Shown here one piece after another: positions 1 to 64,000 of a DNA stretch of 64,000 nucleotides. Every line of letters begins with the position of its first letter. Position 1 is the stretch's first letter. The stretch comes from Haloquadratum walsbyi J07HQW2 (GTDB lineage: Archaea; Halobacteriota; Halobacteria; Halobacteriales; Haloferacaceae): contig NZ_KE356561.1 in assembly GCF_000415985.1 (NCBI RefSeq), positions 112,989 through 176,988 of the forward strand, read 5' to 3'. The notes under the pieces were generated by a model, which made no database searches, was not told the origin of the DNA, and saw nothing but the letters and a program-made list of their open reading frames with translations. The translations under genes and the position numbers were made by a program.

Positions 1-480
1 AATAGTTTGATCAGAGTAAACAAAGATCATGGCTCCGCGGGGTGCCCAACTACGAACCAACCGACGATCCGGATGTTCCCTGGCGAGTTTGCTAAGATCG
101 ATTGTGCACCGACTCAGATCTCTCAATGTGATTTCTTACCGTTGCAACGGTAGCTGAGAATGTCATGAGAAGGTGTATAACTGTGCTTCTAACCTTCTGA
201 GTTCTGAGTCTGAAATCGGCAAGAAGGAGAGGTATCTCTCCACTTGTCCTATGACGATCCTGGTGCCGATGTTCTCGATTGGGTCAAATCTTCTGTCGCG
301 TCACGGGGAGTCATTGTTAGAGAAAAAACAGAGAAGATTGATCATCCTAATCCTACCCGTCATTTGTCGAGCTCAATGATCCGAATGCCAGTCTCATTGA
401 TCCAGTCCGTCGGGAGATCATATCCAATTCGATCTCCGAGAGTTCAACTCACTCGTAATACTTGCACCAGGACAGTCGAC

Positions 481-543
481 TCATCTCATCTCATCTCATC
501 TCATCTCATCTCATCTCATCTCATCTCATCTCATCTCATCTCA
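481..543. repeat. TCATC pentanucleotide microsatellite
   Basis: About twelve tandem copies of TCATC. A five-base unit shifts the reading frame with each gain or loss. The inverted partner near 52920-52945 has only about four copies, so the tract has expanded or contracted since duplication. Confidence 0.95.
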
Positions 544-552
544 GATTCAGAA

Positions 553-800
553 CTCCAGAATGACTCTTTGCAATCTGCTCACAGACACAGAGTGAGAGAC
601 ATATCGAACAGAATGAACCCCTGCAAGGTCGATTCCTCGGACTTCCATACGAGTTGAGAATGCCAACGCTGTCAAAGCTAAAGACAAGATTCTGGAATCC
701 AGAAGATGAGCGCATACTCACTCCGATGGTCTTTGGATGGGGTGGGGATACGCGTTGAATTTCTCTCGACTGGCACACGCTCTCCGGCTCATATGAGCAC
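553..800 (+). pseudogene. DUF5808-like protein fragment, copy 1
   Basis: In the frame running to a TGA at 756-758 the translation contains GLPYELRMPTLSKLK and RFWNPEDERILTPMVFGWG, the pattern of the haloarchaeal DUF5808 family (short GxPY...P...WxP...FGxG domain of unknown function). At the GGGGTGGGG stretch the frame is lost; the expected continuation (YALN then SRLAH) is in another frame. The upstream part is out of frame and contains the TCATC microsatellite. An inverted copy with the same lesion lies at about 52520-52930. Family call rests on recalled motif similarity. Confidence 0.6.
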
Positions 801-814
801 AATTCCCCCCATTG

Positions 815-845
815 CTCAATTCAATTCAATTCAATTCAATTCAAT
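815..845. repeat. TCAAT pentanucleotide microsatellite
   Basis: Six tandem TCAAT units just downstream of the DUF5808 fragment. The bases from here to the gene at 1077 show no coding signal I can support. Confidence 0.9.
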
Positions 846-1076
846 CAACTTAGAGGACGTAACTGCAACTCAACTCAATTGACTATGTTAGAACCTGAAC
901 ATTACGCCCGAATCAGGCAAACGAGTTCAGATTGGGAGAAGCATTGCTCTACAACATGAATCTAACGCTCGCCTGAAGGGTTCACATGATTTTGGGCGGG
1001 AGGCGTCTGACGCAAGTAGCCTACTCGTCGTCCATCCCCAAAGGTGATTATTGTCCGTGAAAACGACTGAATAGCT

Positions 1077-1781
1077 GTGTCACACATCTCTCGTTCAGAA
1101 TTCACACACCAGATTCAGCAGATGGACCAAATGGAATTTGAACAATTCGTCGCGGACATCTGGTCATCACAGGGATGGAACACAACACTCAGGTCGGCAT
1201 CAGATGACCGTGGAATCGATATTGATGTCGATATTATCGCTTCTCGAAGTGGGGTTATTTCGCGCACAGAAGCAATTCAAGTCAAGCGATATGACTCCGA
1301 AAACATAACCTCACCTGAAGTTCAGCAGTACGGGAGTATCCCTTATCAAGAAGATGATGTTGAGACTGTCATAATCGTCACAAGTAGTTCTTTTTCGCAA
1401 CCAGCACAAAGGACCGCAGAGAGCCTCAATGTCAAAACTGTTGATAGTGACGGTCTTTATGAAATCGTTAACGAAAACTCATTATTCTCAGTCGTTGCTC
1501 CATATCTTGAATCCGAACCCGAACCCGCCATCACCGTGGAATATCCCACTAACAGCGGACACAGTAACAGCACTCAGTCAACACAACATGACAGTAGAAT
1601 CCAAAATCCAATATCTACTGATGCAGGTGATACAGAGGCATTCAATAGCGGTTCTTCTGCACAGCAGACACCTGATATAGCGAAGACATTACTAGAAGCG
1701 ATTTGCGCAATCTTGGGAGGTTTCTTGATTTTCGCTCTGTTCATTATGCTTGTGCTCGGTTTGACAGCTGTTTTTACATAA
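1077..1781 (+). CDS. Mrr-like restriction endonuclease domain protein with C-terminal membrane anchor
   Basis: 234 aa. Residues 15-145 fit the Mrr-cat PD-(D/E)XK fold: a MEFEQFVADIW helix, RGIDIDVDI with the likely metal ligand Asp48, and the QVK motif (Gln68, Lys70), followed by VIIVTSSSFSQPAQ typical of this family. The middle (about 150-205) is low-complexity and polar. Residues about 208-231 form one strong hydrophobic helix, so the nuclease domain is probably tethered to the inner face of the membrane. Members cleave modified or foreign DNA; the actual substrate is unknown. The start gives a full domain. Unlike most nuclease genes in this window it is uninterrupted. Confidence 0.85.
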   Translation: MSHISRSEFTHQIQQMDQMEFEQFVADIWSSQGWNTTLRSASDDRGIDIDVDIIASRSGVISRTEAIQVKRYDSENITSPEVQQYGSIPYQEDDVETVIIVTSSSFSQPAQRTAESLNVKTVDSDGLYEIVNENSLFSVVAPYLESEPEPAITVEYPTNSGHSNSTQSTQHDSRIQNPISTDAGDTEAFNSGSSAQQTPDIAKTLLEAICAILGGFLIFALFIMLVLGLTAVFT

Positions 1782-1802
1782 TAAATTGGTGAGTAAGGAA
1801 AT

Positions 1803-1880
1803 CTGTTGCAGTTGCGCAACTAACCCCAATAATTTGTATAACTGAAGTACTGAGGCGACTGTTTCAGTTGTGCTTTTCAG
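1803..1880 (+). promoter_or_regulatory. Conserved upstream region of the PGF-CTERM-like family, copy 1
   Basis: Contains the palindrome AGTTGCGCAACT and an AT-rich TTTGTATAAC box. Closely similar sequence precedes the other two family members (about 26275-26345, and 51425-51480 on the minus strand). Conservation of the spacer together with the gene suggests promoter and operator, or simply duplication as one block. Confidence 0.5.
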
Positions 1881-1918
1881 GGAAAAATAAATAATGGACT
1901 GGACGAGGAGGGACAGAC

Positions 1919-2229
1919 GTGACACTGAAACGACTGAGTTCAGCTCTCACGGCGAGACTGGTGCTCACGGTCCTGATCATCGCGAGTATTTCAGTTGTCA
2001 GTTCGGTTGGAACTGTGACCGCTCAACAGAACAATACTACGACCACGACCACGACCACGACCACACCACACCCACACCCACACCCGCACCGACACCAGAA
2101 CCAACGCCAACACGAACATTTTCACCGACGCCTGAACCCCAAGAGATTGATTCTCCTGGATTCAGTATCTCAACAGCGCTCATAGCCGGATTCGCTATTC
2201 TGTTGACTGCTTACTGGGTCTCGACATAA
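1919..2229 (+). pseudogene. Mini PGF-CTERM-like surface protein, frameshifted copy 1
   Basis: One frame from the GTG at 1919 gives a signal peptide (ARLVLTVLIIASISVVSSV) and then a Thr run. A second frame ending at 2229 gives a PTPEPT linker and the C-terminal segment PGFSISTALIAGFAILLT followed by AYWVST. The paralogue at 51117-51410 has both halves in one frame, so this copy is shifted, with the break in the ACCACG/CACACC repeat tract at about 2035-2090. The codon matching the paralogue's ATG start is ATA here. PGF plus a hydrophobic helix resembles archaeosortase-processed PGF-CTERM tails, but the usual terminal Arg cluster is absent. Confidence 0.65.
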
Positions 2230-2371
2230 TCAGCTCAACTCGGGCTGATCACTGGCAGCCACAGGATCGGCGAGAATCTACTGTGTTTGTACAGATAGTA
2301 TGTATCATCTGGATTGCTGACAGCGCCAACTCAAATCGAGATAGTCATATCAACTGTGAGCGGATCATCAT

Positions 2372-3828
2372 GTGATCTTGGACAGTTTCTTTGTTCACGA
2401 CTGCAGCCAGAAAACACAGGATCAGTCTGGGAGGTTATATTTGCCCTCCTGGACAGCTTCTATTCTCAAGAGTGATAGCTACGGATCCAGCAACCGACTA
2501 CTCGGGTTTGGATATCACATTTCAGGTATCAACCCTCGTCGGAATCATAATGACGACCGCTACATCTTGGTGTTCGCCAACGAGGATGGTCCGTATGATG
2601 ATTCTGTGACAGATGGTCAATTTAGATACATTGGAGAAGGTCTTGAGGGTAATCAAAGCGAGAAGTCCTCAGGAAATTCTGCACTTATTGACGCTATATC
2701 GACTGATATACCCACTTACTTCTTTTATTCTGAGGCAGATCAATCAGAGGCAAATTGATGTTATCGAATATCAGCGTGAGAAACAGCACGGGCGAGAAGT
2801 GTTGATTTTCACGATGAGATACGAGACAAATCGACTATCTGACTATTCGAGCCCTGGATTATATCTCATTCCAGTAAGTGGTTATTAGTGATCCAAATTC
2901 CGAAGATGTGTTGAGAGCCCTCTCGATCTGACGCAGTATCAAGAAGTCCCACCACAACTTGCAGGAATAGATACGCTTCGAATTTGGGCGACAACTGAAA
3001 CAGACGGTTCAAAAAAGCAAGTGGCGATTGATAGTATGGCACCTGGTGATCATGTCTCGTTTTATCATGAAGGGAGGCTTTTTGCTGGCGGAATAATCGA
3101 ACGGGCATTTGAGGAGCCAGCTGTTGGTGAGTTAATCTGGAATCAGTCAAACAGTCGGCATATTTACACGATAGATGAGTTCACGGATGACGTGGCAAGC
3201 ATCGAGCGAGTCTGGGAACTGGTTGGATATGAGGGTTGTCAGGTCGTCCAGGGATTTAGCCGGGTAGCCAATAAACGCGTATCATCCATCCGGAACGAAC
3301 ACGGGTCAGTTGACTCGGCACTGTTCGATGGAGATGGTCTGAACCCAACACGAGAGGAAGTCGACCAACAGAAAGGAAGCATACAGCAGGCTATTCAGTC
3401 GGATCCGGAGTTGACTGACAAAGAGACACAGTATACTGAAACCCGACAGAAGGCACGCAATAGCGCTTTCAGGAATCTCATTCGCGAAGCTCGAAACCTG
3501 TGCTGTCTGTGGAATTCAGCGTGAGTCACCAACTGGAGCACCTGAAGTCGAAGCCGCGCATATATATCCGAAATCAGAGGACGGAACTGATGATATTCGA
3601 AACGGGATTGCATTATGTAAGCTCCATCACTGGGCATTTGATTGTGGCTGGATTCCAGTGAACGATAATCGTACCACTCTCGTCACTACCGCTGCAGAGA
3701 AACATGGATATCACGAGATGAAGCAGTTGGAGGGTCAGTCATTACACCTTCCACAGGACAAAACAAATATGCCCACCCGATATTTTTGCAAAAGCATCGA
3801 GAATTGCATGATTTTAACTGATTATTGA
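2372..3828 (+). pseudogene. HNH endonuclease, multiply frameshifted
   Basis: Pieces of one protein appear in successive frames. An N-terminal domain contains ILVFANEDGPYDDS and FRYIGEGLEGNQ, a signature seen in HNH restriction-type proteins. It continues as QIDVIEYQREKQHGREVLIF, then a long in-frame middle from about 3021 to 3500. After a shift near 3499 the C-terminal HNH domain follows: CAVCGI, then EAAHIYPKSEDGTDDIRNG and ALCKLHHWAFD. At least three shifts separate the parts, and the last residues before 3828 are out of phase too. Inactive unless the sequence has errors. It follows the Mrr-like gene and the mini surface protein, which suggests a former restriction cluster. Confidence 0.8.
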
Positions 3829-5047
3829 CACTGGGCGAGTATCAGTAAGTGTAGCTAACAGAGCAACAAAATTGCTCACCGAAGTAGAAGCGTTCTGCGA
3901 CTAGCACGAAGCCGGTCTGATCGACGTCAAGAGATTGAGTCTTCGGTTCCTATTTGACTTGGCAAACGCGGATTTCATTGCCGGTATCGAACTTTACACC
4001 TGACAGAAACATCGGAGACCGTCAAAAGCCCAGCCCAGAGCAATCAGACTCTGAGTTAGATTCACCGCTCGACAGTTCCTAGCGAGTTTGATACAATGGA
4101 AGTGGTGATCTTAATATTACTAAGCTAGGGTAAGCATAACAATCCTCTATTAGTGGGTTATCGATCACTGAGCTTGGACGCATCAGAGCTGCACTCGTAT
4201 TATGACTGTCTGTTTTTTCAGCTGAAGGGGAGTCTCCACCGCAACTGCTGGATGTTCAGAACGGGGGAACCTCAATCAGCCTTCCCTTTCGCTTATTGCA
4301 ACGAAATCGAATATATTATCACTCGAATTACTGGAGTAACAAGAACATTTGTGGGACAACCCGGCGGATATCTCAGCAACTACCCAGTTCGGTTTCCTTG
4401 GTGAGACGAAGGCTGCGTATATCTCAGAGTCGCTTGAAAATGTCAGTGTAACCCATCTAGTAGTGATGGCTTGTTTGGCGATCTTAGTGGGAGCAAAGAC
4501 GACTCCACAGTCGACCTTCCTGCGGCGAAATAATACCTATTGTGAACTCAGAATTAGCAATGAACGGCACCTGGAACGTGAGGGCTGGCATTTTGTGGTT
4601 GAGAGATTTGAATAGTCACTCCAAATGATACTTGCTATTGCGAGAGCAACAATCATCCTGAAGACAATTCCGGCGGGCATCCCCCCAAATCATAATTCAA
4701 ACGGAGTCATCTAAAAGGGGTTTACTGCCCAGGAGAACTGGGGAACACATGCCAGGCATTGATCTTAATGACCGAGAAAATTAGTATCGGAACGTGGAAT
4801 AATTCGGGTGCTCAAGTCATGTGTTCGGTCTGATGTGTGGAGTGAATCTGGCGACGATGAGACAGTAAGAAGGTTATTGGCCGGTCCCGTGAGTGAATCG
4901 GACAGAGGTCAGAGACAAAGTCTGTCTATAACATCTGACCCATCGTACCGATGCTCTCAGAAGACATGCTCGCTGCCTAGCTTCTGATAATTCAGCGGAG
5001 CACGTCGAGTTGAGTCGATGACTTCCGGACTCTGGACTCATCTCGAA
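3829..5047. other. Gene debris and spacer between HNH pseudogene and sulfatase
   Basis: From about 3847 to 4010 a plus-strand frame reads LTEVEAFCD, stop, HEAGLIDVKRLSLRFLFDLA, which is protein-like but broken by stops and not recognised. Open stretches at 4153-4404 and 4349-4615 overlap in two frames and match nothing I know. The rest to 5047 shows no supported gene. Confidence 0.4.
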
Positions 5048-6415
5048 TCACACGTAGCCGAGTTCCTCCAGCTGATCCAGTACACGGTCAGAGAACTCTC
5101 GATCAATATCGTCACCTGTTCGTTCTGTTACTGAATCCGATAAGGTGTCGAGTGACTCTTTCGGCGCGTCGGGCGAGTCATTAACCAGCAGCCCCTGGTC
5201 ATGCGTTTCCCATGCGTACCCGGAGCCGGTAGCGATACCCTCAAGTTTTGTATCGACGTCATCAATGGTGGCTTCCAAGACTTCGTTTCGCAGGTACTTT
5301 TTTTTATGAAAACTATCGAATCCGTGGTACTGTGTCAGACGTGATCTAGACTCGAAGTCGGCGTCGGAGGACTGTACCCCGGGTTCGCGGTCTTCGATCA
5401 ACGGAATGCCACGGCTTCGATCGTCGACGCCCGAGAGCTCGGCAATCGTCGCTGGAATATCAATCAAACTCACTGGACGGTTGTCTCGCCCATTGAGTCC
5501 GGACCCCGATATTACGAGTGGTACCTGTACGAGTTCCGGGTAAAGCCCATATGAGTGACCCCAGATGTTGAAGCGATTTCTCAGCGTCCGCTCACCAAGT
5601 GCTTGACCATGATCGGCACAGGTGACTATGTAGTCATATGATTCTTTCAGCCGGTCGAATATGTCGCGGTAAATATCCGACAAATATCGTGCGGCGTCAT
5701 CGTATGCAGTTTGGATCTGATCTGCGTTCTGCACGTTCTCAGCGAAACAACCACGTTTTGGGAGTCCGACTGATGCGTCTGCTGAATTGTACTCGGTCGG
5801 CGGGTTGAGTGGAGTGTGTGCCTCCATTAGATTGAGGTAAAGAAACTCGTCTTCGGTGAGCGACGATGCGTTCGAATTGACCCAGCTAAGAACGTTTTTT
5901 GCGCCGTCGTCGGACACACCGTGTGTCACGCCCGGGGCGGTCATCTTGAGTAATAAGACTAATGAGTGCCATGTGGATTTGTCGGATACATATAGTCGTT
6001 GGAGCATGGTTTTTATTCCTGCATTCTCGGATTGCATCATTTGACCAATTAAATCAGTCGTGTTGAACGCGTTCTGGTTTTGAAGATGCCAAGGGGTGTA
6101 GAACTCGTCGAATCCCCGGTCCCAGCCCTCAGAGTACGCGAGGTAATGATTCGCCGTGAGTGCCCGGGTCTGGAACCCAGCGCTCTGCAATCGCTCTGCG
6201 AGGACGGGTGCGTCGAATCCAACAAGATCGGGATTTTTCATATTGACGCCCAGTTCACCGGGATATCGCCCGGTGAACATGGACGTGTGTGCTGCAATCG
6301 TCCAGTGTGACGTAGAGACAGCGTCGGAGTAATACCGCCCGGGGAGCCAGTCGAAATGATCATCGAACGTATCCTTTCTGAGTGTATCGAGAACGACAAG
6401 TGCGATCCGTGTCAT
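5048..6415 (-). CDS. Sulfatase/alkaline-phosphatase superfamily hydrolase
   Basis: 455 aa. It begins MTRIALVVLDTLRKD, placing the metal-binding Asp10 as in sulfatases. A second metal site is the CADHGQALGE segment, with WGHS following, and the end LEELGYV is common in haloarchaeal family members. The position normally held by the formylglycine Cys or Ser (CxPxR before the TG turn) reads T39-I-A-A-H, so the canonical sulfatase motif is missing; such members may be phosphatases, phosphodiesterases or phosphoglycerol-transferase-like enzymes. No signal peptide, so probably cytoplasmic. It stands alone, with spacers on both sides. The superfamily is clear; the substrate is not. Confidence 0.85.
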   Translation of the reverse strand: MTRIALVVLDTLRKDTFDDHFDWLPGRYYSDAVSTSHWTIAAHTSMFTGRYPGELGVNMKNPDLVGFDAPVLAERLQSAGFQTRALTANHYLAYSEGWDRGFDEFYTPWHLQNQNAFNTTDLIGQMMQSENAGIKTMLQRLYVSDKSTWHSLVLLLKMTAPGVTHGVSDDGAKNVLSWVNSNASSLTEDEFLYLNLMEAHTPLNPPTEYNSADASVGLPKRGCFAENVQNADQIQTAYDDAARYLSDIYRDIFDRLKESYDYIVTCADHGQALGERTLRNRFNIWGHSYGLYPELVQVPLVISGSGLNGRDNRPVSLIDIPATIAELSGVDDRSRGIPLIEDREPGVQSSDADFESRSRLTQYHGFDSFHKKKYLRNEVLEATIDDVDTKLEGIATGSGYAWETHDQGLLVNDSPDAPKESLDTLSDSVTERTGDDIDREFSDRVLDQLEELGYV

Positions 6416-6799
6416 GACCGCCAGATTTGTGTTTCCGGATGTGAGCGGGACGCAAATAACATAATACGTCCCGTTAGCACATAGATTAGATCTGTTGAGG
6501 GAAGACGAGAATGCATCTCAACGGTGGTTAGAGCACCGCTCAGGAGCCATCGTGACATGTACTGACATTCTAACTCAGAGATGCGAGTTCAAAGACATGT
6601 CGGCAGCGACTTATCATATTCAGTGGCGTGTCCGACGAGTTGCCCGGTCACCCGAGTGGGACAACCGCGGTTGACCAGAATCGCCACGCTCAGTTCCCAG
6701 TGAGAACTATATAAGCGTAAGCAATTCGTATCGAATACGATCCGCTCCTGTGTCAGTTTGAAGATTCAAACGTGTAGTTTGAGATATATAAACAGAGCG
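6416..6799. other. Intergenic spacer upstream of the sulfatase-family gene
   Basis: Non-coding as far as I can see. It should hold the promoter of the minus-strand hydrolase. No gene or RNA recognised. Confidence 0.4.
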
Positions 6800-7112
6800 T
6801 TAATTGTATTCTCGCCACCGATTCCCGCACTCAGTACGCTTAAAGAATCGAGTAGGTGGTTCGTCAGCTGAACCCGTCTGCTTGATTGTATACCACGCTT
6901 CACCGTACAGTTGTCGCAGGTCACGTCCTTGGCAGTGGGTTTACCCTCGTCGCATCTTCAGAAATCTCAATTAGCTCGTCACCAGTCCGTTCAGTCGTAC
7001 TGATAAACTCCTCAGCATCGCCCTCCTGCTCCGCTTCGTAACCGCAACTCGAACACACCATCACGCCATCCATCTTCTTCATCATAGAACCGCACTCGTC
7101 ACAGAATTGCAT
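6800..7112 (-). pseudogene. Transcription factor S (TFS), frameshifted
   Basis: The first 63 codons encode the N-terminal zinc ribbon (MQFCDECGSMMKK, then CSSCGYEAEQEG) and linker (FISTTERTGDELIEISEDA) of archaeal TFS, the TFIIS/RPB12-like transcript-cleavage factor of about 105-110 aa. That frame then ends early. In another frame downstream the C-terminal ribbon continues: EAWYTIKQTGSADEPPTRFF, then KRTECGNRWREYN and a stop at 6800. One Cys of the catalytic ribbon is Arg (FKRTEC where the family has FKCTEC), so this copy would be dead even without the shift. A functional tfs presumably exists elsewhere. Confidence 0.9.
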
Positions 7113-7204
7113 TATAACTCTTATTTACTCAATTGTGGCAGTTAATTCAGTTGCGTCCTATCGAAGAGTGAGGTGTGTTGGACTGGCGTGTGGAGGTAGT
7201 TGTG

Positions 7205-7330
7205 GGTTAATGAATTTAGGATCTGATTAACTTGTTAATATTTCTGTATCAGAGAAGCGAGATTCTACTGACAGAGTGCAACAGTCTCAACTCGTTGTTA
7301 TACAGACACTCTGAGACCACCACAGTCTTG
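7205..7330 (+). repeat. Decayed copy of the start of the gene at 10162
   Basis: From 7205 the sequence TAATGAATTTAGG, then CTGATT and TGTATCAGA, parallels 10137-10200 base for base with scattered changes, continuing into AGTGCAACAGTCTCA against AGTGCAAGAATCAGA. Partial duplication of the upstream region and first codons of the 10162 gene; no open frame remains. The spacer on to 7493 should hold the kinase promoter. Confidence 0.5.
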
Positions 7331-7493
7331 TGAGGTGTCTCAGTTAGGAGAGAGTTGAGACATAACCACATTTGTCCCACCAGTGCAGTCCGAGTCGAGA
7401 CAATACGAATTGTGTATACACGGCTTTAAATCAATGTTCATTATAATTATATTCACACTAGGAATTATTTAATAGCATCATGAACCATCGGAT

Positions 7494-9908
<2,415 letters not shown>

Positions 9909-10161
9909 TATCTTCATTCTCATTCTCATTCTGATTCTGGCTTTCCTTTTCAGAAGCTCTCATTTCCGTCCCGTTCCCGTCAAGCATTCTTTGTAGTCAC
10001 AATCGGGGTCATTGAGGACACGTCACTCAAAACGGGGCTATACAACCGCACCGAACTGTCTCGCTTCGTCCCATTCCAGTAGCCACAGCGACTGTCAGTA
10101 TCTGATACGTCGTCCATCAGCCGAGTGTGGTAACGGATAATCAATTTAGGCTCTGATTGAG
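9909..10161. other. Spacer after the kinase, with CATTCT microsatellite
   Basis: Starts with a short CATTCT repeat directly after the kinase stop. From about 10135 it is the upstream part of a block that is also found near 7205. No gene seen. Confidence 0.4.
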
Positions 10162-10479
10162 TTGTTGACAGTTGTGTATCAGAAAGGTGATATTTTATTC
10201 GATAAAGTGCAAGAATCAGAGGTCGTTGTCAAGAGTAAAAACGTCGCTGAGAACCGTTACTCAGATTCCACGGTCTACGATTATAACTCTCAATACGGAT
10301 GTGAGCCACAAGAACCCGTCGTAAAAGCAGTCTACGCTATGTCCTTGCCCTCCTCGACTGACCCCTATGAGTTAACGAAAGAAGGGCGGGGTCTTCTTGC
10401 CAGAAATACGGACTCGAAAGTATACTCGTTTCCAATTTCGAGGCTTGTGCCGATAGACGACGCCGAGAATCGTTCCTGA
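10162..10479 (+). CDS. Hypothetical protein, 105 aa
   Basis: Not recognised. The translation is coherent, acidic and haloarchaeal in composition (QKGDILFDKVQESEVVVKSK; VVKAVYAMSLPSSTDPYELT; VYSFPISRLVPIDD). No membrane segment, signal or metal motif. The true start may be the GTG at 10174 (VYQKGD), because similarity with the decayed copy near 7240 is strongest from there. It is 32 bases upstream of the next reading frame on the same strand and may be co-transcribed. Could belong to an integrated virus or plasmid remnant. Confidence 0.55.
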   Translation: MLTVVYQKGDILFDKVQESEVVVKSKNVAENRYSDSTVYDYNSQYGCEPQEPVVKAVYAMSLPSSTDPYELTKEGRGLLARNTDSKVYSFPISRLVPIDDAENRS

Positions 10480-10511
10480 ACCAACTCTGCGATTATCCAA
10501 TCTATACTACA

Positions 10512-10901
10512 GTGACTGACGCACACGATGATACCCCTTCCAAAGGGCACGGACGAATCGATTTTGATTTGAACCCAAACTACAACGAATATGGAATCGA
10601 TCCGTTAGACAACGGTGCTGTTGTTCTCCGAATAGACAGCGAGAAACACTTGTTCGAACGAGTCGGGGCGATCCGATATGAACAAACTGGAGTCGTTCTT
10701 CAGCGATTCCTCAAGGGTGAGAGCTTGGAGGATCAGGGCTCATTCGAGACTGTTGAGTAAGTCTCCGTTAGACGAAATGATTTTGAATCACGGCTTCAAG
10801 AGGGAGTCTTCGAGTTGATATATGAGGGAAAAGTAGACGAAGAGCAAGCGAAATCCCTTGCCGACGACCTCGCAGAATCAGTTAGTGAGCAGTACAGGTG
10901 A
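10512..10901 (+). pseudogene. Hypothetical protein interrupted by an in-frame TAA
   Basis: From ATG 10512 the frame reads DFDLNPNYNEYGIDPLDNG, LRIDSEKHLFERVGAIRYEQ and FLKGESLEDQGSFETVE, then TAA at 10758. The same frame continues without a break as VSVRRNDFESRLQEGVFEL, IYEGKVDEEQAKSLADDLAE and SVSEQYR to the TGA at 10901. The joint product would be about 129 aa. Either one nonsense mutation has split the gene or two short genes abut without spacer; the first is simpler. Function unknown. Confidence 0.5.
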
Positions 10902-11112
10902 AACAGAGATTGTTCGATGGAAGACCGACCAACAACTGCGTGGGCGATTTACTCTTGTGCGTACAGCACCGTGCGTTGGCACTCGGGACAGATGTATGGT
11001 ATGGGACTGGTGTCAGGCTTCCTGACATCAGTTGGTCAAGAAAGCCCTCCTCCGTTGAAACGATTGATAATTGTCCGTGACTTTCGGTCAGGTCAGTTTC
11101 ATCCGCTCTCAT
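10882..11112 (-). pseudogene. Possible small zinc-ribbon protein, frameshifted
   Basis: On the minus strand one frame starts MRADETDLTESHGQL and ends NNLCFTCTAH; an internal segment in a second frame reads IPYICPECQRTVLYAQE. Together they would give two Cys-x2-Cys pairs, as in small haloarchaeal zinc ribbons, if two compensating shifts are assumed. Its end overlaps the tail of the plus-strand gene ending at 10901. Weak case. Confidence 0.25.
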
Positions 11113-11518
11113 GACCCCTCATAGTCTGGGCACGGCTTCTTAGATGGCATACAAATATACAGCAGGACTCGTTTCAATAATGGCTACAGTCGTAGTGCTT
11201 CCGCAACTTACTCTATCCACACGCTGTGTCTCAAGGGACCCATTCGTTCTGACGGGCGACTCAGACTAACGGTGTCACAAACCACTTCCACTTGGGAACG
11301 GTTCTGCGATACTTTCTCAGCTCATATTCACCGACACTCATCAGATTCTCACAACACGGGGAATTATATCATCAATACTCATACCATCTCAGTACGGGTA
11401 CGGGTACGGGTACGTAGTTCAGCTTGGAAGAACAGCCAGTATCAACGGCGATGACGGTCGGGGAATCCTTTGGGGTTCTGTTATTGATTTGCGTCAAAGC
11501 TAGAGACGCTGGAAAGCC
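11113..11518. other. Spacer with GGTACG hexanucleotide repeat
   Basis: No supported gene. A short hexamer repeat (ACGGGT/GGTACG, about 3.5 units) lies at 11394-11416. Confidence 0.4.
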
Positions 11519-11543
11519 CTTGGTTCAAGTCCAAGCGTGCCCA
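11519..11543 (+). other. tRNA 3'-end-like block, possible integration-site remnant
   Basis: CTTGG-TTCAAGT-CCAAG makes a perfect 5-bp T-arm with a canonical 7-base T-loop, followed by seven bases CGTGCCC and an A in the discriminator position. No matching D-arm, anticodon arm or GGGCACG 5' end lies immediately upstream, so this is not a whole tRNA gene. Tyrosine integrases of haloarchaeal viruses and plasmids commonly target tRNA 3' ends, so it could be an att scar. It overlaps the GTG start of the next gene by a few bases, so chance is possible. Confidence 0.35.
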
Positions 11544-11887
11544 TCCGCCTCGGTCCAAATAGTACAATCTCTGTCAGCGGTCGTCTTCATACACACATCA
11601 GCCGTTCCAACAGTGGTCGTATCAAGAAATTACGCCTTGTTGAGGCAGATGACGAACTACCCAGACAGTCCTTTTTAGCTATCGAGGAGCAGATATATCC
11701 TTATGAATACTGTCAGAGGTGGTTTGTAGCGGTTCCCGTCACGTTCGGCTTTGTCGGAGAAGTTGAGCATTCAGATCCAGATGGGCGAACGTGGTGGATG
11801 CGATTGTACTCCGATGATACTGAGCAGATGGGGCTAGTGACGTGTAGTGATGCTCTTCCAAAGCTCTATGAGGACACGACAGAGTAG
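11537..11887 (+). CDS. Hypothetical protein, 116 aa
   Basis: Coherent frame from a GTG start: IKKLRLVEADDELPRQSFL, EEQIYPYEYCQRWFVAV, PVTFGFVGEVEHSDPDGRTW and ending ALPKLYEDTTE. Acidic and soluble, no recognised family. The real start may be further in; the first 30 residues are less protein-like and overlap the tRNA-like block. Confidence 0.45.
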   Translation: MPIRLGPNSTISVSGRLHTHISRSNSGRIKKLRLVEADDELPRQSFLAIEEQIYPYEYCQRWFVAVPVTFGFVGEVEHSDPDGRTWWMRLYSDDTEQMGLVTCSDALPKLYEDTTE

Positions 11888-12051
11888 TGTATGAAAGAGA
11901 TAATCGGTTCAGAACGATTTTGCTGGCATATGAGGCGATTCCAAAGCACTGTGTGTAGTCAGACACCTCCACAGCGAACAAAACTAATCTAACCCCCACA
12001 TTTCCTATCAGTATTAGGATAGTTTCAGCAGGGTTCGGTAGTGTACCGTGG

Positions 12052-12246
12052 TCAGTCCCGCCACTCGATAATCAGCGTCGGAACGACGTTACCGACACCG
12101 TGGAGCACAAGAAACTGGAGGCGTCGGTTGTCAGTTACTCTCTTTACACCGAGCCACGAGATGATTCCCAACACAAGGAAGCCAACTCTGATTTTGAGTT
12201 CTGTACTGACCAGACCAGCTTCTGGGTTCGGGGACTGTTCTAACAT
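12052..12246 (-). CDS. Small putative membrane protein, 64 aa
   Basis: The frame contains a hydrophobic segment (VGFLVLGIISWLGVK) followed by a second mildly hydrophobic stretch (LQFLVLHGVGNVVPTLIIEW). Probably one or two membrane helices. The opposite strand is also open here but is Arg/Ser-rich and unlikely. Not recognised. Confidence 0.4.
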   Translation of the reverse strand: MLEQSPNPEAGLVSTELKIRVGFLVLGIISWLGVKRVTDNRRLQFLVLHGVGNVVPTLIIEWRD

Positions 12247-12337
12247 AACTCACATTTCGACTTCGGAGAACAAATAGTCCTGTTCTGACGAATTTGACGC
12301 CCACCCGTTATCAGCTGGTGGGCACTCTCTGAGGATT

Positions 12338-12469
12338 ATGACGACCCCTTATCGCTTCGTACTGTGCTGGAGGGGTGAGGACACGTTAGTCGAGTTCTGT
12401 GCTAAATCAGCGATGTATGTCCATCCACAGCGGTATCTACTTTTGTTGACCGACGAACAAGCGGAATAG
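12338..12469 (+). CDS. Possible 43-aa protein
   Basis: Short frame MTTPYRFVLCWRGEDTLVEF ending LLTDEQAE. It lies 26 bases upstream of the membrane-protein gene on the same strand. No family match; could be chance. Confidence 0.25.
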   Translation: MTTPYRFVLCWRGEDTLVEFCAKSAMYVHPQRYLLLLTDEQAE

Positions 12470-12495
12470 AGTAGCCATACTCAGGAGGATTTGGA

Positions 12496-12955
12496 GATGG
12501 ACTGGTGGAAACGACTGTTCGATGCAGACCGACTGATACCAATCATACTCGGATTCGTAGGCGGAGTAACGGGGCTATCCTTCTCGCTTCAGGGTACAGG
12601 CGAGAACGCAGTTTCCATTGGGTCAGTCAGCGTAAACCCACTTCAGTTGGGGGCTTGGGTGTGCGTGTTTGGTTCTCTCGGGATTTCTCCTAATCAGGCA
12701 TCTTCTACCTTTACCGAGACGGGAATCCGTATGAGTACCTCCCGTAGCGGACGGAACGAGATCTCCTTGATAATCAACAACGAATCAAAAAAGACCTCTA
12801 TTGACCACGTCAGGAACAATTCAAAAAGAGCTACTCTCCCTCGAACAGGACACGGCTATGCCACGAAACACCTGAAGAGAGACCTGACAGACACGTCCAA
12901 ACGGCACTTTCTACGAGTGATGAACGAGCCACAATTACAGAAAGAACAGCAGTAG
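12496..12955 (+). CDS. Putative membrane protein, possibly shifted after the second helix
   Basis: ATG 12496 is preceded by GGAGG. It begins MDWWKRLFDADRLIP followed by two hydrophobic stretches (IILGFVGGVTGLSFSL and PLQLGAWVCVFGSLG). The remaining 80 residues are polar and basic, unlike haloarchaeal proteins; the +1 frame there is more acidic, so a frameshift near 12680 is likely. Its tail overlaps the 3' end of the minus-strand pseudogene at 12935-13194. Unrecognised. Confidence 0.4.
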
Positions 12956-13194
12956 AGATACTATCACGCCGATTAGAAGCATAGCGACGAGGATACGGCT
13001 CGAAAGGGGACTCAGTTCCTCATTAGGGATTGCCTCAGGCTCATAGACTCCAGCGAGGATTGCACCGCTCAGACACGCCAGCGTGATGCTTGCGACACCC
13101 CAAGCTACCGAGGTCCTGACTCGGGTAGAGCCGTCTGCCCCATCCAGAGACTCATCACAAGCATCGAGAGGGCGAGTCCTGAGCGACGGTTCAT
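12935..13194 (-). pseudogene. Frameshifted paralogue of the membrane protein at 14282
   Basis: The minus strand starts MNRRSGLALSMLVMSLWMGQ, hits a stop, and resumes in another frame as VASITLACLSGAILAGVYEP, then EAIPNEELSPLSSRILV and a hydrophobic end LLIGVIVSLLLFFL. The intact 14282 protein reads MRRHSVLGLTLLLMSLVWGQ, SIPDDELSPLATRLLV and a like hydrophobic end. The length (260 bases) is not a multiple of three. A dead, inverted duplicate of a small three-helix membrane protein. Confidence 0.8.
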
Positions 13195-13383
13195 ACTCTC
13201 ATCCTCGTTCAGCTACACATATTATCGTCGACGCTAAGGAGTTAATCGTATATACTCTGCTTGTCATAGTTTCAAGATTCTCTCTGCTCTCCAACTCCAC
13301 CACGAGCCCCGCTCTCTTGCTACGTACATTCCAAATCAGGGACAGTTTTTATATTCTAATTTTCTTTTGTTTCTATTGCTGGA

Positions 13384-13848
13384 ATGGTACAAGAAACCGA
13401 ACAAATTGGTATTGAATCGCTAATTGACAAACTATTCGACCGATTTGGGCATATCGCTGAGATACACGTGGCACACATACCGTCTGCCTCAGAAATCGCA
13501 CAACTACACATTACAGTTCACACTGGGGAAGCAAACTCGCTTGAGCAATCTCTTGACCTCACGCGTGCCAACGAGGTCACGGTTGATACGGGAGAAGCAT
13601 ACCCGCTCTTGATCCCGTTCGATATGATAGCGACTGTTGACGGGCCTGGACATGTCCAGGGCAAAGAAGGGACGACTGTGTATATGGCTGACAACGTGGT
13701 GGGAGCTAAGTCTCGTGACCTGGAGACTGGAGTATCAATGCTACGGCAGAAACTCGCTGGCACGTGTCCCTTGTGTGAGGCAAAAGTCGACACATTCCGT
13801 GACCACTACAGAGACAGTCGTACGTGTCAAGAAGCAGAGCGGGTGTGA
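13384..13848 (+). CDS. Hypothetical protein with C-terminal zinc-finger-like motif
   Basis: 154 aa, acidic and soluble. The first 120 residues are a coherent alpha/beta sequence (ESLIDKLFDRFGHIAEIHV; TGEAYPLLIPFDMIATVDG; GTTVYMADNVVGAKSRDLET) with no family I recognise. The C-terminus CPLCEAKVDTFRDHYRDS followed by RTC places C-x2-C, H and C like a C2HC zinc finger. The AT-rich tract upstream (TTTTTATATTCTAATTTTC, about 13347-13365) fits a promoter with a near-leaderless ATG at 13384. It could be a nucleic-acid-binding accessory protein. Confidence 0.65.
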   Translation: MVQETEQIGIESLIDKLFDRFGHIAEIHVAHIPSASEIAQLHITVHTGEANSLEQSLDLTRANEVTVDTGEAYPLLIPFDMIATVDGPGHVQGKEGTTVYMADNVVGAKSRDLETGVSMLRQKLAGTCPLCEAKVDTFRDHYRDSRTCQEAERV

Positions 13849-14016
13849 GACTCCAATTTCTTTGAGTGTCGGTTCTGAAATTATGAGCCGTCTGAGGCAA
13901 ACATAACCCGAACACGAGCAGGGCTTGAGATAGCCACAACGCTGATTGGTGCGTCTTACTCTCTCAGTGAGCAGGTGAGAACTAAATTTATTACAGACAC
14001 AATTATTAACTCCGAT

Positions 14017-14193
14017 ATGCCACAGATTGTACTCGCAGGCATATCCATCTTCATTGCCGTCTTGATTGGATTCAGCACCTCGATCATACTGAGTCCTGAC
14101 CCAACAGGTATAATGCCTATTGTAGGAACAATTATTCTCGGTGCTGTGTTGAGCCCGATTTGTTATCGTGGATCTCAGCGGATGACTGCTTGA
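14017..14193 (+). CDS. Small two-helix membrane protein, 58 aa
   Basis: MPQIVLAGISIFIAVLIGF and PIVGTIILGAVLSPICY form two membrane helices with a short Pro/Asp loop. I chose ATG 14017 over the in-frame GTG at 13975 because the intervening CTAAATTTATTA looks like a TATA box about 25-30 bases upstream, the usual spacing for leaderless haloarchaeal transcripts. Unrecognised family. Confidence 0.55.
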   Translation: MPQIVLAGISIFIAVLIGFSTSIILSPDPTGIMPIVGTIILGAVLSPICYRGSQRMTA

Positions 14194-14281
14194 GAAAGTC
14201 CTCTAACATATGTGACACAGGACAGGACAGGACACCACACCTACAATTATCTGACTCGGGAATTATGAGAGTATATCACTT

Positions 14282-14560
14282 ATGAGACGACACTCAGTGC
14301 TCGGACTGACGCTCCTTCTGATGAGTCTTGTCTGGGGACAGACTGCGGTGTTTCAGTCAGATTCAGAGCTTGTCTTCCTGCTCACGGGTGGTTCTGCTGT
14401 CGGTCTTGCGTGTTTTGGTGGGGCAATAGTCTCTGGCGTAATCACACCACAGTCGATTCCTGATGATGAACTCAGCCCCCTCGCAACTCGTCTCCTCGTT
14501 GTGTGTGCGAGCATCGGTCTATTTGCCATCCTGCTCATATATGCTCTTGTTCTAACTTGA
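14282..14560 (+). CDS. Small three-helix membrane protein, 92 aa
   Basis: Three hydrophobic segments: LGLTLLLMSLVWG, VFLLTGGSAVGLACFGGAIV and LLVVCASIGLFAILLIYALV, joined by IPDDELSPLATR. The same architecture, with an Ile-Pro-(Asp/Asn)-(Asp/Glu) hinge before the last helix, is seen in the dead copy at 12935-13194 and more distantly at 15630-15899. Part of a small-membrane-protein family expanded in this window. Function unknown. An AT-rich stretch (ATTATGAGAGTATATCAC) lies just upstream. Confidence 0.65.
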   Translation: MRRHSVLGLTLLLMSLVWGQTAVFQSDSELVFLLTGGSAVGLACFGGAIVSGVITPQSIPDDELSPLATRLLVVCASIGLFAILLIYALVLT

Positions 14561-14739
14561 GACGACTAGAGAATAGGGTTAGTCTAATACAGACTCAATT
14601 AGTGCTAGTGCATCGGCAAACACGTCTCACCAACTGACGGGTGTAATATGGACACATGAGAGCGACGAAGAGAGGTCTTTACTCAAATCCTCCCCAGCAG
14701 AACCCGACACTCAACCGTTATCCATCGACTCCTTTGTTT

Positions 14740-14990
14740 CACGCATCGGATGAACCGCACGTACTCGTCTCGTCTCGTACACAAGCGATGTAGAACCGTG
14801 GAGCGGGGTTGATACGCTGATGATTGACAGTGGCGGGTACTCACTCTGCCGTACTGACCGCACCGACTACAAAACGCCTGATAATGAGTATCTACAGTAC
14901 TTGAAGACACACGGTGCGGATTACGCTACGCTGCGAGACTATCCTCTCGGGTCAGACCCTGACGCCAGCATTGGTGAGTTGCAGGAGCGA
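14740..14990 (+). pseudogene. tRNA-guanine transglycosylase/DpdA-like fragment
   Basis: A plus-strand frame reads SDVEPWSGVDTLMIDSGGYS, then DNEYLQYLKTHGADYATLRD and YP. Preceding residues EPHVLVSS lie in an adjacent frame. The MIDSGGYS segment followed by a helix and LRDYP resembles the TGT-like barrel of DpdA-type proteins used for 7-deazapurine exchange in DNA or tRNA. Only about 80 residues remain; the barrel is incomplete and the 3' end runs into the opposing nuclease gene. Assigned from memory of the fold; could be another TIM-barrel fragment. Confidence 0.4.
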
Positions 14991-15501
14991 ACGACGAAAC
15001 ATCAATGTGTTCGATGATGACCTCGGACTCCTCATCTCGAATTGTCTCTGGTTGATAAGCCTCGATGATTTTGTTCTTACTCGGAAGTTGGTCGAGCGTT
15101 GTCTGTTCGACCAGATCCACGCTAACCTTCGAGTTGAGGACACGGCGTTGATAAAATTCGTATTCTTGACCGTTCGTGAGAATCCCCCAGTTTACCTTCT
15201 CCCCCCGCAGGTAGTCTTCAAATTTCTCTCGGAAGTCGGGAGTGAGCGGAGTATCTACTCCCTTTGCTTCGAGGAATGCGACAGGTCGTCCGTCGAGCAC
15301 GAGAGCATAATCAACCTTGTATGTGCTAGCGAATGCTTTGACAGAATACTCCAACTCGGTGTTTCTCGGGATCTCCCACCCAAGGAGTTCAATAAAATCG
15401 TTTAGTATGGACGCCTTCATGGTTGCTTCCCCCATCTGCGGTGAGTCTTCAATATCAGACTGAGCCGAGTCCACGTACTCTGTTATCGACGCAGAATCCA
15501 T
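14926..15501 (-). CDS. Type I restriction HsdR N-terminal-like nuclease, probably truncated
   Basis: Start taken at MDSASITEYVDSAQ (15501); an ATG five codons earlier is possible. The sequence follows the HsdR-N pattern: QMGEATMKASILNDFIELLG, VDYALVLDGRPVAFLEAKG with Asp and Glu-x-Lys forming the PD-(D/E)XK site, then LRGEKVNWGILTNGQEYEFY. The last 25 residues (ATHQCWRQGLTRED) look foreign and read against the DpdA-like fragment, so the original C-terminus seems to have been replaced by the junction. No motor domain is adjacent; solitary HsdR-N proteins exist. Activity uncertain. Confidence 0.7.
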   Translation of the reverse strand: MDSASITEYVDSAQSDIEDSPQMGEATMKASILNDFIELLGWEIPRNTELEYSVKAFASTYKVDYALVLDGRPVAFLEAKGVDTPLTPDFREKFEDYLRGEKVNWGILTNGQEYEFYQRRVLNSKVSVDLVEQTTLDQLPSKNKIIEAYQPETIRDEESEVIIEHIDVSSFAPATHQCWRQGLTREDSLAA

Positions 15502-15629
15502 TACTGCGAGATACATTTACTGCATGACTGTAAGAAGCTAAGGTACGGGACGGGGTTAGGGTATCATACGATACTTTCCACACCTACACAGGACTCACTC
15601 ATTACAGAGAACCCACTAATCGCTCGGCA

Positions 15630-15899
15630 CTAAGCAATCACAGACCACATTCCAGCGATAACTGCGATGAGAGTCAGCACTACCGTAGACCACACTATTC
15701 GGTCGTCAGGAATTGAACCAGACGAATTGGATGAGAGAACGGCTTCAGATACTGCACTGAATACCATCGCAATTCCGCTAATTGACAGGAGTATTGGAAC
15801 GAGGGACACTTCCCCCGAAATGACACTATTCAGACCCCTGAACCCGAGAATACCGCCACAAACGGTAATCGAGCCGTGATAGAGGATGGATTTGCCCAT
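15630..15899 (-). CDS. Small membrane protein with leaderless start, 89 aa
   Basis: Three to four hydrophobic helices (SILYHGSITVCGGILGF; LVPILLSISGIAMVFSAVSE; VVLTLIAVIAGMWSVIA). I chose the internal start MGKSIL at 15899 because TTTATACTGG lies about 28 bases upstream, the TATA position for leaderless transcripts, which makes the longer reading from 15941 unlikely. The hinge SIPDDRIVW before the last helix resembles IPDDELSP of the 14282 protein. Confidence 0.6.
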   Translation of the reverse strand: MGKSILYHGSITVCGGILGFRGLNSVISGEVSLVPILLSISGIAMVFSAVSEAVLSSNSSGSIPDDRIVWSTVVLTLIAVIAGMWSVIA

Positions 15900-15930
15900 A
15901 CTTACAGACTGGTCAGACCAGTATAAACAT
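15900..15930 (-). promoter_or_regulatory. TATA box and palindrome upstream of the 15899 start
   Basis: On the minus strand TTTATA is followed by the perfect odd palindrome CTGGTCTGACCAG, which sits between the TATA box and the start codon: a good position for a repressor operator. Confidence 0.45.
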
Positions 15931-16172
15931 CTTTTCTTCACTCATAGGTAGTATTCAATCCGCATACAGGGTCTCACGGCTGATCCGACTGAGAGATTGT
16001 GAGATAAATACTGTGATAACTCTCCTATGACGGCTTGAAATGTGGGATGGCACATGTTAGAGAGGGGTGTTCGTGGTCTCACACTCTCTCAGCACTGCTG
16101 AATTACGGACTGCCTCTGAACAGAGAAACCGACGAGTCATACAGTAGCTCCTCCGAAGCTGGTAAAAGACAG

Positions 16173-16460
16173 TTAGAATGACTGTTGTTCTCTGGCGTTA
16201 TGAGTTGAACCTCGATCGTCGTAGTTTGCTCTTCCAACGCTCCCCTGTGGTGCAAGAGACATCAGGGTATGATATAGGTCATCACTCGACTCAAACGTGT
16301 CAGGTGGGTCATCAAGCAGATCAAGCATCTGATCAAGTGTCGTTTCAGAGCCGTCCTGAAATTCGATTGTCACATTTTCACACCTGTTTGCGATGTCGTC
16401 TATGCTGGCTGGGTACTCGCAATCGCACAACTCGGTCAGTGCTTCCTCAAGATCTGTCAT
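16173..16460 (-). CDS. DUF5789 family protein
   Basis: 95 aa. Reads MTDLEEALTELCDCEYPASI, DDIANRCENVTIEFQDGSET, LDQMLDLL, then SSDDLYHTLMSLAPQGSVGR and NYDDRG. The pattern (YP hinge, then E/DGSET, then VGRxxYDDRG) matches the haloarchaeal DUF5789 family of small proteins of unknown function. Acidic and soluble. The final residues after DDRG are less conserved. Solitary gene with long spacers. Confidence 0.75.
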   Translation of the reverse strand: MTDLEEALTELCDCEYPASIDDIANRCENVTIEFQDGSETTLDQMLDLLDDPPDTFESSDDLYHTLMSLAPQGSVGRANYDDRGSTHNAREQQSF

Positions 16461-16820
16461 ATACTATAGTTACGCATCCGACACACGTATGAATGTACCG
16501 ATGTGCAGAATAACCTAGAATTACATCAATATCTTAGTTTCTGAGAGCTTTGAACCACACATAAACATAGTATTATCCAATATAATATGTCGTTCGACAA
16601 TTAGCAGAGTATAGTATGCTTTGTTGTCTGAATAGGCATCAGGTGAAGCACGTGTGTCTTTGCTCTCTGCGTGAGACGGGGTCAAGAAAACCACGACCCG
16701 ACTCCCAGCGTTGCCAACTCAGAGACGAACAGTGGAATCTTTACACATACTGCATCGTAACCCTCATACCTGACAATCGAAACCCGAACCTCTCTATGAG
16801 CATGGGCATTCCTCAGTCGG

Positions 16821-17221
16821 ATGATTGCGGGTGGGGGTTATTACGATTATGTTCAGACTGTTGTAGAACCCGTCTCACGACATTCTGCCTTCCTGTCGGG
16901 AATTAGTATTGAGTGTTCACCTGTGTATCAACCGTCTGAATCTGTTTCAGACCAGCATAGGAGAACACCACCAGCAAGAAGAGAGACGGTGCGACCTATG
17001 TCCGAATCCAGCTCTCGGAAGGATCGAAGATTGTGGGACTAAGTGAACATGATTCGAGAGGCCCTAAACTGTACGTTATCGATAATCAAAACATTGAGGA
17101 TATCGAGTCCGAGGAAAAGATTGAGCAGCACTTTGAGGACGTGACTGCGGTTACTGAGCGGTTTGCAGAAGAATACGGCCAAAGACCTAGACGAGCTGAA
17201 GAGAATCTCTACGTTTACTGA
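16821..17221 (+). pseudogene. Hypothetical protein, frameshifted
   Basis: The first frame gives GGGYYDYVQTVVEPVSRHSA and SVSDQHRRTPPARR. At a GAGAGA run near 16980 the protein-like sequence moves to another frame: DGATYVRIQLSEGSKIVGLS, EHDSRGPKLYVIDNQNIEDI, then EQHFEDVTAVTERFAEEYG to a stop at 17221. The joined product is about 133 aa, acidic at its end. Family not recognised. Confidence 0.45.
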
Positions 17222-17296
17222 CGGGGAGAGCTGAGCGGTATTAGCTCACGTATAGGAATGATATGCAGTAGTAGAACACTTAGTCAAACATCTTAA

Positions 17297-17535
17297 TCAC
17301 CGTAGCAAAGTCCACTTACCGTCGTTTGGCGATCTCTTTCCAGCAAGATACTCAACTGCACAGTGGCTACACATCAACTCTACGTGATCGATATTCTCAA
17401 TGTCGTGTTTTGCGACATACCAACCTCTCTTACCTCTGAAATTACAACAACTTAGCTTCTGCCGCCCGTTAAAATCTACCTCAAATAATCCATACTCTGT
17501 CTCTGTGCCACTATTTTCACATTCGAATCGCTGTG
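17297..17535 (-). pseudogene. Small zinc-binding protein remnant without start codon
   Basis: The minus strand reads QRFECENSGTETEYGLFEVD, SCCNFRGKRGWYVAKHD and HVELMCSHCAVEYLAGKRS, then stops at 17297. It has several Cys, including a C-x2-C. A TGA lies immediately upstream and no ATG or GTG starts the frame, so the 5' end is lost or shifted. Unrecognised. Confidence 0.4.
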
Positions 17536-17589
17536 ATAATCATTATTATTATTAAGAATTGAATCCTTCTGAGAGGAATATAGAGACCC

Positions 17590-17945
17590 TCGGACTAGCC
17601 CTGTTGTTGCAATTGGAAGCGAAGCGTCAACAAGACAGAACTGAATGAGTACCTGGTGGATTCTGAGATAGCTGTATCGACTTCACCCGCCGATATCCGA
17701 CGGTTAGGATCCTGGGGAGTGTCTATACATACCTTGTCGTTCGAACTTGTCTCACTCTCAATATAGTCTCATATGCGGTTTTCATTTTTTATGCTAGGTA
17801 GGATCCAGAGGACAGGGGATAGCAAGCCTGTCGCTTCCATGGAGAGCCGTCTTATAATGTGAGTAAGAAAAGACGCAAGGGTATGTCGGGATGTCATACT
17901 GATATTTCCCTCGGCAGAGAGCGTACTCTTGTCCCGAGAAGCTAG
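17590..17945. repeat. Interspersed repeat A, copy 1
   Basis: Very similar to 41640-41985. Shared landmarks include CTTGTCGTTCGAACTT, GGATCCAG, GACAGGGGATAGCAAGCC and CTTCCATGGAGAGCCGTC. No open frame spans it. A shorter piece recurs near 43790-43890. Likely a non-autonomous mobile element or a duplicated decayed segment. Confidence 0.8.
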
Positions 17946-17968
17946 ATGAACGCTCTTGAGGTGATGAA

Positions 17969-18449
17969 TTGGAAGAATTGACCGATCGAAAACAAAATCG
18001 AATTCATGGGCTGGAAACACAACTGACGGAACGCTCTCAGATTGAGGAGAAAAACGAGAATCTGCCGGACAGGATTCGTGGTGAGCGCTCATATCAGGAT
18101 CGTCGGCAGAACAAACTCGATGAAGGATCATTCACTCAGAATCATCAGTCTCTATCCCCGCGAGAACAACATATGAGTAGTCCTCCACAATCGCCGAGTG
18201 TACAGTCCCCAGAGTACAACGACGCCTGTGACGCCCCCTGAGAGGGTGTGGAGTAGTGTCCTAAATGAATCAGATATAGAGTTCACAGTGGCAGATATTC
18301 AGAGTCGATTGAGACGAGATGGCTACGAAGAGGAATCCAGTGATGAGACCATCAAACGTGTGCTGAGAAGTATGGGTGAATTGAGTATTATTCAGCGCAA
18401 AGACGGGTTTCCATATTATAAGAAACAAACTGACTGTGAGAATCTGTAG
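17969..18449 (+). pseudogene. Coiled-coil/winged-helix protein, copy A, frameshifted
   Basis: One frame encodes a charged coiled coil (RIHGLETQLTERSQIEEKNE) and MSSPPQSPSVQSPEYN, then stops. The next frame, from within the Pro/Ser linker (TTTPVTPPERVWSSVLNESD), encodes a winged-helix module: EFTVADIQSRLRRDGYEEES, DETIKRVLRSMGELSIIQ and KDGFPYYKK, ending at 18449. A near-identical wing module lies at 31710-31987, also shifted in the linker. Probably a DNA-binding regulator remnant. Confidence 0.6.
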
Positions 18450-18479
18450 AAAGATCGACTGGCGGTGCACACATTCGAA

Positions 18480-19030
18480 GAGTGAGTTGTGTGAGTATAG
18501 CGGAGATACTCGTGAGTGATTATTTTCTGAAGACAGAGATATAACACAAAGTACTTGCCGTCTCTGCAGATGATAACAGACGCCTCGTGTGGGAGAAAAG
18601 GCGGAGGCGTCCGTCATTGAATCTGCCCAAACTATGACACTGATGCCAACTGGTATCGCCGTTGGCGTAGGCGGACACGACACGGACCAAATCAAACGAG
18701 ATAGGACACATTTGATTTGTGCTACATCCGCGAGATTGTTCTCACACTGAGAGGCGGTAGTCACCGTCATCGGCAGATTACGATGGCGACGACTGTGTGA
18801 AAACGAACTGATGTTGGGACTTCCATCCCCAACTCCAAGCTAACTTATCCTCCGATGAACACACCGGAACTTTTCTCGAAGATGTAGCATTTGCACTAGT
18901 GACTGCGTGTGCTAATGATTGTCGCCGTGGCGTATAAATCCGGACGCGAGTACACACGGGATTCGCGTCTGGGAAGTCATCGGGAACCGGTCAGTTTGAT
19001 ATAACAAGAACGCTGTCGCGATCTGCAGGA
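18480..19030. repeat. Interspersed repeat B, copy 1 (about 550 bp)
   Basis: Matches 55340-55890 over most of its length, and a 150-bp part matches 50430-50585. Shared landmarks: TATAACACAAA, CTTGCCGTCTCTGC, GTTGGCGTAGGCGGACACG, CTTCCATCCCCAACT and TTCTCGAAGATGTAGC. The first 40 bases overlap the end of a similar flank. No intact coding frame; a short frame (IAVGVGGHDTDQIKRDRTH) is open in this copy only. The block may be a decayed gene duplicated with its flanks. Confidence 0.75.
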
Positions 19031-19125
19031 TCGAACCTGTATGTTCCCGATCGACGTGGCAAGTGTTCATGATGGTGTTCATACTGCAGTCACAGAACTA
19101 CGGAGAGTTAGTTGTGCAGGTGCAA

Positions 19126-19746
19126 TTATAATTGGGTAGTTGGCTCTGCTATTTTTTCCGATAGAAGAACATTCCCTTCCTCAATATCGTGCTCTGTCGT
19201 CCAGTTTTTGTTAACCTCTAAGACGTACTGACCCTCCCCTGAAAATCGTTTGTTGCTCCCGTCTTCATCTGGTCCCGGTGCATCGGCGTGGTGAATTGAG
19301 GTGATCATCCCCTCACTGTCGACATACATAATGTCAATCCCGAAATCCATCTCTCGCATAACGAAGGTTCGCGAATTGTCTGAATTGAACACAAACAGCA
19401 TTCCCCGGTCCTCAGGTAAACTTTCCGTCTCACTAAGTCCAAGATACCGCAGGTCGCTTGTATCGGCGATCGCTGCTGTGATCGTCCCTCGAAGTCTTCC
19501 ACCGGATGACTCTATCTTAATTTCAGTTGTCTCATAGTCGCTATGAACCTGAGTCGTATCAGAGTCTTCTGCAATTGTGCCTGATTGTCCTGTTTCGGGT
19601 TGAGTTTTGCTGACGGTAGGAGGAGGAGCCTCAGCAGTTGTGTCCGATTGTTCTATTGAATCGCCGACACATCCTGCCAGTCCGGCGCTGGCAACAGTAA
19701 TGCTCACATATCGCAGCCATTGACGACGAGAACTTCGGAATGTCAT
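19126..19746 (-). CDS. DUF192 lipoprotein
   Basis: 206 aa. The N-terminus SSRRQWLRYVSITVASAGLA is a Tat-type signal followed by the lipobox AGC, so the protein is probably exported folded and lipid-anchored. A Thr/Pro/Glu-rich linker (30-75) leads to a DUF192 domain (about 80-200): RYLGLSETESLPEDRGMLF, FNSDNSRTFVMREMDFGIDI and VDSEGMITSIHH, with the end typical of the family (QYVLEVNKNW). DUF192 is a small beta-barrel of unclear function, common in haloarchaea as cell-surface lipoproteins. Solitary. Confidence 0.9.
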   Translation of the reverse strand: MTFRSSRRQWLRYVSITVASAGLAGCVGDSIEQSDTTAEAPPPTVSKTQPETGQSGTIAEDSDTTQVHSDYETTEIKIESSGGRLRGTITAAIADTSDLRYLGLSETESLPEDRGMLFVFNSDNSRTFVMREMDFGIDIMYVDSEGMITSIHHADAPGPDEDGSNKRFSGEGQYVLEVNKNWTTEHDIEEGNVLLSEKIAEPTTQL

Positions 19747-20500
19747 GTTCAGTAAAAACCAGTAAATCCGTTAATAACTGACCCTCCCGATTCCCGTATT
19801 CGCGTCTGATTTCTTAATTCAACTGAGGGTGAGGGTGTGGGCGTGATCGTGCCCTATCCCTCACGATTCTTTAGATTAAAACTGAGAAAATAATGAATGA
19901 GTGTTGCTTGTACGTGTTGCCATTGGCGACGATTAATTACACAGTGAGCGCACATCGCGTATGCGTGATTAGTAATCATCGCTAGCAGCTGCAATCAAGA
20001 TCGGCGACGGATGCCGGCGTTATCGTAGCCGCGTTTTTACTCGTATTGACAGCCCTCTTTGTGACTCGCCAAATCACCAAGTGGCAGTATTGTTTCAACT
20101 TCGCAGCAAGTCCACTCCACTCCACAATATCAAAGCCGGTGTAATTACCGAAGGGGTCTCTTTCCGGACGCGGACGAGACCAACTGGTCTCGGTCTCGGT
20201 CTCGGTGGTGTCGTTGATCTCCTCGCCAGTGTCACCGTCCGGCGTTGGGACCTTCGGCGAGGCATCACCGTTCGCGCCAACCGTCGCATCGATTCGAATC
20301 GATCTGACTGTCACCGAGTGCGTCCGCCAGAGCAGGTCGGTCGCCTGCTGCAATCTCAGCGCGTCAGATGTAACTTAACTGCACGCCTCACAGAGGAGTG
20401 GATGAAGCCGAGCGTGGGATTCTGACTAACTGACTCTCTGAGACTCGACTCGACTGTGCAAACTCCACAGTGACAATCATCTCATCGGGAGTAGAGGGTA
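19747..20500. other. Spacer with a doubtful minus-strand frame
   Basis: A minus-strand frame at 19982-20353 contains TETETETSWSRPRPERD and NYTGFDIVEW. The opposite strand carries GGTCTC repeats at about 20188-20211. Neither strand is convincing; possible decayed gene. Nothing else seen. Confidence 0.25.
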
Positions 20501-20878
20501 CTATCGTCTGCTATCACTAGAAGCCGTCAAAGCGAGATCAAGAAAGCTCCCAACGGCTAAGAGAATGACATGATGACGAGAAAAGCTGATGGAAAGTATC
20601 GGTAGATCAATAGCATGCCCGCTCAGGAATGTGACCACCCCAACAATGCCGAGTGGAATGAGCGAGACACGTTTGAGATCATCCACTTTGTCATGTGCGT
20701 CAAGTGTCAGTATAAGAATATAGGGCATGAGTCCACCCAGAAGGATGAGTTGAATAGAGCTGCTTCCGGTCAGAAGAGCACGAATCATGAGTAGGATACA
20801 TCCGATTGTCAGTGCCCCGAAGAATAACACAAAAGCATAATCCCATCTGCGAGGCTCATCGACACTCTGGAAGACCAT
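20501..20878 (-). CDS. Four-helix membrane protein, 125 aa
   Basis: Hydrophobic segments: YAFVLFFGALTIGCILLMIR, SIQLILLGGLMPYILILTL, SLIPLGIVGVVTFLSGHAI and HHVILLAVGSFLDLALTA. The start MVFQSVDEPRRWD follows an AT-rich spacer (GATATC, TAAAAA). No family recognised. Intact and coherent, so probably real. Confidence 0.7.
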   Translation of the reverse strand: MVFQSVDEPRRWDYAFVLFFGALTIGCILLMIRALLTGSSSIQLILLGGLMPYILILTLDAHDKVDDLKRVSLIPLGIVGVVTFLSGHAIDLPILSISFSRHHVILLAVGSFLDLALTASSDSRR

Positions 20879-21520
20879 ATCGGCGATACGTGATGATATC
20901 TAAAAATGGACACTGTTTGAGCCTGATTAGTTGTTGGGTACTCATGAACGGGACCGGTTTCCCGGGGGTCAGAACGTGGATTCTTGCGCGATCTGTCGAT
21001 ATGTGATGGTGTGTACATATATTTACTGACCCTCTATTTTCGAGAACTGGAGAGTATGGGCTGCTATTGCTAGATTTGTGATCTGGAATGAATGTGACCG
21101 AAGTAATTGACCGTATTCCCTTGGGGCAAACCCGAACATGCCGTCGAAAAAATTTGGCTGAGTACTACATACAATATTCGGATGACAGTTGCTGTGGATC
21201 GGAATTTAGGAATAGTGGAAGAGATACGTGCAGAATGTACACACTAACAGACAATTACCTTCGAATCTGAACAACGCTCAACTCGGCACAAAAGGCTCTG
21301 ATGACCTCTTGGGGCAAAAGGTGGATCATGAATGTGAAGCAGACATAACAGGGCAGTCTGATGCGGTTCTCATGTACAATTGTGGTGTATTCCAAAGCAA
21401 GAACGGGTCGAACGAAAACATAATCGAATCCTAGAACTCATTTGAGAAGGGGCGACTGAACCTGAGAGGTGCTCTGTCGTGGGGTTGGAATTATCACTGG
21501 TGGACAAGCATAGCAAAAGT
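20879..21520. other. Unassigned spacer
   Basis: Short open stretches (for example 21088-21270) are Cys-rich and unlike haloarchaeal proteins. I see no supported gene. Confidence 0.4.
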
Positions 21521-22152
21521 ATGGTTGACGTCGAGTGGGCTTTGAGTCAGCTTGAACAAGTCTTCCACTTTGAGGCTCATTTCAAGCTGGTTCTCGGAGA
21601 TGAGCTTGCCCAGATGTATGGAACTGAATGAGTTCGACTAGAATGGAACCCAAAGCCGGAAGTTACAGTCGATATCGGAGTACGACGAGGAGATGCCACA
21701 ATTCCTATTGAGCTGAAATACAAACCCGAAAAGACGACAATTAAAGACGCCGCTTTTGAGGAAACCTTCCAGTTGACACACCAAAGTGCAAACGACCTGG
21801 CTAGCTACGGTTATATGAACGATATCAGCCGTGTAGAGCAGGTTGTTGCCGATCAAGGAAGACACGGGTATGCGATTTTTATAACAAATGATTCGAACTA
21901 TTGGACTTCATCAGCTCATCAAGCCCTTTATGACGAGTTTCGCATCTACGAAGGACGCGAATTTGGTGACGAAAAATTAAGCTGCGAGAGCAGCGAGACT
22001 GGATGTCGAATGGGGAACCGATCAATTTGGACGGTCAGTACGTCGTTGAATAGGCTGACTATGAGTATCGTGAGGATATTAGTGTCTCGTCAAACTCTGA
22101 GTTCCAGAGTTTGGTACTCAGGGTAGATACACAGGTGGCAGTGGACGAGTAA
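21521..22152 (+). pseudogene. PD-(D/E)XK-type nuclease, dead
   Basis: From ATG 21521 the frame reads MVDVEWALSQLEQVFHFEAH and DELAQMYGTE, a TGA, then in the same frame LEWNPKPEVTVDIGVRRGDA, IPIELKYKPEKTTIKDAAF, GRHGYAIFITNDSNYW and IYEGREFGDEKL. VDIG followed by IELKY gives a Glu-x-Lys nuclease-like motif. After a frameshift near 21975 it resumes as LREQRDWMSNGEPINLDGQY, with a further TAG, and ends at 22152. At least three lesions. The family is inferred from the motif only. Confidence 0.65.
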
Positions 22153-22183
22153 GAGAATATAAGCTGATCTACCTCTGTGAACT

Positions 22184-22342
22184 AATACCGACACCGACCT
22201 CACAAATGCCGACCTTACTGATACTGACCTCCTCGATGCGGGTCTTACCGACGTCGATCTCCCAGCGGCGTGCGAGATTCTGAGTAACGAATCCACACTG
22301 TACCCACACAGATTTGACGAGTTATCTGTGCGAGGACAGTAG
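22184..22342 (+). pseudogene. Pentapeptide-repeat protein fragment
   Basis: Reads NTDTDLTNADLTDTDLLDAG and LTDVDLPAACE, five-residue repeats of the A(D/N)LxX type, then a non-repeat tail to a TAG at 22342. It has no start codon. Similar to the full gene at 44822-45301. Confidence 0.6.
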
Positions 22343-22432
22343 ATTATCCTCAATCCTGGGGGTCTTGATCAGCGTCAATTGAATGTGAGGAGACCGCTCT
22401 CTTATTGAGACGCAATGACAATACACTAGCCG

Positions 22433-22801
22433 ATGAAGAAGTCTCTCCCGATAGGTGTCCTGGTCGGTTGCTTCGTTGGGGGTCTCGTTTACCGATACCT
22501 GCTTTCGGATTGGTTTGTGACCGCAGCCATAACAGCGCTCTATAGCGGGATCGGATACTTTCTGGTAGCGTATGACATCTCACTCCTGTGCGGAGATGAA
22601 CAGTTCAGTTTCCAGGATACATACGACAGACTCGGTCATACCATCAGTCTCTTTGGAGTGAGTATCGGTCCGTGAGTGCCGATAGAGTATGTTGATTTCC
22701 AACTGTCTGAGACTGCCGGAGTTCTCATCTTGACAACTGGTATCGTTGCGTATCTCGTGATTCTCTCGGCTGCACAGAGTCGCCAGGCAAAGAGCACCTA
22801 A
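22433..22801 (+). pseudogene. Four-helix membrane protein with in-frame TGA
   Basis: ATG 22433: PIGVLVGCFVGGLVYRYLL and FVTAAITALYSGIGYFLVAY are helices, followed by a polar loop, then TGA at 22674. The same frame continues VPIEYVDFQLSETAGVLIL, TTGIVAYLVILSAAQSRQ to a TAA at 22801, supplying one more helix. A single nonsense change in an otherwise coherent gene; an 80-aa truncated product is possible. Family unknown. A convergent minus-strand scrap (TIPTAHGDLLRVTLAEIGIE) begins at its 3' end. Confidence 0.5.
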
Positions 22802-23224
22802 TCTGTTGTGCGATCAATCTCAATCCCGATCTCGGCAAGTGTGACTCTGAGGAGATCCCCGTGTGCGGTGGGAATAGTTGCGTTGTCTGCGAGAATCTCA
22901 GCTCAAGAATGGTGAGTGCAAGTCAAGTCGTGACAAGAGGAATGCAAACAGATTCACAGAGAACTTCCTAGAGACAGTGTGAGAATACCTCTCGATATTA
23001 GATATGTGGATCATTGATAAAGAGCCCATACACAAGTAAGATTATTGAGGGGACTCCCCCGGTGCCCACTCCAACAGGAAATGGCACTGCCGTTATCACC
23101 GACGTGAGTATCCCACACAGAAGTGGAATCGGGAGGATAAAGAGAAGAAGATCATATCGTGATTTAGTGAGACAATCTCATCGGGAGTGGGGGTACGTGA
23201 TCACGCCGGGAGCAGGGGTGTCTT

Positions 23225-23530
23225 GTCTGTGAGCCGGGGCAACTGGTCGAATGAACAGGCACGAAATCCCCGACTCGCGAAGACAATTATCCGGATGTCA
23301 AATTAAATTAACTGTTAACGCAAACCCCTCTGGAGTATAGCTTTCTCTCTGGAGGAGAGGGGATCGGAATCGGTGATACCTCTCACGAGTATAACGGCAG
23401 GTGAGTACAAGAACTGCGACTTGTACTCAACCAATAGAGTTTGATGAATTCAAAGACGGGAGCATAATTTCGCACTTCTAATCGCAAATAATTGATGACA
23501 GTGATCTCGTCTGGAGGAGGGGGTCATGCA
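23225..23530. repeat. Interspersed repeat C, copy 1
   Basis: Matches 44382-44690 closely: AGCCGGGGCAACTG, TTAAATTAACTGTTAACGC, GATACCTCTCACGA, CAAGAACTGC and CGTCTGGAGGAGGGGGT are shared. A third partial copy is at 44020-44160. Flanked by minus-strand hydrophobic remnants (for example FILPIPLLCGILTSVITAV near 23070-23140), suggesting dead small-membrane-protein genes around it. Confidence 0.75.
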
Positions 23531-23891
23531 ATTGCATCAGTCAAAGAAGATTGATCACGTCATGAACAGTGGCAGTATCACGGGTCCGCCGACATACACG
23601 AGGAGAATACCAATCGCTATCCAACTCATGGACAGATGTGTTAATCAACCCGCGGACTCATTAGATTACTGGATGGACCAACCCTCCCAAATGGCTCCCG
23701 TACGTCATCCTGATTGATGTTGGAGTCATCGCTCCAATACTGGTGACTGAATATATTAACGCAAACGAATCCCCCTTAGAAGGGTGTTCTCGACGCAACT
23801 GAGGGGGGTGACACGCAGAGAAAATCACATCTCTCGTTTTGCACAGTGGGTGCGTGTTTGAATGTGCAATAGTCCCGGATTGAACCGTACC

Positions 23892-23913
23892 GTGCCCCAA
23901 GATCATGGGGCAC
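23892..23913 (+). promoter_or_regulatory. 22-bp palindrome upstream of the 23937 gene
   Basis: GTGCCCC and GGGGCAC arms around AAGATCAT, ending 23 bases before the ATG. The paralogue at 49989 has the same element at 49882-49903 with compensating changes in the middle, so the fold or dyad is kept. A likely repressor operator, possibly for autoregulation. Confidence 0.55.
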
Positions 23914-23936
23914 CCCTCACCCCTGGTTATAAACAA

Positions 23937-24218
23937 ATGAGAATTCAATCAACCGATGACCGTGAGCAACTCTGGGAGAATCTGTGTGAAGCAACCGATG
24001 AACAAGCACGGAGCAAAGCACTCGATACAGCTCCGAGATATTATCTGAAGATGTGCGGTGGCGTGAAAGCGTATGGGCGAGGTGACGTGCAGCGATTGCT
24101 TGATGCAGCTGAAGAGCACGGATCACTCACCGCGCCGGAGATTGCAGCCATTCTCGATGAGCGGGAGCTGGTGCTACCCGGTGAATATGAGACACGCTCA
24201 TCGGGTGGCAAAGAATAA
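23937..24218 (+). CDS. Small haloarchaeal regulator-like protein (possibly DUF7692-like), 93 aa
   Basis: MRIQSTDDREQLWENLCEAT, ARSKALDTAPRYYLKMCGG, YGRGDVQRLLDAAEEHGSLT and APEIAAILDERELVLPGEY. The arrangement (short beta start, helix with SKALD, then a helix-turn-helix-like TAPEIAAILD) resembles small ribbon-helix-helix or winged-helix haloarchaeal proteins, often met in mobile regions. Assignment from general resemblance. Start ATG 23937 fits the conserved palindrome spacing. A degenerate paralogue with flanks lies at 49989-50293 and a 3' fragment at 50714-50791. Confidence 0.65.
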   Translation: MRIQSTDDREQLWENLCEATDEQARSKALDTAPRYYLKMCGGVKAYGRGDVQRLLDAAEEHGSLTAPEIAAILDERELVLPGEYETRSSGGKE

Positions 24219-24299
24219 CTCCGAAGTCAGTGATATGCGAAAGTACCCGTTGAGTGGAACTTCTGATTGAATGAAATGACTAATTCCTGACTTCGGAGT
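24218..24299. mobile_element. 82-bp miniature inverted-repeat element, copy 1
   Basis: Perfect 13-bp terminal inverted repeats ACTCCGAAGTCAG and CTGACTTCGGAGT, starting at the last base of the preceding stop codon. Copies of 75-81 bp lie at 50292-50372, 50591-50665 and 50791-50871. It could also act as a hairpin terminator after the 23937 gene, but an independent copy at 50591 without that gene supports mobility. Confidence 0.6.
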
Positions 24300-24656
24300 A
24301 TCATTGGTTTTTGATTAGAGATTGAAAACAGTTCCGTGCAGCGACGGAGATCGGGACTGCCGACGAGATGTAATAGACACGGACTTGTGCAAGACAACGA
24401 TGCGTCACACTCACCGTGTGAAGACCGTGTGAAGACCGTGTGAGTTCAAACGTTCACTAAACGTTTCACACGGGGCAAGTACCGATTACAACAATCATAG
24501 ATCCGAATGGTGTCCGTGTGTATATAGATTATACATATTAATTGTGAGGCTATTGTAGATTCAGATTACTGTTAAGAGTTGGAGCGTGTTCATGTCAATT
24601 GGACATAAACTTACTTTCGTGAGGGACGTTAACAATATACTTACCTGAGTGAAAAT

Positions 24657-24934
24657 ATGGGTGAGCAATCGAGTCTGTCAAAGTTTGGAGCAGAAGATTC
24701 CATGCAAGTGAATCAATATGAGTGTAGAATCTGTGGGCGTTCGTTTGACTCGAAGCAAGGTCGCGGGACTCACAGAGTGTCACACTCAGATGAACAAAGA
24801 GAGCAGACACTTATATCGGAATTACACAGAGTATCACCGGCTACTATGAGGATGGTGGTGATCCATATTATCTTAAACTTGGTGACACACCCTCAATACG
24901 GGATCGATTTGCAGACTTACTTCGGCGGTCTTGA
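24657..24934 (+). pseudogene. C2H2 zinc-finger protein, frameshifted
   Basis: ATG 24657 lies about 26 bases after CAATATACTTA, a good TATA box. The frame contains YECRICGRSFDSKQGRGTH and RVSH, a classical C-x2-C-x12-H-x4-H finger, then EQTLISELHR. The continuation is in another frame: SITGYYEDGGDPYYLKLGD, TPSIRDRFADLLRRS and a stop at 24934. In the first frame translation runs on to 25028 as unlikely hydrophobic sequence. Small single-finger proteins of this type are common in haloarchaea and may bind DNA or RNA. Confidence 0.65.
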
Positions 24935-25213
24935 ACACCCACTCCCACTCACGAGCCGAGAACCCAACTATGTCTTGAGAGCAGGGAAGCGCGACAGGAG
25001 ACACTACTCATTGGTTAGTCGCTACTGACACGCCACCGGGGGTAGCATCGGTGTGAAACTACCCACCATACAATATAACCTGTGTCAGAGTCCGTGTTCA
25101 TCGCGGATACTCCTCTTCGGTAATCTGGATATTGATGAGGGCAAAAGCTAATAGCATTTCATGACGGCTGAAGAGCGCATGAGATTTTTATATTCGCCAT
25201 CGGTTTGTCAGAT

Positions 25214-26093
25214 ATGCTTGATGTGAATGATGTTGATGACCGTGTCCAAGCACTCTTTCGAGCAGGTGCTTTCGCAGCCATTCTGACTGCTGGGACCTGG
25301 GTGTTCACCGATCGGTCACTCATCTCAGCCGCAGTTCCGTTTTTTCTCATTGTCGCGTGGCGAGTGAGTGAAGCATTTCTTCAGCCGTATGATATTCCAT
25401 CAGGTATCGACGGGATAGGCATTGGACTACTTCTCACCGTTATCAGCGGGTCATGGCTCATTGTTGGGACACCCCGACCATGGTTTCCTGTGATCGCGCT
25501 TGTGTGTGGGACTTGGTTCACTACTGACGGCTATAAGACATATCGTGATGGACCACCCGGTCATTCGGCTCACTCATATTTTGAGCACACTGACAGTGGG
25601 ATTGAAGCGATTCAACGAGTACAACGAGCGGGTCGTATCATACGTGCGGTTCGTGAATGTCCACAAACACCACCTGAGGTCGCAGCGGATGTTGGAATCT
25701 CTGAAAAAGAGGCGACAATTGCGCTTGAGAGTCTGACTGAACATGGGATGATAGAACAAGTCGGGTGTCAAAAAAGGGATAATGTAACTGATGAGATTGG
25801 GGAAATTGACGGCTCAGACTCAACGACTCACAGGGGCAGTATCATAACTGCCGAGACGGAGACGCATGCTGATACGAGTGAGCCGGGAGATGCCGAGAGA
25901 AATAAATCCCCGAGTTCTGAGACACAGACGCAGACGCAGACAGCAGACACAGCTATCCACAGAGCGTGAGTCACAACAACAACAGCATCAGCAAACGCTA
26001 TACCGCGCGAGTGAGGAAACATTCAGTGGACAACACAGAATCATGCAGGGACTTCGGTGGATTCCAAAGCGATTACTGCGACCGTTTCGATAA
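25214..26093 (+). pseudogene. Membrane-bound winged-helix protein, frameshifted in a CAGACG repeat
   Basis: ATG 25214 (MLDVNDVDDRVQ) is preferred over a TTG three codons earlier. Two hydrophobic hairpins (about residues 15-45 and 65-100: LLLTVISGSWLIVG; VIALVCGTWFTTDG) are followed by a winged helix (AGRIIRAVRECPQTPPEVAA; SEKEATIALESLTEHGMIEQ). A polar linker ends in CAGACG hexamers at 25924-25941. The annotated frame stops at 25969, but the continuing frame STERESQQQQHQQTLYRASE and HRIMQGLRWIPKRLLRPFR to 26093 is clearly the native tail. Possible membrane-tethered regulator, perhaps phase-variable. Confidence 0.6.
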
Positions 26094-26274
26094 CTTCTCA
26101 CGACGTTGAGTGAAGTTTGAACGTTGAATCAACGTTGATAAACGTTTAAATTTGATTCAAAAGAAGAGAAATATCATTCTCTCTGTCGATGAGTGAGAGT
26201 TGAACGTTTGAACACGTACACTACACGTTCAGCTATGTTCTTGACCTGCTGATCAGCGCATCGCCTGGGCGAAA

Positions 26275-26345
26275 AGTATTGTAGTTGCACAACTAACGGC
26301 AAGAATCTGTATAACTGAAGCACTAAGACGATTGTCTCAGCTGTG
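26275..26345 (+). promoter_or_regulatory. Conserved upstream region of the PGF-CTERM-like family, copy 3
   Basis: Carries AGTTGCACAACT, TGTATAACTGAAG and TCAGCTGTGCTTT in the same order and spacing as at 1803-1880. Confidence 0.45.
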
Positions 26346-26356
26346 CTTTCTCGAGG

Positions 26357-27261
26357 ATGGAAATAAATAATCGACGAGAGACACGTCCAAATGTGGCACT
26401 GAACTCGGCTTTCACGACAGGACTGATGCCAGCAGTCCTGATTATCGCAAGCATTTCACTCCTCACTTCGGTTGGAACCGTGACCGCTCAGCAGATTGAC
26501 ATCCTCCTCCGCCTTTAGACGGAGGAATCCTGAGTGTTGGAGATTTCAGGTTTGCAGTCCCACCGAACATCCAGACAGTAAGAATCTGAAGGGATGTGGA
26601 CTGTGGCGGATAGAGTGGGACAGGACTGCTGGCGATGGGAGTGCCAAGCCCAGCCCCTCCCGGGTCCACTCCTATCCTCCGTCATATGCGGACTCCCAGA
26701 GTTGGGTTTGCCTTGTGGCGTCCAGCAGACCTCAACGGACAGGCAGACCCAACGGACTCGGAGTTCCTGTGAGTTGTGCTTCCAGCAGTCAACTCCAGTC
26801 GAGTCGTATTCTGTGAGAATACGCTGGTTATCGACTGGGTCGCGATTCGATTATTGCTTGGTTGCTTGGGGCGGGCAGGCCGCCATCGGAGGACTCAGCA
26901 GAATCACTCTGTTCTAGCTTAATTCCTATCTTTTAAAACGATTGCTTGTCAGTTGAAACTATGGATTGTGAAATCTCGGGCTGGCTATCACACCGTGGAT
27001 TGTTACTCGGGCGTCGGATTCATTCTATCCTATCCTGTCCTGCGGGTAAAGGCGCAGGTATTCTCCTTGATTCTGTATAATACCACAGCCACAGCCACAG
27101 CCACAACAACACTAACACCAACAGTTCTCCCTGTCAATCTTTCTCTCATTTGGACCGGCTTTGTGTCACTACTTGTGGTAGTTGTCCTGTGTGTGCCAAT
27201 AGCGGTCTTAATATACAGGGTGCTTTTTTATGTAATATCTCTCATTATGAATCGATTATAA
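26357..27261 (+). pseudogene. Mini surface protein, copy 3, split by an IS200/IS605-like miniature element
   Basis: From ATG 26357 the frame reads LMPAVLIIASISLLTSVGTV and TAQQ, the signal peptide and mature start seen in the paralogues, then enters foreign sequence at 26496. Beyond the insert, from about 27080, NTTATATATTTLTPTVLP and SLIWTGFVSLLVVVVLC with a second hydrophobic helix finish at 27261. The Thr-Ala linker matches the paralogue at 51117. The C-terminal helix differs and lacks PGF. Inactivated by insertion. Confidence 0.6.
26496..27087 (-). mobile_element. IS200/IS605-type miniature element (internal deletion derivative)
   Basis: The right end on the plus strand, TTGACATCCTCCTCCGCC followed by TTTAGACGGAGG, is the hairpin seen at the 3' end of haloarchaeal tnpB-type elements. 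The other end contains CCTGCGGGTAAAGGCGCAGG, a subterminal hairpin typical of the left end. About 590 bp with no complete tnpA or tnpB frame. It must have been mobilised by a transposase elsewhere. Exact outer base at 27087 is estimated. Confidence 0.6.
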
Positions 27262-27555
27262 CCCACCGTGCTATTATGATAACCCATCCCATACAGATCG
27301 GCACAATCTTCACCGACTCCAAATCTCATCGGCTTCGCGATGGATCCCTCGCCCAGAGTATTCGATAGATTGCTGCGATGTCGACAGGTCAGTCTGTCCC
27401 ATCGTCTGTTTGATGAACTGCGATGATGCGCCGATTGCGAGCGATGAATCTTCTGTGCATCAGCGATGAGTCGGCCAAGCAACGGTGGTGGCGAGTATCC
27501 CGGATACTTCCCCAGACGGTGCAGGATGAGTATCCAATCATGGTGAATCTCTGAC

Positions 27556-28983
27556 TCAAATCCGACTCAGTCCGGCATATATTAATAATCCAACAGGAAT
27601 AAAGAGAAACGGACCAGCTACGACTGTGAATACAATCGCAGTCGTTGCTGCGACTTTCTCAGAAACATACATTCCGATAGGAACGACAAGAAACGAGAGT
27701 GCGAGTGCGGTTGCAGCGCCCATCACAGCCAAATCGCGATCAGGTCGGTCTGTCTGGGTAACCGGAAGGTCAAGCGTCTCAACTGCTGTGTCAATGTTGC
27801 TCACTGGACCAAACTGTATGTCTCGATCAATCTTCTCAACAGTGATATCGAGCGTGCCAGTATCAAGAAGACGGTCGGAAACCGCGTTTTTCACCTCAAA
27901 CTCGGCTGTCTGCACCGGTGCAATCCACTGTGGAGCATCTAAGACGGTATCATATGCAACAATCGACTCACCACGCCGTTGATACTCGATTGTTCCATAC
28001 CGAAAATAAAAGCTCAGCACTTGGGCACCGAAGACCGCAAGTGGAATTATCATCGCAACACCGATGAGTAACGGGTCCCCGATGATGACAGCAACCGCAG
28101 GAACCACGAGCGAACCAACACCAAACCGATTGAAAACTCCCAGAATAATCGTCGAGATTGATCCTAAAAGCACCGCACGTCTGTCAGTGCTCACCCGTGC
28201 GCTCACCTCCGCATCAGGGAGCGTCAGTTCTGGTTGCGGTTCGATTTTATCCTCGTCACTGCGGGACATCTCAAACACGCGGGTGATCTGTTGACGACTG
28301 AAATCAGGCAACCCTCCGAGGATTGACGTCTCAACATGTTCGGCATAAAATCGACGCACCGAAATGATTGCTTTTATGATAACAATAAGAAAAACTAACA
28401 CACCACCGGTTGCACTGTCTCCAGCAGTACTGAGAATGCCAACAGAGAGAACAACTGCGGAAAACTGCGCTGGTGTCTGAATGATTGCTTGTGCAGAAAC
28501 ATCCACATATTCATTATCACCGATATACTCAGTTATAAATTCAAATACCTGCATACCGACTAGCGCCGCAATACTCAGAAGAATATCAACTGAAAATATG
28601 GACTCAGGACCCCCAAACCACAAAAACAGGACACTGAGAGGGGCCCCAACTGATATCCAGAGTCCAAGTATTGTGAGTGCAAATGGAATATTTCGAGGGT
28701 AGATTGGTGGCCATCGATTAAATAACTGGAGTCCCCCTCGTTTTGCGCGAAGTTCATGTAGCGGTTCCATTTTGGTCTGCAGTCCTGGCGATCCCTGCTC
28801 AGCGAAGAGTGATTTTGTGGCAGCGATGAGAACGGTCATCACTGCCTCAACCCAATAGATAAGTAAAATTGCCCGAAGATTCCACTCACCGACGACAATC
28901 CCGATCAGTGGGAGCAGGTTCACAATCAGAACACCCAACCCGCCGAACACAATCGTTGAGACTGAAAGAAGCCGATTGCGCAT
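27556..28983 (-). CDS. DUF6498-type multispan membrane protein, 475 aa
   Basis: About ten hydrophobic segments in two blocks separated by a polar region. The N-terminal block has LLIYWVEAVMTVLIAATKSL followed by FAEQ, the YWxE...K-LFA pattern of DUF6498 proteins, and the internal EFITEYIGDNEYVD region. The C-terminal half carries a soluble domain (AYDTVLDAPQWIAPVQTAEF; VEKIDRDIQFGPVSN) between helices. Divergently arranged with the 29392 gene, which shares the N-terminal pattern. Function unknown. No frameshifts. Confidence 0.75.
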   Translation of the reverse strand: MRNRLLSVSTIVFGGLGVLIVNLLPLIGIVVGEWNLRAILLIYWVEAVMTVLIAATKSLFAEQGSPGLQTKMEPLHELRAKRGGLQLFNRWPPIYPRNIPFALTILGLWISVGAPLSVLFLWFGGPESIFSVDILLSIAALVGMQVFEFITEYIGDNEYVDVSAQAIIQTPAQFSAVVLSVGILSTAGDSATGGVLVFLIVIIKAIISVRRFYAEHVETSILGGLPDFSRQQITRVFEMSRSDEDKIEPQPELTLPDAEVSARVSTDRRAVLLGSISTIILGVFNRFGVGSLVVPAVAVIIGDPLLIGVAMIIPLAVFGAQVLSFYFRYGTIEYQRRGESIVAYDTVLDAPQWIAPVQTAEFEVKNAVSDRLLDTGTLDITVEKIDRDIQFGPVSNIDTAVETLDLPVTQTDRPDRDLAVMGAATALALSFLVVPIGMYVSEKVAATTAIVFTVVAGPFLFIPVGLLIYAGLSRI

Positions 28984-29391
28984 ACAGATATAATTATTAT
29001 CTCAGTTGGCTCAAATATAGTTAATCTCCCAGCTAACTCTCAAGAAGTGAAACATAAATAAAGAGACTTTCGCCCAGTCTAGCTTCTCCCTGTGCGACAT
29101 CTATACTCACCTCACTCTCACACAATCGCATGACTGCGTGAGTTCTGAATAGTTAAATAATTGAATACATGATATTCAGTATCATGCATATCCGCCTATG
29201 TCAAGAAATGGATCAACATAAAATAACATAATTTGTTACTTGGATGTGTTTCTTCGAGGTCCATTCAGCACTTCTTTGTACGAGTCAGGCCCGGATAACC
29301 TGAAGAGAAACCCGACCGGTGTCTCATATGGCATAGATACATATAATATAATATTCTTTTCGCTGACACACATACATCTCCTAAGAGCTCC
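28984..29391. other. Divergent promoter region between the DUF6498 genes
   Basis: AT-rich (ATATAATTATTATC just upstream of 28983; ATAATATAATATTC about 40 bases before 29392). It should hold the promoters of both divergent genes. No ORF supported. Confidence 0.5.
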
Positions 29392-30132
29392 ATGAGACGG
29401 ATTTCTTTATTATACGCAGCCGCCCCTGATATCAGGCTTCTCTCGGTAATCGTTGCTAACAGCGCACCAATGATTGGGATACTCGGATTTCAGACGTCGA
29501 CCGCAGCACTGCTACTGTTCTATTGGCTTGAACTTGGTGTATTGGCAATATGGGGTCTCATCAGGGCTCTCTTCGCTGGCACCGTTCCCGAAGTGAATTT
29601 TGATCAGGAGGTAATTTCGACGTCGACTCTCAAAAGATATAGCAGGTGGCGTGAGAATCACCTCACAATTCCAGGGACTGAGATTGGTATCTATTATGGA
29701 ACGATTCCGGCTTGTATTTGTTTTGTCCCCTTGCTCACCGCCGTGTGGCTTGGATTTGGCGGGTTTGTCGCTGGACCAGTCATCGTCGCAACCGACACGA
29801 CTGAGACACCACTGTGGGTAATCACCGGTGCTCTCACAGTGTTTATTTTCGAAGGTGGGCAGACGATGATTAACTATTTTTATACTGGCGGTTACCAGAA
29901 CACGAATGCGTTGATGCCAGTCAAGGGAGTGTTCTGGAAGGGTTTTGTGTTGAGTCTCGTTGGACTGTTCATTTTCATCTTTGCGAGGGAATTTGCAGAA
30001 GGCAAAACGGCTAGTATTGAGACTGCAGCCAGTACGGCAATTGTTTCATCCGTTCTCCTCTGTAAGTTTGTGATTGATCTGACGGGATACTATCACAGTG
30101 CACGTGATCAGTCACTTACAGAGAGAATCTGA
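29392..30132 (+). CDS. DUF6498-type membrane protein, 246 aa
   Basis: Six or so helices: LLSVIVANSAPMIGILGF, LLLFYWLELGVLAIWGLIR followed by ALFAG (the family's YWxE...LFA signature), CICFVPLLTAVWLGFGGFV, LWVITGALTVFIFEGGQT, GFVLSLVGLFIFIFA and STAIVSSVLLCKFVIDLTG. The loop with NYFYTGGYQNTNALMPVK matches the position of EYIGDNEYVD in the larger divergent homologue. Probably a paralogue of its N-terminal half. Intact; role unknown. Confidence 0.75.
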   Translation: MRRISLLYAAAPDIRLLSVIVANSAPMIGILGFQTSTAALLLFYWLELGVLAIWGLIRALFAGTVPEVNFDQEVISTSTLKRYSRWRENHLTIPGTEIGIYYGTIPACICFVPLLTAVWLGFGGFVAGPVIVATDTTETPLWVITGALTVFIFEGGQTMINYFYTGGYQNTNALMPVKGVFWKGFVLSLVGLFIFIFAREFAEGKTASIETAASTAIVSSVLLCKFVIDLTGYYHSARDQSLTERI

Positions 30133-30632
30133 GGGTACAGACAGTTGTGACTGAGACAAGCTCTCTGTCTGAGAGACACCCACGGTCACAGTGACGATAT
30201 CGGTCGACAGAATGTGAGAGCCGTCTTTATACCAACATTAGCGAGCAGTGATATTGTAGCAATACAGATTTTCGCTGTAACTTGTGTGAGTAAAGCAGAA
30301 TTACATTCTGTTTACGAAAAAGCTCTTGCTCAGTTTCAACACCACTTCTCAGTTCGAACATCTCCAGTGAATCGTGCTGAATTCCAGCCTTTCGGATGCC
30401 TCGTGAATCCCGGAATCGCGAGTATGCATTTTGGACATGTCTGCTTTTTATAGGGACACTACTCTTCATCCGTCAGGTGACTGAGTGACTCGGTGGAGAT
30501 TCAATATCACTGCTATCCTATGAACTCATGTCTTGAGCACGACCCCTAGCTGGGATTCGGCGTGGTCATGGCGGCTTCGGGTCCCCCCAGATAGGCTGAT
30601 GTTATTCGTAAGATGCTATCTACAGTCTAGGC
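30133..30632. other. Spacer without convincing gene
   Basis: Both strands are open around 30214-30469, but neither translation resembles a protein family or haloarchaeal composition. Nothing else seen. Confidence 0.4.
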
Positions 30633-30868
30633 ATGGCGTCAAAACACCGTGTTAGCGTAGTTGATCATGAGGAAACAAACGGAAAGAAGATTATTCGCCG
30701 GACTACCGATTTACCTGGCATCACTGAATCATATGAAGCTATCATGTCGAAAGGCGACCTGGAAAAGTAGCTACCCAGCTGGCTGAAAAATTAGATATGA
30801 CGGTAGTCTCACAAGAAGACAAAGCCGCTATCAATCACGCCCGGCGTGTGCTATGCGACGATGACTAA
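30633..30868 (+). pseudogene. First gene of a small decayed pair
   Basis: MASKHRVSVVDHEETNGKKI, IRRTTDLPGITESYEAIMSK and GDLEK, then a stop; a one-base shift restores VATQLAEKLDMTVVSQEDKA and NHARRVLCDDD to a TAA at 30868. About 78 aa when joined. Its stop overlaps the next gene's start (ATGACTAA), typical of a translationally coupled pair. Not recognised; toxin-antitoxin-like size and layout, but no motif to support that. Confidence 0.5.
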
Positions 30869-31072
30869 ATATATGAATCGGGCGTGTTCGGCGTTGCAGA
30901 AGACCGTGTATCGGAGTTTCGGCATGTTTATTCGGATGTAACGGCGGAGACACAGTTTCAGAATCAGCTATCTGGCTGTTCGTTCGATATGAATGATCGA
31001 CGATTATTACCTCAAAAAAAGGAAGAACGCCGCCAGCTAGTCTTCTATATCTATTTTCTGGACATTATTTAG
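30861..31072 (+). pseudogene. Second gene of the small decayed pair
   Basis: From ATG 30861 MTKY, then after a shift ESGVFGVAEDRVSEFRHVYS, DVTAETQFQNQLSGCSFDMN and DRRLLPQKKEERRQLVFYIY to a TAG at 31072. Overlaps the stop of the preceding gene. Unrecognised. Confidence 0.4.
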
Positions 31073-31099
31073 ATGAAAGAGTTACCGAGCGTGATGAGT

Positions 31100-31680
31100 G
31101 GGATGGGTGATGACAGGTTACTAGCAGTGATCCGGGCGCTCGGTTTTATCCTGAGAATATGAGAAGATTCAATATGACCGTATATAAGACGGCTGTAGAA
31201 AGGAGACCCACACCACATGCAGTCATTCGAACTATCCGAGCAATCATATCAGCCTCTATTCTGCCACATACGTACTTATGTGCAAGATATTGTAGCATGA
31301 GACCGCCCGCTGGAGCAACAACTGGTAAAAAGAAATATGGTATTTTCTCGATCAGAGACCATGGTATCTCTGTGAGGACCATCATTCCGCTCGTGTTCGT
31401 GTTCGTGTATGTGACATCTTCAGCGGATCCTTATATCGGCTGGGCTCGTTTTGAGTCATCTTAGATCGATTCTCCGCGATCTGTCAGTGTTGATGGCACC
31501 AGCACGACCCCGATCACTGCATCTGCATCTGCATATGCATACATACACATGACGAGCCGGAGCCGGGCGAGCAAACCCAACTCCGACAATGGAAACGCTC
31601 CGAGCAGGAATCCGGTTGTGGACTGTAGACAGCCGAGTCCCCACCGAACAGTCAGTTTGCTAATTCGCGTGATTTTGATA
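31100..31680. repeat. Interspersed repeat D, copy 1
   Basis: Matches 53290-53970 (GGTGATGACAGGTTACT; ATCGATTCTCCGCGATCTGT; ACGAGCCGGAGCCGGGCGAG). Copy 2 has about 110 bases near 53820-53930 that are missing here. Includes the small membrane protein gene above and a hexamer-like ATCTGC run at 31516-31540 in this copy only. Confidence 0.8.
31146..31385 (-). CDS. Small two-helix membrane protein, 79 aa
   Basis: YFFLPVVAPAGGLMLQYLAH and TACGVGLLSTAVLYTVILNL with a basic loop. The duplicated copy at 53333-53569 preserves this minus-strand protein mostly by conservative changes but has TGG to TGA at one Trp, so this strand is the coding one. The plus-strand frame over the same bases is a shadow. 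Family unknown. Confidence 0.55.
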   Translation of the reverse strand: MMVLTEIPWSLIEKIPYFFLPVVAPAGGLMLQYLAHKYVCGRIEADMIARIVRMTACGVGLLSTAVLYTVILNLLIFSG

Positions 31681-31709
31681 CTTATCAGCCTCTATCCCCT
31701 CTAGAATAA

Positions 31710-31987
31710 CATATGAGTAGTCCTCAACAGTCGCCGAGTGCACAGTCTCCGAGTCCAACGACGCCTGTGACGCCCCTGAGAGGGTGTGGAGTAGTGTCCT
31801 AAATAAATCAGATACAGAGCTCACAGTGGCAGATATTCAGAGTCAATTGAGACAGGATGGGCACGAAGGGGAACCCAGTGATGAGACGATCAACCGTGTG
31901 CTGAGAAGTATGGATGAATTGAATATCATTCAGCACAAAGACGGATCTCCATATTACATAAAAAGTACTGACTGTGAGAATCTATAA
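31710..31987 (+). pseudogene. Winged-helix protein, copy B, frameshifted
   Basis: From ATG 31710 MSSPQQSPSAQSPSPTTPVT, then a stop in that frame after GCGVVS. The next frame encodes the winged helix: SSVLNKSDTELTVADIQSQL, GHEGEPSDETINRVLRSMDE and LNIIQHKDGSPYYIKST, ending at 31987. The break is in the CCCCTGAG stretch, where copy A has one more C. It lies directly after repeat D. Probably a dead DNA-binding protein. Confidence 0.6.
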
Positions 31988-32062
31988 AGATGTAGTCTTG
32001 TGTCCTCGCCAGGTCGCTCCAGCCGCTATCGATCTGTCATAGTCGTCAGTGAGCTCAGTGGG

Positions 32063-33021
32063 TCAGACACTGGGCGATTCGCTACGGTTCGGATTGGGAA
32101 CGACGGCACCGTATTGAAGATAAAAATACCCGCTGATGATGAGGAACTCGATTGCGAAAAGCAAGAGCAAGACGGCGGGATCGGACGTGTTGAATCCAAT
32201 CGATCTCCCGGAAACGCTGTACTCCACAACTTTTGGGTAGGTCGCGCCAGAACTACTGATGAGCATCGTCGTAGCGAGATTACCGCCTGTGTGGAGACCG
32301 ATAGGAAACGCAAGTTCCCCGGAGAGCAAATAAGCCCACCCGTACAGTGCACCACTGATAGAAATCATCACCAACGCATAGAGTAGCGAGTCTCCTGTCG
32401 AAATTGCTCCGGAAATCACGTGACCGAACCCGAAGACAACCGAACTACTGAGTAGAGCACCGAGAGTGACCGCTCGACCAGAGAGTTCTCTGGACGCAAG
32501 TCCCTCAACGGCGTTGGATATAACAATACCTCTGAATAGCGTTTCCTCCCAGAACCCGAGCGCTATCCATCCGAGGAGGAGGATACTAACCTGAATGACG
32601 ATTGGGACGGCAGCCGCGTCGGTCCAGGTGCCGATGATCTGTACCCCTCCCCGGTGGTACTCAATGACGAACAATCCAGCCTCAAGAAAGACGGCTAAGG
32701 CAAACCCAGCGAGAGCATCTACCCCCACTGACGGGACAGATTGAACCCGTAGTCCGTGATGTCTCGGTCATCAACGTATCGCTTCAGCAGAGCCATTGCG
32801 ATGAGGACGCCAATAACGGCGGTCGGATGCACGACGGCTATTTCTGCCCAACCGGGAATATCTATTCCTACTGACCTAAGGGTGAGTATGAACGCAAAAA
32901 CGGCACCGAATGTGATGACGACAGCTACCAAAACACGCCAAGAGCATCGTAACTGTCCATCTTGAGAGCCAAGTAGTGCCGCCCTGACCGTGGAACTCAG
33001 CGTTTCTCTCACATCATCCAC
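32063..33021 (-). pseudogene. CPBP (CAAX-type) intramembrane protease split in a G5 tract
   Basis: The first 100 codons (from 33021) give an N-terminal cytoplasmic stretch, two helices (VLVAVVITFGAVFAFILTLR; VVHPTAVIGVLIAMALLKRY) and DITDYGFNLSRQWG, then stop. The remaining frame starts GVDALAGFALAVFLEAGLFV and carries the protease motifs EETLFRG, FGFGHV and GLHTGGNLATT (Glu-Glu, Arg, His). One extra G in GGGGG near 32725 would fuse both into a protein of about 318 aa. CPBP members cleave within membranes or process prenylated proteins or bacteriocin-like peptides. Dead, or switchable by slippage. Confidence 0.8.
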
Positions 33022-33303
33022 AAGTGAAGCACTCGAGATAAAAAACGACTCAGCGTTTCTCTCACAGCAATACTTGATGAGCCGCTCGATACAACGCGCG
33101 CATTTAGCACGTTGGAGATAAGGAATCAGGGTCGTCTGATTCGATCAATACAGCGTGCACACGTAATCTAACGTTGAGTTTGATTAGGTTGGTCCGGTCA
33201 GCGAGTGACGTATATATCGCCCAATACAGAGGCTATAGATACTGTGTAGCGCTTTTTTAGTTATCGGTGCGCCCTTTATTGAACTAAAATTTGATTAACA
33301 AGT

Positions 33304-33591
33304 ATGGAAGTAGTTCGACAGAAATTATTTCGTGAGCCAGATGGACGGGCAAAAGCACTCCCTCAATTGTTGCTGTCATTGATTGCATTCCTTGCATGGG
33401 GATATATTGGCGTTGTGCTTGGTGGCTCCCGCCTTTTGCTGGTTATGGGTATTGCGTCCGGATGTGCTGGAGTCGCCGAATTACTGCCTCCAGATCACCG
33501 ACGTTCAGCAGGCATACTTCGAATATTAGGTATTAGTGCTATTATTATCTTTCTCGGCTTACTCGCAACGAATCCAGAACTAATAGTATAA
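33304..33591 (+). CDS. Small membrane protein, 95 aa
   Basis: Helices LPQLLLSLIAFLAWGYIGVV, RLLLVMGIASGCAGVAELL and RILGISAIIIFLGLLATNP. ATG 33304 follows the AT-rich AACTAAAATTTGATTAACA. It has the general layout of the other three-helix proteins in this window but no clear sequence identity. Unknown role. Confidence 0.65.
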   Translation: MEVVRQKLFREPDGRAKALPQLLLSLIAFLAWGYIGVVLGGSRLLLVMGIASGCAGVAELLPPDHRRSAGILRILGISAIIIFLGLLATNPELIV

Positions 33592-33611
33592 TGTAGGAGA
33601 TCACTCGTGTT

Positions 33612-33731
33612 ATGACAAAAGTGGCTGTTATCGATCTTAGTGAAAACCGTGCCGTGTGGGAATTGATAGACAATTCTGCGATGGATACAATCTCTGTATC
33701 TTGCACGCGACTCCTGACGATGCTTAGATAG
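33612..33731 (+). other. Short 39-codon frame, probably a gene scrap
   Basis: MTKVAVIDLSENRAVWELID followed by NSAMDTISVSCTRLL. Protein-like at first, then degenerate. No family identified. Confidence 0.25.
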
Positions 33732-33928
33732 GTTCCCGTGGCAAACTCTCTCTAACAGGCTGTTAGTAAATAATCCAAGCCCCTCTATGTAGGGGTATCG
33801 GGATTAGCACTGGAACAGAGGGTACGTGACCACGCCTGGAACGAGGAGTATCTTATGTACGATATCGTCTATGGATATTACACAAGGCGTGAATCGACGA
33901 TAGCCACACATCTCGCGCGAGTTATCTG

Positions 33929-34055
33929 TGCAAGGACAACAGATTATCCTTAGTCCTGGGGGTCTTGATCAGCGTCAATTGAACGTGTGAAAATCCCGTG
34001 TGTGCAGTGACAGAAGTCGCTTTATTATGCGATTCAGTGCCACTCCTATCACACA
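33929..34055. repeat. Interspersed repeat E, copy 2
   Basis: GGACAACAGATTATCC, TCCTGGGGGTCTTGATCAGC and GATTCAGTGCCACTC recur at 22318-22385 (copy 1) and 56355-56490 (copy 3). The copy near 56 kb is at the edge of the aceA segment. Confidence 0.7.
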
Positions 34056-34181
34056 GAGCGTGAAGACTTCACGCGCACGCGCAACGCGAACGGATCCGAA
34101 AAACTGCACTATCATGCGATCCGTCACTCCCGCTCGTCGCCGTCGTCGATCTCTTCTTTGAGACCCGTGATAAAAGCAGAA

Positions 34182-36064
34182 TTAAGAATTCACAGATTCG
34201 GATAGCGTGTCATACGCTTCCTGAACCTCAAGGAATTCCTCTTTACTTCCGCCGGTGTCCGGGTGTGTTTCTCTGGCTCTCTCGCGATACGCAGCCTTGA
34301 TATCTTCTTGTGAGACACCGGGTTCAATCTCCAGAATTTCATATACCTCCTGCTTCGCCGCCGTCTGGTGGGCAGCCGATTGTCCCAACAACTCTTTACA
34401 CCGTGTGCAGACGTACATCGACTCCCCACTGGGATCGGTGACCTCATGCAGGTCCCTCTATATTCTTGACCGCAGCTCATACAGAATTGACTCGTCTAGC
34501 CTCCTGATTCTCCTCTTGAACTCCCATAGCTATCTTGATTGGCACGCCCGGTATTAGTCGAATTGTCAGCGGAGTGTTGATACCCTGTGCGACGTTGCGA
34601 AGAGGTTCCGGATCCACCACTAAATGAGTGATTCCGAGACGCACCGCTTGGCGGGCTAATCGGTGCTTTCGTCAGCATTTCAAGCAATTCCTGACCATTT
34701 ATCAGTCCCACGCTTGCTTCATAACTCTGGCTGACTGAGCAGTCTTAGCAAAACTGGACGAGGTAACGACGATGCCCTTGCTAGCGTTCACTTGGTCAAG
34801 CGCACCAGCCAGTCGTTGAATTGTCGGTCGACCTATCTTGTTCCCCTGAGAGTATTGCTTTAGTTGAATTGCCAGGGTTTCGGTCTTTCCTCTCGCTGTT
34901 ACGTCGGTGCCCTTGTCGTTAGTTGCCTGGCTGACCTGGGTATCATATCCCTGTGATTCGTACAGCGACGCGACTAAATGTTCGAATTCTATCGGGGTGA
35001 ATTCCCCGAAGTGCTCACGACGCCAGACGCCAGCATTCAAGTTTTTAACGAGTGTCGCCAGTTCCTCCAACTCATCTAGTGAGAGCTTACTGAGAGAATA
35101 TCGAAGATCTGCCTGCAACTTTTCCGGCGAAATCGCCGTGTATTGGAGATTCAGTGTTTTTCGCTTCGATTCGACGATCGTAGCCTTGTTGAGAACCTGT
35201 TAACCCTTTTGAGATTTCGGGTGGCAGCCTCCCTGGATTTGAGTGACTTGTTCAACTTGTCGAGAATCCCACTCAAATCATAGCTTCGTAATGTGGATTG
35301 AGCGGACTGATAGTCCGAAATAGCGGTAGCTGCGGCTTCACAATATGCTATATCTGATTCATCGGGCTCAACGTTCGGCGTCATGAGTGAGTCGATGAGA
35401 TTACTCATCTTCTCAGTGTCGACCGAAGATACAGAGCTGTTGACCTGGTCTCGAAGTGTTGTGAACTCAATCATAGTCTCCAACTGGTCAAGTTTCTGTG
35501 CCACCGCATCGAACTCTTCCGCCGAAATTTCCTCTTTGAGCGCTGTAGTCCATTCTTGCTGCAATCCATCAGAAACAGACTCTAGATCACTGGATGCACC
35601 TCGGAGGCGCGGCGCCACATCAGTTGCCACTCTAACGGTTGTCTGTAGGTCATCGTAGTCATCTTCGCGCACCCATCCAGCAGTCACAGATCGCCCAAGA
35701 CGGGCATCAGAAAGGTGGTCAGCGGCGTGCGTAGCGGTTTGGATAAGTTCGTCAGGAGCAGTCCTTTGAGAACACCTTCGGAGATGGGGTAGACCGTTGT
35801 TAGTTCATTGACCAGCTCCTGGAACTGGTGCCGCTTGTGCTCGTGTGTCGCTCGACGCCCGGCAACGTACGCCGTGCCGAGACCAGTCGTCCACACAGCC
35901 CCATCGCCTCTACCCCTCAGAGTTTCAGCCTGATTGAGAGCCTCGGATGCTTTCTCATAGTTCTGATCCTCAACCTCATTTTCCGCAGTAGTTAATGTTT
36001 TTTTAACTGGGCGGGTTGACTATCGAGGTCCCCCAACGTAGACGTACTCTTGAGATTTTGTCAT
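34182..36064 (-). pseudogene. Coiled-coil/Mrr nuclease/zinc/J-domain fusion, multiply frameshifted
   Basis: Read across frames the gene gives about 620 aa. An N-terminal helical region (NEVEDQNYEKASEALNQAET; WTTGLGTAYVAGRRATHEHK) is followed by a coiled-coil segment (TAGWVREDDYDDLQTTVRVA; KLDQLETMIEFTTLRDQVNS) and an Mrr-cat domain (FTPIEFEHLVASLYESQGYD; NDKGTDVTARGK with catalytic Asp; IQLKQY with Gln-x-Lys; GIVVTSSSFAKTAQSARVM). Then come a Gly/Ser linker, a Cys4-type zinc element (CMSCGQEYRG ... YVCTRCKELLG) and a C-terminal J-domain with HPD (REVYEIL-like start; ARETHPDTGGSKEEF). Breaks include an A7 run near 36000 and shifts near 35688, 35120 and 34700, plus a TAG. The ATG overlaps the upstream gene's TGA. 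Confidence 0.8.
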
Positions 36065-37281
36065 TTGCTCAGAACCCGACTCCGCTTCCCCTGGAAGGCG
36101 GCAATCCAGCCACCACTGACACAGTACATTGTCCCATCGACTCTTAGTGTATAGCCTCCGTGCGTCCCTGCAAACATAGAATTCCAAACACGGCTGCCCG
36201 TCGCCGCATCAAAGGCGTGGAAATTCCCGTTCTGATCGCCGAGCTACAGCAATTTTTGATCGTATGTCAATCGCGATGCCGGTGGGATTCGTTGCCGCCA
36301 GTCGATTTCCCCGGTGGATGGATTATAAGCGAAGACCCGCTGGTCGGCTGTATAAAAAATATGTGTGTCGCTAGTCGAGAGACCGGAGAGCTTTGACCCC
36401 ATTGTATGCTCACATTGAATTTTACCAGAAGATGCATCATAGCCATAGAGCGTGCCGTCCGTGGACCCTACAATAACGACATCCTGCGTGATTGGCGGAT
36501 AAACGTCTGCGATCTTTCGGTCTTCAGAGCGCCATTTGATTTTACCAGACTCAGCGTCCCTGACAACAGCCCGCCCACCGAATTGTGTTGAAGGAGCAGA
36601 GCCGTCTACCGTCGCCATCTCTCTGTAGTCTCGTAGAGGGTGCCATCATATTCAACGATCTGACCGGCTCCCCCGAATCGTCGTGTGACGCTCCATTTCT
36701 GGGTCCCACTTTTGCTGTAAGCATAGAGAGTCCCAGTGAAGGTTTCAAACGTTTCGTCGTACTCGCCAGTTCTGTCCCAGGTATAATCAGAAAACCAGAC
36801 CATGTCACCATCAGTTGCCACATCCTGGGTGTATCCCTCATCTATTTGAACGTCCCAGTTTGGCTCATTGGGTTCGGACTCAAGTCCGTATGCTAGGAAT
36901 TGCTTGTTCCCACATGCAAACAACTTGTGCCCAGTGAAAACTGGGGAGCTAAGAGATTCAATATAAGATGATTCCCAGAGGAGATCATTACTCCCTTTCT
37001 CGAGAGCAAGGATACGGGAGCCTCCGACACCATCTCGGATTGATTTTGTGAGGTATATCGTATCCTGTTGAATTCCGCTTGAATCTAGAGTTCACATTAT
37101 CGCCACGAGTATTCTCTGCTACCTGTAACTCCCAGAGCTGCTCAAATGGAAGTCCTATCGGATAACCCTCTTTTTCCTTTGTTGATTGACCTGTAGTATC
37201 TCCTATAAGAACCGAAGAGTCAAGAAAGCCCGAAATGCTCCCGAGGAACGAACGACGGGCACCTTTCATGGAACAATTCAT
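36061..37281 (-). pseudogene. Tat-signal beta-propeller (PQQ-type repeat) protein, frameshifted
   Basis: ATG 37281: MNCSMKGARRSFLGSISGFL, a twin-Arg signal. Blade-like repeats follow in shifting frames: GYTQDVATDGDMVWFSDYTW, GTLYAYSKSGTQKWSVTRRF, AVVRDAESGKIKWRSEDRKI, VVIVGSTDGTLYGYDASSGK and VFAYNPSTGEIDWRQRI. These are PQQ/pyrrolo-quinoline-type seven- or eight-blade repeats (G-x-LYAxD-x-x-TG-x-x-W). The last frame ends GGWIAAFQGKRSRVLSK at a TGA that overlaps the ATG of the Mrr/J gene. Full length about 400 aa. Probably anchored outside the cell if functional; here at least three frameshifts. Confidence 0.75.
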
Positions 37282-37491
37282 ACGTGTCAAAACGTATAAA
37301 TTATTGACAAAATGTACCGATTCAGACGTAATCGGGGACAGGGGATCGGGATGAGTCTACAATAGCTACACAACTAGCACGAGTTAGTTGTGTCACTACA
37401 GTAGTCAGGTATATTCGCTGAGAAACAGAGAAATAGAAGATAAAAAATAAAAAATAAAAATATACTTGTTGACAATTGTCTTTCGTCTATC

Positions 37492-38274
37492 ATGTTTGCT
37501 GGAGCTTCTGTATTGGCTGTCGATGTATCAGAATTATTTCTCGGGGCCGGCACAGTGGCAGCTGGATTCCCTGCGATAATACATGGACTTAAAGAGTTAA
37601 ATCGAGCATGGCGGGTATACACGACAGATTCAGTCCCGATTAATGAGGCTATTGCGACTGATGAATTGGTTCAGATCACTGGATCTGTTCAGCCATCACA
37701 ATCGAGTAGCGTGATTGTCTCGCCAATCCGAAGCGACGAGTGTGTGGCATACGAGTATCACATTCGCTCTCAATTGAGCGATAATTCGACAAACATCGAT
37801 TCTGGGATCGAATATCGTCCATTTAGGATTTCTGATGGGACAGCAGAGATAATCGTTGATCCGACTCAACAGAGCCTGTCATTTGAAACGCAAAAAAAGA
37901 CAGTCACTGGGGCTCACAGAGTATCAGAAGAAATTGATGTGGAGAACGTTGACATGGATCCATCGGCTGAGATAAACGACTCAGGTAGTGTCCCAAATCC
38001 GATTGAGTTGATCGAGGGAACAATCAGTCTTGGCGAGCAAATAACGGTTGTCGGAAAAGCCACCCCAACGCCAAAGACGGGAGCCGAAGATACCAGTATA
38101 GATGCAAGTGCAGTTATGACGCCTACCGCGGGTCATCTAAATGTCATAGATAATCTAACGAGAACCACCGCAGTGAAAATAGGCGCTCAGGGTGTCCTTT
38201 TGTCAATCGTTGGGTCTGTATTTTCGTTTGGTGGGTTAATCCTTCTTCTGAGGAATCTCGGCTATCTGCTGTGA
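37492..38274 (+). CDS. GIDE-domain membrane protein, 260 aa
   Basis: N-terminal helix FLGAGTVAAGFPAIIHGL, then a GIDE-like domain (about 60-215): LVQITGSVQPSQSSSVIVSP, SDECVAYEYHIRSQLSD, FRISDGTAEIIVDPT, ISLGEQITVVGKATP, and a C-terminal helix VLLSIVGSVFSFGGLILLLR. The arrangement resembles the membrane part of mitochondrial MUL1/GIDE, found without a RING in many haloarchaeal proteins. Its upstream AAAATAAAAAATAAAAATA tract is a strong promoter candidate. Divergent from the propeller/Mrr-J operon. Substrate unknown. Confidence 0.75.
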   Translation: MFAGASVLAVDVSELFLGAGTVAAGFPAIIHGLKELNRAWRVYTTDSVPINEAIATDELVQITGSVQPSQSSSVIVSPIRSDECVAYEYHIRSQLSDNSTNIDSGIEYRPFRISDGTAEIIVDPTQQSLSFETQKKTVTGAHRVSEEIDVENVDMDPSAEINDSGSVPNPIELIEGTISLGEQITVVGKATPTPKTGAEDTSIDASAVMTPTAGHLNVIDNLTRTTAVKIGAQGVLLSIVGSVFSFGGLILLLRNLGYLL

Positions 38275-38483
38275 TGAGAAGACAGTTGTATTCTCAATAG
38301 TGATAACGTCGCGAAATCCGGCTCCGGAACCGGTCAAGGGCGATTTGCTACACACAGCGGTGAAACAGTCAGTGATCAACTGTGTCAATTGTCGCATAGT
38401 GAAGATTCACGAAACAACTTATACGCAAATACTGATAGGCACAGGCAGTGTGAGACGATCACCCGAAGCAGATACTACACATC

Positions 38484-38654
38484 ATGGTTTCAGATAAATT
38501 CCTCTTGATTGTGGCTCTGACGAGTCTCTTTTCGGGGTGTGCGGGTTTCCTGATGATGATTACGGGCGAGCATTCACTATTTGAAATAGTGACATCGGTT
38601 GCATATCTGATAGCCGGTATCCATTTTACTAATATGTATAGACATAGGCGTTGA
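38484..38654 (+). CDS. Small two-helix membrane protein, 56 aa
   Basis: MVSDKFLLIVALTSLFSGCA, GFLMMITGEH, then FEIVTSVAYLIAGIHF and a basic end MYRHRR. Positive-inside C-terminus. Same size class as the 49576 and 51620 proteins. Unrecognised. Confidence 0.55.
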   Translation: MVSDKFLLIVALTSLFSGCAGFLMMITGEHSLFEIVTSVAYLIAGIHFTNMYRHRR

Positions 38655-38783
38655 GACAGTCATTCGTGACTGACGCCCATGCATACTCTGGTATACAGAG
38701 AGGGGGGAGGGGGAGGGATTTCGCACAGTCTGGGCGAATACTGTAGTCTGCGCCCGGGCGATTGGGAGTCAGGCTAATCAGTG

Positions 38784-38862
38784 AACACTCAATTCTGTTA
38801 TTTGCGTCGACTGGGTGAAGATACAGAATTGAGGGTCGACGAAAATAACAGACATTGAGTGT
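38784..38862. repeat. 79-bp inverted repeat (hairpin or miniature element)
   Basis: ACACTCAATTCTGTTATTT and AAATAACAGACATTGAGTGT are near-perfect 20-base arms around a 39-base loop with its own short dyad. The surrounding spacer to 39245 has no supported gene. Confidence 0.6.
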
Positions 38863-39245
38863 AATCCACCGGTAGCGTGTATATCGTCTATGTTTCAGGC
38901 ATGGTTTCAGCAGGACCTCTATGGATTTGAATTTCCGGTGACCGGGGCACTCGATTGATATCGATCAACCACTCGCCATTTCGAGTAGCGACAAGCATAG
39001 ATTGAAACAGATATCTAAGGAGTGTTTGCTGTTGAATAAATGCCATGCTTCTCTCAATGAAACTATTTCCCGCAGAGAAGTTGGCTGTCTCCTATCATAT
39101 TTATCCAGTTGAGAGATGTCAATATGCACAGCTATACTCGGACACGGAGCGCTCGCAGTTATCAAGAATCTTCAGAAACTGAGTCTGAGTCAACTCCTGT
39201 GAGTATTCACAAACATATTATCCAGACGAACTCAGCAGTCTATAC

Positions 39246-39806
39246 ATGAATCGGCGGAAGCTGCTCCAACTAACCGGGGTCTCGCTGGGTTTTACGATGA
39301 GTGGTTGCCTGGGAATTGATCCGCCGCAAGACCAAGACCTAGACCAATCGGAAAACCGTAGTTCCGGCTTAGATACAAACACGGAGACTGCACGGACACC
39401 AGATCCAGATCCAGACTCAGACTCAGACTCAGACCCAGACCCAGATCAATCAGAAACCCAGAGTTTCGCAGACATAAATGCGGAGGCTAGACAGACACTA
39501 GACCCGGACCATTCAATCCAGATTCAAAACGAGCTCTCCGAGCCAGTGACTGTGACAGCAACTGTGATTCGGGAACCGACAGGGGAAACGGTGCACAACC
39601 GGACGTATACCCTCCAACCGTTCGCAATCGTCACAGCTTATAACACTCGTCAGGCGAATCCCGAGAGCGTCGAAGAATTCACCGTGTCAGTCACAGCGAA
39701 TGGCTCAACTGACAGCTTCGTGGTAAAAACGAATAATTGCATGCAGGATCTGAAAGCCCAAGTCACCAAGCCTGACGGCATCGATTGGGTGTACACTATC
39801 TGTTAG
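39246..39806 (+). CDS. Lipoprotein with Asp-rich repeat linker, 186 aa
   Basis: MNRRKLLQLTGVSLGFTMSG followed by C at the lipobox: a Tat-type lipoprotein signal. Residues about 45-75 are a microsatellite-encoded acidic linker (PDPDPDSDSDSDPDPDQ). The mature domain (about 85-186) reads SIQIQNELSEPVTVTATVIR, EPTGETVHNRTYTLQPFAI and TVSVTANGSTDSFVVKTNN, a small beta-sandwich with two Cys near the end (NNCM and YTIC) that could pair. Surface-exposed; function unknown. Confidence 0.8.
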   Translation: MNRRKLLQLTGVSLGFTMSGCLGIDPPQDQDLDQSENRSSGLDTNTETARTPDPDPDSDSDSDPDPDQSETQSFADINAEARQTLDPDHSIQIQNELSEPVTVTATVIREPTGETVHNRTYTLQPFAIVTAYNTRQANPESVEEFTVSVTANGSTDSFVVKTNNCMQDLKAQVTKPDGIDWVYTIC

Positions 39807-40050
39807 ATGAGTCATCTCGCCGCGAAGGGATTGAGACCCGTCCGCGAATAGTCGAATCCGTAGCGTTACTTTATTGCAACGGACAGAAAACCCGAGTAGG
39901 CATTGAATTATGAGCCATTACCCATGTGGACTCTGTCGGGATTGGCATCTTATGTAATTAATCTCCTTTGAGACAAGACGATTTGTTACATAAGGGCTGG
40001 TATGTGAATGTGTCAATCTGATGTTTGCATTTTGTTCCTACTGGAGCCGA
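39807..40050. other. Spacer
   Basis: Near 39960-40000 a stretch (CAAGACGATTTGTTACATAAGG and on) recurs at 58826-58860. No gene seen. Confidence 0.35.
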
Positions 40051-40170
40051 TCAAATTGCAGCGATTAAATCAGGGGCAAATATGACGATACCTCCGAGAG
40101 TGACTGCCAAGACAGTGTAAAATATGTATTTTTTCATTTGCTCCTCTTTGGAGGCATCGTCTTTGTTCAT
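40051..40170 (-). CDS. Single-helix microprotein, 39 aa
   Basis: MNKDDASKEEQMKKYIFYTV followed by LAVTLGGIVIFAPDLIAAI and TGA. An acidic/basic head and one hydrophobic helix. The upstream AT-rich ACTATATATCACATC fits a promoter. Found by reading short frames; no family known. Confidence 0.45.
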   Translation of the reverse strand: MNKDDASKEEQMKKYIFYTVLAVTLGGIVIFAPDLIAAI

Positions 40171-40395
40171 AGATGTGATATATAGTGTATGGGACATAAA
40201 AAATCACCCACACACGATTCTCTCTGTGAAAATACAATGTTCTCTACACTGAAGATATTCTCAGAGATTGCCCCGTTGAGTCACCGAATAGACACGTCGA
40301 TTGGTCCCCCATGTGCAATAATCGAACTGTCTCATTCTGTCTGTATTCAACTCAAGTAACGCGAGACTTCCTTTTTTGTCAAATACTCAATTAAT

Positions 40396-40670
40396 GTAGA
40401 CGGGTAGATGGGTGGTACTTTTTTTTAGCCTACACCATGTCTGTCTACTCTCGACATTCCTCTGTCTTTTACTGTTAGAATCACACTTTCACCCCCTCCC
40501 CCCACCTGTCTACACCTGCCGATAACAGACAGTAGCACTGCTTCAGATACCCGAAAATCCGTAGATGGGGTGATTGGGAAAACCGACCCGTCTATACCCT
40601 CTGAATACGCCCGTCTCAGTATGTCGAGACTGTCGGAAAAGCGTAGACGGGGTATAGCCCACCCGTCTAC
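40396..40670. repeat. Cluster of GTAGACGGG motifs
   Basis: GTAGACGGG or its complement, with small variants, occurs at 40396, 40507 (CTGTCTAC), 40561 (GTAGATGGGG), 40587 (CCCGTCTATA), 40609 (CCCGTCTC), 40643 and 40662. The last two form a 9-bp inverted repeat around GTATAGCCCA-type spacer. The region does not encode a plausible protein. Could be a protein-binding array. Confidence 0.6.
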
Positions 40671-40824
40671 AACACCTACAGAGAGGACCTGTCTTACTCA
40701 GCTGTGGAATTTTCACAAACCGAGTCTCAGAGAGTTCTTTTACTTCTCACGCTCGTGCAATATCGGGACTGAGATTGGGTAGTGGGCGTGACGTTGACCG
40801 TATTTTTCTATCCATATTTTCGTT

Positions 40825-41349
40825 TTACTCTGAATAAAATACCTCCCAAGCTGGGTCCCCCTCATCGTCATCGGGGTCAGCGATTGATTCGACTTTGTCC
40901 CGTTGCAGTGCATTCAGTTGTGTTGTTGCCGCCGCGGTCCACCGAGAAAACTCGCCACGGAGTTGTTCTCTTACCGTTTCTGGTGATACCGGCGTATACA
41001 CGTATACCTCACCGCCGCTGTTGAGAAGTCGTCGCTGTTTTGTGACGACACCAATTGATGCAAGATGGTTGAGATGGCGATTGATGAGACTCCGGTCGTA
41101 CTCAGTTTGCTCTGCAAGTGTTGTTACTGTTACTGAGCCACCCTCCATGACACACAAACAGAGTTCTAATTCTGTGTCTGACATCTCAAAGACACTTTTC
41201 AGCAGATCAGACAGTGTTGGATTGCTTGACACAGGATCAGGATCATCTTCGATTGCCCCCATTGTCTCCTCACAGCATGTAATCGGTCCATCCCCGATCC
41301 CAAGATTTCCACAGTGTGAGCACTCATAGGTCGTCACATCATCACTCAT
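40825..41349 (-). CDS. Zinc-ribbon/winged-helix transcriptional regulator, 174 aa
   Basis: The N-terminus has YECSHCGNLGIGDGPITCC, a compact zinc ribbon. Residues about 45-135 are a winged helix: SVFEMSDTELELCLCVMEGG, VTTLAEQTEYDRSLINRHLN and VTKQRRLLNSGGEVYVYTP (wing). An acidic C-terminal helix follows. Probably a cytoplasmic DNA-binding regulator of the TrmB/MarR-like haloarchaeal type. Upstream TATGATATAAGAATCTATAC supplies a TATA box. Intact. Its 3' end faces the GTAGACGGG cluster. Confidence 0.8.
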   Translation of the reverse strand: MSDDVTTYECSHCGNLGIGDGPITCCEETMGAIEDDPDPVSSNPTLSDLLKSVFEMSDTELELCLCVMEGGSVTVTTLAEQTEYDRSLINRHLNHLASIGVVTKQRRLLNSGGEVYVYTPVSPETVREQLRGEFSRWTAAATTQLNALQRDKVESIADPDDDEGDPAWEVFYSE

Positions 41350-41639
41350 GGATAATCCGATGTTGTTATGATATAAGAATCTATACTCGCCGAGAGTTGT
41401 CCCGTAATGACCTTCGGTTACTTACATATATAATACAACATATAGCGTCCGTCGCTTCGATATATTACCACTTCAGCCAGAGTGCAACAGTCATACACTG
41501 CACTGAATCCAAAGCTCGGTGAAAGAGTTCATATACTCAACATACATGTTATCCCTGCCGCAGTTCGTCAATCTCGACGATCCGCACGACGGTCTCACTA
41601 CTGAGAATTGAAGTTGTCCGAGGAAATGTTCAAAACCTC

Positions 41640-41985
41640 GGACCAGTCCTTTTGTTGCAATTGGAAGCGTCAACAAATCAGGACCGACTGAGTACTCGTT
41701 GAGTGCGAAAATATATGTATCAATGTTACCCGCCGATGTCCGGCGGTTAGGATCCCAGGGGAAGTGCCCATAGATACCTTGTCGTTCGAACTTCTATCAC
41801 TCTCAATGTAGTCTTATGTCCGGTTTTTATTTTCTATGCTAGTCAGGATCCAGTGGACAGGGGATAGCAAGCCTGTCGCTTCCATGGAGAGCCGTCTCTT
41901 GTCGTGACTGAGACGAAGAGATGCGAGTGTATGTCGGATGCATCATATACTATCTGCTTCGACAGAAGGACGTGCTCTTGACGCG
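41640..41985. repeat. Interspersed repeat A, copy 2
   Basis: See 17590-17945. Shares the same landmarks in the same orientation; begins with TTTGTTGCAATTGGAAGCG in both copies. Confidence 0.8.
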
Positions 41986-42178
41986 AGTAATAAAATCGGG
42001 TGTAATGGTTCTTTGATTTCGCCTGTTGAGGAGAGATCTCGGAAAATTTTCCAACTCCGATACAGTCGTTGTGAAAATATTGGGTTACTCTGGAGTATGC
42101 TGTGTTAATTACATATCGACACTACCAGTCTCAAGGGGCATCATTAATATATCAAACTCAGGTGGTACCGATCGACTC

Positions 42179-43558
42179 TTATTCAGGTAATGGTCCTGGG
42201 AATCCTCCCTCAGGCTTCATATCAAATACTGTTTCGTATGAGTCCTCAAACACGCGATCAAACGCCGTCACTAATCTCTCATCACGACAAAATTCCTCGA
42301 CTGCCCGTTCAAGCTGTCCGAAATACGATTCCGTTAGATTGTTCGGATCTAGCGGGTATGTTTTCTTCACAAGACCAGAGGCACTGTGAAGTCTGGATTC
42401 AATACCATCGATGTGATCAAGGGCTTCCTGTATCTGTTCGTTGTACTCACCGGTGCACTTCTCAGCAAATACATCATTGAATGATTGCTCGCCGTCATGG
42501 TGATCTTTCGTGTGGACATTTCTCGCCGGAGGGAGCCGAAGTCGAAATATGAATTGTTGATTCCGGATTGATTCGATTGTTGGAGAATGTCGAAAAAAGA
42601 GCTTGATTGTACTCGACTGATTAACTGGGTCTTGGTCCCAATACGCTGGGAAGATTGATTGCCACTTCGGAGTGCTGGATGGTGATGTTTTCCAGCCTGA
42701 GTTCTCGAAGTCGAATTTATATTGAACTTTGTTCTCCCAACTATCTATCAGATACGTGCTTACGTTCTCAAAATCACTTTCGAATTGGCTGTTCGCCTTC
42801 TCAACTTGTCGAATGAGTCTATCGTGCTCGAAATAGAGATTTAACCGCTCGTTGAGTTCGTCGGTATCGATATCTGAGTCCATCCCCTCTGTCTCCTTTA
42901 GTGATTGAATGAAGTCCGTGAACTGAATAACACTCCGGTTAGGGTAGTCGTACAGCGAATCTTGAACCTCAGATTCGAATTGGTCAACTATATCGCTCCA
43001 ACTGAGAGTCTCAAACGTGTTGGTTATGTCCGTGGGTTGACCTGCCGCTTCTCGTTTCAGATACACAAAGTGACTCTCATCTAGCTGATTTACATTCAAT
43101 TCATTGCTCTCAAACCAATTAAAATTCCAGTTATCCGCTTTAGAGTATGATGTTGTTTGCCCATCGCCTTCTTTCGCTCCGACTTTTAATTCCATGAACA
43201 CTGCCCATCGAGGATGCTCAGATAACGCGCTCCCACCGGCAATGATAAGATCGATGCGTCGTTCTGAGCCTTCGTCTGCAATTGAGACCTCCTCGCTGAT
43301 TTCGATATGTTGGCTGCTCAGGTTGAATTCATTCATACCAACTTCGGCAAGAAATGGCTCGAGAAGTGCGTATCCGAACCCATGAGGTTTCCGTGGATTC
43401 AGAAAATATTGTAAGGCATTTTGATACTGCCGTTCTCTGGGTCCTCGGAGAATAGAGAAGATACCCGAGGGCTGTTGGGACCCTTGATCAAGACTCATGT
43501 ACTGCTGAATGAACGCTTCTAATTCGGTAGCATCGAAATCAAATACATCTTCACTCAT
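42179..43558 (-). CDS. PD-(D/E)XK nuclease family protein, 459 aa
   Basis: N-terminal nuclease domain with RERQYQNALQYFLNPRKPHG, RRIDLIIAGG (Asp103), FMELKVGAKEGDGQTTSYSK (Glu123, Lys125, then Gln and Tyr), the layout of the PDDEXK_4 group. The remaining 300 residues are acidic and helical (DTDELNERLNLYFEHDRLIR; SWENKVQYKFDFENSGWKT) with no known domain. Intact, unlike most nuclease genes here. Related proteins occur as solitary or phage-defence-associated genes. Weak spot: no partner gene nearby, and repeats on both sides. Upstream spacer AT-rich. Confidence 0.85.
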   Translation of the reverse strand: MSEDVFDFDATELEAFIQQYMSLDQGSQQPSGIFSILRGPRERQYQNALQYFLNPRKPHGFGYALLEPFLAEVGMNEFNLSSQHIEISEEVSIADEGSERRIDLIIAGGSALSEHPRWAVFMELKVGAKEGDGQTTSYSKADNWNFNWFESNELNVNQLDESHFVYLKREAAGQPTDITNTFETLSWSDIVDQFESEVQDSLYDYPNRSVIQFTDFIQSLKETEGMDSDIDTDELNERLNLYFEHDRLIRQVEKANSQFESDFENVSTYLIDSWENKVQYKFDFENSGWKTSPSSTPKWQSIFPAYWDQDPVNQSSTIKLFFRHSPTIESIRNQQFIFRLRLPPARNVHTKDHHDGEQSFNDVFAEKCTGEYNEQIQEALDHIDGIESRLHSASGLVKKTYPLDPNNLTESYFGQLERAVEEFCRDERLVTAFDRVFEDSYETVFDMKPEGGFPGPLPE

Positions 43559-44381
43559 TAGCAGTCTACCCTACGGTATGAGTGATTTGTGAGTAGAGCA
43601 TCTTATGTCATTTCCCCAGTGTCCTCTGGTAACTCAAGTCTATCTAAAGTGTTGTAGTATAATATCTATACCTATGGAAATGAATAGTTCAGGGCTTATC
43701 TGTTGGTCTCCGGTATTCGTGATGTCTGTATATCCTGCTGAGACAGATGTGTATTTTTCTTGACCACCTATGACTGTAGTTGCGTTAAGAGCCGTTTCTT
43801 ACCGTGAGAGAGACGAAGGAGTGTGGAAGTATGCGGTGGCATAGCAATCATTGCTTCGGCAGAGAGACGTACTCTTGATACGAGACACATATCAGATTTC
43901 GTCTCTTGGATTCACGGAGAATATCACCGTCACGTCTCTCTCACACAGAGTCGAATCGAATCAGAGAGATATTGAGCACGAGTTGATCTGAAGCTGGAGC
44001 TTCCCCAGATCTGCCAGTGCCCATACCGTAGAGCCGGGCAACTGGGCGCATGAACAGACAAGACACGAAATCTTCCCGGCTCACAAACACAGTCACCCGG
44101 ATGGGATTTAAAATTAACTGTTAACGCAACACACACTGGAGTGGAGATTTCCCTCGAGAGGAGGGATATTGTGGAACTCGTGTGGGAGAATCGTTTGACA
44201 CGATACGGTGCAAGTGGCAGTGACACCGAGCGGAGCAACTCTCAAGACTTGTCGGCTACTTGAGAGAGAACCATCTGATGTGGATTCTCGAGATGGAGAT
44301 GATTGTCTCCAACTCCAACTGAGATTGAGTTGAGTTGAGTTGAGTGATGAATCGCACTCAGAGGGGACGGGAGCTCTCTGA
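43559..44381. other. Repeat-rich spacer
   Basis: A partial repeat A lies at about 43790-43890 and a partial repeat C at about 44020-44160. TTGAG pentanucleotide microsatellite (four units) at 44328-44346. No gene supported; open frames on the minus strand are Ser/Arg-rich shadows. Confidence 0.5.
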
Positions 44382-44690
44382 GCCGGGGCAACTGATCCAA
44401 CGCGCAACAATAGGTGCGAGAACCCCGACTCGCGAATACAGTTATCCGAATATCGAATTAAATTAACTGTTAACGCAAACCCCACTCGAGTATAGCGTCT
44501 TCTCTGGAGGAGGGGGTATCGGGATCGGGATCGGTGATACCTCTCACGAATATAACGGCAGGTGAGTACAAGAACTGCAACTTGTACTCAACCAATAGAG
44601 TTTGATGAATTCAAAGACGACAGCGTAATCTCACACTTCTAATCACAAATAATTGATGACGGTGAGCTCGTCTGGAGGAGGGGGTACAGG
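44382..44690. repeat. Interspersed repeat C, copy 2
   Basis: Partner of 23225-23530, same orientation, about 85-90 percent alike by eye. Confidence 0.75.
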
Positions 44691-44821
44691 GCACAAGCAT
44701 CGTGACCGGGACTCCCGACAAGAACACATGTATGGTTGAATTGAGTCTGGAAGTGCCTCTGGAGCGGAGAGAGAGAACGTTAAGCGTTAAGACGAGTTGG
44801 GGACTCAGTATGCAGAGTTGC

Positions 44822-45301
44822 TCACTCCGTGCCCGTGTCCGAGTCTTGCACGCCATCCGGAAGGTCAGCATCCGCATCAGAATCGGCGTCAGTAAGATAG
44901 CCACCAGAGAGGTCGATATGTCTGAGGTCGGCGTCGGTGAGGTCGGCACGCATGAGGTTGGCATCAGTAAGATCGGCGTCAGTGAGGTCGGCAAAACGGA
45001 GGTCAGCCTTGGAGAGGTCGGCGTTGGCGAGGGTTGCCTCTGGGACAATATCGTGAGGCAAGATATGTTCATCATTGGGAATTGCATACCGAAAGTGAGC
45101 ATCTACCAACTGAGTGTCTGTCACATCGGTGTCAGCGAGGACCGCCCCAGTGAGATCAGTGTCAGTAAGATCGGTGTTAGAGAGGTATGCGTCAGTGAGG
45201 TCGGCATCAGAGAGGTTAACCACAGAGAGGTTGGCACCTGGTCGAATATCACTGGGCGAGACTTCGTCAGTGTGTGGAATTGAGAATTCAGTGTCAGTCA
45301 T
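44822..45301 (-). CDS. Pentapeptide-repeat protein, 159 aa
   Basis: A short head (MTDTEFSIPHTDEVSPSDIR) is followed by two blocks of A(D/N)LxX repeats (ANLSVVNLSDADLTDAYLSN; EATLANADLSKADLRFADL; DANLMRADLTDADLRHID) split by a non-repeat loop (HFRYAIPNDEHILPHDIV). The tail is acidic (DADSDADADLPDG). These repeats form a right-handed quadrilateral beta-helix, here about two stacks. No signal peptide, so cytoplasmic. Fragments of relatives lie at 22184, 55011 and 58860. Function unknown. Confidence 0.85.
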   Translation of the reverse strand: MTDTEFSIPHTDEVSPSDIRPGANLSVVNLSDADLTDAYLSNTDLTDTDLTGAVLADTDVTDTQLVDAHFRYAIPNDEHILPHDIVPEATLANADLSKADLRFADLTDADLTDANLMRADLTDADLRHIDLSGGYLTDADSDADADLPDGVQDSDTGTE

Positions 45302-45359
45302 TATCTGGTGAAATGTGAGTATATCAGATATGTTGGACGCATATCAGTTAATAGTGTAT

Positions 45360-45578
45360 CTAAACTGTTAAGACAAACTTGGGATTCAGTCTGTAGTGCC
45401 CAAAGTTCAACGACACGCAAATGCGTGATTCTCGGGTATATGAACCCACATCCACACCTACACCCACACTCCACCGACCGAGATGAGAGAGAATATACAG
45501 AATAATCCCGAAGGTAATGAGTATCAATCCAACGACACCAACGATGGCAAGAAGGCTACCCCAGCTCTGACGGTCCAT
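45360..45578 (-). CDS. Possible single-helix membrane protein
   Basis: Start MDRQSWGS, then LLAIVGVVGLILITFGIILY and ILSHLGRWSVGVGVDVGSY. One strong membrane helix; the tail seems degenerate and a frame change at the CACACC-rich stretch is possible. Weakly supported. Confidence 0.35.
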   Translation of the reverse strand: MDRQSWGSLLAIVGVVGLILITFGIILYILSHLGRWSVGVGVDVGSYTRESRICVSLNFGHYRLNPKFVLTV

Positions 45579-45701
45579 ATCGACTCCAGAGAGTCTCAGT
45601 CTGTATTCGAAAATTGTCGCGAAATCCTCGAATACGTCAGCAGCGACACTCATAATCACATGCCCACAGAGTATAATTACTCGCGTCCTACAGTGCTGAA
45701 C

Positions 45702-46231
45702 ATGGAGAGGAAACCCTTCCTGTCATCAGAGGATATCGAGCTATTGCCTCTTGATGAGAGCGACGCGGAGTTTCTGCGCGATGGCGTCAACCACAGACAA
45801 GTCCGCACGAATATCGGTATCACAAAGCCTCAGACGCTCGCGGATGAGAGAAGCCTCATTGAGTCGCGCATGGAGTCAGAGGATGTCTCCCTCTCCTGAT
45901 ATCGTTGGGGGACAAGAGAGCTGGGATAATCAGTCTTGAGCTTGGCGACCGCGTGGACAGGAACGGAGAGATAGGTATCTGGGTTCATCCTGAGTTCCAC
46001 GGCAGAGGCTGCGGAATAATCGCGTCGCGGCTGCTGGTCAACTACGCCTTCACCGAGCTGAACCTTCACAGAGTGTATGCCCGGACCAGCGCAGAGAACG
46101 AGGCGTCACAGAGCGTCTGGGAGGAGCTTGGATTCAGACAGGAGGCGAAGATGCGTGACCACACCTACCAGCGCGGCTCGTTTCAGGACGTGTTCTACTA
46201 CGGGATACTGCAGAGCGAGCGGGAGAGATAG
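45702..46231 (+). pseudogene. GNAT (RimJ/RimL-type) acetyltransferase, frameshifted
   Basis: ATG 45702 follows GTATAATTACTCGCG (TATA box about 30 bases upstream). The first frame reads MERKPFLSSEDIELLPLDES and FLRDGVNHRQVRTNIGITKP to about 45890. After one lost or gained base the GNAT core continues: ISLGDKRAGIISLELGDR, GEIGIWVHPEFHGRGCGIIA (acetyl-CoA loop) and NLHRVYARTSAENEASQSVW. About 177 aa when fused. Acetylates protein N-termini or small amines in related enzymes. One lesion only. Confidence 0.85.
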
Positions 46232-46725
46232 ATCTCTGTTGTATTTGCTCCCGAAAATGTATGAGACCGGAGGGGCACCAATACGAATTTTGAGAGATAT
46301 GTCGGTTGATCTCACACAAAATTCATCAAGAGGTTTTGTGACGCGGTTATGTCTGGGAACAGCATTCGATGGGCATAATCAGGTTTGCATAGATATGAGT
46401 GTGGGATCCTCAACTCATCAAAAAAGACACTGAGTGTGAGACAGATGTGAGGAGACTGCTTCAACGCCTTATTTAATATTATATCCGAACACACCGCCCA
46501 AGCACTACATAAGACGCAGATCCTCCCAGTTGCATATTATACCTGAATCATCGTGTAGACTCCAAAGTTGAGAGACAATGTCGAGTATCTGTTTATAAGT
46601 AATCGACTCTCTGAGACTCGACTTTGTAGACTCCAAAGTTGAGATAATCACATCGAGAGTATGAGGACATGGATCGAGACTGTCTTGAGGGAGGTTATTT
46701 TGAATATCGGCTGTCATGTTCCGAT

Positions 46726-47366
46726 ATGAATACCGACGAACATCTCGAAGAACTATTTCAAGAAATTGAAAGCGTTTCAAAAGAACAAATTGAGTCAGAA
46801 TTTAACAGTTTCACTCAAAGCGGGATTGATGACCACGAAACAAAAAAGGGCGTAATAGCTATTGAGGAATTATCAAATCAATTTGGGACAACTGAAAGAG
46901 AGACAGTCAAATCAAATTTAGTGAACCTGGTTAAATACGATATCCCGCCAATGAGGCAAGGCATAGCATAGAAAGAAAGTTCAAATCAAGTACCGTTTCC
47001 GATTAGTCCACTAATTCTCCCACCGATTCTAAGTCAGATTATCAACTCCAGAGAGAGAATGAGTATCCAGAGAACTGGGATAAGTTACGAGCCCAAGCGT
47101 ACGAGCGCGATGAGTATGAGTGCAAGAATTGTGGTCTCAAAGGGGGCTCAGGCGGCGGCGAGGTAGTCTTACACGCACATCATATCGTGCCTATCTCAAA
47201 GGGTGGCAACCATTGCATGTCGAACTTAGCGACTCTGTGCAAAGCGTGCCAAAAAAATACACCCACACATGTCGAGCAATTCGAGATGAGTAGAGTCATA
47301 CATATTCTTTGTCGGGAGTTTGTGTGGCATCTGCTCTGGCTTCTATCCAGTCTCCGTGTGGTATAA
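46726..47366 (+). pseudogene. HNH endonuclease, frameshifted
   Basis: From ATG 46726 MNTDEHLEELFQEIESVSKE and IAIEELSNQFGTTERETVKS encode a helical N-terminal domain that stops at 46971. In another frame from about 47050 an HNH domain appears: ENEYPENWDKLRAQAYERDE, YECKNCGLKG, VVLHAHHIVPISKGGNHCMS and NLATLCKACQKN (two Cys pairs and HH...N...H-like core), continuing to 47366. Dead as written. Confidence 0.75.
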
Positions 47367-47531
47367 TGAACTGCACTTCATGTACTATTCCCTGCATGAG
47401 CGTATCGGCGTTTTATTGGATAACTCCTATTCATTCACTCAGACACCGGTTTCATGCGGGATTCAGATATAATAGATATTTAACAGATTCTTCATTCAGA
47501 AAGACGCTACAAATTGATTATTACAGGCGAG

Positions 47532-47813
47532 TTACGCACCGGATATGACAGAAAGAAGCATTCCGAGAAAGCATAAACAGGCGGCACCGACCACTACAAA
47601 CAGCCTGCTTGCAGAAATGGAAAATTCATCAGAATCGGTTCGAAGCAACTCATAGACAGCACCAAAGAACATTCCACTACCACCAATTGTCAGAAGCAAT
47701 ACCGGGAGACTCCACTCCCCAGCAATGAGTGAGCGTATTGCTGGTCCTCCCATTGAACCCCCAATAATCATATATGCGCCCGTGTAGATGTATAATCGTT
47801 CCACAGATATCAT
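47532..47813 (-). CDS. Small membrane protein, 93 aa
   Basis: Helices LYIYTGAYMIIGGSMGGPAI, LPVLLLTIGGSGMFFGAVYE and LFVVVGAACLCFLGMLLSVI. Resembles the 15630-15899 protein in layout (GSITVCGGILGF; LLSISGIAMVFSAV) and probably belongs to the same loose family. AT-rich promoter region upstream (AGAATTTTTAGCATG). Confidence 0.65.
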   Translation of the reverse strand: MISVERLYIYTGAYMIIGGSMGGPAIRSLIAGEWSLPVLLLTIGGSGMFFGAVYELLRTDSDEFSISASRLFVVVGAACLCFLGMLLSVISGA

Positions 47814-48030
47814 TATGACTAGTAACTATCATGCTAAAAATTCTTATCCTCATCTTCAGCCGCGAGCGGCGAGGGCATGCCGGTGATTACGGTCCCCCAC
47901 TCAGTCGTGCGATTCTGTATAGTATTGTAGTTGCACAACTAAAGAATACTATTTGGGTGGATGAAGTGATGCGTACATCAGACAGTTGAATGACATGACT
48001 GCGACGACGCCAGCACCACTGTGTGCCGTC

Positions 48031-48723
48031 CTAATTATCACTCTGATTCAAGTACGCCTCTGCAGTTTTTTCATCATCAGTTCCGATAATTCTCTCAGCC
48101 TTCTGTTCAAATTCTTTATCTGAAATTTCGCCCTCACTGTACCGCTGCTGAAGTCTTTCCATAGCAGGATTCGTGCTTCCAGATGAATAGTTACGATTGC
48201 TTTTTGCTGTCGAAACGCGACTGACACTGCTGCGCCGATATAGATATACAATCCCTGCAGGAATATTTACAAGTGGTATAACAGACACCAATATCCAGAG
48301 TTCTTTTTTGGGTCTCCACTGGGTGGTTGCTTGTACCCACTGCCGGTCATAATATATACTCAACGGCATCAGTACCCATGCGATAATGGGTAAGAGTCCT
48401 GCTATCGTTCCGAGAGGTCCGACATCTTGTATTCCGAATCCAGCTATCCAAAGGACGACACTTACCCCAATCAAATAATACCAGCTATCTGATACAGATG
48501 TTGAGTATTCTGCTGGATCATGTTGCTGTGGATTCGACCGTAAAATCTTCTTCAACAGATCAGATAAGATATTGGGAAGTGAATCGGTCTGTGTCTGCAT
48601 GGATCGCTTAGTCTCACCGTGGTCATTGCTTACTCCGCAATTGACACAAATTTCTGCTTTCTTTTTGATTGGCTCCCCACACGAGCGGCAATAAATTTCA
48701 TCATGTTGCTTTTCTCTACTCAT
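48031..48723 (-). CDS. Zinc-ribbon membrane protein with C-terminal SHOCT domain, 230 aa
   Basis: Residues 10-33: IYCRSCGEPIKKKAEICVNC, a zinc ribbon. Two to four membrane helices follow (WYYLIGVSVVLWIAGFG; GTIAGLLPIIAWVLMPLSIY; LWILVSVIPLVNIPAGIVY). Residues about 190-215 are a SHOCT motif: AMERLQQRYSEGEISDKEFE. Start ATG overlaps the stop of the upstream gene (TGATG), so the two form an operon. Such proteins are common in haloarchaea; role unknown. Confidence 0.85.
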   Translation of the reverse strand: MSREKQHDEIYCRSCGEPIKKKAEICVNCGVSNDHGETKRSMQTQTDSLPNILSDLLKKILRSNPQQHDPAEYSTSVSDSWYYLIGVSVVLWIAGFGIQDVGPLGTIAGLLPIIAWVLMPLSIYYDRQWVQATTQWRPKKELWILVSVIPLVNIPAGIVYLYRRSSVSRVSTAKSNRNYSSGSTNPAMERLQQRYSEGEISDKEFEQKAERIIGTDDEKTAEAYLNQSDN

Positions 48724-49138
48724 CAGTACCCCCCGACGCCAGCTCTTTGAAGCTCCTTTTGAGCGTTCCCAATTATCACATAGCAGTGAATTGGAACAAT
48801 AATGAGTCCTAACAAAAAGAAATTCAATGTTAAGAGATTAATGATAGACAATGCTTTTTTCCAACCATCCAGTATCCGGCTGGGCTAATCAATATCCCGA
48901 CAATCATAACAGTTAGCTTGCTTTTGGCTGCGACCTTTTCCAATTCATACTGCCTTCGCTCACTGAGTTCCGAAGTGTCATTATCGCTCCGGTCACTGTG
49001 CTCAGGTGTTTGGCTAACCCCACATTCTGGGCAAATCTCTGCCTGTTTTTTTATTACTGAGCCACATTCAGTACAGAATACCTCATCTGCTCCCCGCTGT
49101 TGAACAGAGTCGGACTCGGTTATTGTATCTTCACTCAC
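48723..49138 (-). pseudogene. Zinc-ribbon membrane protein, frameshifted in an A6 tract
   Basis: MSEDTITESDSVQQRGADEV, FCTECGSVIKKQAEICPECG (zinc ribbon) and LTVMIVGILISPAGYWMVGK, then at GGAAAAAAGC near 48857 the native sequence moves frame: LSIINLLTLNFFLLGLIIVP, IHCYVIIGNAQKELQRAGVG to a TGA that overlaps the next ATG. The single-base change in a homopolymer may be a slippage switch or a sequencing error. Intact it would have about 138 aa and two or three helices. Confidence 0.75.
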
Positions 49139-49169
49139 ATTATCGACCTGCTGTTATCGATATAAAACT

Positions 49170-49400
49170 TTACTGCTGACATAACGGCTCCCCATCAACG
49201 TGTCTGAGATACTTCCGATGATCCACAGGAATATCATCATATACGAACTGGTGGATTCCTTCGCCAGATTGTGATATTTCTGCGTAGGTATCCAGTGCTT
49301 CGAGCCCCACACAGGTCGGGTGTATTTCCCCGGTCTCTGGATTGACCTGTTAATAATACTCATAACCTGGTGGTCGCCGCTTTCTTTTTTCCAATTTAAC
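49170..49400 (-). pseudogene. Hypothetical small protein with in-frame TAA
   Basis: Minus strand: KLEKRKRRPPGYEYY, TAA, then QVNPETGEIHPTCVGLEALD, TYAEISQSGEGIHQFVYDDI and PVDHRKYLRHVDGEPLCQQ to a TAA at 49170. Highly protein-like across the stop; no ATG at the 5' end. Not recognised. Confidence 0.5.
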
Positions 49401-49575
49401 TTTCGATTCCTCGTGTAGTATTATACTAACCTAGGTGGTCGGTGGTAACTCAAGAATCAAAGTCCTGAATATCGCCATTCGGACGGGGGACTGTATCCTT
49501 TCACACACAGACACAGGTCCGGTCTTTTTTTACTCGGTATTGTTCATCATATGTAGCTGGGGGTTTCCCGTGACA

Positions 49576-49728
49576 ATGGATGGAAGATCACTGTTATCAC
49601 TACTGTCAGCTCTGTTAGTCGGTGGTTTCATACTTGTCGAACCATTCAACCGTGGATTATTGATTGTCGGTATCCTCATGCTCGCTACTGCTGGCATTTG
49701 TGATCTTCTTAATTTCCGTGCTGAGTAA
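49576..49728 (+). CDS. Small two-helix membrane protein, 50 aa
   Basis: MDGRSLLSLLSALLVGGFIL, VEPFNRG, LLIVGILMLATAGICDLLNF. I start at 49576 because the longer upstream frame (from 49435) reads as spacer. Similar in design to 51620-51808. Confidence 0.5.
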   Translation: MDGRSLLSLLSALLVGGFILVEPFNRGLLIVGILMLATAGICDLLNFRAE

Positions 49729-49881
49729 ACTGTGACACTGTCCCGGCTCACTTGCACGGAATCCGCTGGAAGGGTGATCTTGGCACAAGTCCGGGGCGAA
49801 ATACGCAGAGAGAATACAAGATCTCGTTTTACACATCGGGTGCACGTTTGAATGTGCAAGAGTCTCGGATTGAACCGTACC

Positions 49882-49903
49882 GTGCCCCCAGATCACGGGG
49901 CAC
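49882..49903 (+). promoter_or_regulatory. 22-bp palindrome, copy 2
   Basis: GTGCCCC and GGGGCAC arms around CAGATCAC; corresponds to 23892-23913. The upstream 60 bases are conserved too. Here it is further from the degenerate gene. Confidence 0.5.
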
Positions 49904-49988
49904 CCTTCACCCCTGGTCATAAACAGAGTCGCACATGATCGAGTGAGTCACCACAAAAACCATGCCGATACAGGAGGTTGTGCGAAAA

Positions 49989-50293
49989 ATGCGTATCAAA
50001 TCAACCGATGGCCGGGAACAGTTTGGGAGAATCTGTGTGAAGCAACCGATGAGTAAGCACGGAGAAAAGCACTCGATGCAGCTGCGAGATATTATCTGAA
50101 GATGCGTGGCGGTGTGGAAGCATATGGTCGAGGTGACGTGCAACGGTTACTTGATGCAGCCGAAGAGCACGGATCACTCACGGCGCCGGAGATTGCTGCG
50201 ATACTCGGTGAGCGGGAGCTGGTGCTGGTGCTGGTGCTGGTGCTGGTGCTTCCGGTGAATATGAGACACGCTCATCGGGTGGCAAAGATTAAC
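49989..50293 (+). pseudogene. Degenerate paralogue of the 23937 gene
   Basis: MRIKSTDGREQ, then a shift, then in another frame ARRKALDAAARYYLKMRGGV, EAYGRGDVQRLLDAAEEHG and LTAPEIAAILGEREL. The end has been expanded by five GGTGCT hexamers (50220-50250, Leu-Val repeats) and loses the frame. Also has an early stop (GAGTAA). Followed by the inverted-repeat element. Confidence 0.75.
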
Positions 50294-50372
50294 CCCGAAG
50301 TTAGTGATATGTCAACGTGGTCGTGTTGGTTATACCAGAAGGTCCCGAATGTCTAATTTCTAACTTCGGAGT
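50292..50372. mobile_element. Miniature inverted-repeat element, copy 2
   Basis: Terminal arms ACCCCGAAGTTAG and CTAACTTCGGAGT; note that the arm change (C to T, G to A) is compensated at the other end, so the pairing is kept. Confidence 0.55.
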
Positions 50373-50429
50373 ACCATTGTTTTTAATTACAGATTAAAAA
50401 TAGTCCCGTGCAGCGATATAGATCGTCAC

Positions 50430-50585
50430 CGGCAGACTACGATGGCGATGACTGTGTGACAATGATGTTGGGACTTCCATCCCCAACTTCAAGCTAAGTT
50501 ATTCTCCGATGAACACATGGGAACTTTGTTCGAAGATGTAACGCTTATATTAGTGACTACGTGTGCTAATGCTTGTCGATGTGTC
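50430..50585. repeat. Interspersed repeat B, partial copy
   Basis: Matches the central part of 18480-19030 and 55340-55890 (GACTACGATGGCGATGACTG; CTTCCATCCCCAACTTCAAG). Confidence 0.75.
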
Positions 50586-50590
50586 AGATA

Positions 50591-50665
50591 ACCCCGAAGT
50601 CAGTGGCGGTGAATGCGAGCATCATCTCAAGCAGGAACCCAATGTCTGATACCTGACTCCGGAGT
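50591..50665. mobile_element. Miniature inverted-repeat element, copy 3
   Basis: Arms ACCCCGAAGTCAG and CTGACTCCGGAGT with a diverged centre. Not preceded by the regulator-like gene, unlike the other copies. Confidence 0.5.
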
Positions 50666-50713
50666 ATCACGTTCTTTGATTATAGATTAAGATAAATTTT
50701 GTGTAGTCTCACG

Positions 50714-50791
50714 TTGCAGATTGCAGCCATTCTCGATGAGCGGAAGCTACCCGGTGAATATGAGACACGCTCATCGGGTGGCAAAGAATAA
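50714..50791 (+). pseudogene. 3' fragment of the 23937-type gene
   Basis: QIAAILDERKLPGEYETRSS-like translation (GCAGCCATTCTCGATGAGCG) ends GGKE and TAA, as in the intact gene, and runs directly into inverted-repeat element copy 4. Confidence 0.6.
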
Positions 50792-50871
50792 CTCCGAAGC
50801 CAGTGATATGCGAAGGTATGCATTGATTAGAATTTGTGATTGAATGAAATGACAGTTCCTGACTTCGGAGT
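50791..50871. mobile_element. Miniature inverted-repeat element, copy 4
   Basis: Arms ACTCCGAAGCCAG and CTGACTTCGGAGT; the centre is very close to copy 1. The bases after it (GATTGAAAACAGTTCCGTGC) also match those after copy 1. Confidence 0.55.
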
Positions 50872-51116
50872 ATTATTATTTTTGATTAGAGATTGAAAAC
50901 AGTTCCGTGCAGCGACGTAGATCGGGACTGCCGACGAGATGTGATAGACACGGACTTCTGCAAGACAACGATGCGTCACACTCGTTATGACGGGCGTCAC
51001 ACCCACGATGATCAGTGGTGATATTGTAGCAATCCAGATGATACATACTATCTGTACAAACACAGTAGATTCTCGCCGATCCTGTGGCTGTCAGTGATCA
51101 GTCTGAACTGAGCTGA

Positions 51117-51410
51117 TTATGTCGAGACCCAGTAAGCAGTCAATAGAATAGCTAATCTAGCTATGAGTGTCGTTGAGATACTGAATCCAGGAGAATCAAT
51201 CTCTTGGGGTTCAGGTGTCGGTATCGCTGTCGCTGTCGTTGTGGCTGTGGTCGTGGTATTGTTCTGCTGTGCGGTCACAGTTCTAACCGAACTGAGACCT
51301 GAAATGCTCGCGATGATCAGGACCGTGAGCACCAGTCTCGCCGTGAGAGCTGAACTCGGTCGTTTCAGTGTCACATTTGAGCGTCTCTCTTCGTCCAGTC
51401 CATTATTCAT
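51117..51410 (-). CDS. Mini PGF-CTERM-like surface protein, intact copy
   Basis: Start MNNGLDEERRSNVTLKRPSS at 51410, in frame with signal peptide ARLVLTVLIIASISGLSSV. The mature part is tiny: QQNNTTTTATTTATAIPTPE, PQEIDSP, then GFSISTTLIARLAILLTAYW and VST. Thr-rich linkers of this kind are O-glycosylation sites in haloarchaeal surface proteins, and PGF before a terminal helix is the mark of archaeosortase-processed proteins, though the usual basic end is missing. Total 97 aa, about 45 after signal removal. It gives the reference frame for the broken copies at 1919 and 26357. Confidence 0.7.
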   Translation of the reverse strand: MNNGLDEERRSNVTLKRPSSALTARLVLTVLIIASISGLSSVRTVTAQQNNTTTTATTTATAIPTPEPQEIDSPGFSISTTLIARLAILLTAYWVST

Positions 51411-51424
51411 TTGTGCCCTCAGCA

Positions 51425-51480
51425 AAACACAACTGAGATAATCGCTTCAGTATTTCAGTTATACAAATTATTGGGGTTAT
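51425..51480 (-). promoter_or_regulatory. Conserved upstream region of the PGF-CTERM-like family, copy 2
   Basis: On the minus strand ACCCCAATAATTTGTATAAC and ATCTCAGTTGTGTTTT, as upstream of copy 1. The AGTTGCGCAACT dyad of the other copies has drifted here. Confidence 0.45.
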
Positions 51481-51619
51481 GTGTGAGGCTACAATCCTGT
51501 TTCATTATCGTAGAAGGAGGATATTATACAACGGTTCACATACCCACTCTTTACTCCAAGATCCGCTCAATACGGGATATTAAGATATTAGTGGAATCAG
51601 ATGACACAATTTTGCGGGA

Positions 51620-51808
51620 ATGAATTATCAGAAGGTGGTAAAAATTATTTCATCTCTATTCGTTTTACTTGTCGGTGTGATACTCCTTACCAACCCAGTG
51701 TCAGGCTACTCACAAGTACTTCCTGGCGGTGTATTTGAACTGACATCTGGAGGGTTTCTCTTGACTAGCGGTCTATTGTTATACCAAATTGGGACTACTA
51801 CAGAGTAA
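51620..51808 (+). CDS. Small two-helix membrane protein, 62 aa
   Basis: VVKIISSLFVLLVGVILLTN and FELTSGGFLLTSGLLLYQIG, with Pro/Gly loop. Coherent and AT-rich upstream (TTAAGATATTAGTGG). Unknown role. Confidence 0.55.
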   Translation: MNYQKVVKIISSLFVLLVGVILLTNPVSGYSQVLPGGVFELTSGGFLLTSGLLLYQIGTTTE

Positions 51809-52038
51809 AAGTAAGCATACCTACTGAATAGACATTTCACTCTCTTCAGTTCGAACATAACTTCTTGTGAGGACTTCTATGACACCCTCGATTGTATCGA
51901 CAGAGATTACTGAACACGGGAAGGTATCCCTCACCGTCGCTGATCTCCGTACTGAGGTAGTAACCGCTCAACAGTCTCACCAGTAAAAAAGGGTGTCAAA
52001 ATAGGACTATGCTTCGATTAAGTACTGTCCTCTGACGG

Positions 52039-52410
52039 CTATCCCGTCGCCCCTGCTGACGACGTCGACAGAGTCCCTTCGACCATCCGTTGATACGTCT
52101 GAGAGTGTTCATGAAGGACGAGCATTTTGCCATGCTTTGAGTTGATGAACCTGAAGGCGTCCTCTGATAACGATTCTAATACCTCTGCAGCTCGACAGTG
52201 CTGTTTCCAGCAAAGCGACTCGTCTTGATCAGCTGAGAGCAATTCCAATGGACGATCCGATGAGTTGACGACAATCCCCCTCGGAGTGGAAGAACCCCGG
52301 TCATTGATATGTGTGAATACTGAGATTGCCCGCCGAGCACTCGGTGAATCAATCACTTCATCGAGATTCTCTGACGAGATAACTGCTCGATTGAGGTCAA
52401 CTCATGCTGC
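52039..52410 (-). pseudogene. Unrecognised protein lacking a start codon
   Basis: VDLNRAVISSENLDEVIDSP, SARRAISVFTHINDRGSSTP, SLSEDAFRFINSKHGKMLVL and HEHSQTYQRMVEGTLSTSS form a coherent acidic translation, but the 5' end has only a GTG inside the conserved stretch and an out-of-frame ATG. No family known. Confidence 0.4.
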
Positions 52411-52519
52411 TGGATGCCGGTGTTCCCTTTCCCGTTCCCGTCATCGGGGGAGGACTATGACTTGTATCGGCGGAAACCTGTTTCATGAACTGTTGAACAC
52501 GGTGTAGATTCAGTTTCGT

Positions 52520-52930
52520 CTCTGCCCTATGCCCCCCTTCCTGCTCTCTGTCTCTCTTCTTCAAGCTGCTCAATGCGCTTGGACTGTTGATTGATGATTT
52601 CCTGCAACTCGTCTTGATCTTGGTCTTGATTACTCTCAAGATCGTCAATCCGACCGGACTGCTCGGTAACTGAGCTGGAAAACGTGTGCCAGTCGAGAGA
52701 GATTCAACGCGTACCCCCACCCCATCCAAAGACCATCGGAGTGAGTAGTCGCTCATCTTCTGGATTCCAGAATCTTGCCTTCACCTTTGACAGCGTCGGC
52801 ATTCTCAAGTCGTATGGAAGTCCGAGGAATCGACCTTGCAGGGGTTCATTCTGTTCGATATGTCTCTCACTCTGTGTCTGTGAGCAGATTGCAAAGAGTC
52901 ATTCTGGAGTTCTGAGTCTGAGATGAGATG
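52520..52930 (-). pseudogene. DUF5808-like protein with coiled-coil tail, copy 2
   Basis: Minus strand: GRFLGLPYDLRMPTLSKVKA, RFWNPEDERLLTPMVFGWG, frame lost in GGGGTGGGGG, then YALNLSRLAHVF and a coiled coil SSSVTEQSGRIDDLESNQDQ, ELQEIINQQSKRIEQLEEE. This is more complete than copy 1 at 553-800. The expected Leu/Arg-rich helix after the domain and a C-terminal coil fit DUF5808 proteins. At least two shifts. Confidence 0.6.
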
Positions 52931-53289
52931 AGATGAGATGAGATGAGTCGACTGTCTTGGTGCAAGTGTTAGGAGTGAGTTGAATTCCCTGGGATCGAAT
53001 CTACCGGAATTGCAGGGTCCCAGCTTGTACATTGTGGACGAATGTCGAGCATGTGTCCGTGTCGACAGATAGCTCATGACTGTTAATCACGCCTAGTGGA
53101 ATTACATCACATCAGGGAGATCGATCCGGATAACTGGCATGCGAGAGCGCTGAGCTGGTCTGTCCGAACGGAATGATGGATTGGTTCTCGTGTGAGCAAT
53201 CGGGAAGCGCTCGTCAGTCGCAAGAAAGTTTATATTGAGACGAATGTGGAGAGGTCTGATGTCTTTGTCCTGGCTTGAGACGGATCCGT

Positions 53290-53970
53290 CGGGGTGATGA
53301 CAGGTTACTCGCAGTGATCTAGGCGCTCGGTTTCATACTGAGAATATCAGGAGATTCAATATGACCGTGTATAATACGCTCGTAGCAAGGGAACCCACAA
53401 CAAACACAGTTATTCGAACTATCCGAGCAATCATATCAGCCTCTATTCTGTCACATACGTGCTCATCTGCAAGATATTGTAGCATGAGACCGCCCGCTGG
53501 AGCAACAACTGCTAAAAAGAGATATGATATTTTCTTGATCAGGGATCATGATATCTCTTCGATTGTCATAGCTCCGCTTGTGTACGTGATACCCTTAACG
53601 GATCCTTGTATCGGCTGGGTTCGGTTTGAAGCATCTTAGATCGATTCTCCGCGATCTGTCAGTGTTGATGGCACCAGCACGAGACACGCAGATCCACGAT
53701 CATGCATACATACACATGACGAGCCGGAGCCGGGCGAGCAAACCCAACTCCGACAATGGAAACGCTCCGGACAGGAATCCGATTATGGACTGCAGACAGC
53801 CGAGTCCCCACCGAACAGTCGGGTTGCGAATGAGAGCTTTCCCGATACCATCCATAGAAACATCATCACCTCACTCGAGTCACAAATCGTTCGTCAGCAC
53901 TCGTCTGTTGAGACATAATTCGCGTGATTTTGATACCAGGAAGATAATCAGTCCACTGACTGCGGTCTCC
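53290..53970. repeat. Interspersed repeat D, copy 2
   Basis: See 31100-31680. Contains an extra 110 bases in which a minus-strand frame reads MDGIGKALIRNPTVRWGLGC and LQSIIGFLSGAFPLSELGL, a possible gene remnant. Confidence 0.8.
53333..53569 (-). pseudogene. Membrane protein copy of 31146 with in-frame TGA
   Basis: MTIEEIS, TGA, SLIKKISYLFLAVVAPAGG, LMLQYLADEHVCDRIEADM and SVLYTVILNLLIFSV. Aligned with 31146-31385, where the stop position is Trp (TGG). Confidence 0.7.
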
Positions 53971-54369
53971 ATGGTCTTTGGATATGCAATACGCTGACGG
54001 AAGCGCTTCCGGATTTCGCGTGGCTCTGATAGAATCCAGATTCTCACTGAGCTGTTGAGATGAGCTTCGAACCAGTGTGTAGAGTCCAGAACGGAACTAT
54101 GTGAACCATCCGTTGTTATCTAAACAGACGCCGTATCTATGGGTCAGCATATGAATTCTCAACTCACCTTATTACTGCCTCGCCTAACCGGGGTATGTTT
54201 AGAGACTTTATTCCGTCACCACGGCGCCACCGTTGCTAGTTGTAACTCTTGTTGAGATAACCGATTGATTCAGCATCATGTCAGACGACGACAGTCGTCT
54301 CCGTCTTACTTTACTCACCTCACGGTTTTATTCAGTTTCAAGACACTCAGTCAGTAAGAGCACGTCAGT

Positions 54370-55008
54370 ATGGTTGACAAGGAGGCAGTCCTAGATGGCT
54401 ACGACACCGTCGCAAGAGTATATACTGAAGAGCGATCACGCAGTCATAAAGAACGCAAAGCGCTGTCTTCGCTTCTAAATTTCCTGTCGCCAGAGTCGCG
54501 GGTTCTCGACGCCGGTTGTGGTGGTGGAAAGCCATTTCTTCGACAGTTGAGCAGCCAATTCCAGCAGACGATTGGACTGGATTTTTCAACAAAACAACTC
54601 GAGATAGCTGCCTCGAACGCCCCCGAGGCGACGCTCCTGTGTGGCGATATGACCCGGATTCCATTGACTGATGGGTGTGCCGATGCTATCCTCGCGTCCC
54701 ACTCACTGATTCATATTCCGTCGGACACACATCAAACAGTCATTGACGAGTTTGCGCGGGTTCTCCGTCCTGGTGGTCGATTACTCGTATCTGAGGGTCT
54801 TCAAAAGTGGGAAGGGACGAATATCAACTGGCTGGACGCAGGCGCTGAGATGCAGTGGGACATCGCCGGCGCAGAGACAACTCGAGCGCAACTGGAGACA
54901 GCAGGATTCCACATCCAAACCGAATACGGCGCTCCGAATACCCTTCCTGAGGATGAGGATGAGGAGGCAGGTTGGATTTTTTTCGAGACAACGCTCACCC
55001 AATCGTAG
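54370..55008 (+). CDS. Class I SAM-dependent methyltransferase, 212 aa
   Basis: Rossmann-type methyltransferase of the UbiE/Methyltransf_11 kind: motif I VLDAGCGGGKPF, acidic end of beta-2 IGLDFSTKQLEIA, motif II GDMTRIPLTDGCADAILASH and the post-motif VIDEFARVLRPGGRLLVSEG. The C-terminal end (LETAGFHIQTEYGA, EDEDEEAGWIFFE) completes the fold. Soluble. Methylates a small molecule or lipid quinone-type acceptor in relatives; the substrate here is open. Intact, with its own promoter region (TTACTTTACTCACC; TATTCAG). The pentapeptide fragment at 55011 is convergent. Confidence 0.9.
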   Translation: MVDKEAVLDGYDTVARVYTEERSRSHKERKALSSLLNFLSPESRVLDAGCGGGKPFLRQLSSQFQQTIGLDFSTKQLEIAASNAPEATLLCGDMTRIPLTDGCADAILASHSLIHIPSDTHQTVIDEFARVLRPGGRLLVSEGLQKWEGTNINWLDAGAEMQWDIAGAETTRAQLETAGFHIQTEYGAPNTLPEDEDEEAGWIFFETTLTQS

Positions 55009-55010
55009 TA

Positions 55011-55163
55011 TCAGTGCATCGCCTGGATTCGAGTACTGAGATTAGTATCGCTAAAACTGATGTTCGAGAGGTTCGCGCCTGTGAGGTCGGCGTTTGGTTG
55101 GATATCTGTTGGTGAGACTTTGTTGCTGTTTGGAATCGAGAATTCGTCCTCGTCGTGAGGCAT
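55011..55163 (-). pseudogene. Pentapeptide-repeat protein, N-terminal fragment
   Basis: MPHDEDEFSIPNSNKVSPTD, IQPNADLTGANLSNISFSD and TNLS, then a stop. The head matches that of the 44822 protein (DTEFSIPHTDEVSPSDI), so it is its relative, truncated after three repeats. Confidence 0.7.
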
Positions 55164-55339
55164 TACTTTGTGAATGTGGCTTTTCAGAGTATCTATTCTG
55201 AGTGAACTATCAGTTTGCTTATACGTAGATACAGGCTGTGCTCAGTTGTCGGATAGCTAGCTGATCACCGACTCGTTGGGTCGTCTGGCTATACGGAGTT
55301 TTTTGATCAATTGGAGCTATAATTGCATAGAGTAGTTGA

Positions 55340-55890
55340 GTTAGTTGTGTGAGTACAGTGGAGACACTCATGAGTGATTAGTTCCCGAAGCCGGAGGATG
55401 GAATGGAATAGAATGGAGATATAACACAAACCACTTGCCGTCTCTGCGGATGATAGCAGACGCCTCGCGTGGGAGAAACAACTGGAAAGCGGAAGGCGTC
55501 CGTCACCGAATCTGCCACACTATGACAATTGCCAACTGGTATCGCTGTTGGCGTAGGCGGACACGACACGGAACAAATCAAATAATCGATAGGACACAGT
55601 TGATCTATGCTACACCCGCGAGAGTGTTCTCCCACTGAGAGGCAATAGTCACCGTCACTGGCAGACTACGATGGCGATGACTATGACTATGACTGTGTGA
55701 AAACGAACTGATGTTGGGATTTCCATCCCCAACTCCAAGCTAACTTTTTCTCCGATGAACACATGGGAACTTTTCTCGAAGATGTAGCGTTTGTATTAGC
55801 GACTGCGTGTGCTAATAATTGTCATTGTAGCAGATGAGCCCGGACGTGAATCTCGTATTCGCGTTTTGGACGTTACCGGTAACCGGTCAC
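55340..55890. repeat. Interspersed repeat B, copy 2
   Basis: Direct-orientation partner of 18480-19030. Includes small differences such as GACTATGACTATGACTGTG (triplicated) in place of GACGACTGTG. Confidence 0.75.
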
Positions 55891-56311
55891 TTCGAGAAAA
55901 ATAAGGGCGCTATCGCTAGTTGCGAGGGCGAGCCACCCATATATACTCTCAATCAACGGGACGCGACGGGCATCGGATATGACTGTGCTCCTCACAGAGG
56001 AGTGAACTTTATATTGTATTTTGTCAAAAACACCAATGGCACGATAGAATATATCGTGTTACGTAGCGCCATGAGGTATTCCCCGGATTATTGCAAATCC
56101 TGACTCATCCAAAGTAGTTCCCCAATAATCCGGAAAAGCCCTCACAACAGTGGACTATCACGTCTCTATACATTAAAAATAAGTGCATAATCAGAGAATT
56201 ATATCAGAATTGTCTTGCCAATATGGGACTTATTTTCGAATAAATTTCAATATCGAAATATATCACTTTCGAGAAAGAAAGTTCGACAATATTACGAACG
56301 ATACACCTCTC
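55891..56311. other. AT-rich spacer
   Basis: A frame to 56103 (IVLRSAMRYSPDYCKS) is not convincing. The sequence ATTATATCAGAATT to TATCACTTTCGAGAAAG is very AT-rich. No gene supported. Confidence 0.35.
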
Positions 56312-56490
56312 AACACATGATAAATTCTCAACGGCTGTATGTACCCTCATATGCCGAGTGAGTTGTGTAAGGACAGCAGATTATCCCTAGTCCTGGACTT
56401 GGAGGTCTTGATCAGCCTGGATCGAACGTGTGGAAACCCTATATCTGCGGTGACAGAAGTGGCTTTGTCATGCGATTCAGTGCCACTCGA
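56312..56490. repeat. Left direct repeat bordering the aceA segment (with repeat E copy 3)
   Basis: CAACACATGATAAATTCTCA followed by CTGTATGTA and GCCGAGTGAGTTGTG corresponds to 58458-58515 (CACATGACAAATTAACAAC, CTGTATGTA, GCCGAATTGCTTGTG). From 56355 it merges into repeat E (GGACAGCAGATTATCC). Confidence 0.6.
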
Positions 56491-56615
56491 TCAGAGGGGG
56501 ACATGTTCTCCAGGTCGACGAACTTCTCGTGAATACGCGACATCACGAGACCGGGGGAGACGTAATCGTCCGGGGTCCTCTTGCTCGCTGGATCGGTCGG
56601 GGGGCCGGTCCTCAA

Positions 56616-57656
56616 TTAGTCGTCGCCCTCCGAGGCGGTGATCGGGTCGCTTTCTTGATTGGTGAACCCCGCAGACTCCTCCTGACGGGCTCGTGCCTCG
56701 GGATCGAACTCTGCTTCCGTGTCCTGATATCGGGGGACAAACGAGAGTTCGTGGTGGCTCTCCGTTTCGTGACCGAGATACCGGTCTTCTAACTCGATTT
56801 GGGCGGTTTCGTCGTTTTCTGCGATGTTTTTCATATCCTCGTACACTGCATGGGCCCCAGAGTGGAGCCCGTACAGCGTGACGAAGATATACTGATAACC
56901 AAGATCACCGAGTTCCTCGAACGTCAGCGGGTCATCCTGCTCACTCCAGGCAAACGACGATGAGTAATTGAACGCGAGATCCAGATCGGGATGCGTCTCG
57001 TGAATTGTCTCTGCGTAATCGATTGCGTCCTCGCGAGACGGGTCCGGCATCTCCGGCCAGACGAGGTCGACGCCAGCGTCGGCATAGATTCGACCACGTT
57101 CGAGATGTTCATCCCAGTCACCGTTTGCAGAGCCATAAGCATCAGTTCGCGCGATAATCACGGTGTCTGTGCTCTGCGTGGCGTCGACGGCCGCTTCGAA
57201 TCGTGACCGTGCTTGCTCGCGAGATGCGATCTGCTTGCCAGCGATATGCCCACAGCGTTTTGGCGAGGTCTGGTCTTCAATATGGACTGCGGCGACTCCT
57301 GCTTTCTCGTATTCGCGAACCGCTCGGCGGACGTTGTGGACGCCGCCGTACCCGGTATCACAGTCAGCAATAACCGGCAGATTTGTTGCTTCCACAATCT
57401 GCTTGGCGTTGGTCACCATCTCGCTCATCGTCACCATTTCCAAATCGGGGAACCCGAACTGACCAAGAACGGTCGAATAGCCGCTCATGTAGGCAGCGTC
57501 GAGCCCTGCCATCTCCGCAAGGCGAGCATCGAGTGCATGATATATGCCCGGCGCGAAAGTATAGTCTTGCTCCGAGAGTAACTCACGGAGCTGTCGTCCG
57601 GCTGGATTGTCGATATCTCTGGTGAAAACGTCGTCGTCGAGTTGGTTGGGATGCAT
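56616..57656 (-). CDS. aceA: Isocitrate lyase
   Basis: 346 aa. Haloarchaeal AceA of the isocitrate lyase/PEP mutase superfamily: [60 protein letters not shown] (Mg ligands), [15 protein letters not shown] with the catalytic [25 protein letters not shown] and [10 protein letters not shown]. Cleaves isocitrate to glyoxylate and succinate in the glyoxylate bypass, needed for growth on acetate or fatty acids. In many haloarchaea it pairs with malate synthase; no such gene is adjacent here. Local GC is clearly higher than in surrounding DNA. Intact start MHPNQLDDD at 57656. Confidence 0.95.
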
Positions 57657-57661
57657 GGATA

Positions 57662-57892
57662 TTATTCAGTGGGCGTGTTATCAGGCGATTGATTCGTGTG
57701 AGCCGGTGGATGAGTCTCCGCCATTCTTGACCATTCGAGCGAATGCTGTCGGGCTGACTGCCGAGTTAGCGCTGGATCGTGGCACGTGAACGACAGCCAA
57801 CGCCGTCGAGTCGATCTCGTCGATGGGGAGGCTCTACTGGCTCCGTCAGCTATCTCTGGGTGCTGGTGGCTTCGAATTGCGTCTGTGATCAC
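57662..57892 (-). CDS. Small Arg/His-rich protein preceding aceA, 76 aa
   Basis: GTG start at 57892 overlaps the TGA of the upstream frame (GAGTGATC) and the stop is five bases before aceA. Translation ([40 protein letters not shown]) lacks known motifs and is more basic than usual for a haloarchaeon. The tight layout suggests a translated leader or operon gene; the high local GC could also keep a non-coding frame open. Confidence 0.4.
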
Positions 57893-58200
57893 TCGTCACC
57901 TCCCTGTGTGTAGCGAGTCAAGCGGAGGTCCGGCACGAGCGGAGCATCACGCTCAGCGGCAGTCGGTGGTGGAGTCGGGTGAGTGTGCGTCTCATGGTTA
58001 GTCTGTAACGACACCGATCCATTCTCTGGGGGGGAAGCCATCGGGACGAGTGGCGCCCCCGCCTGTTCGGTGATTGGTGTGCGCCCTGGGATTACTTGAG
58101 GGGAAGTATCGGCAGTCGATGTCTGCTCAGTCGTCACACGTGTCGTTCGATTCGGTGCTTCGGTGGTATTGGTGTGCGTCGTGTTATGAGGTGCTGTCAT
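57889..58200 (-). CDS. Small Thr/Pro-rich protein upstream, 103 aa
   Basis: MTAPHNTTHTNTTEAPNRTT, DTSPQVIPGRTPITEQAGAP, PPENGSVSLQTNHETHTHPT and ending [15 protein letters not shown]. Low complexity, no signal peptide, soluble or disordered. First frame of a possible three-gene unit with 57662 and aceA. No family recognised. Confidence 0.4.
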   Translation of the reverse strand: MTAPHNTTHTNTTEAPNRTTRVTTEQTSTADTSPQVIPGRTPITEQAGAPLVPMASPPENGSVSLQTNHETHTHPTPPPTAAERDAPLVPDLRLTRYTQGGDE

Positions 58201-58457
58201 CGGGTTTTCTGGGTCGCCGTAGTGATTGTCTGTGGGTCGTTTGTGTAGTGAGCCGCTTGGTGTCTGTGTACAGATACGAGCATCGTAATTGACAAATCCA
58301 TGTGTTTGCTAATAAATATAACGATAGATAATGATGATGTCCCCTGTAAATATATCATCGATCAATGTGATTGTAAGATACATGCCAGATCATTTGATAA
58401 TGGATATGCAAGAGAGATTGCAGCTCTCAAAGAAATGATAGGGTTGAATGAGTGACT

Positions 58458-58515
58458 CAGCACATGACAAATTAACAACTGCTGTATGTATACTCATTCG
58501 CCGAATTGCTTGTGA
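58458..58515. repeat. Right direct repeat bordering the aceA segment
   Basis: Same orientation as the repeat at 56312. The interval between them is about 2.1 kb and holds aceA and the two upstream frames. Confidence 0.6.
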
Positions 58516-58859
58516 GGAGACAGCAATTAGAAATTTGATATAAAAGCCGCCGGACGGCGTGTTTTTGCAACATTCACAGTGACCAACATACCAGAATAGC
58601 CTGTTTTGCAGTCGTATATCGCCGTTGTGTCACTTGCGAAGAGCAACCGAGCACAACAGGTCACTCTCTGGAGTAAGGCATAGAGTCGACTCCCCGGACT
58701 GCCGAGAATGGTTATACAGTATTGTACGAACTCGATTGTTGGCGCGAGTGTCTCTGGAGCAGGGGTACGTGATCGACAGGGACGCAGGGATATCTGAGTA
58801 TTCTTATGTAACATCTGCCTTTCTCACAAGACGAGTTGTTACATAAGGACTGGTATGTA

Positions 58860-58966
58860 AGTAATTAAGACGAACTTTGGATCCAGTATACAGAGTCGTT
58901 CATTCATCGACTTCTCTCACTCGGTGTCCGAGTCTTGCACGCCATCCGGGAGGTCGGCGTCCGCTC
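58860..58966 (-). pseudogene. Pentapeptide-repeat gene, 3' end fragment
   Basis: Nearly the same as 44760-44870 (AAGACGAACTTTGGATCCAG; GTGTCCGAGTCTTGCACGCC and ATCCGGGAGGTCGGCGTCCG), encoding the acidic tail DADLPDGVQDSDTE on the minus strand. The match ends abruptly at about 58966 where terminase-like sequence begins. Confidence 0.7.
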
Positions 58967-59146
58967 GGTGAGGACGACAACAGCCGCGTAGACCTCCTGA
59001 TCTCCGACCGGTGCCAGCACCTCATTCGGGAGTTCCTCGGTTGCAAGGAAGCCCACGTCGGGACGTCACAGTTCGAAGATCACTGTCTCGACAGCCCTCG
59101 GTACGGCGCGATGGGCTGCGACAAGGTAGAGAACACGAGTGCGTGA
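58967..59146 (+). pseudogene. Terminase large-subunit-like C-terminal fragment
   Basis: EDDNSRVDLLISDRCQHLIR, EFLGCKEAHVGTSQFEDHCL and DSPRYGAMGCDKVENTSA. The order L-I-x-x-R-C-x-x-L-I-R-E-F, then DHxxDSxRYxxMG is that of the C-terminus of the nuclease domain of viral terminase large subunits, where DH...D carries a metal ligand. Only about 55 residues remain, joined to unrelated DNA on both sides. Evidence of a past provirus; assigned by pattern only. Confidence 0.45.
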
Positions 59147-59600
59147 AGCATCTCCTGCATTCCGTCGCAAACGAAATCGCAGAAGAAGCCGTTGAACACG
59201 ATTGTGATGGCATCATCTTCGAGAAGCTCGATGGGATTCGAGACCGTTTACCGTACGCTGACTGGCACTCACTGTGGGCGTTCCGCAAACTGAAACAGTT
59301 TGTCGAGCACAAGCCAGAAGAACACAGTGTGTTCGTGGATATGATGAATCCACAGAATACGAGCAAGCGGTGCAACGAGTGCGGGTGCGTCCATGACGGG
59401 CAACCATCACCGAGACGAGTTCGAGTGACAGTGCCAGCGCCAGCGATGTGGAAAGCAGAACCACGCTGACTACGACGTTGTCTCCAGACGACGTCCGACG
59501 GGCAGCAAAGTCACGGCGTGACTTTGCGACGGCGAAGAACATAGCACAGCTGTGCCTCCTGGGGGGGTCATCAGCCGTCTCGGAAGAGGAAAATCAGTCA
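59143..59600 (+). pseudogene. IS200/IS605-type tnpB, 3' part, frameshifted
   Basis: HLLHSVANEIAEEAVEHDCD, GIIFEKLDGIRDRLPYADWH (RuvC Glu motif), FVDMMNPQNTSKRCNECGCV (zinc CxxC), then shifted frames giving EFECQRCG-like and DYDVV...AAKNIAQL sequence. The N-terminal half and tnpA are absent. TnpB is the RNA-guided nuclease of these elements; this copy is dead. Confidence 0.8.
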
Positions 59601-60076
59601 ATATGCTCTAGCCAGGGTCGAGGACACCGAGTTGAGAGATACGCTTCACACCCACCGAACATGGGTTAGAGGAAGGGGTCACTGACGAGCCCCACCCTCA
59701 ACGAGCGATCCAGTTACGACGAGCGAGATAGGGTGGGGTCGTTGACTGTATAATTTAGCAAGAACTTCCTCATCTCGCCATGGAAAATCAGTAACTCCGA
59801 TAGATGAAGAATCGTGTCGACATAGTCATCGAATATGTGTTATTACTCCAGGTAATTAAGGGTCAAAATTATCTATTAACTCGATATATGACATCCCTGA
59901 ATTCCACTGTGACTGTAACTCTGAACGTGTTTCCTCAGGGATGTTATTCATATCATTACACATACGTATTAACGGAAAATTCATGTATAAAATTACTGTC
60001 AAACTCCCCAGTGTTCGACTCTCTTTGTCTTCAAGATGAGCTTATATTTGCATGAAAGTATCATGACCCATCTGAT
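59601..60076. other. Spacer after tnpB remnant, becoming AT-rich
   Basis: GC-rich to about 59760 with GGTGGGGTCGTTGAC and CCCCACCCTCAACGA forming a weak dyad, possibly the element's right end. From there AT content rises sharply. A frame at 59804-60055 is not convincing. Confidence 0.35.
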
Positions 60077-60214
60077 ATGAAGAAAAATAAGACACTAATC
60101 AATATCTCAATTCTGATTGCAGAATGTAACGGAAAGTCAGCAGATTATGAGATCAATCTGAGTTATCCCCTCGATTTAGATAATTTCGACTCAGATGTTC
60201 GATATATCATCTAA
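60077..60214 (+). CDS. Possible 45-aa protein
   Basis: MKKNKTLINISILIAECNGK, SADYEINLSYPLDLDNFDSD and VRYII. Acidic second half; no family. Confidence 0.25.
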   Translation: MKKNKTLINISILIAECNGKSADYEINLSYPLDLDNFDSDVRYII

Positions 60215-60300
60215 TAATATCTCTGTCCGTGTCCCTGCAAAATTCGATAAAGGATTTCAAACGAAGTCGAAGACCCGGTCTATCCGGCTATCTAGCGTAA

Positions 60301-60543
60301 TCAGTCAATAATAACATAGTCTTTGACTGAGGAGACACGATTAACAGGTATCTGATAATGACCTTCATCGTTAGTTGGAAACTTGTGACGATTTTTTGTT
60401 GGTGTTGGAGATCGAGGATTCACAAGAAGCGATTTCATATCACCTGTTCGCGGATCAACAGAAATATTATGTAACGTTCCAATTTCACTTCCTTCACAGT
60501 CTATTACACTCTTATCTGCGAGCTTTTGTCCTAATTGATACAT
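60301..60543 (-). CDS. PRC-barrel domain protein, 80 aa
   Basis: QLGQKLADKSVIDCEGSEIG, TLHNISVDPRTGDMKSLLVN, YQIPVNRVSSVKDYVIID. The pattern (I-x-x-x-G-x-x-I-G-x-L-x-x-I-x-x-D...G-x-x-x-x-L-x-V) and the closing VSSVKDYVII are typical of single-domain haloarchaeal PRC-barrels, compact beta-barrels linked elsewhere to RNA metabolism and to CdvA/CdpB-type division proteins. It covers the whole gene. No neighbour of related function. Confidence 0.85.
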   Translation of the reverse strand: MYQLGQKLADKSVIDCEGSEIGTLHNISVDPRTGDMKSLLVNPRSPTPTKNRHKFPTNDEGHYQIPVNRVSSVKDYVIID

Positions 60544-60627
60544 TACCAGTAATTGTACCGTAAGTACATTTAAATATTTTTACGAAATCAGGAATGAGTT
60601 TAACATACGTCGCACAAATCTCTAGAT

Positions 60628-60780
60628 ATGAGTACACAATTACAATCACAGTCACCGATAGGAGATGTGATTACAAACACACTCTACACGGATTCGGATA
60701 TTCCAACAAAGGTTCTTGTTGTATCGATTGTAACAACAAAAATTGGTAGAAACAATACAGACATATGTATTCTTGAATAA
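60628..60780 (+). CDS. Possible 50-aa protein
   Basis: MSTQLQSQSPIGDVITNTLY, TDSDIPTKVLVVSIVTTKIG, RNNTDICILE. The last codons abut the stop of the convergent minus-strand gene. Unrecognised. Confidence 0.3.
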   Translation: MSTQLQSQSPIGDVITNTLYTDSDIPTKVLVVSIVTTKIGRNNTDICILE

Positions 60781-60783
60781 CAC

Positions 60784-61378
60784 CTACTGCTCTACGCTGA
60801 GATAAAATGTCTCCCATCTAAGAGAATGCCATTTATTAGCTGAATATGAAATTGAGATTGAGCATTGATTACGGTCGATAATCGTCTTAACGTCTTCAAG
60901 AGCTTCATTAATCGTAGAATTCTTGCTAACATATACACGATAATCTCCGTCAATAGCAAATAGCAATACGACAACTGAATCGCTGTAAGGACCCAATAAT
61001 TGAAAGACTAATTCAGTCACTGAGAGAGCTAGTGCGATGCTACCTACAAGTAAACATAACATACTATTACTAACTTGATCAGAACGAGAAGGACGAATAT
61101 TGGACAGAGATGTTGCGAATATATTTTGTCTCAAGATGAGCAGACAGAGTATAATAGACGTATCCACTATTTTCATCACTATCTTGTAGTTTAATTGTAT
61201 AATACGAAAGTGGGTTTTTTAACCGCATCTTCAAGTGCATCTTTATTCCAGAAATAATTCCATGATTCGATAGTTGAGTAATTTGCAGGAGTGTATGTAT
61301 CTCCACATCAATATCAAATAATTTCGTGAGAACCCTCTGCTGTTGCTCACTAGATAATATGACTTTTGAATCTGACAC
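60784..61378 (-). pseudogene. Anchored protein, frameshifted
   Basis: MSDSKVILSSEQQQRVLTKL, FDIDVEIHTLLQITQLSNHG, SYYTIKLQDSDENSGYVYYT and LSAHLETKYIRNIS lie in the first frame. The second frame supplies SNIRPSRSDQVSNSMLCLLV, GSIALALSVTELVFQLLG (helix), LLFAIDGDYRVYVSKNSTIN and RWETFYLSVEQ. Joined length about 195 aa. Unrecognised. AT-rich codons. Confidence 0.5.
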
Positions 61379-61393
61379 GTGAGCTAATGAAGA

Positions 61394-61836
61394 TTATTTT
61401 TCGACAGGAATATTACACTCTTCAACAAGCTCATCAAGACTAATCACGGATCGAACCCCTTTTGTCCGCTGATTTGTTGATTGGTTAAAAATATCATATG
61501 ATTGAAGTCGCTTAATGAACGTTTGTGTTTCAGCCTCCGGGTACTGATGAGTAATGCGACAATCATCGATGCAACTCATGACAAGCCGAGCCGCTGGATA
61601 AGTTAAAATTTCGAGCTGAAGATCATCAAACCTCGAATGTTGCAAAATATTATCTGTTGCTGATTGTGAGATTGGACCTGTCTGTCCTTCGTTGATAGCG
61701 GAAATCACACTCTCTGTGCTGCAGCATTTTTCACTGTATCATCGAACAATCGCTCTCTTGCAGTTGTCTCTACCACTTCTTTTGCTTGCTGTAAAAACGG
61801 ATATTTGGCAATAAACGGATGAATAACACCAGACAT
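61394..61836 (-). pseudogene. DNA primase large subunit (PriL) N-terminal fragment
   Basis: MSGVIHPFIAKYPFLQQAKE and VVETTARERLFDDTVKNAAA, then a one-base shift, VISAINEGQTGPISQSATDN, FDDLQLEILTYPAARLVMSC and IDDCRITHQYPEAETQTFIK, ending ISLDELVEECNIPVEK. The YPFL start, and a LLSYPVAR-like motif followed by a Glu-rich helix, match the N-terminal third of archaeal PriL, which lacks the Fe-S C-terminal domain here. Full PriL would be over 350 aa. A duplicated and decayed piece, perhaps brought by a plasmid. Confidence 0.65.
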
Positions 61837-61950
61837 ACCTATGATATTGAAGGGTGATCTATTCTATTCTGTTCTGTTCTGTGCACTGATATATACCTTG
61901 CTAGTGATTCTATCATAACGATACCCGCACAGTCACAATATCGTATAGTC
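61837..61950. other. Spacer with TTCTG/TTCTA pentanucleotide run
   Basis: TATTCTATTCTGTTCTGTTC at 61860-61879. Promoter of the priL fragment may lie here. Confidence 0.4.
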
Positions 61951-62643
61951 TCAAGTTAATTCTGTATAAATATTCGTGTGTGTTAGGGTCTCGTTCTCAG
62001 TTATTTGAACATCATAATATAGAATTAGTCCATTTTCAAGAACCACTGCATCTCCTATTTCTTTTGAATCTTGGGTCAAAACAGTATATTCATATATCGT
62101 CCGATCTTCCCCGTTGACAGTATAACCGCTGTCACTCGTTCCTTCAAATTCTAACTGAACAGAGGTGATCTGTAGTGGATCTGTCTGTGCGTCTCCATCT
62201 ATAAGTGCAATTTGCGACAACTTGTTTCCAGACGACTCTATATCTGAACTATAATATTGAATTACTTCTTGTCCGTTGATCTTTAGATAACTAAATTCAT
62301 CTGCACTCACAGAATACTCAAATGTTTGAGTCAGCGTCTCTCTGTCACTCTCGTCTCGAGTTGAATCTACAGGATATGAAGTCTCATCTACCTGAGTAAC
62401 AACTGCATCGATAGAGACATTATGTTTTGTTGCATTGACTTCGAATTCTCGTAACAACTGCTCAGAGGTTAGATTCTTAAAATCTATTTCAGAATTTGGA
62501 CTATCTACTGAGGATTGAAACCCTCGATCTAATAGCGTGGCTGTTGTTGACGTACCGCTGGCAACAATAATCAATCCACAAACTACTGCAATAATTGCTA
62601 TTGCTATTGCTAGTGTTATCTTTTCTTTAGATGTCAGATCCAT
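61951..62643 (-). CDS. Membrane-anchored extracellular protein, 230 aa
   Basis: MDLTSKEKITLAIAIAIIAV, VCGLIIVASGTSTTATLLD: an uncleaved signal anchor. The rest is an acidic Ser/Thr-rich beta domain (REFEVNATKHNVSIDAVVTQ; TFEYSVSADEFSYLKINGQE; IYEYTVLTQDSKEIGDAVVL; LILYYDVQITENETLTHTN) with several N-x-S/T sites. Low-complexity-free and intact. Function unknown; similar layout to haloarchaeal lipoprotein-like outer proteins. Confidence 0.7.
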   Translation of the reverse strand: MDLTSKEKITLAIAIAIIAVVCGLIIVASGTSTTATLLDRGFQSSVDSPNSEIDFKNLTSEQLLREFEVNATKHNVSIDAVVTQVDETSYPVDSTRDESDRETLTQTFEYSVSADEFSYLKINGQEVIQYYSSDIESSGNKLSQIALIDGDAQTDPLQITSVQLEFEGTSDSGYTVNGEDRTIYEYTVLTQDSKEIGDAVVLENGLILYYDVQITENETLTHTNIYTELT

Positions 62644-62771
62644 ATAACTAATCTATTCGTATAATCTATAAATTTTATGTCATTAAAAGATAGTGTGAAT
62701 CAATATTCTATTCGATATGAATCTCGAGTAGTTTCACACTAATTGGATAGTACAAGTAACTGTGAGGGATC

Positions 62772-64000
62772 TCATTTATTATTGTTCTTTGTGCGTCCTT
62801 CATCTTTTAGATATCCCCAAACAGCTGCATATACGTCATCTGCTTGATTTCCATGATTGTCTGTAATTGATGGATTCATATTGAAATCAACGTCATCATC
62901 GAAGCCATTACATGCCGGTGGTTTCTCTCCTCGTGTGGAAATTGAACTTACAGAATCACCATAACATCCTCCATCTCCATAGTAGACTCGTGAAGATCCT
63001 TCTCCTATGTCACCGAAATCATCTATGGTTAGAACCTTGTCGGGACACTCTTTATCAATTATTTCCAACTTTTTGGCATCTGTAATTGGACCACCAAAAT
63101 ATTCAATCACACACTGTGCCTCAGTTTGAGAAGAACTTGATCTTATTCTGACAAACTCTTCCGAGTAAGGGTTGTATGTGAGTCCGATCGGTGGTCGATT
63201 TGCATTCACCTCTAATGTTACGAACGCACAATTACCTCTGAAGAGTGCCCCATTGAAATTACTTATACGTCCATCTCCTGTCTTTTCATCTCCAAACACT
63301 CGGTACGAGAATGTGTCCTTATTTACTCCAACACCTCCATTTGGACCCTCATCTGAAACATCAACACAGTTTGCAGCTTTCAAGATTGCAACATCATTTA
63401 TTTCTTCATCTCTCGCAGAAGCAGATCCATCTCGACGGTAATCGGGGGAATCAGATGACGCATTTCCAGAAACTACCGGTGGGGTAGTGTCATAAATAAA
63501 ATCAATTTCTTTTCGCTCAGTCTTATTATTTCCGTGCCAATCGTATACTGTTGAAGTAATGGCTCCTCCTATCTTGTATCCTCCTTCGATTGGTATTCCT
63601 TCAGAAAGAATATTGAGATCTTCTTTGTTAGCTCCAAGTTGTTCTGCTTTGACAGTCACTGCAGAATCAGATATGTTAGTGTCATACTTATCATCTGAGA
63701 CCGATTTATAAGCCCAATCATAATCACCAGGGTCATCAGGATCTTTTACCCTGGTTTTCTCTTTTGTTGTTATCACTCGGTCTGAATTGCCCTCTTTGAA
63801 TACAGTTGTATCTTTGAAACACGATCGTCGAAGATTGGTATTCTGTGCACAATTTCGAAGGAGTTGTATTCCCGGTTGTCGAGTAAATACATCAGCATAC
63901 CCAGAATCGCTAGCTCTGTAGTCACCACTACCCCTATTAGGTGCCCCAAAGTTCGAAGCCCCTCCACCGAGCCATCGAGCGAATATGTTTTGATCTTTTG
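62772..64000 (-). CDS. Cys-containing secreted-type protein, 5' end outside window
   Basis: The frame ending at 62772 is open without stop to the window edge; upstream of the GTG at 63776 it continues as DQNIFARWLGGGASNFGAPN, FTRQPGIQLLRNCAQNTNLR and RSCFKDTTVFKEGNSDR, so a start at 63776 is not right. Further on: EIDFIYDTTPPVVSGNASS (Ig-like or adhesin-type linker), DSPDYRRDGSASARDEEIND, ECPDKVLTIDDFGDIGEGSS and CYGDSVSSISTRGEKPPACN. At least seven Cys, rare in haloarchaeal extracellular proteins. At least 409 residues here. Probably a large surface or secreted protein. Confidence 0.75.
   Translation of the reverse strand, partial: KDQNIFARWLGGGASNFGAPNRGSGDYRASDSGYADVFTRQPGIQLLRNCAQNTNLRRSCFKDTTVFKEGNSDRVITTKEKTRVKDPDDPGDYDWAYKSVSDDKYDTNISDSAVTVKAEQLGANKEDLNILSEGIPIEGGYKIGGAITSTVYDWHGNNKTERKEIDFIYDTTPPVVSGNASSDSPDYRRDGSASARDEEINDVAILKAANCVDVSDEGPNGGVGVNKDTFSYRVFGDEKTGDGRISNFNGALFRGNCAFVTLEVNANRPPIGLTYNPYSEEFVRIRSSSSQTEAQCVIEYFGGPITDAKKLEIIDKECPDKVLTIDDFGDIGEGSSRVYYGDGGCYGDSVSSISTRGEKPPACNGFDDDVDFNMNPSITDNHGNQADDVYAAVWGYLKDEGRTKNNNK

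Follow-up and report, generated by a model that had tools for sequence, protein, structure and literature searches.

The locus and its domains

The locus lies on the minus strand of the window, i.e. the entire 64,000-nucleotide stretch of Haloquadratum walsbyi J07HQW2 analysed here. Read in three frames from 37281 down to 34182, it yields a single co-linear protein of ~1,040 residues whose coding frame runs 3-1-3-2-1-2-3-2-1. The eight frameshifts are accompanied by three in-frame stops (36244-36246, 36061-36063 and 34496-34498), in agreement with the decay claimed in the original prediction. The same protein is found as a single intact ORF in homologues, to which the window copy displays up to 28-30% identity over its length. 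Matches to PQQ_2, Mrr_cat and DnaJ on the minus-strand fragments are far above chance. Judged from its sequence, the locus is the wreck of one large haloarchaeal gene, and the window copy is dead.

The N-terminus (37200-37269, with the start ATG at 37269 or 37281) carries the twin-arginine motif ARRSFLG, a Tat-like signal. It is followed by a PQQ_2/BamB-like beta-propeller (36061-37190), which is intact in the homologues and here contains two frameshifts and the first of the stops, a TAG; its fragment at 36244-36618 matches Pfam PQQ_2 with E 2.5e-11. Next is a frameshifted helical stalk (35120-35990), comprising a TPR-like hairpin and coiled-coil-like helices and recognised through tblastn-type matches to intact homologues (9.6e-18 in G250 and 1.8e-7 in G218). 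At 35858-35902, a position common to the PQQ-type members, an uncharged segment of 15 residues, GAVWTTGLGTAYVAG, precedes a basic cluster and represents a putative membrane span. The Mrr_cat nuclease domain (34732-35004; Pfam E 2e-23) holds the D...QxK motif (GTDVTARGKTETLAIQLK) and is 47-50% identical to the homologues L043, L044 and L073. The last stop, again a TAG, separates it from a zinc-knuckle-like Cys4 element (CMSC...CTRC, 34398-34483), consisting of two CxxC pairs with one internal frameshift. The protein ends in a J-domain (34194-34346; HPD at 34257-34265), with a Pfam DnaJ score of 55.8 bits (E 5.1e-15, cut-off 27.8).

Intact homologues

Relatives were found using the helical stalk as query instead of the generic Mrr domain. 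Homologues obtained with an Mrr query lacked J-domain and propeller, which seemed to refute the finding, and the stalk query then gave the true relatives. Stalk-search matches in G307 and G033 proved to be unrelated frames and the G224 match a repeat protein; those in G481 and G325 were left out of membership.

Four intact haloarchaeal homologues of 1008-1046 aa bear a J-domain, each as a single ORF: L043 (1015 aa), L044 (1008 aa), the Halorubrum salinum GX71 protein (about 1020 aa; L058/L059, the same as L072/L073) and L060 (1046 aa; WP_254538329.1), encoded on plasmid unnamed1 of Halomarina sp. BCD28 and annotated 'restriction endonuclease'. Near the ends of two contigs, in opposite orientation, lie identical copies of the H. 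salinum gene together with several kb of flanking sequence, which represent a large repeat or an assembly duplication. Six homologues are J-less and end after Mrr (L061, L062, L117, L118, L141 and L142); L117 is 98% identical to L062, and apart from this pair identities are about 20-48%. In the J-bearing proteins, the order is twin-arginine motif, BamB/PQQ-type propeller, helical stalk, Mrr, low-complexity linker, usually a Cys4 knuckle (in L043, L058 and L060, absent from L044) and J-domain with HPD; the window copy keeps this order, but its reading frame is broken. The proposed fusion of Mrr, Cys4 and J-domain in one protein is hence confirmed, as is a propeller conserved upstream of Mrr, which shares the ORF in J-bearing and J-less homologues alike. 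The search for intact haloarchaeal homologues that the original prediction suggested recovered the expected order, but within single ORFs and with no separate upstream propeller gene. Neither of the observations that it had named as contrary was made: Mrr and J-domain are fused in the four intact homologues rather than always separate, and the propeller is present.

Mrr_cat (PF04471) scores 83.1 bits in the window and 76-109 bits in the homologues against a cut-off of 21, and the catalytic D...(E/Q)xK motif is retained in all members (GIDVVA...IQAK and equivalents, with ExK in L060); the Mrr_N winged-helix domain of classical Mrr has no Pfam match in any of them. Mrr_cat proteins are restriction nucleases, and the family is mainly one of restriction. 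The J-domains, all with HPD, reach 41-56 bits, over the DnaJ cut-off given above, and J-domains of this kind stimulate Hsp70. The canonical DnaJ layout (N-terminal J, G/F region, CxxCxGxG repeats and C-terminal substrate domain) is not seen; instead, the J-domain is located at the C-terminal end, preceded by only two CxxC pairs. The canonical DnaJ of the window's genome is found elsewhere (L001), and this genome also encodes two apparently membrane-anchored proteins with hydrophobic segments and a C-terminal J-domain (L002 and L005), as well as a fusion of a J-domain and a ferredoxin-like protein (L004, 925-1728, minus strand).

PQQ_2, Mrr_cat and DnaJ exceed the curated Pfam cut-offs, in this order, in L043, L044, L060 and L073. 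What had been called a PQQ-type propeller is one in fold, with a BamB-like PQQ_2 match above cut-off, but not in the sense of a PQQ dehydrogenase, as the NCBIfam dehydrogenase models remain far below theirs. A search of solved structures agrees with Pfam, returning J-domains for the C-terminal end and, at profile positions about 230-390, designed and BamB propellers. An AlphaFold model of the H. salinum homologue (L073), based on a shallow alignment, has a mean pLDDT of 47 and is reliable only in sections of Mrr and in the zinc-J region, the rest being poor; in the latter region block pLDDT values are mostly 80-94, and a zinc ribbon before the J-domain is modelled confidently. The predicted Tat-like propeller N-terminus is likewise supported, by an RR motif detected by inspection in 11 of 11 members. 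RR signals lead to Tat export, which is hence predicted for the family.

One broken gene

The original prediction described two translationally coupled genes joined at an ATGA, which would make up a two-component system with the propeller exported by Tat and the Mrr-zinc-J protein on its own in the cytosol. This overlap exists (36061-36064, minus strand), but the coding signal past the TGA keeps the propeller frame (QNLKSTSTLGDLDSQPAQLKK) up to the following shift, and translation from the ATG meets a stop after 14 codons. Moreover, all ten intact homologues, including four of four with a J-domain, continue across this point as one ORF, which begins with the twin-arginine region and finishes with Mrr or J. 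The TGA (36061-36063) is therefore an in-frame nonsense codon rather than a gene junction, and a coupled gene pair is extremely unlikely. Could the gene instead be intact in the organism, the shifts being sequencing or assembly errors? One shift sits at an A7 run, each fragment keeps high protein similarity and N runs are present elsewhere in the assembly, all as errors would have it. We nevertheless regard this as improbable, since three nonsense codons occur in addition to the shifts and since, where this assembly is gene-dense, ORFs are long and intact and the frame seldom switches. Judged from sampled 20-kb stretches, ORFs of at least 150 aa cover 0.65-0.84 of most gene-dense stretches compared to 0.25-0.41 of the window, the whole of which is a low-coding region; a dicodon model trained on the same genome finds 15.6 frame switches per 10 kb in the broken gene compared to 0.6-4.1 in gene-dense stretches. 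We thus favour local pseudogene decay over sequencing error as the likelier cause. The same genome contains, outside the window, another stalk-Mrr copy that is likewise degenerate and interrupted by in-frame stops (G000 contig 1, ~483839-484544; L126).

Distribution and gene neighbourhood

The propeller type is present in seven of 391 genomes of the class, the broken copy of the window included, with the J-domain in G000, G218, G250, G415 and G419 and without it in G421 and G291. Family-wide searches of 146, 170 and 125 genomes (overlapping samples) added further members, and 28 genomes of a fourth family yielded none, a weak negative. A search of 393 genomes from across the phylum (E<=1e-15) detected no Mrr-J fusion outside the propeller-Mrr family, and a plasmid search none apart from that of Halomarina. 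A scan of genome contigs returned only H. salinum and one J-only match, and viral contigs and phage records only Mrr proteins lacking propeller, stalk and J-domain.

In a tree of the shared part (propeller through Mrr), the J-bearing forms come together with 99/96 support, in a group that also encloses the J-less L118 and L141 as neighbours of L073. The presence of the J-domain requires two changes on this tree, for example one gain and one loss, with several long branches and unsure details. As closely related members lack it, the J-domain is, on this phylogenetic evidence, an accessory module, and haloarchaea seem to append J-domains to proteins frequently. The stalk-Mrr module also occurs with other N-termini, namely multi-TM, extracellular plus TM, TPR-like or helix-hairpin-helix (L119-L123 and L012), and may define a larger haloarchaeal family of sensor-Mrr proteins.

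No partner gene is conserved among the loci, except for the near-identical L062/L117 loci, and the neighbourhood consequently gives no direct functional link. Defence-type neighbours are nonetheless found at some loci: two DUF1156 methylases (Hma-like) at L043, a KAP/QatA-like ATPase at L058, an HNH gene at L060, and a PLD nuclease and a second Mrr at L117. Other neighbourhoods are not defence-like, with metal and sugar genes near L060. Divergent to the J-less propeller-Mrr gene, two species carry a gene whose 604-aa product belongs to no known Pfam family (L117:2733-4547, minus strand, and L062:12293-14107). The window itself also contains, 5 kb from the broken gene, an intact ORF for a PDDEXK_4 nuclease-superfamily protein of 459 aa (42179-43558, minus strand), as well as two DUF6498 genes close to each other in opposite orientation (27556-28983 and 29392-30132).

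Membrane topology and function

In all members, the uncharged segment with its basic cluster behind lies between propeller and stalk, after the TPR-like hairpin. The segment has exactly 15 residues in the J-bearing forms, the window copy among them, and 18-19 in L061, L062 and L117. Its hydrophobicity is weak or marginal in most members (KD17 0.86-1.57), and shuffled sequences reach an equal run length in 11-30% of trials for four J-type members, i.e. run length alone is weak evidence for a membrane span there. However, L142 has a canonical TM helix at the same position (KD19 1.85), the stalk-Mrr relatives L122 and L123 have strong multi-TM N-termini (KD19 2.4-2.5), and L125 (5762-7990), a Tat-propeller-coil protein without Mrr, ends in a similar weak membrane segment. 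Together with the conserved position, these observations argue for a membrane span, and a single-pass protein with the propeller outside and nuclease and J-domain inside fits best. L125 may also be where the sensor half came from. DnaK is present in five of five J-bearing genomes and is of the ordinary cytosolic kind.

Three other views of the protein need to be weighed. It may be entirely cytosolic with the RR motif unused and the propeller serving for recognition inside the cell, as it conceivably does in the Mrr-propeller protein of E. coli, for which the available part of the report mentions no export (PMC9519451). The weak hydrophobicity of the segment would agree with this, and the cytosol suits J-domain and Cys4. 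We consider it unlikely, as the twin-arginine motif is kept in all 11 members across three families and as the TM helix of L142, the TM-bearing relatives of the stalk-Mrr module and the terminal segment of L125 point to the membrane. That everything past the Tat signal is exported, with the nuclease outside (acting for example on external DNA) and the J-domain not used with DnaK, would be compatible with the RR motif and the absence of a strong TM helix in most members. The HPD and J fold are, however, retained in all J-bearing members although their DnaK genes are of the cytosolic kind, and the Cys4 knuckle, the positive cluster after the segment and L142 also speak against export of the whole protein, which we deem highly improbable. 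Finally, a membrane-anchored nuclease could act in housekeeping or under stress (in envelope stress, DNA uptake or DNA repair) and not in defence against viruses or plasmids. The absence of a conserved defence partner, the metal and sugar genes near L060 and a gene near L061 that by eye is UvrA-like would fit such a role; rarity, patchiness, plasmid location and decay do not suit it, nor does a family, Mrr_cat, that is mainly restriction, which makes it a rather doubtful explanation.

With moderate confidence we thus take the locus to be the pseudogene of one gene whose product, an Mrr-type nuclease of ~1,000 residues anchored in the membrane by a single pass, would sense events outside the cell and recruit DnaK through its J-domain. 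Based on the patchy presence, the plasmid location in Halomarina and the defence-type neighbours at some loci, its function is most likely a patchy, plasmid- or island-borne defence of the restriction type. We propose the following mechanism. The propeller would be exported through Tat, the uncharged segment behind it would span the membrane, and the positive charges that follow would hold the remainder, from the stalk through nuclease and zinc knuckle to the J-domain, on the cytosolic side, where DnaK is also located. Outside, the propeller may sense a surface event, i.e. a virion, envelope damage or incoming DNA machinery, and the stalk may relay the signal to the Mrr domain, which would then cut incoming or modified DNA near the membrane. 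Recruitment of DnaK by the J-domain could hold the nuclease off, or remodel the nuclease or its target, i.e. the nuclease may be controlled through chaperone recruitment. Only tentatively do we suggest the complete form of this proposal, a transmembrane restriction receptor encoded by one gene, in which an exported propeller acts through membrane helix and stalk on a cytosolic Mrr domain gated by DnaK via its own J-domain.

Relation to known systems

An E. coli anti-phage system consists of a single protein with an N-terminal Mrr domain and a 7-bladed beta-propeller (Vassallo et al. 2022, PMC9519451), and thus likewise combines an Mrr-family nuclease and a propeller in single-gene defence. As described there, it is set apart by its bacterial origin and its order, which is reversed in the haloarchaeal proteins, and the accessible part of the description includes no Tat signal, membrane span, helical stalk or J-domain. 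From the same source, a bacterial membrane-anchored coiled-coil protein that cleaves DNA in anti-phage defence shares the membrane anchor, central coiled coil and C-terminal nuclease in one protein, but as described has neither exported propeller nor J-domain; DUF4041 was not detected by Pfam in the haloarchaeal propeller-Mrr proteins. Type IV restriction enzymes of the Mrr kind, including Haloferax volcanii Mrr, which lowers transformation by GATC-methylated plasmids (PMC6471742), have the same Mrr_cat domain with D...QxK. Classical Mrr is, however, short, whereas the nuclease here lies towards the C-terminus of a protein of 900-1,050 residues that includes propeller and stalk. The PADLOC models PDC-S02, mREase_IV and ZorD match the Mrr part only (best E 2.5e-21), leaving out propeller, most of the stalk and J-domain, and describe different proteins; for PDC-S02, the match is confined to the C-terminal half of the models, which contains Mrr.

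Links between restriction or phage sensing and chaperones have precedents as well. The CoCoNuT type IV restriction systems (PMC11090510) also include a chaperone-machine element, which is an Hsp70-like domain within a McrBC GTPase system, as opposed to the J-domain and Mrr of the haloarchaeal proteins. bNACHT25, which needs host DnaJ for sensing (PMC12169576), similarly ties Hsp40/Hsp70 machinery to anti-phage sensing, but uses host DnaJ in trans, whereas the haloarchaeal J-domain is built into the nuclease protein. In the literature searched (Mrr with DnaJ, propeller or haloarchaea), no description of the propeller-Mrr-J architecture was found. Its parts are known, with bacterial precedents for Mrr-propeller and membrane-anchored nucleases, and what we did not find described is the combination of exported sensor, nuclease and J-domain. 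Current annotation hides this architecture, as the NCBI label reads merely 'restriction endonuclease'.

Restriction nucleases are normally cytosolic and recognise DNA itself. If our proposal is true, an exported sensor would be connected through the membrane with an Mrr nuclease, the J-domain being an optional part, and restriction would be activated outside-in. Such activation, as well as chaperone control of the nuclease, would be directly testable in genetically tractable haloarchaea.
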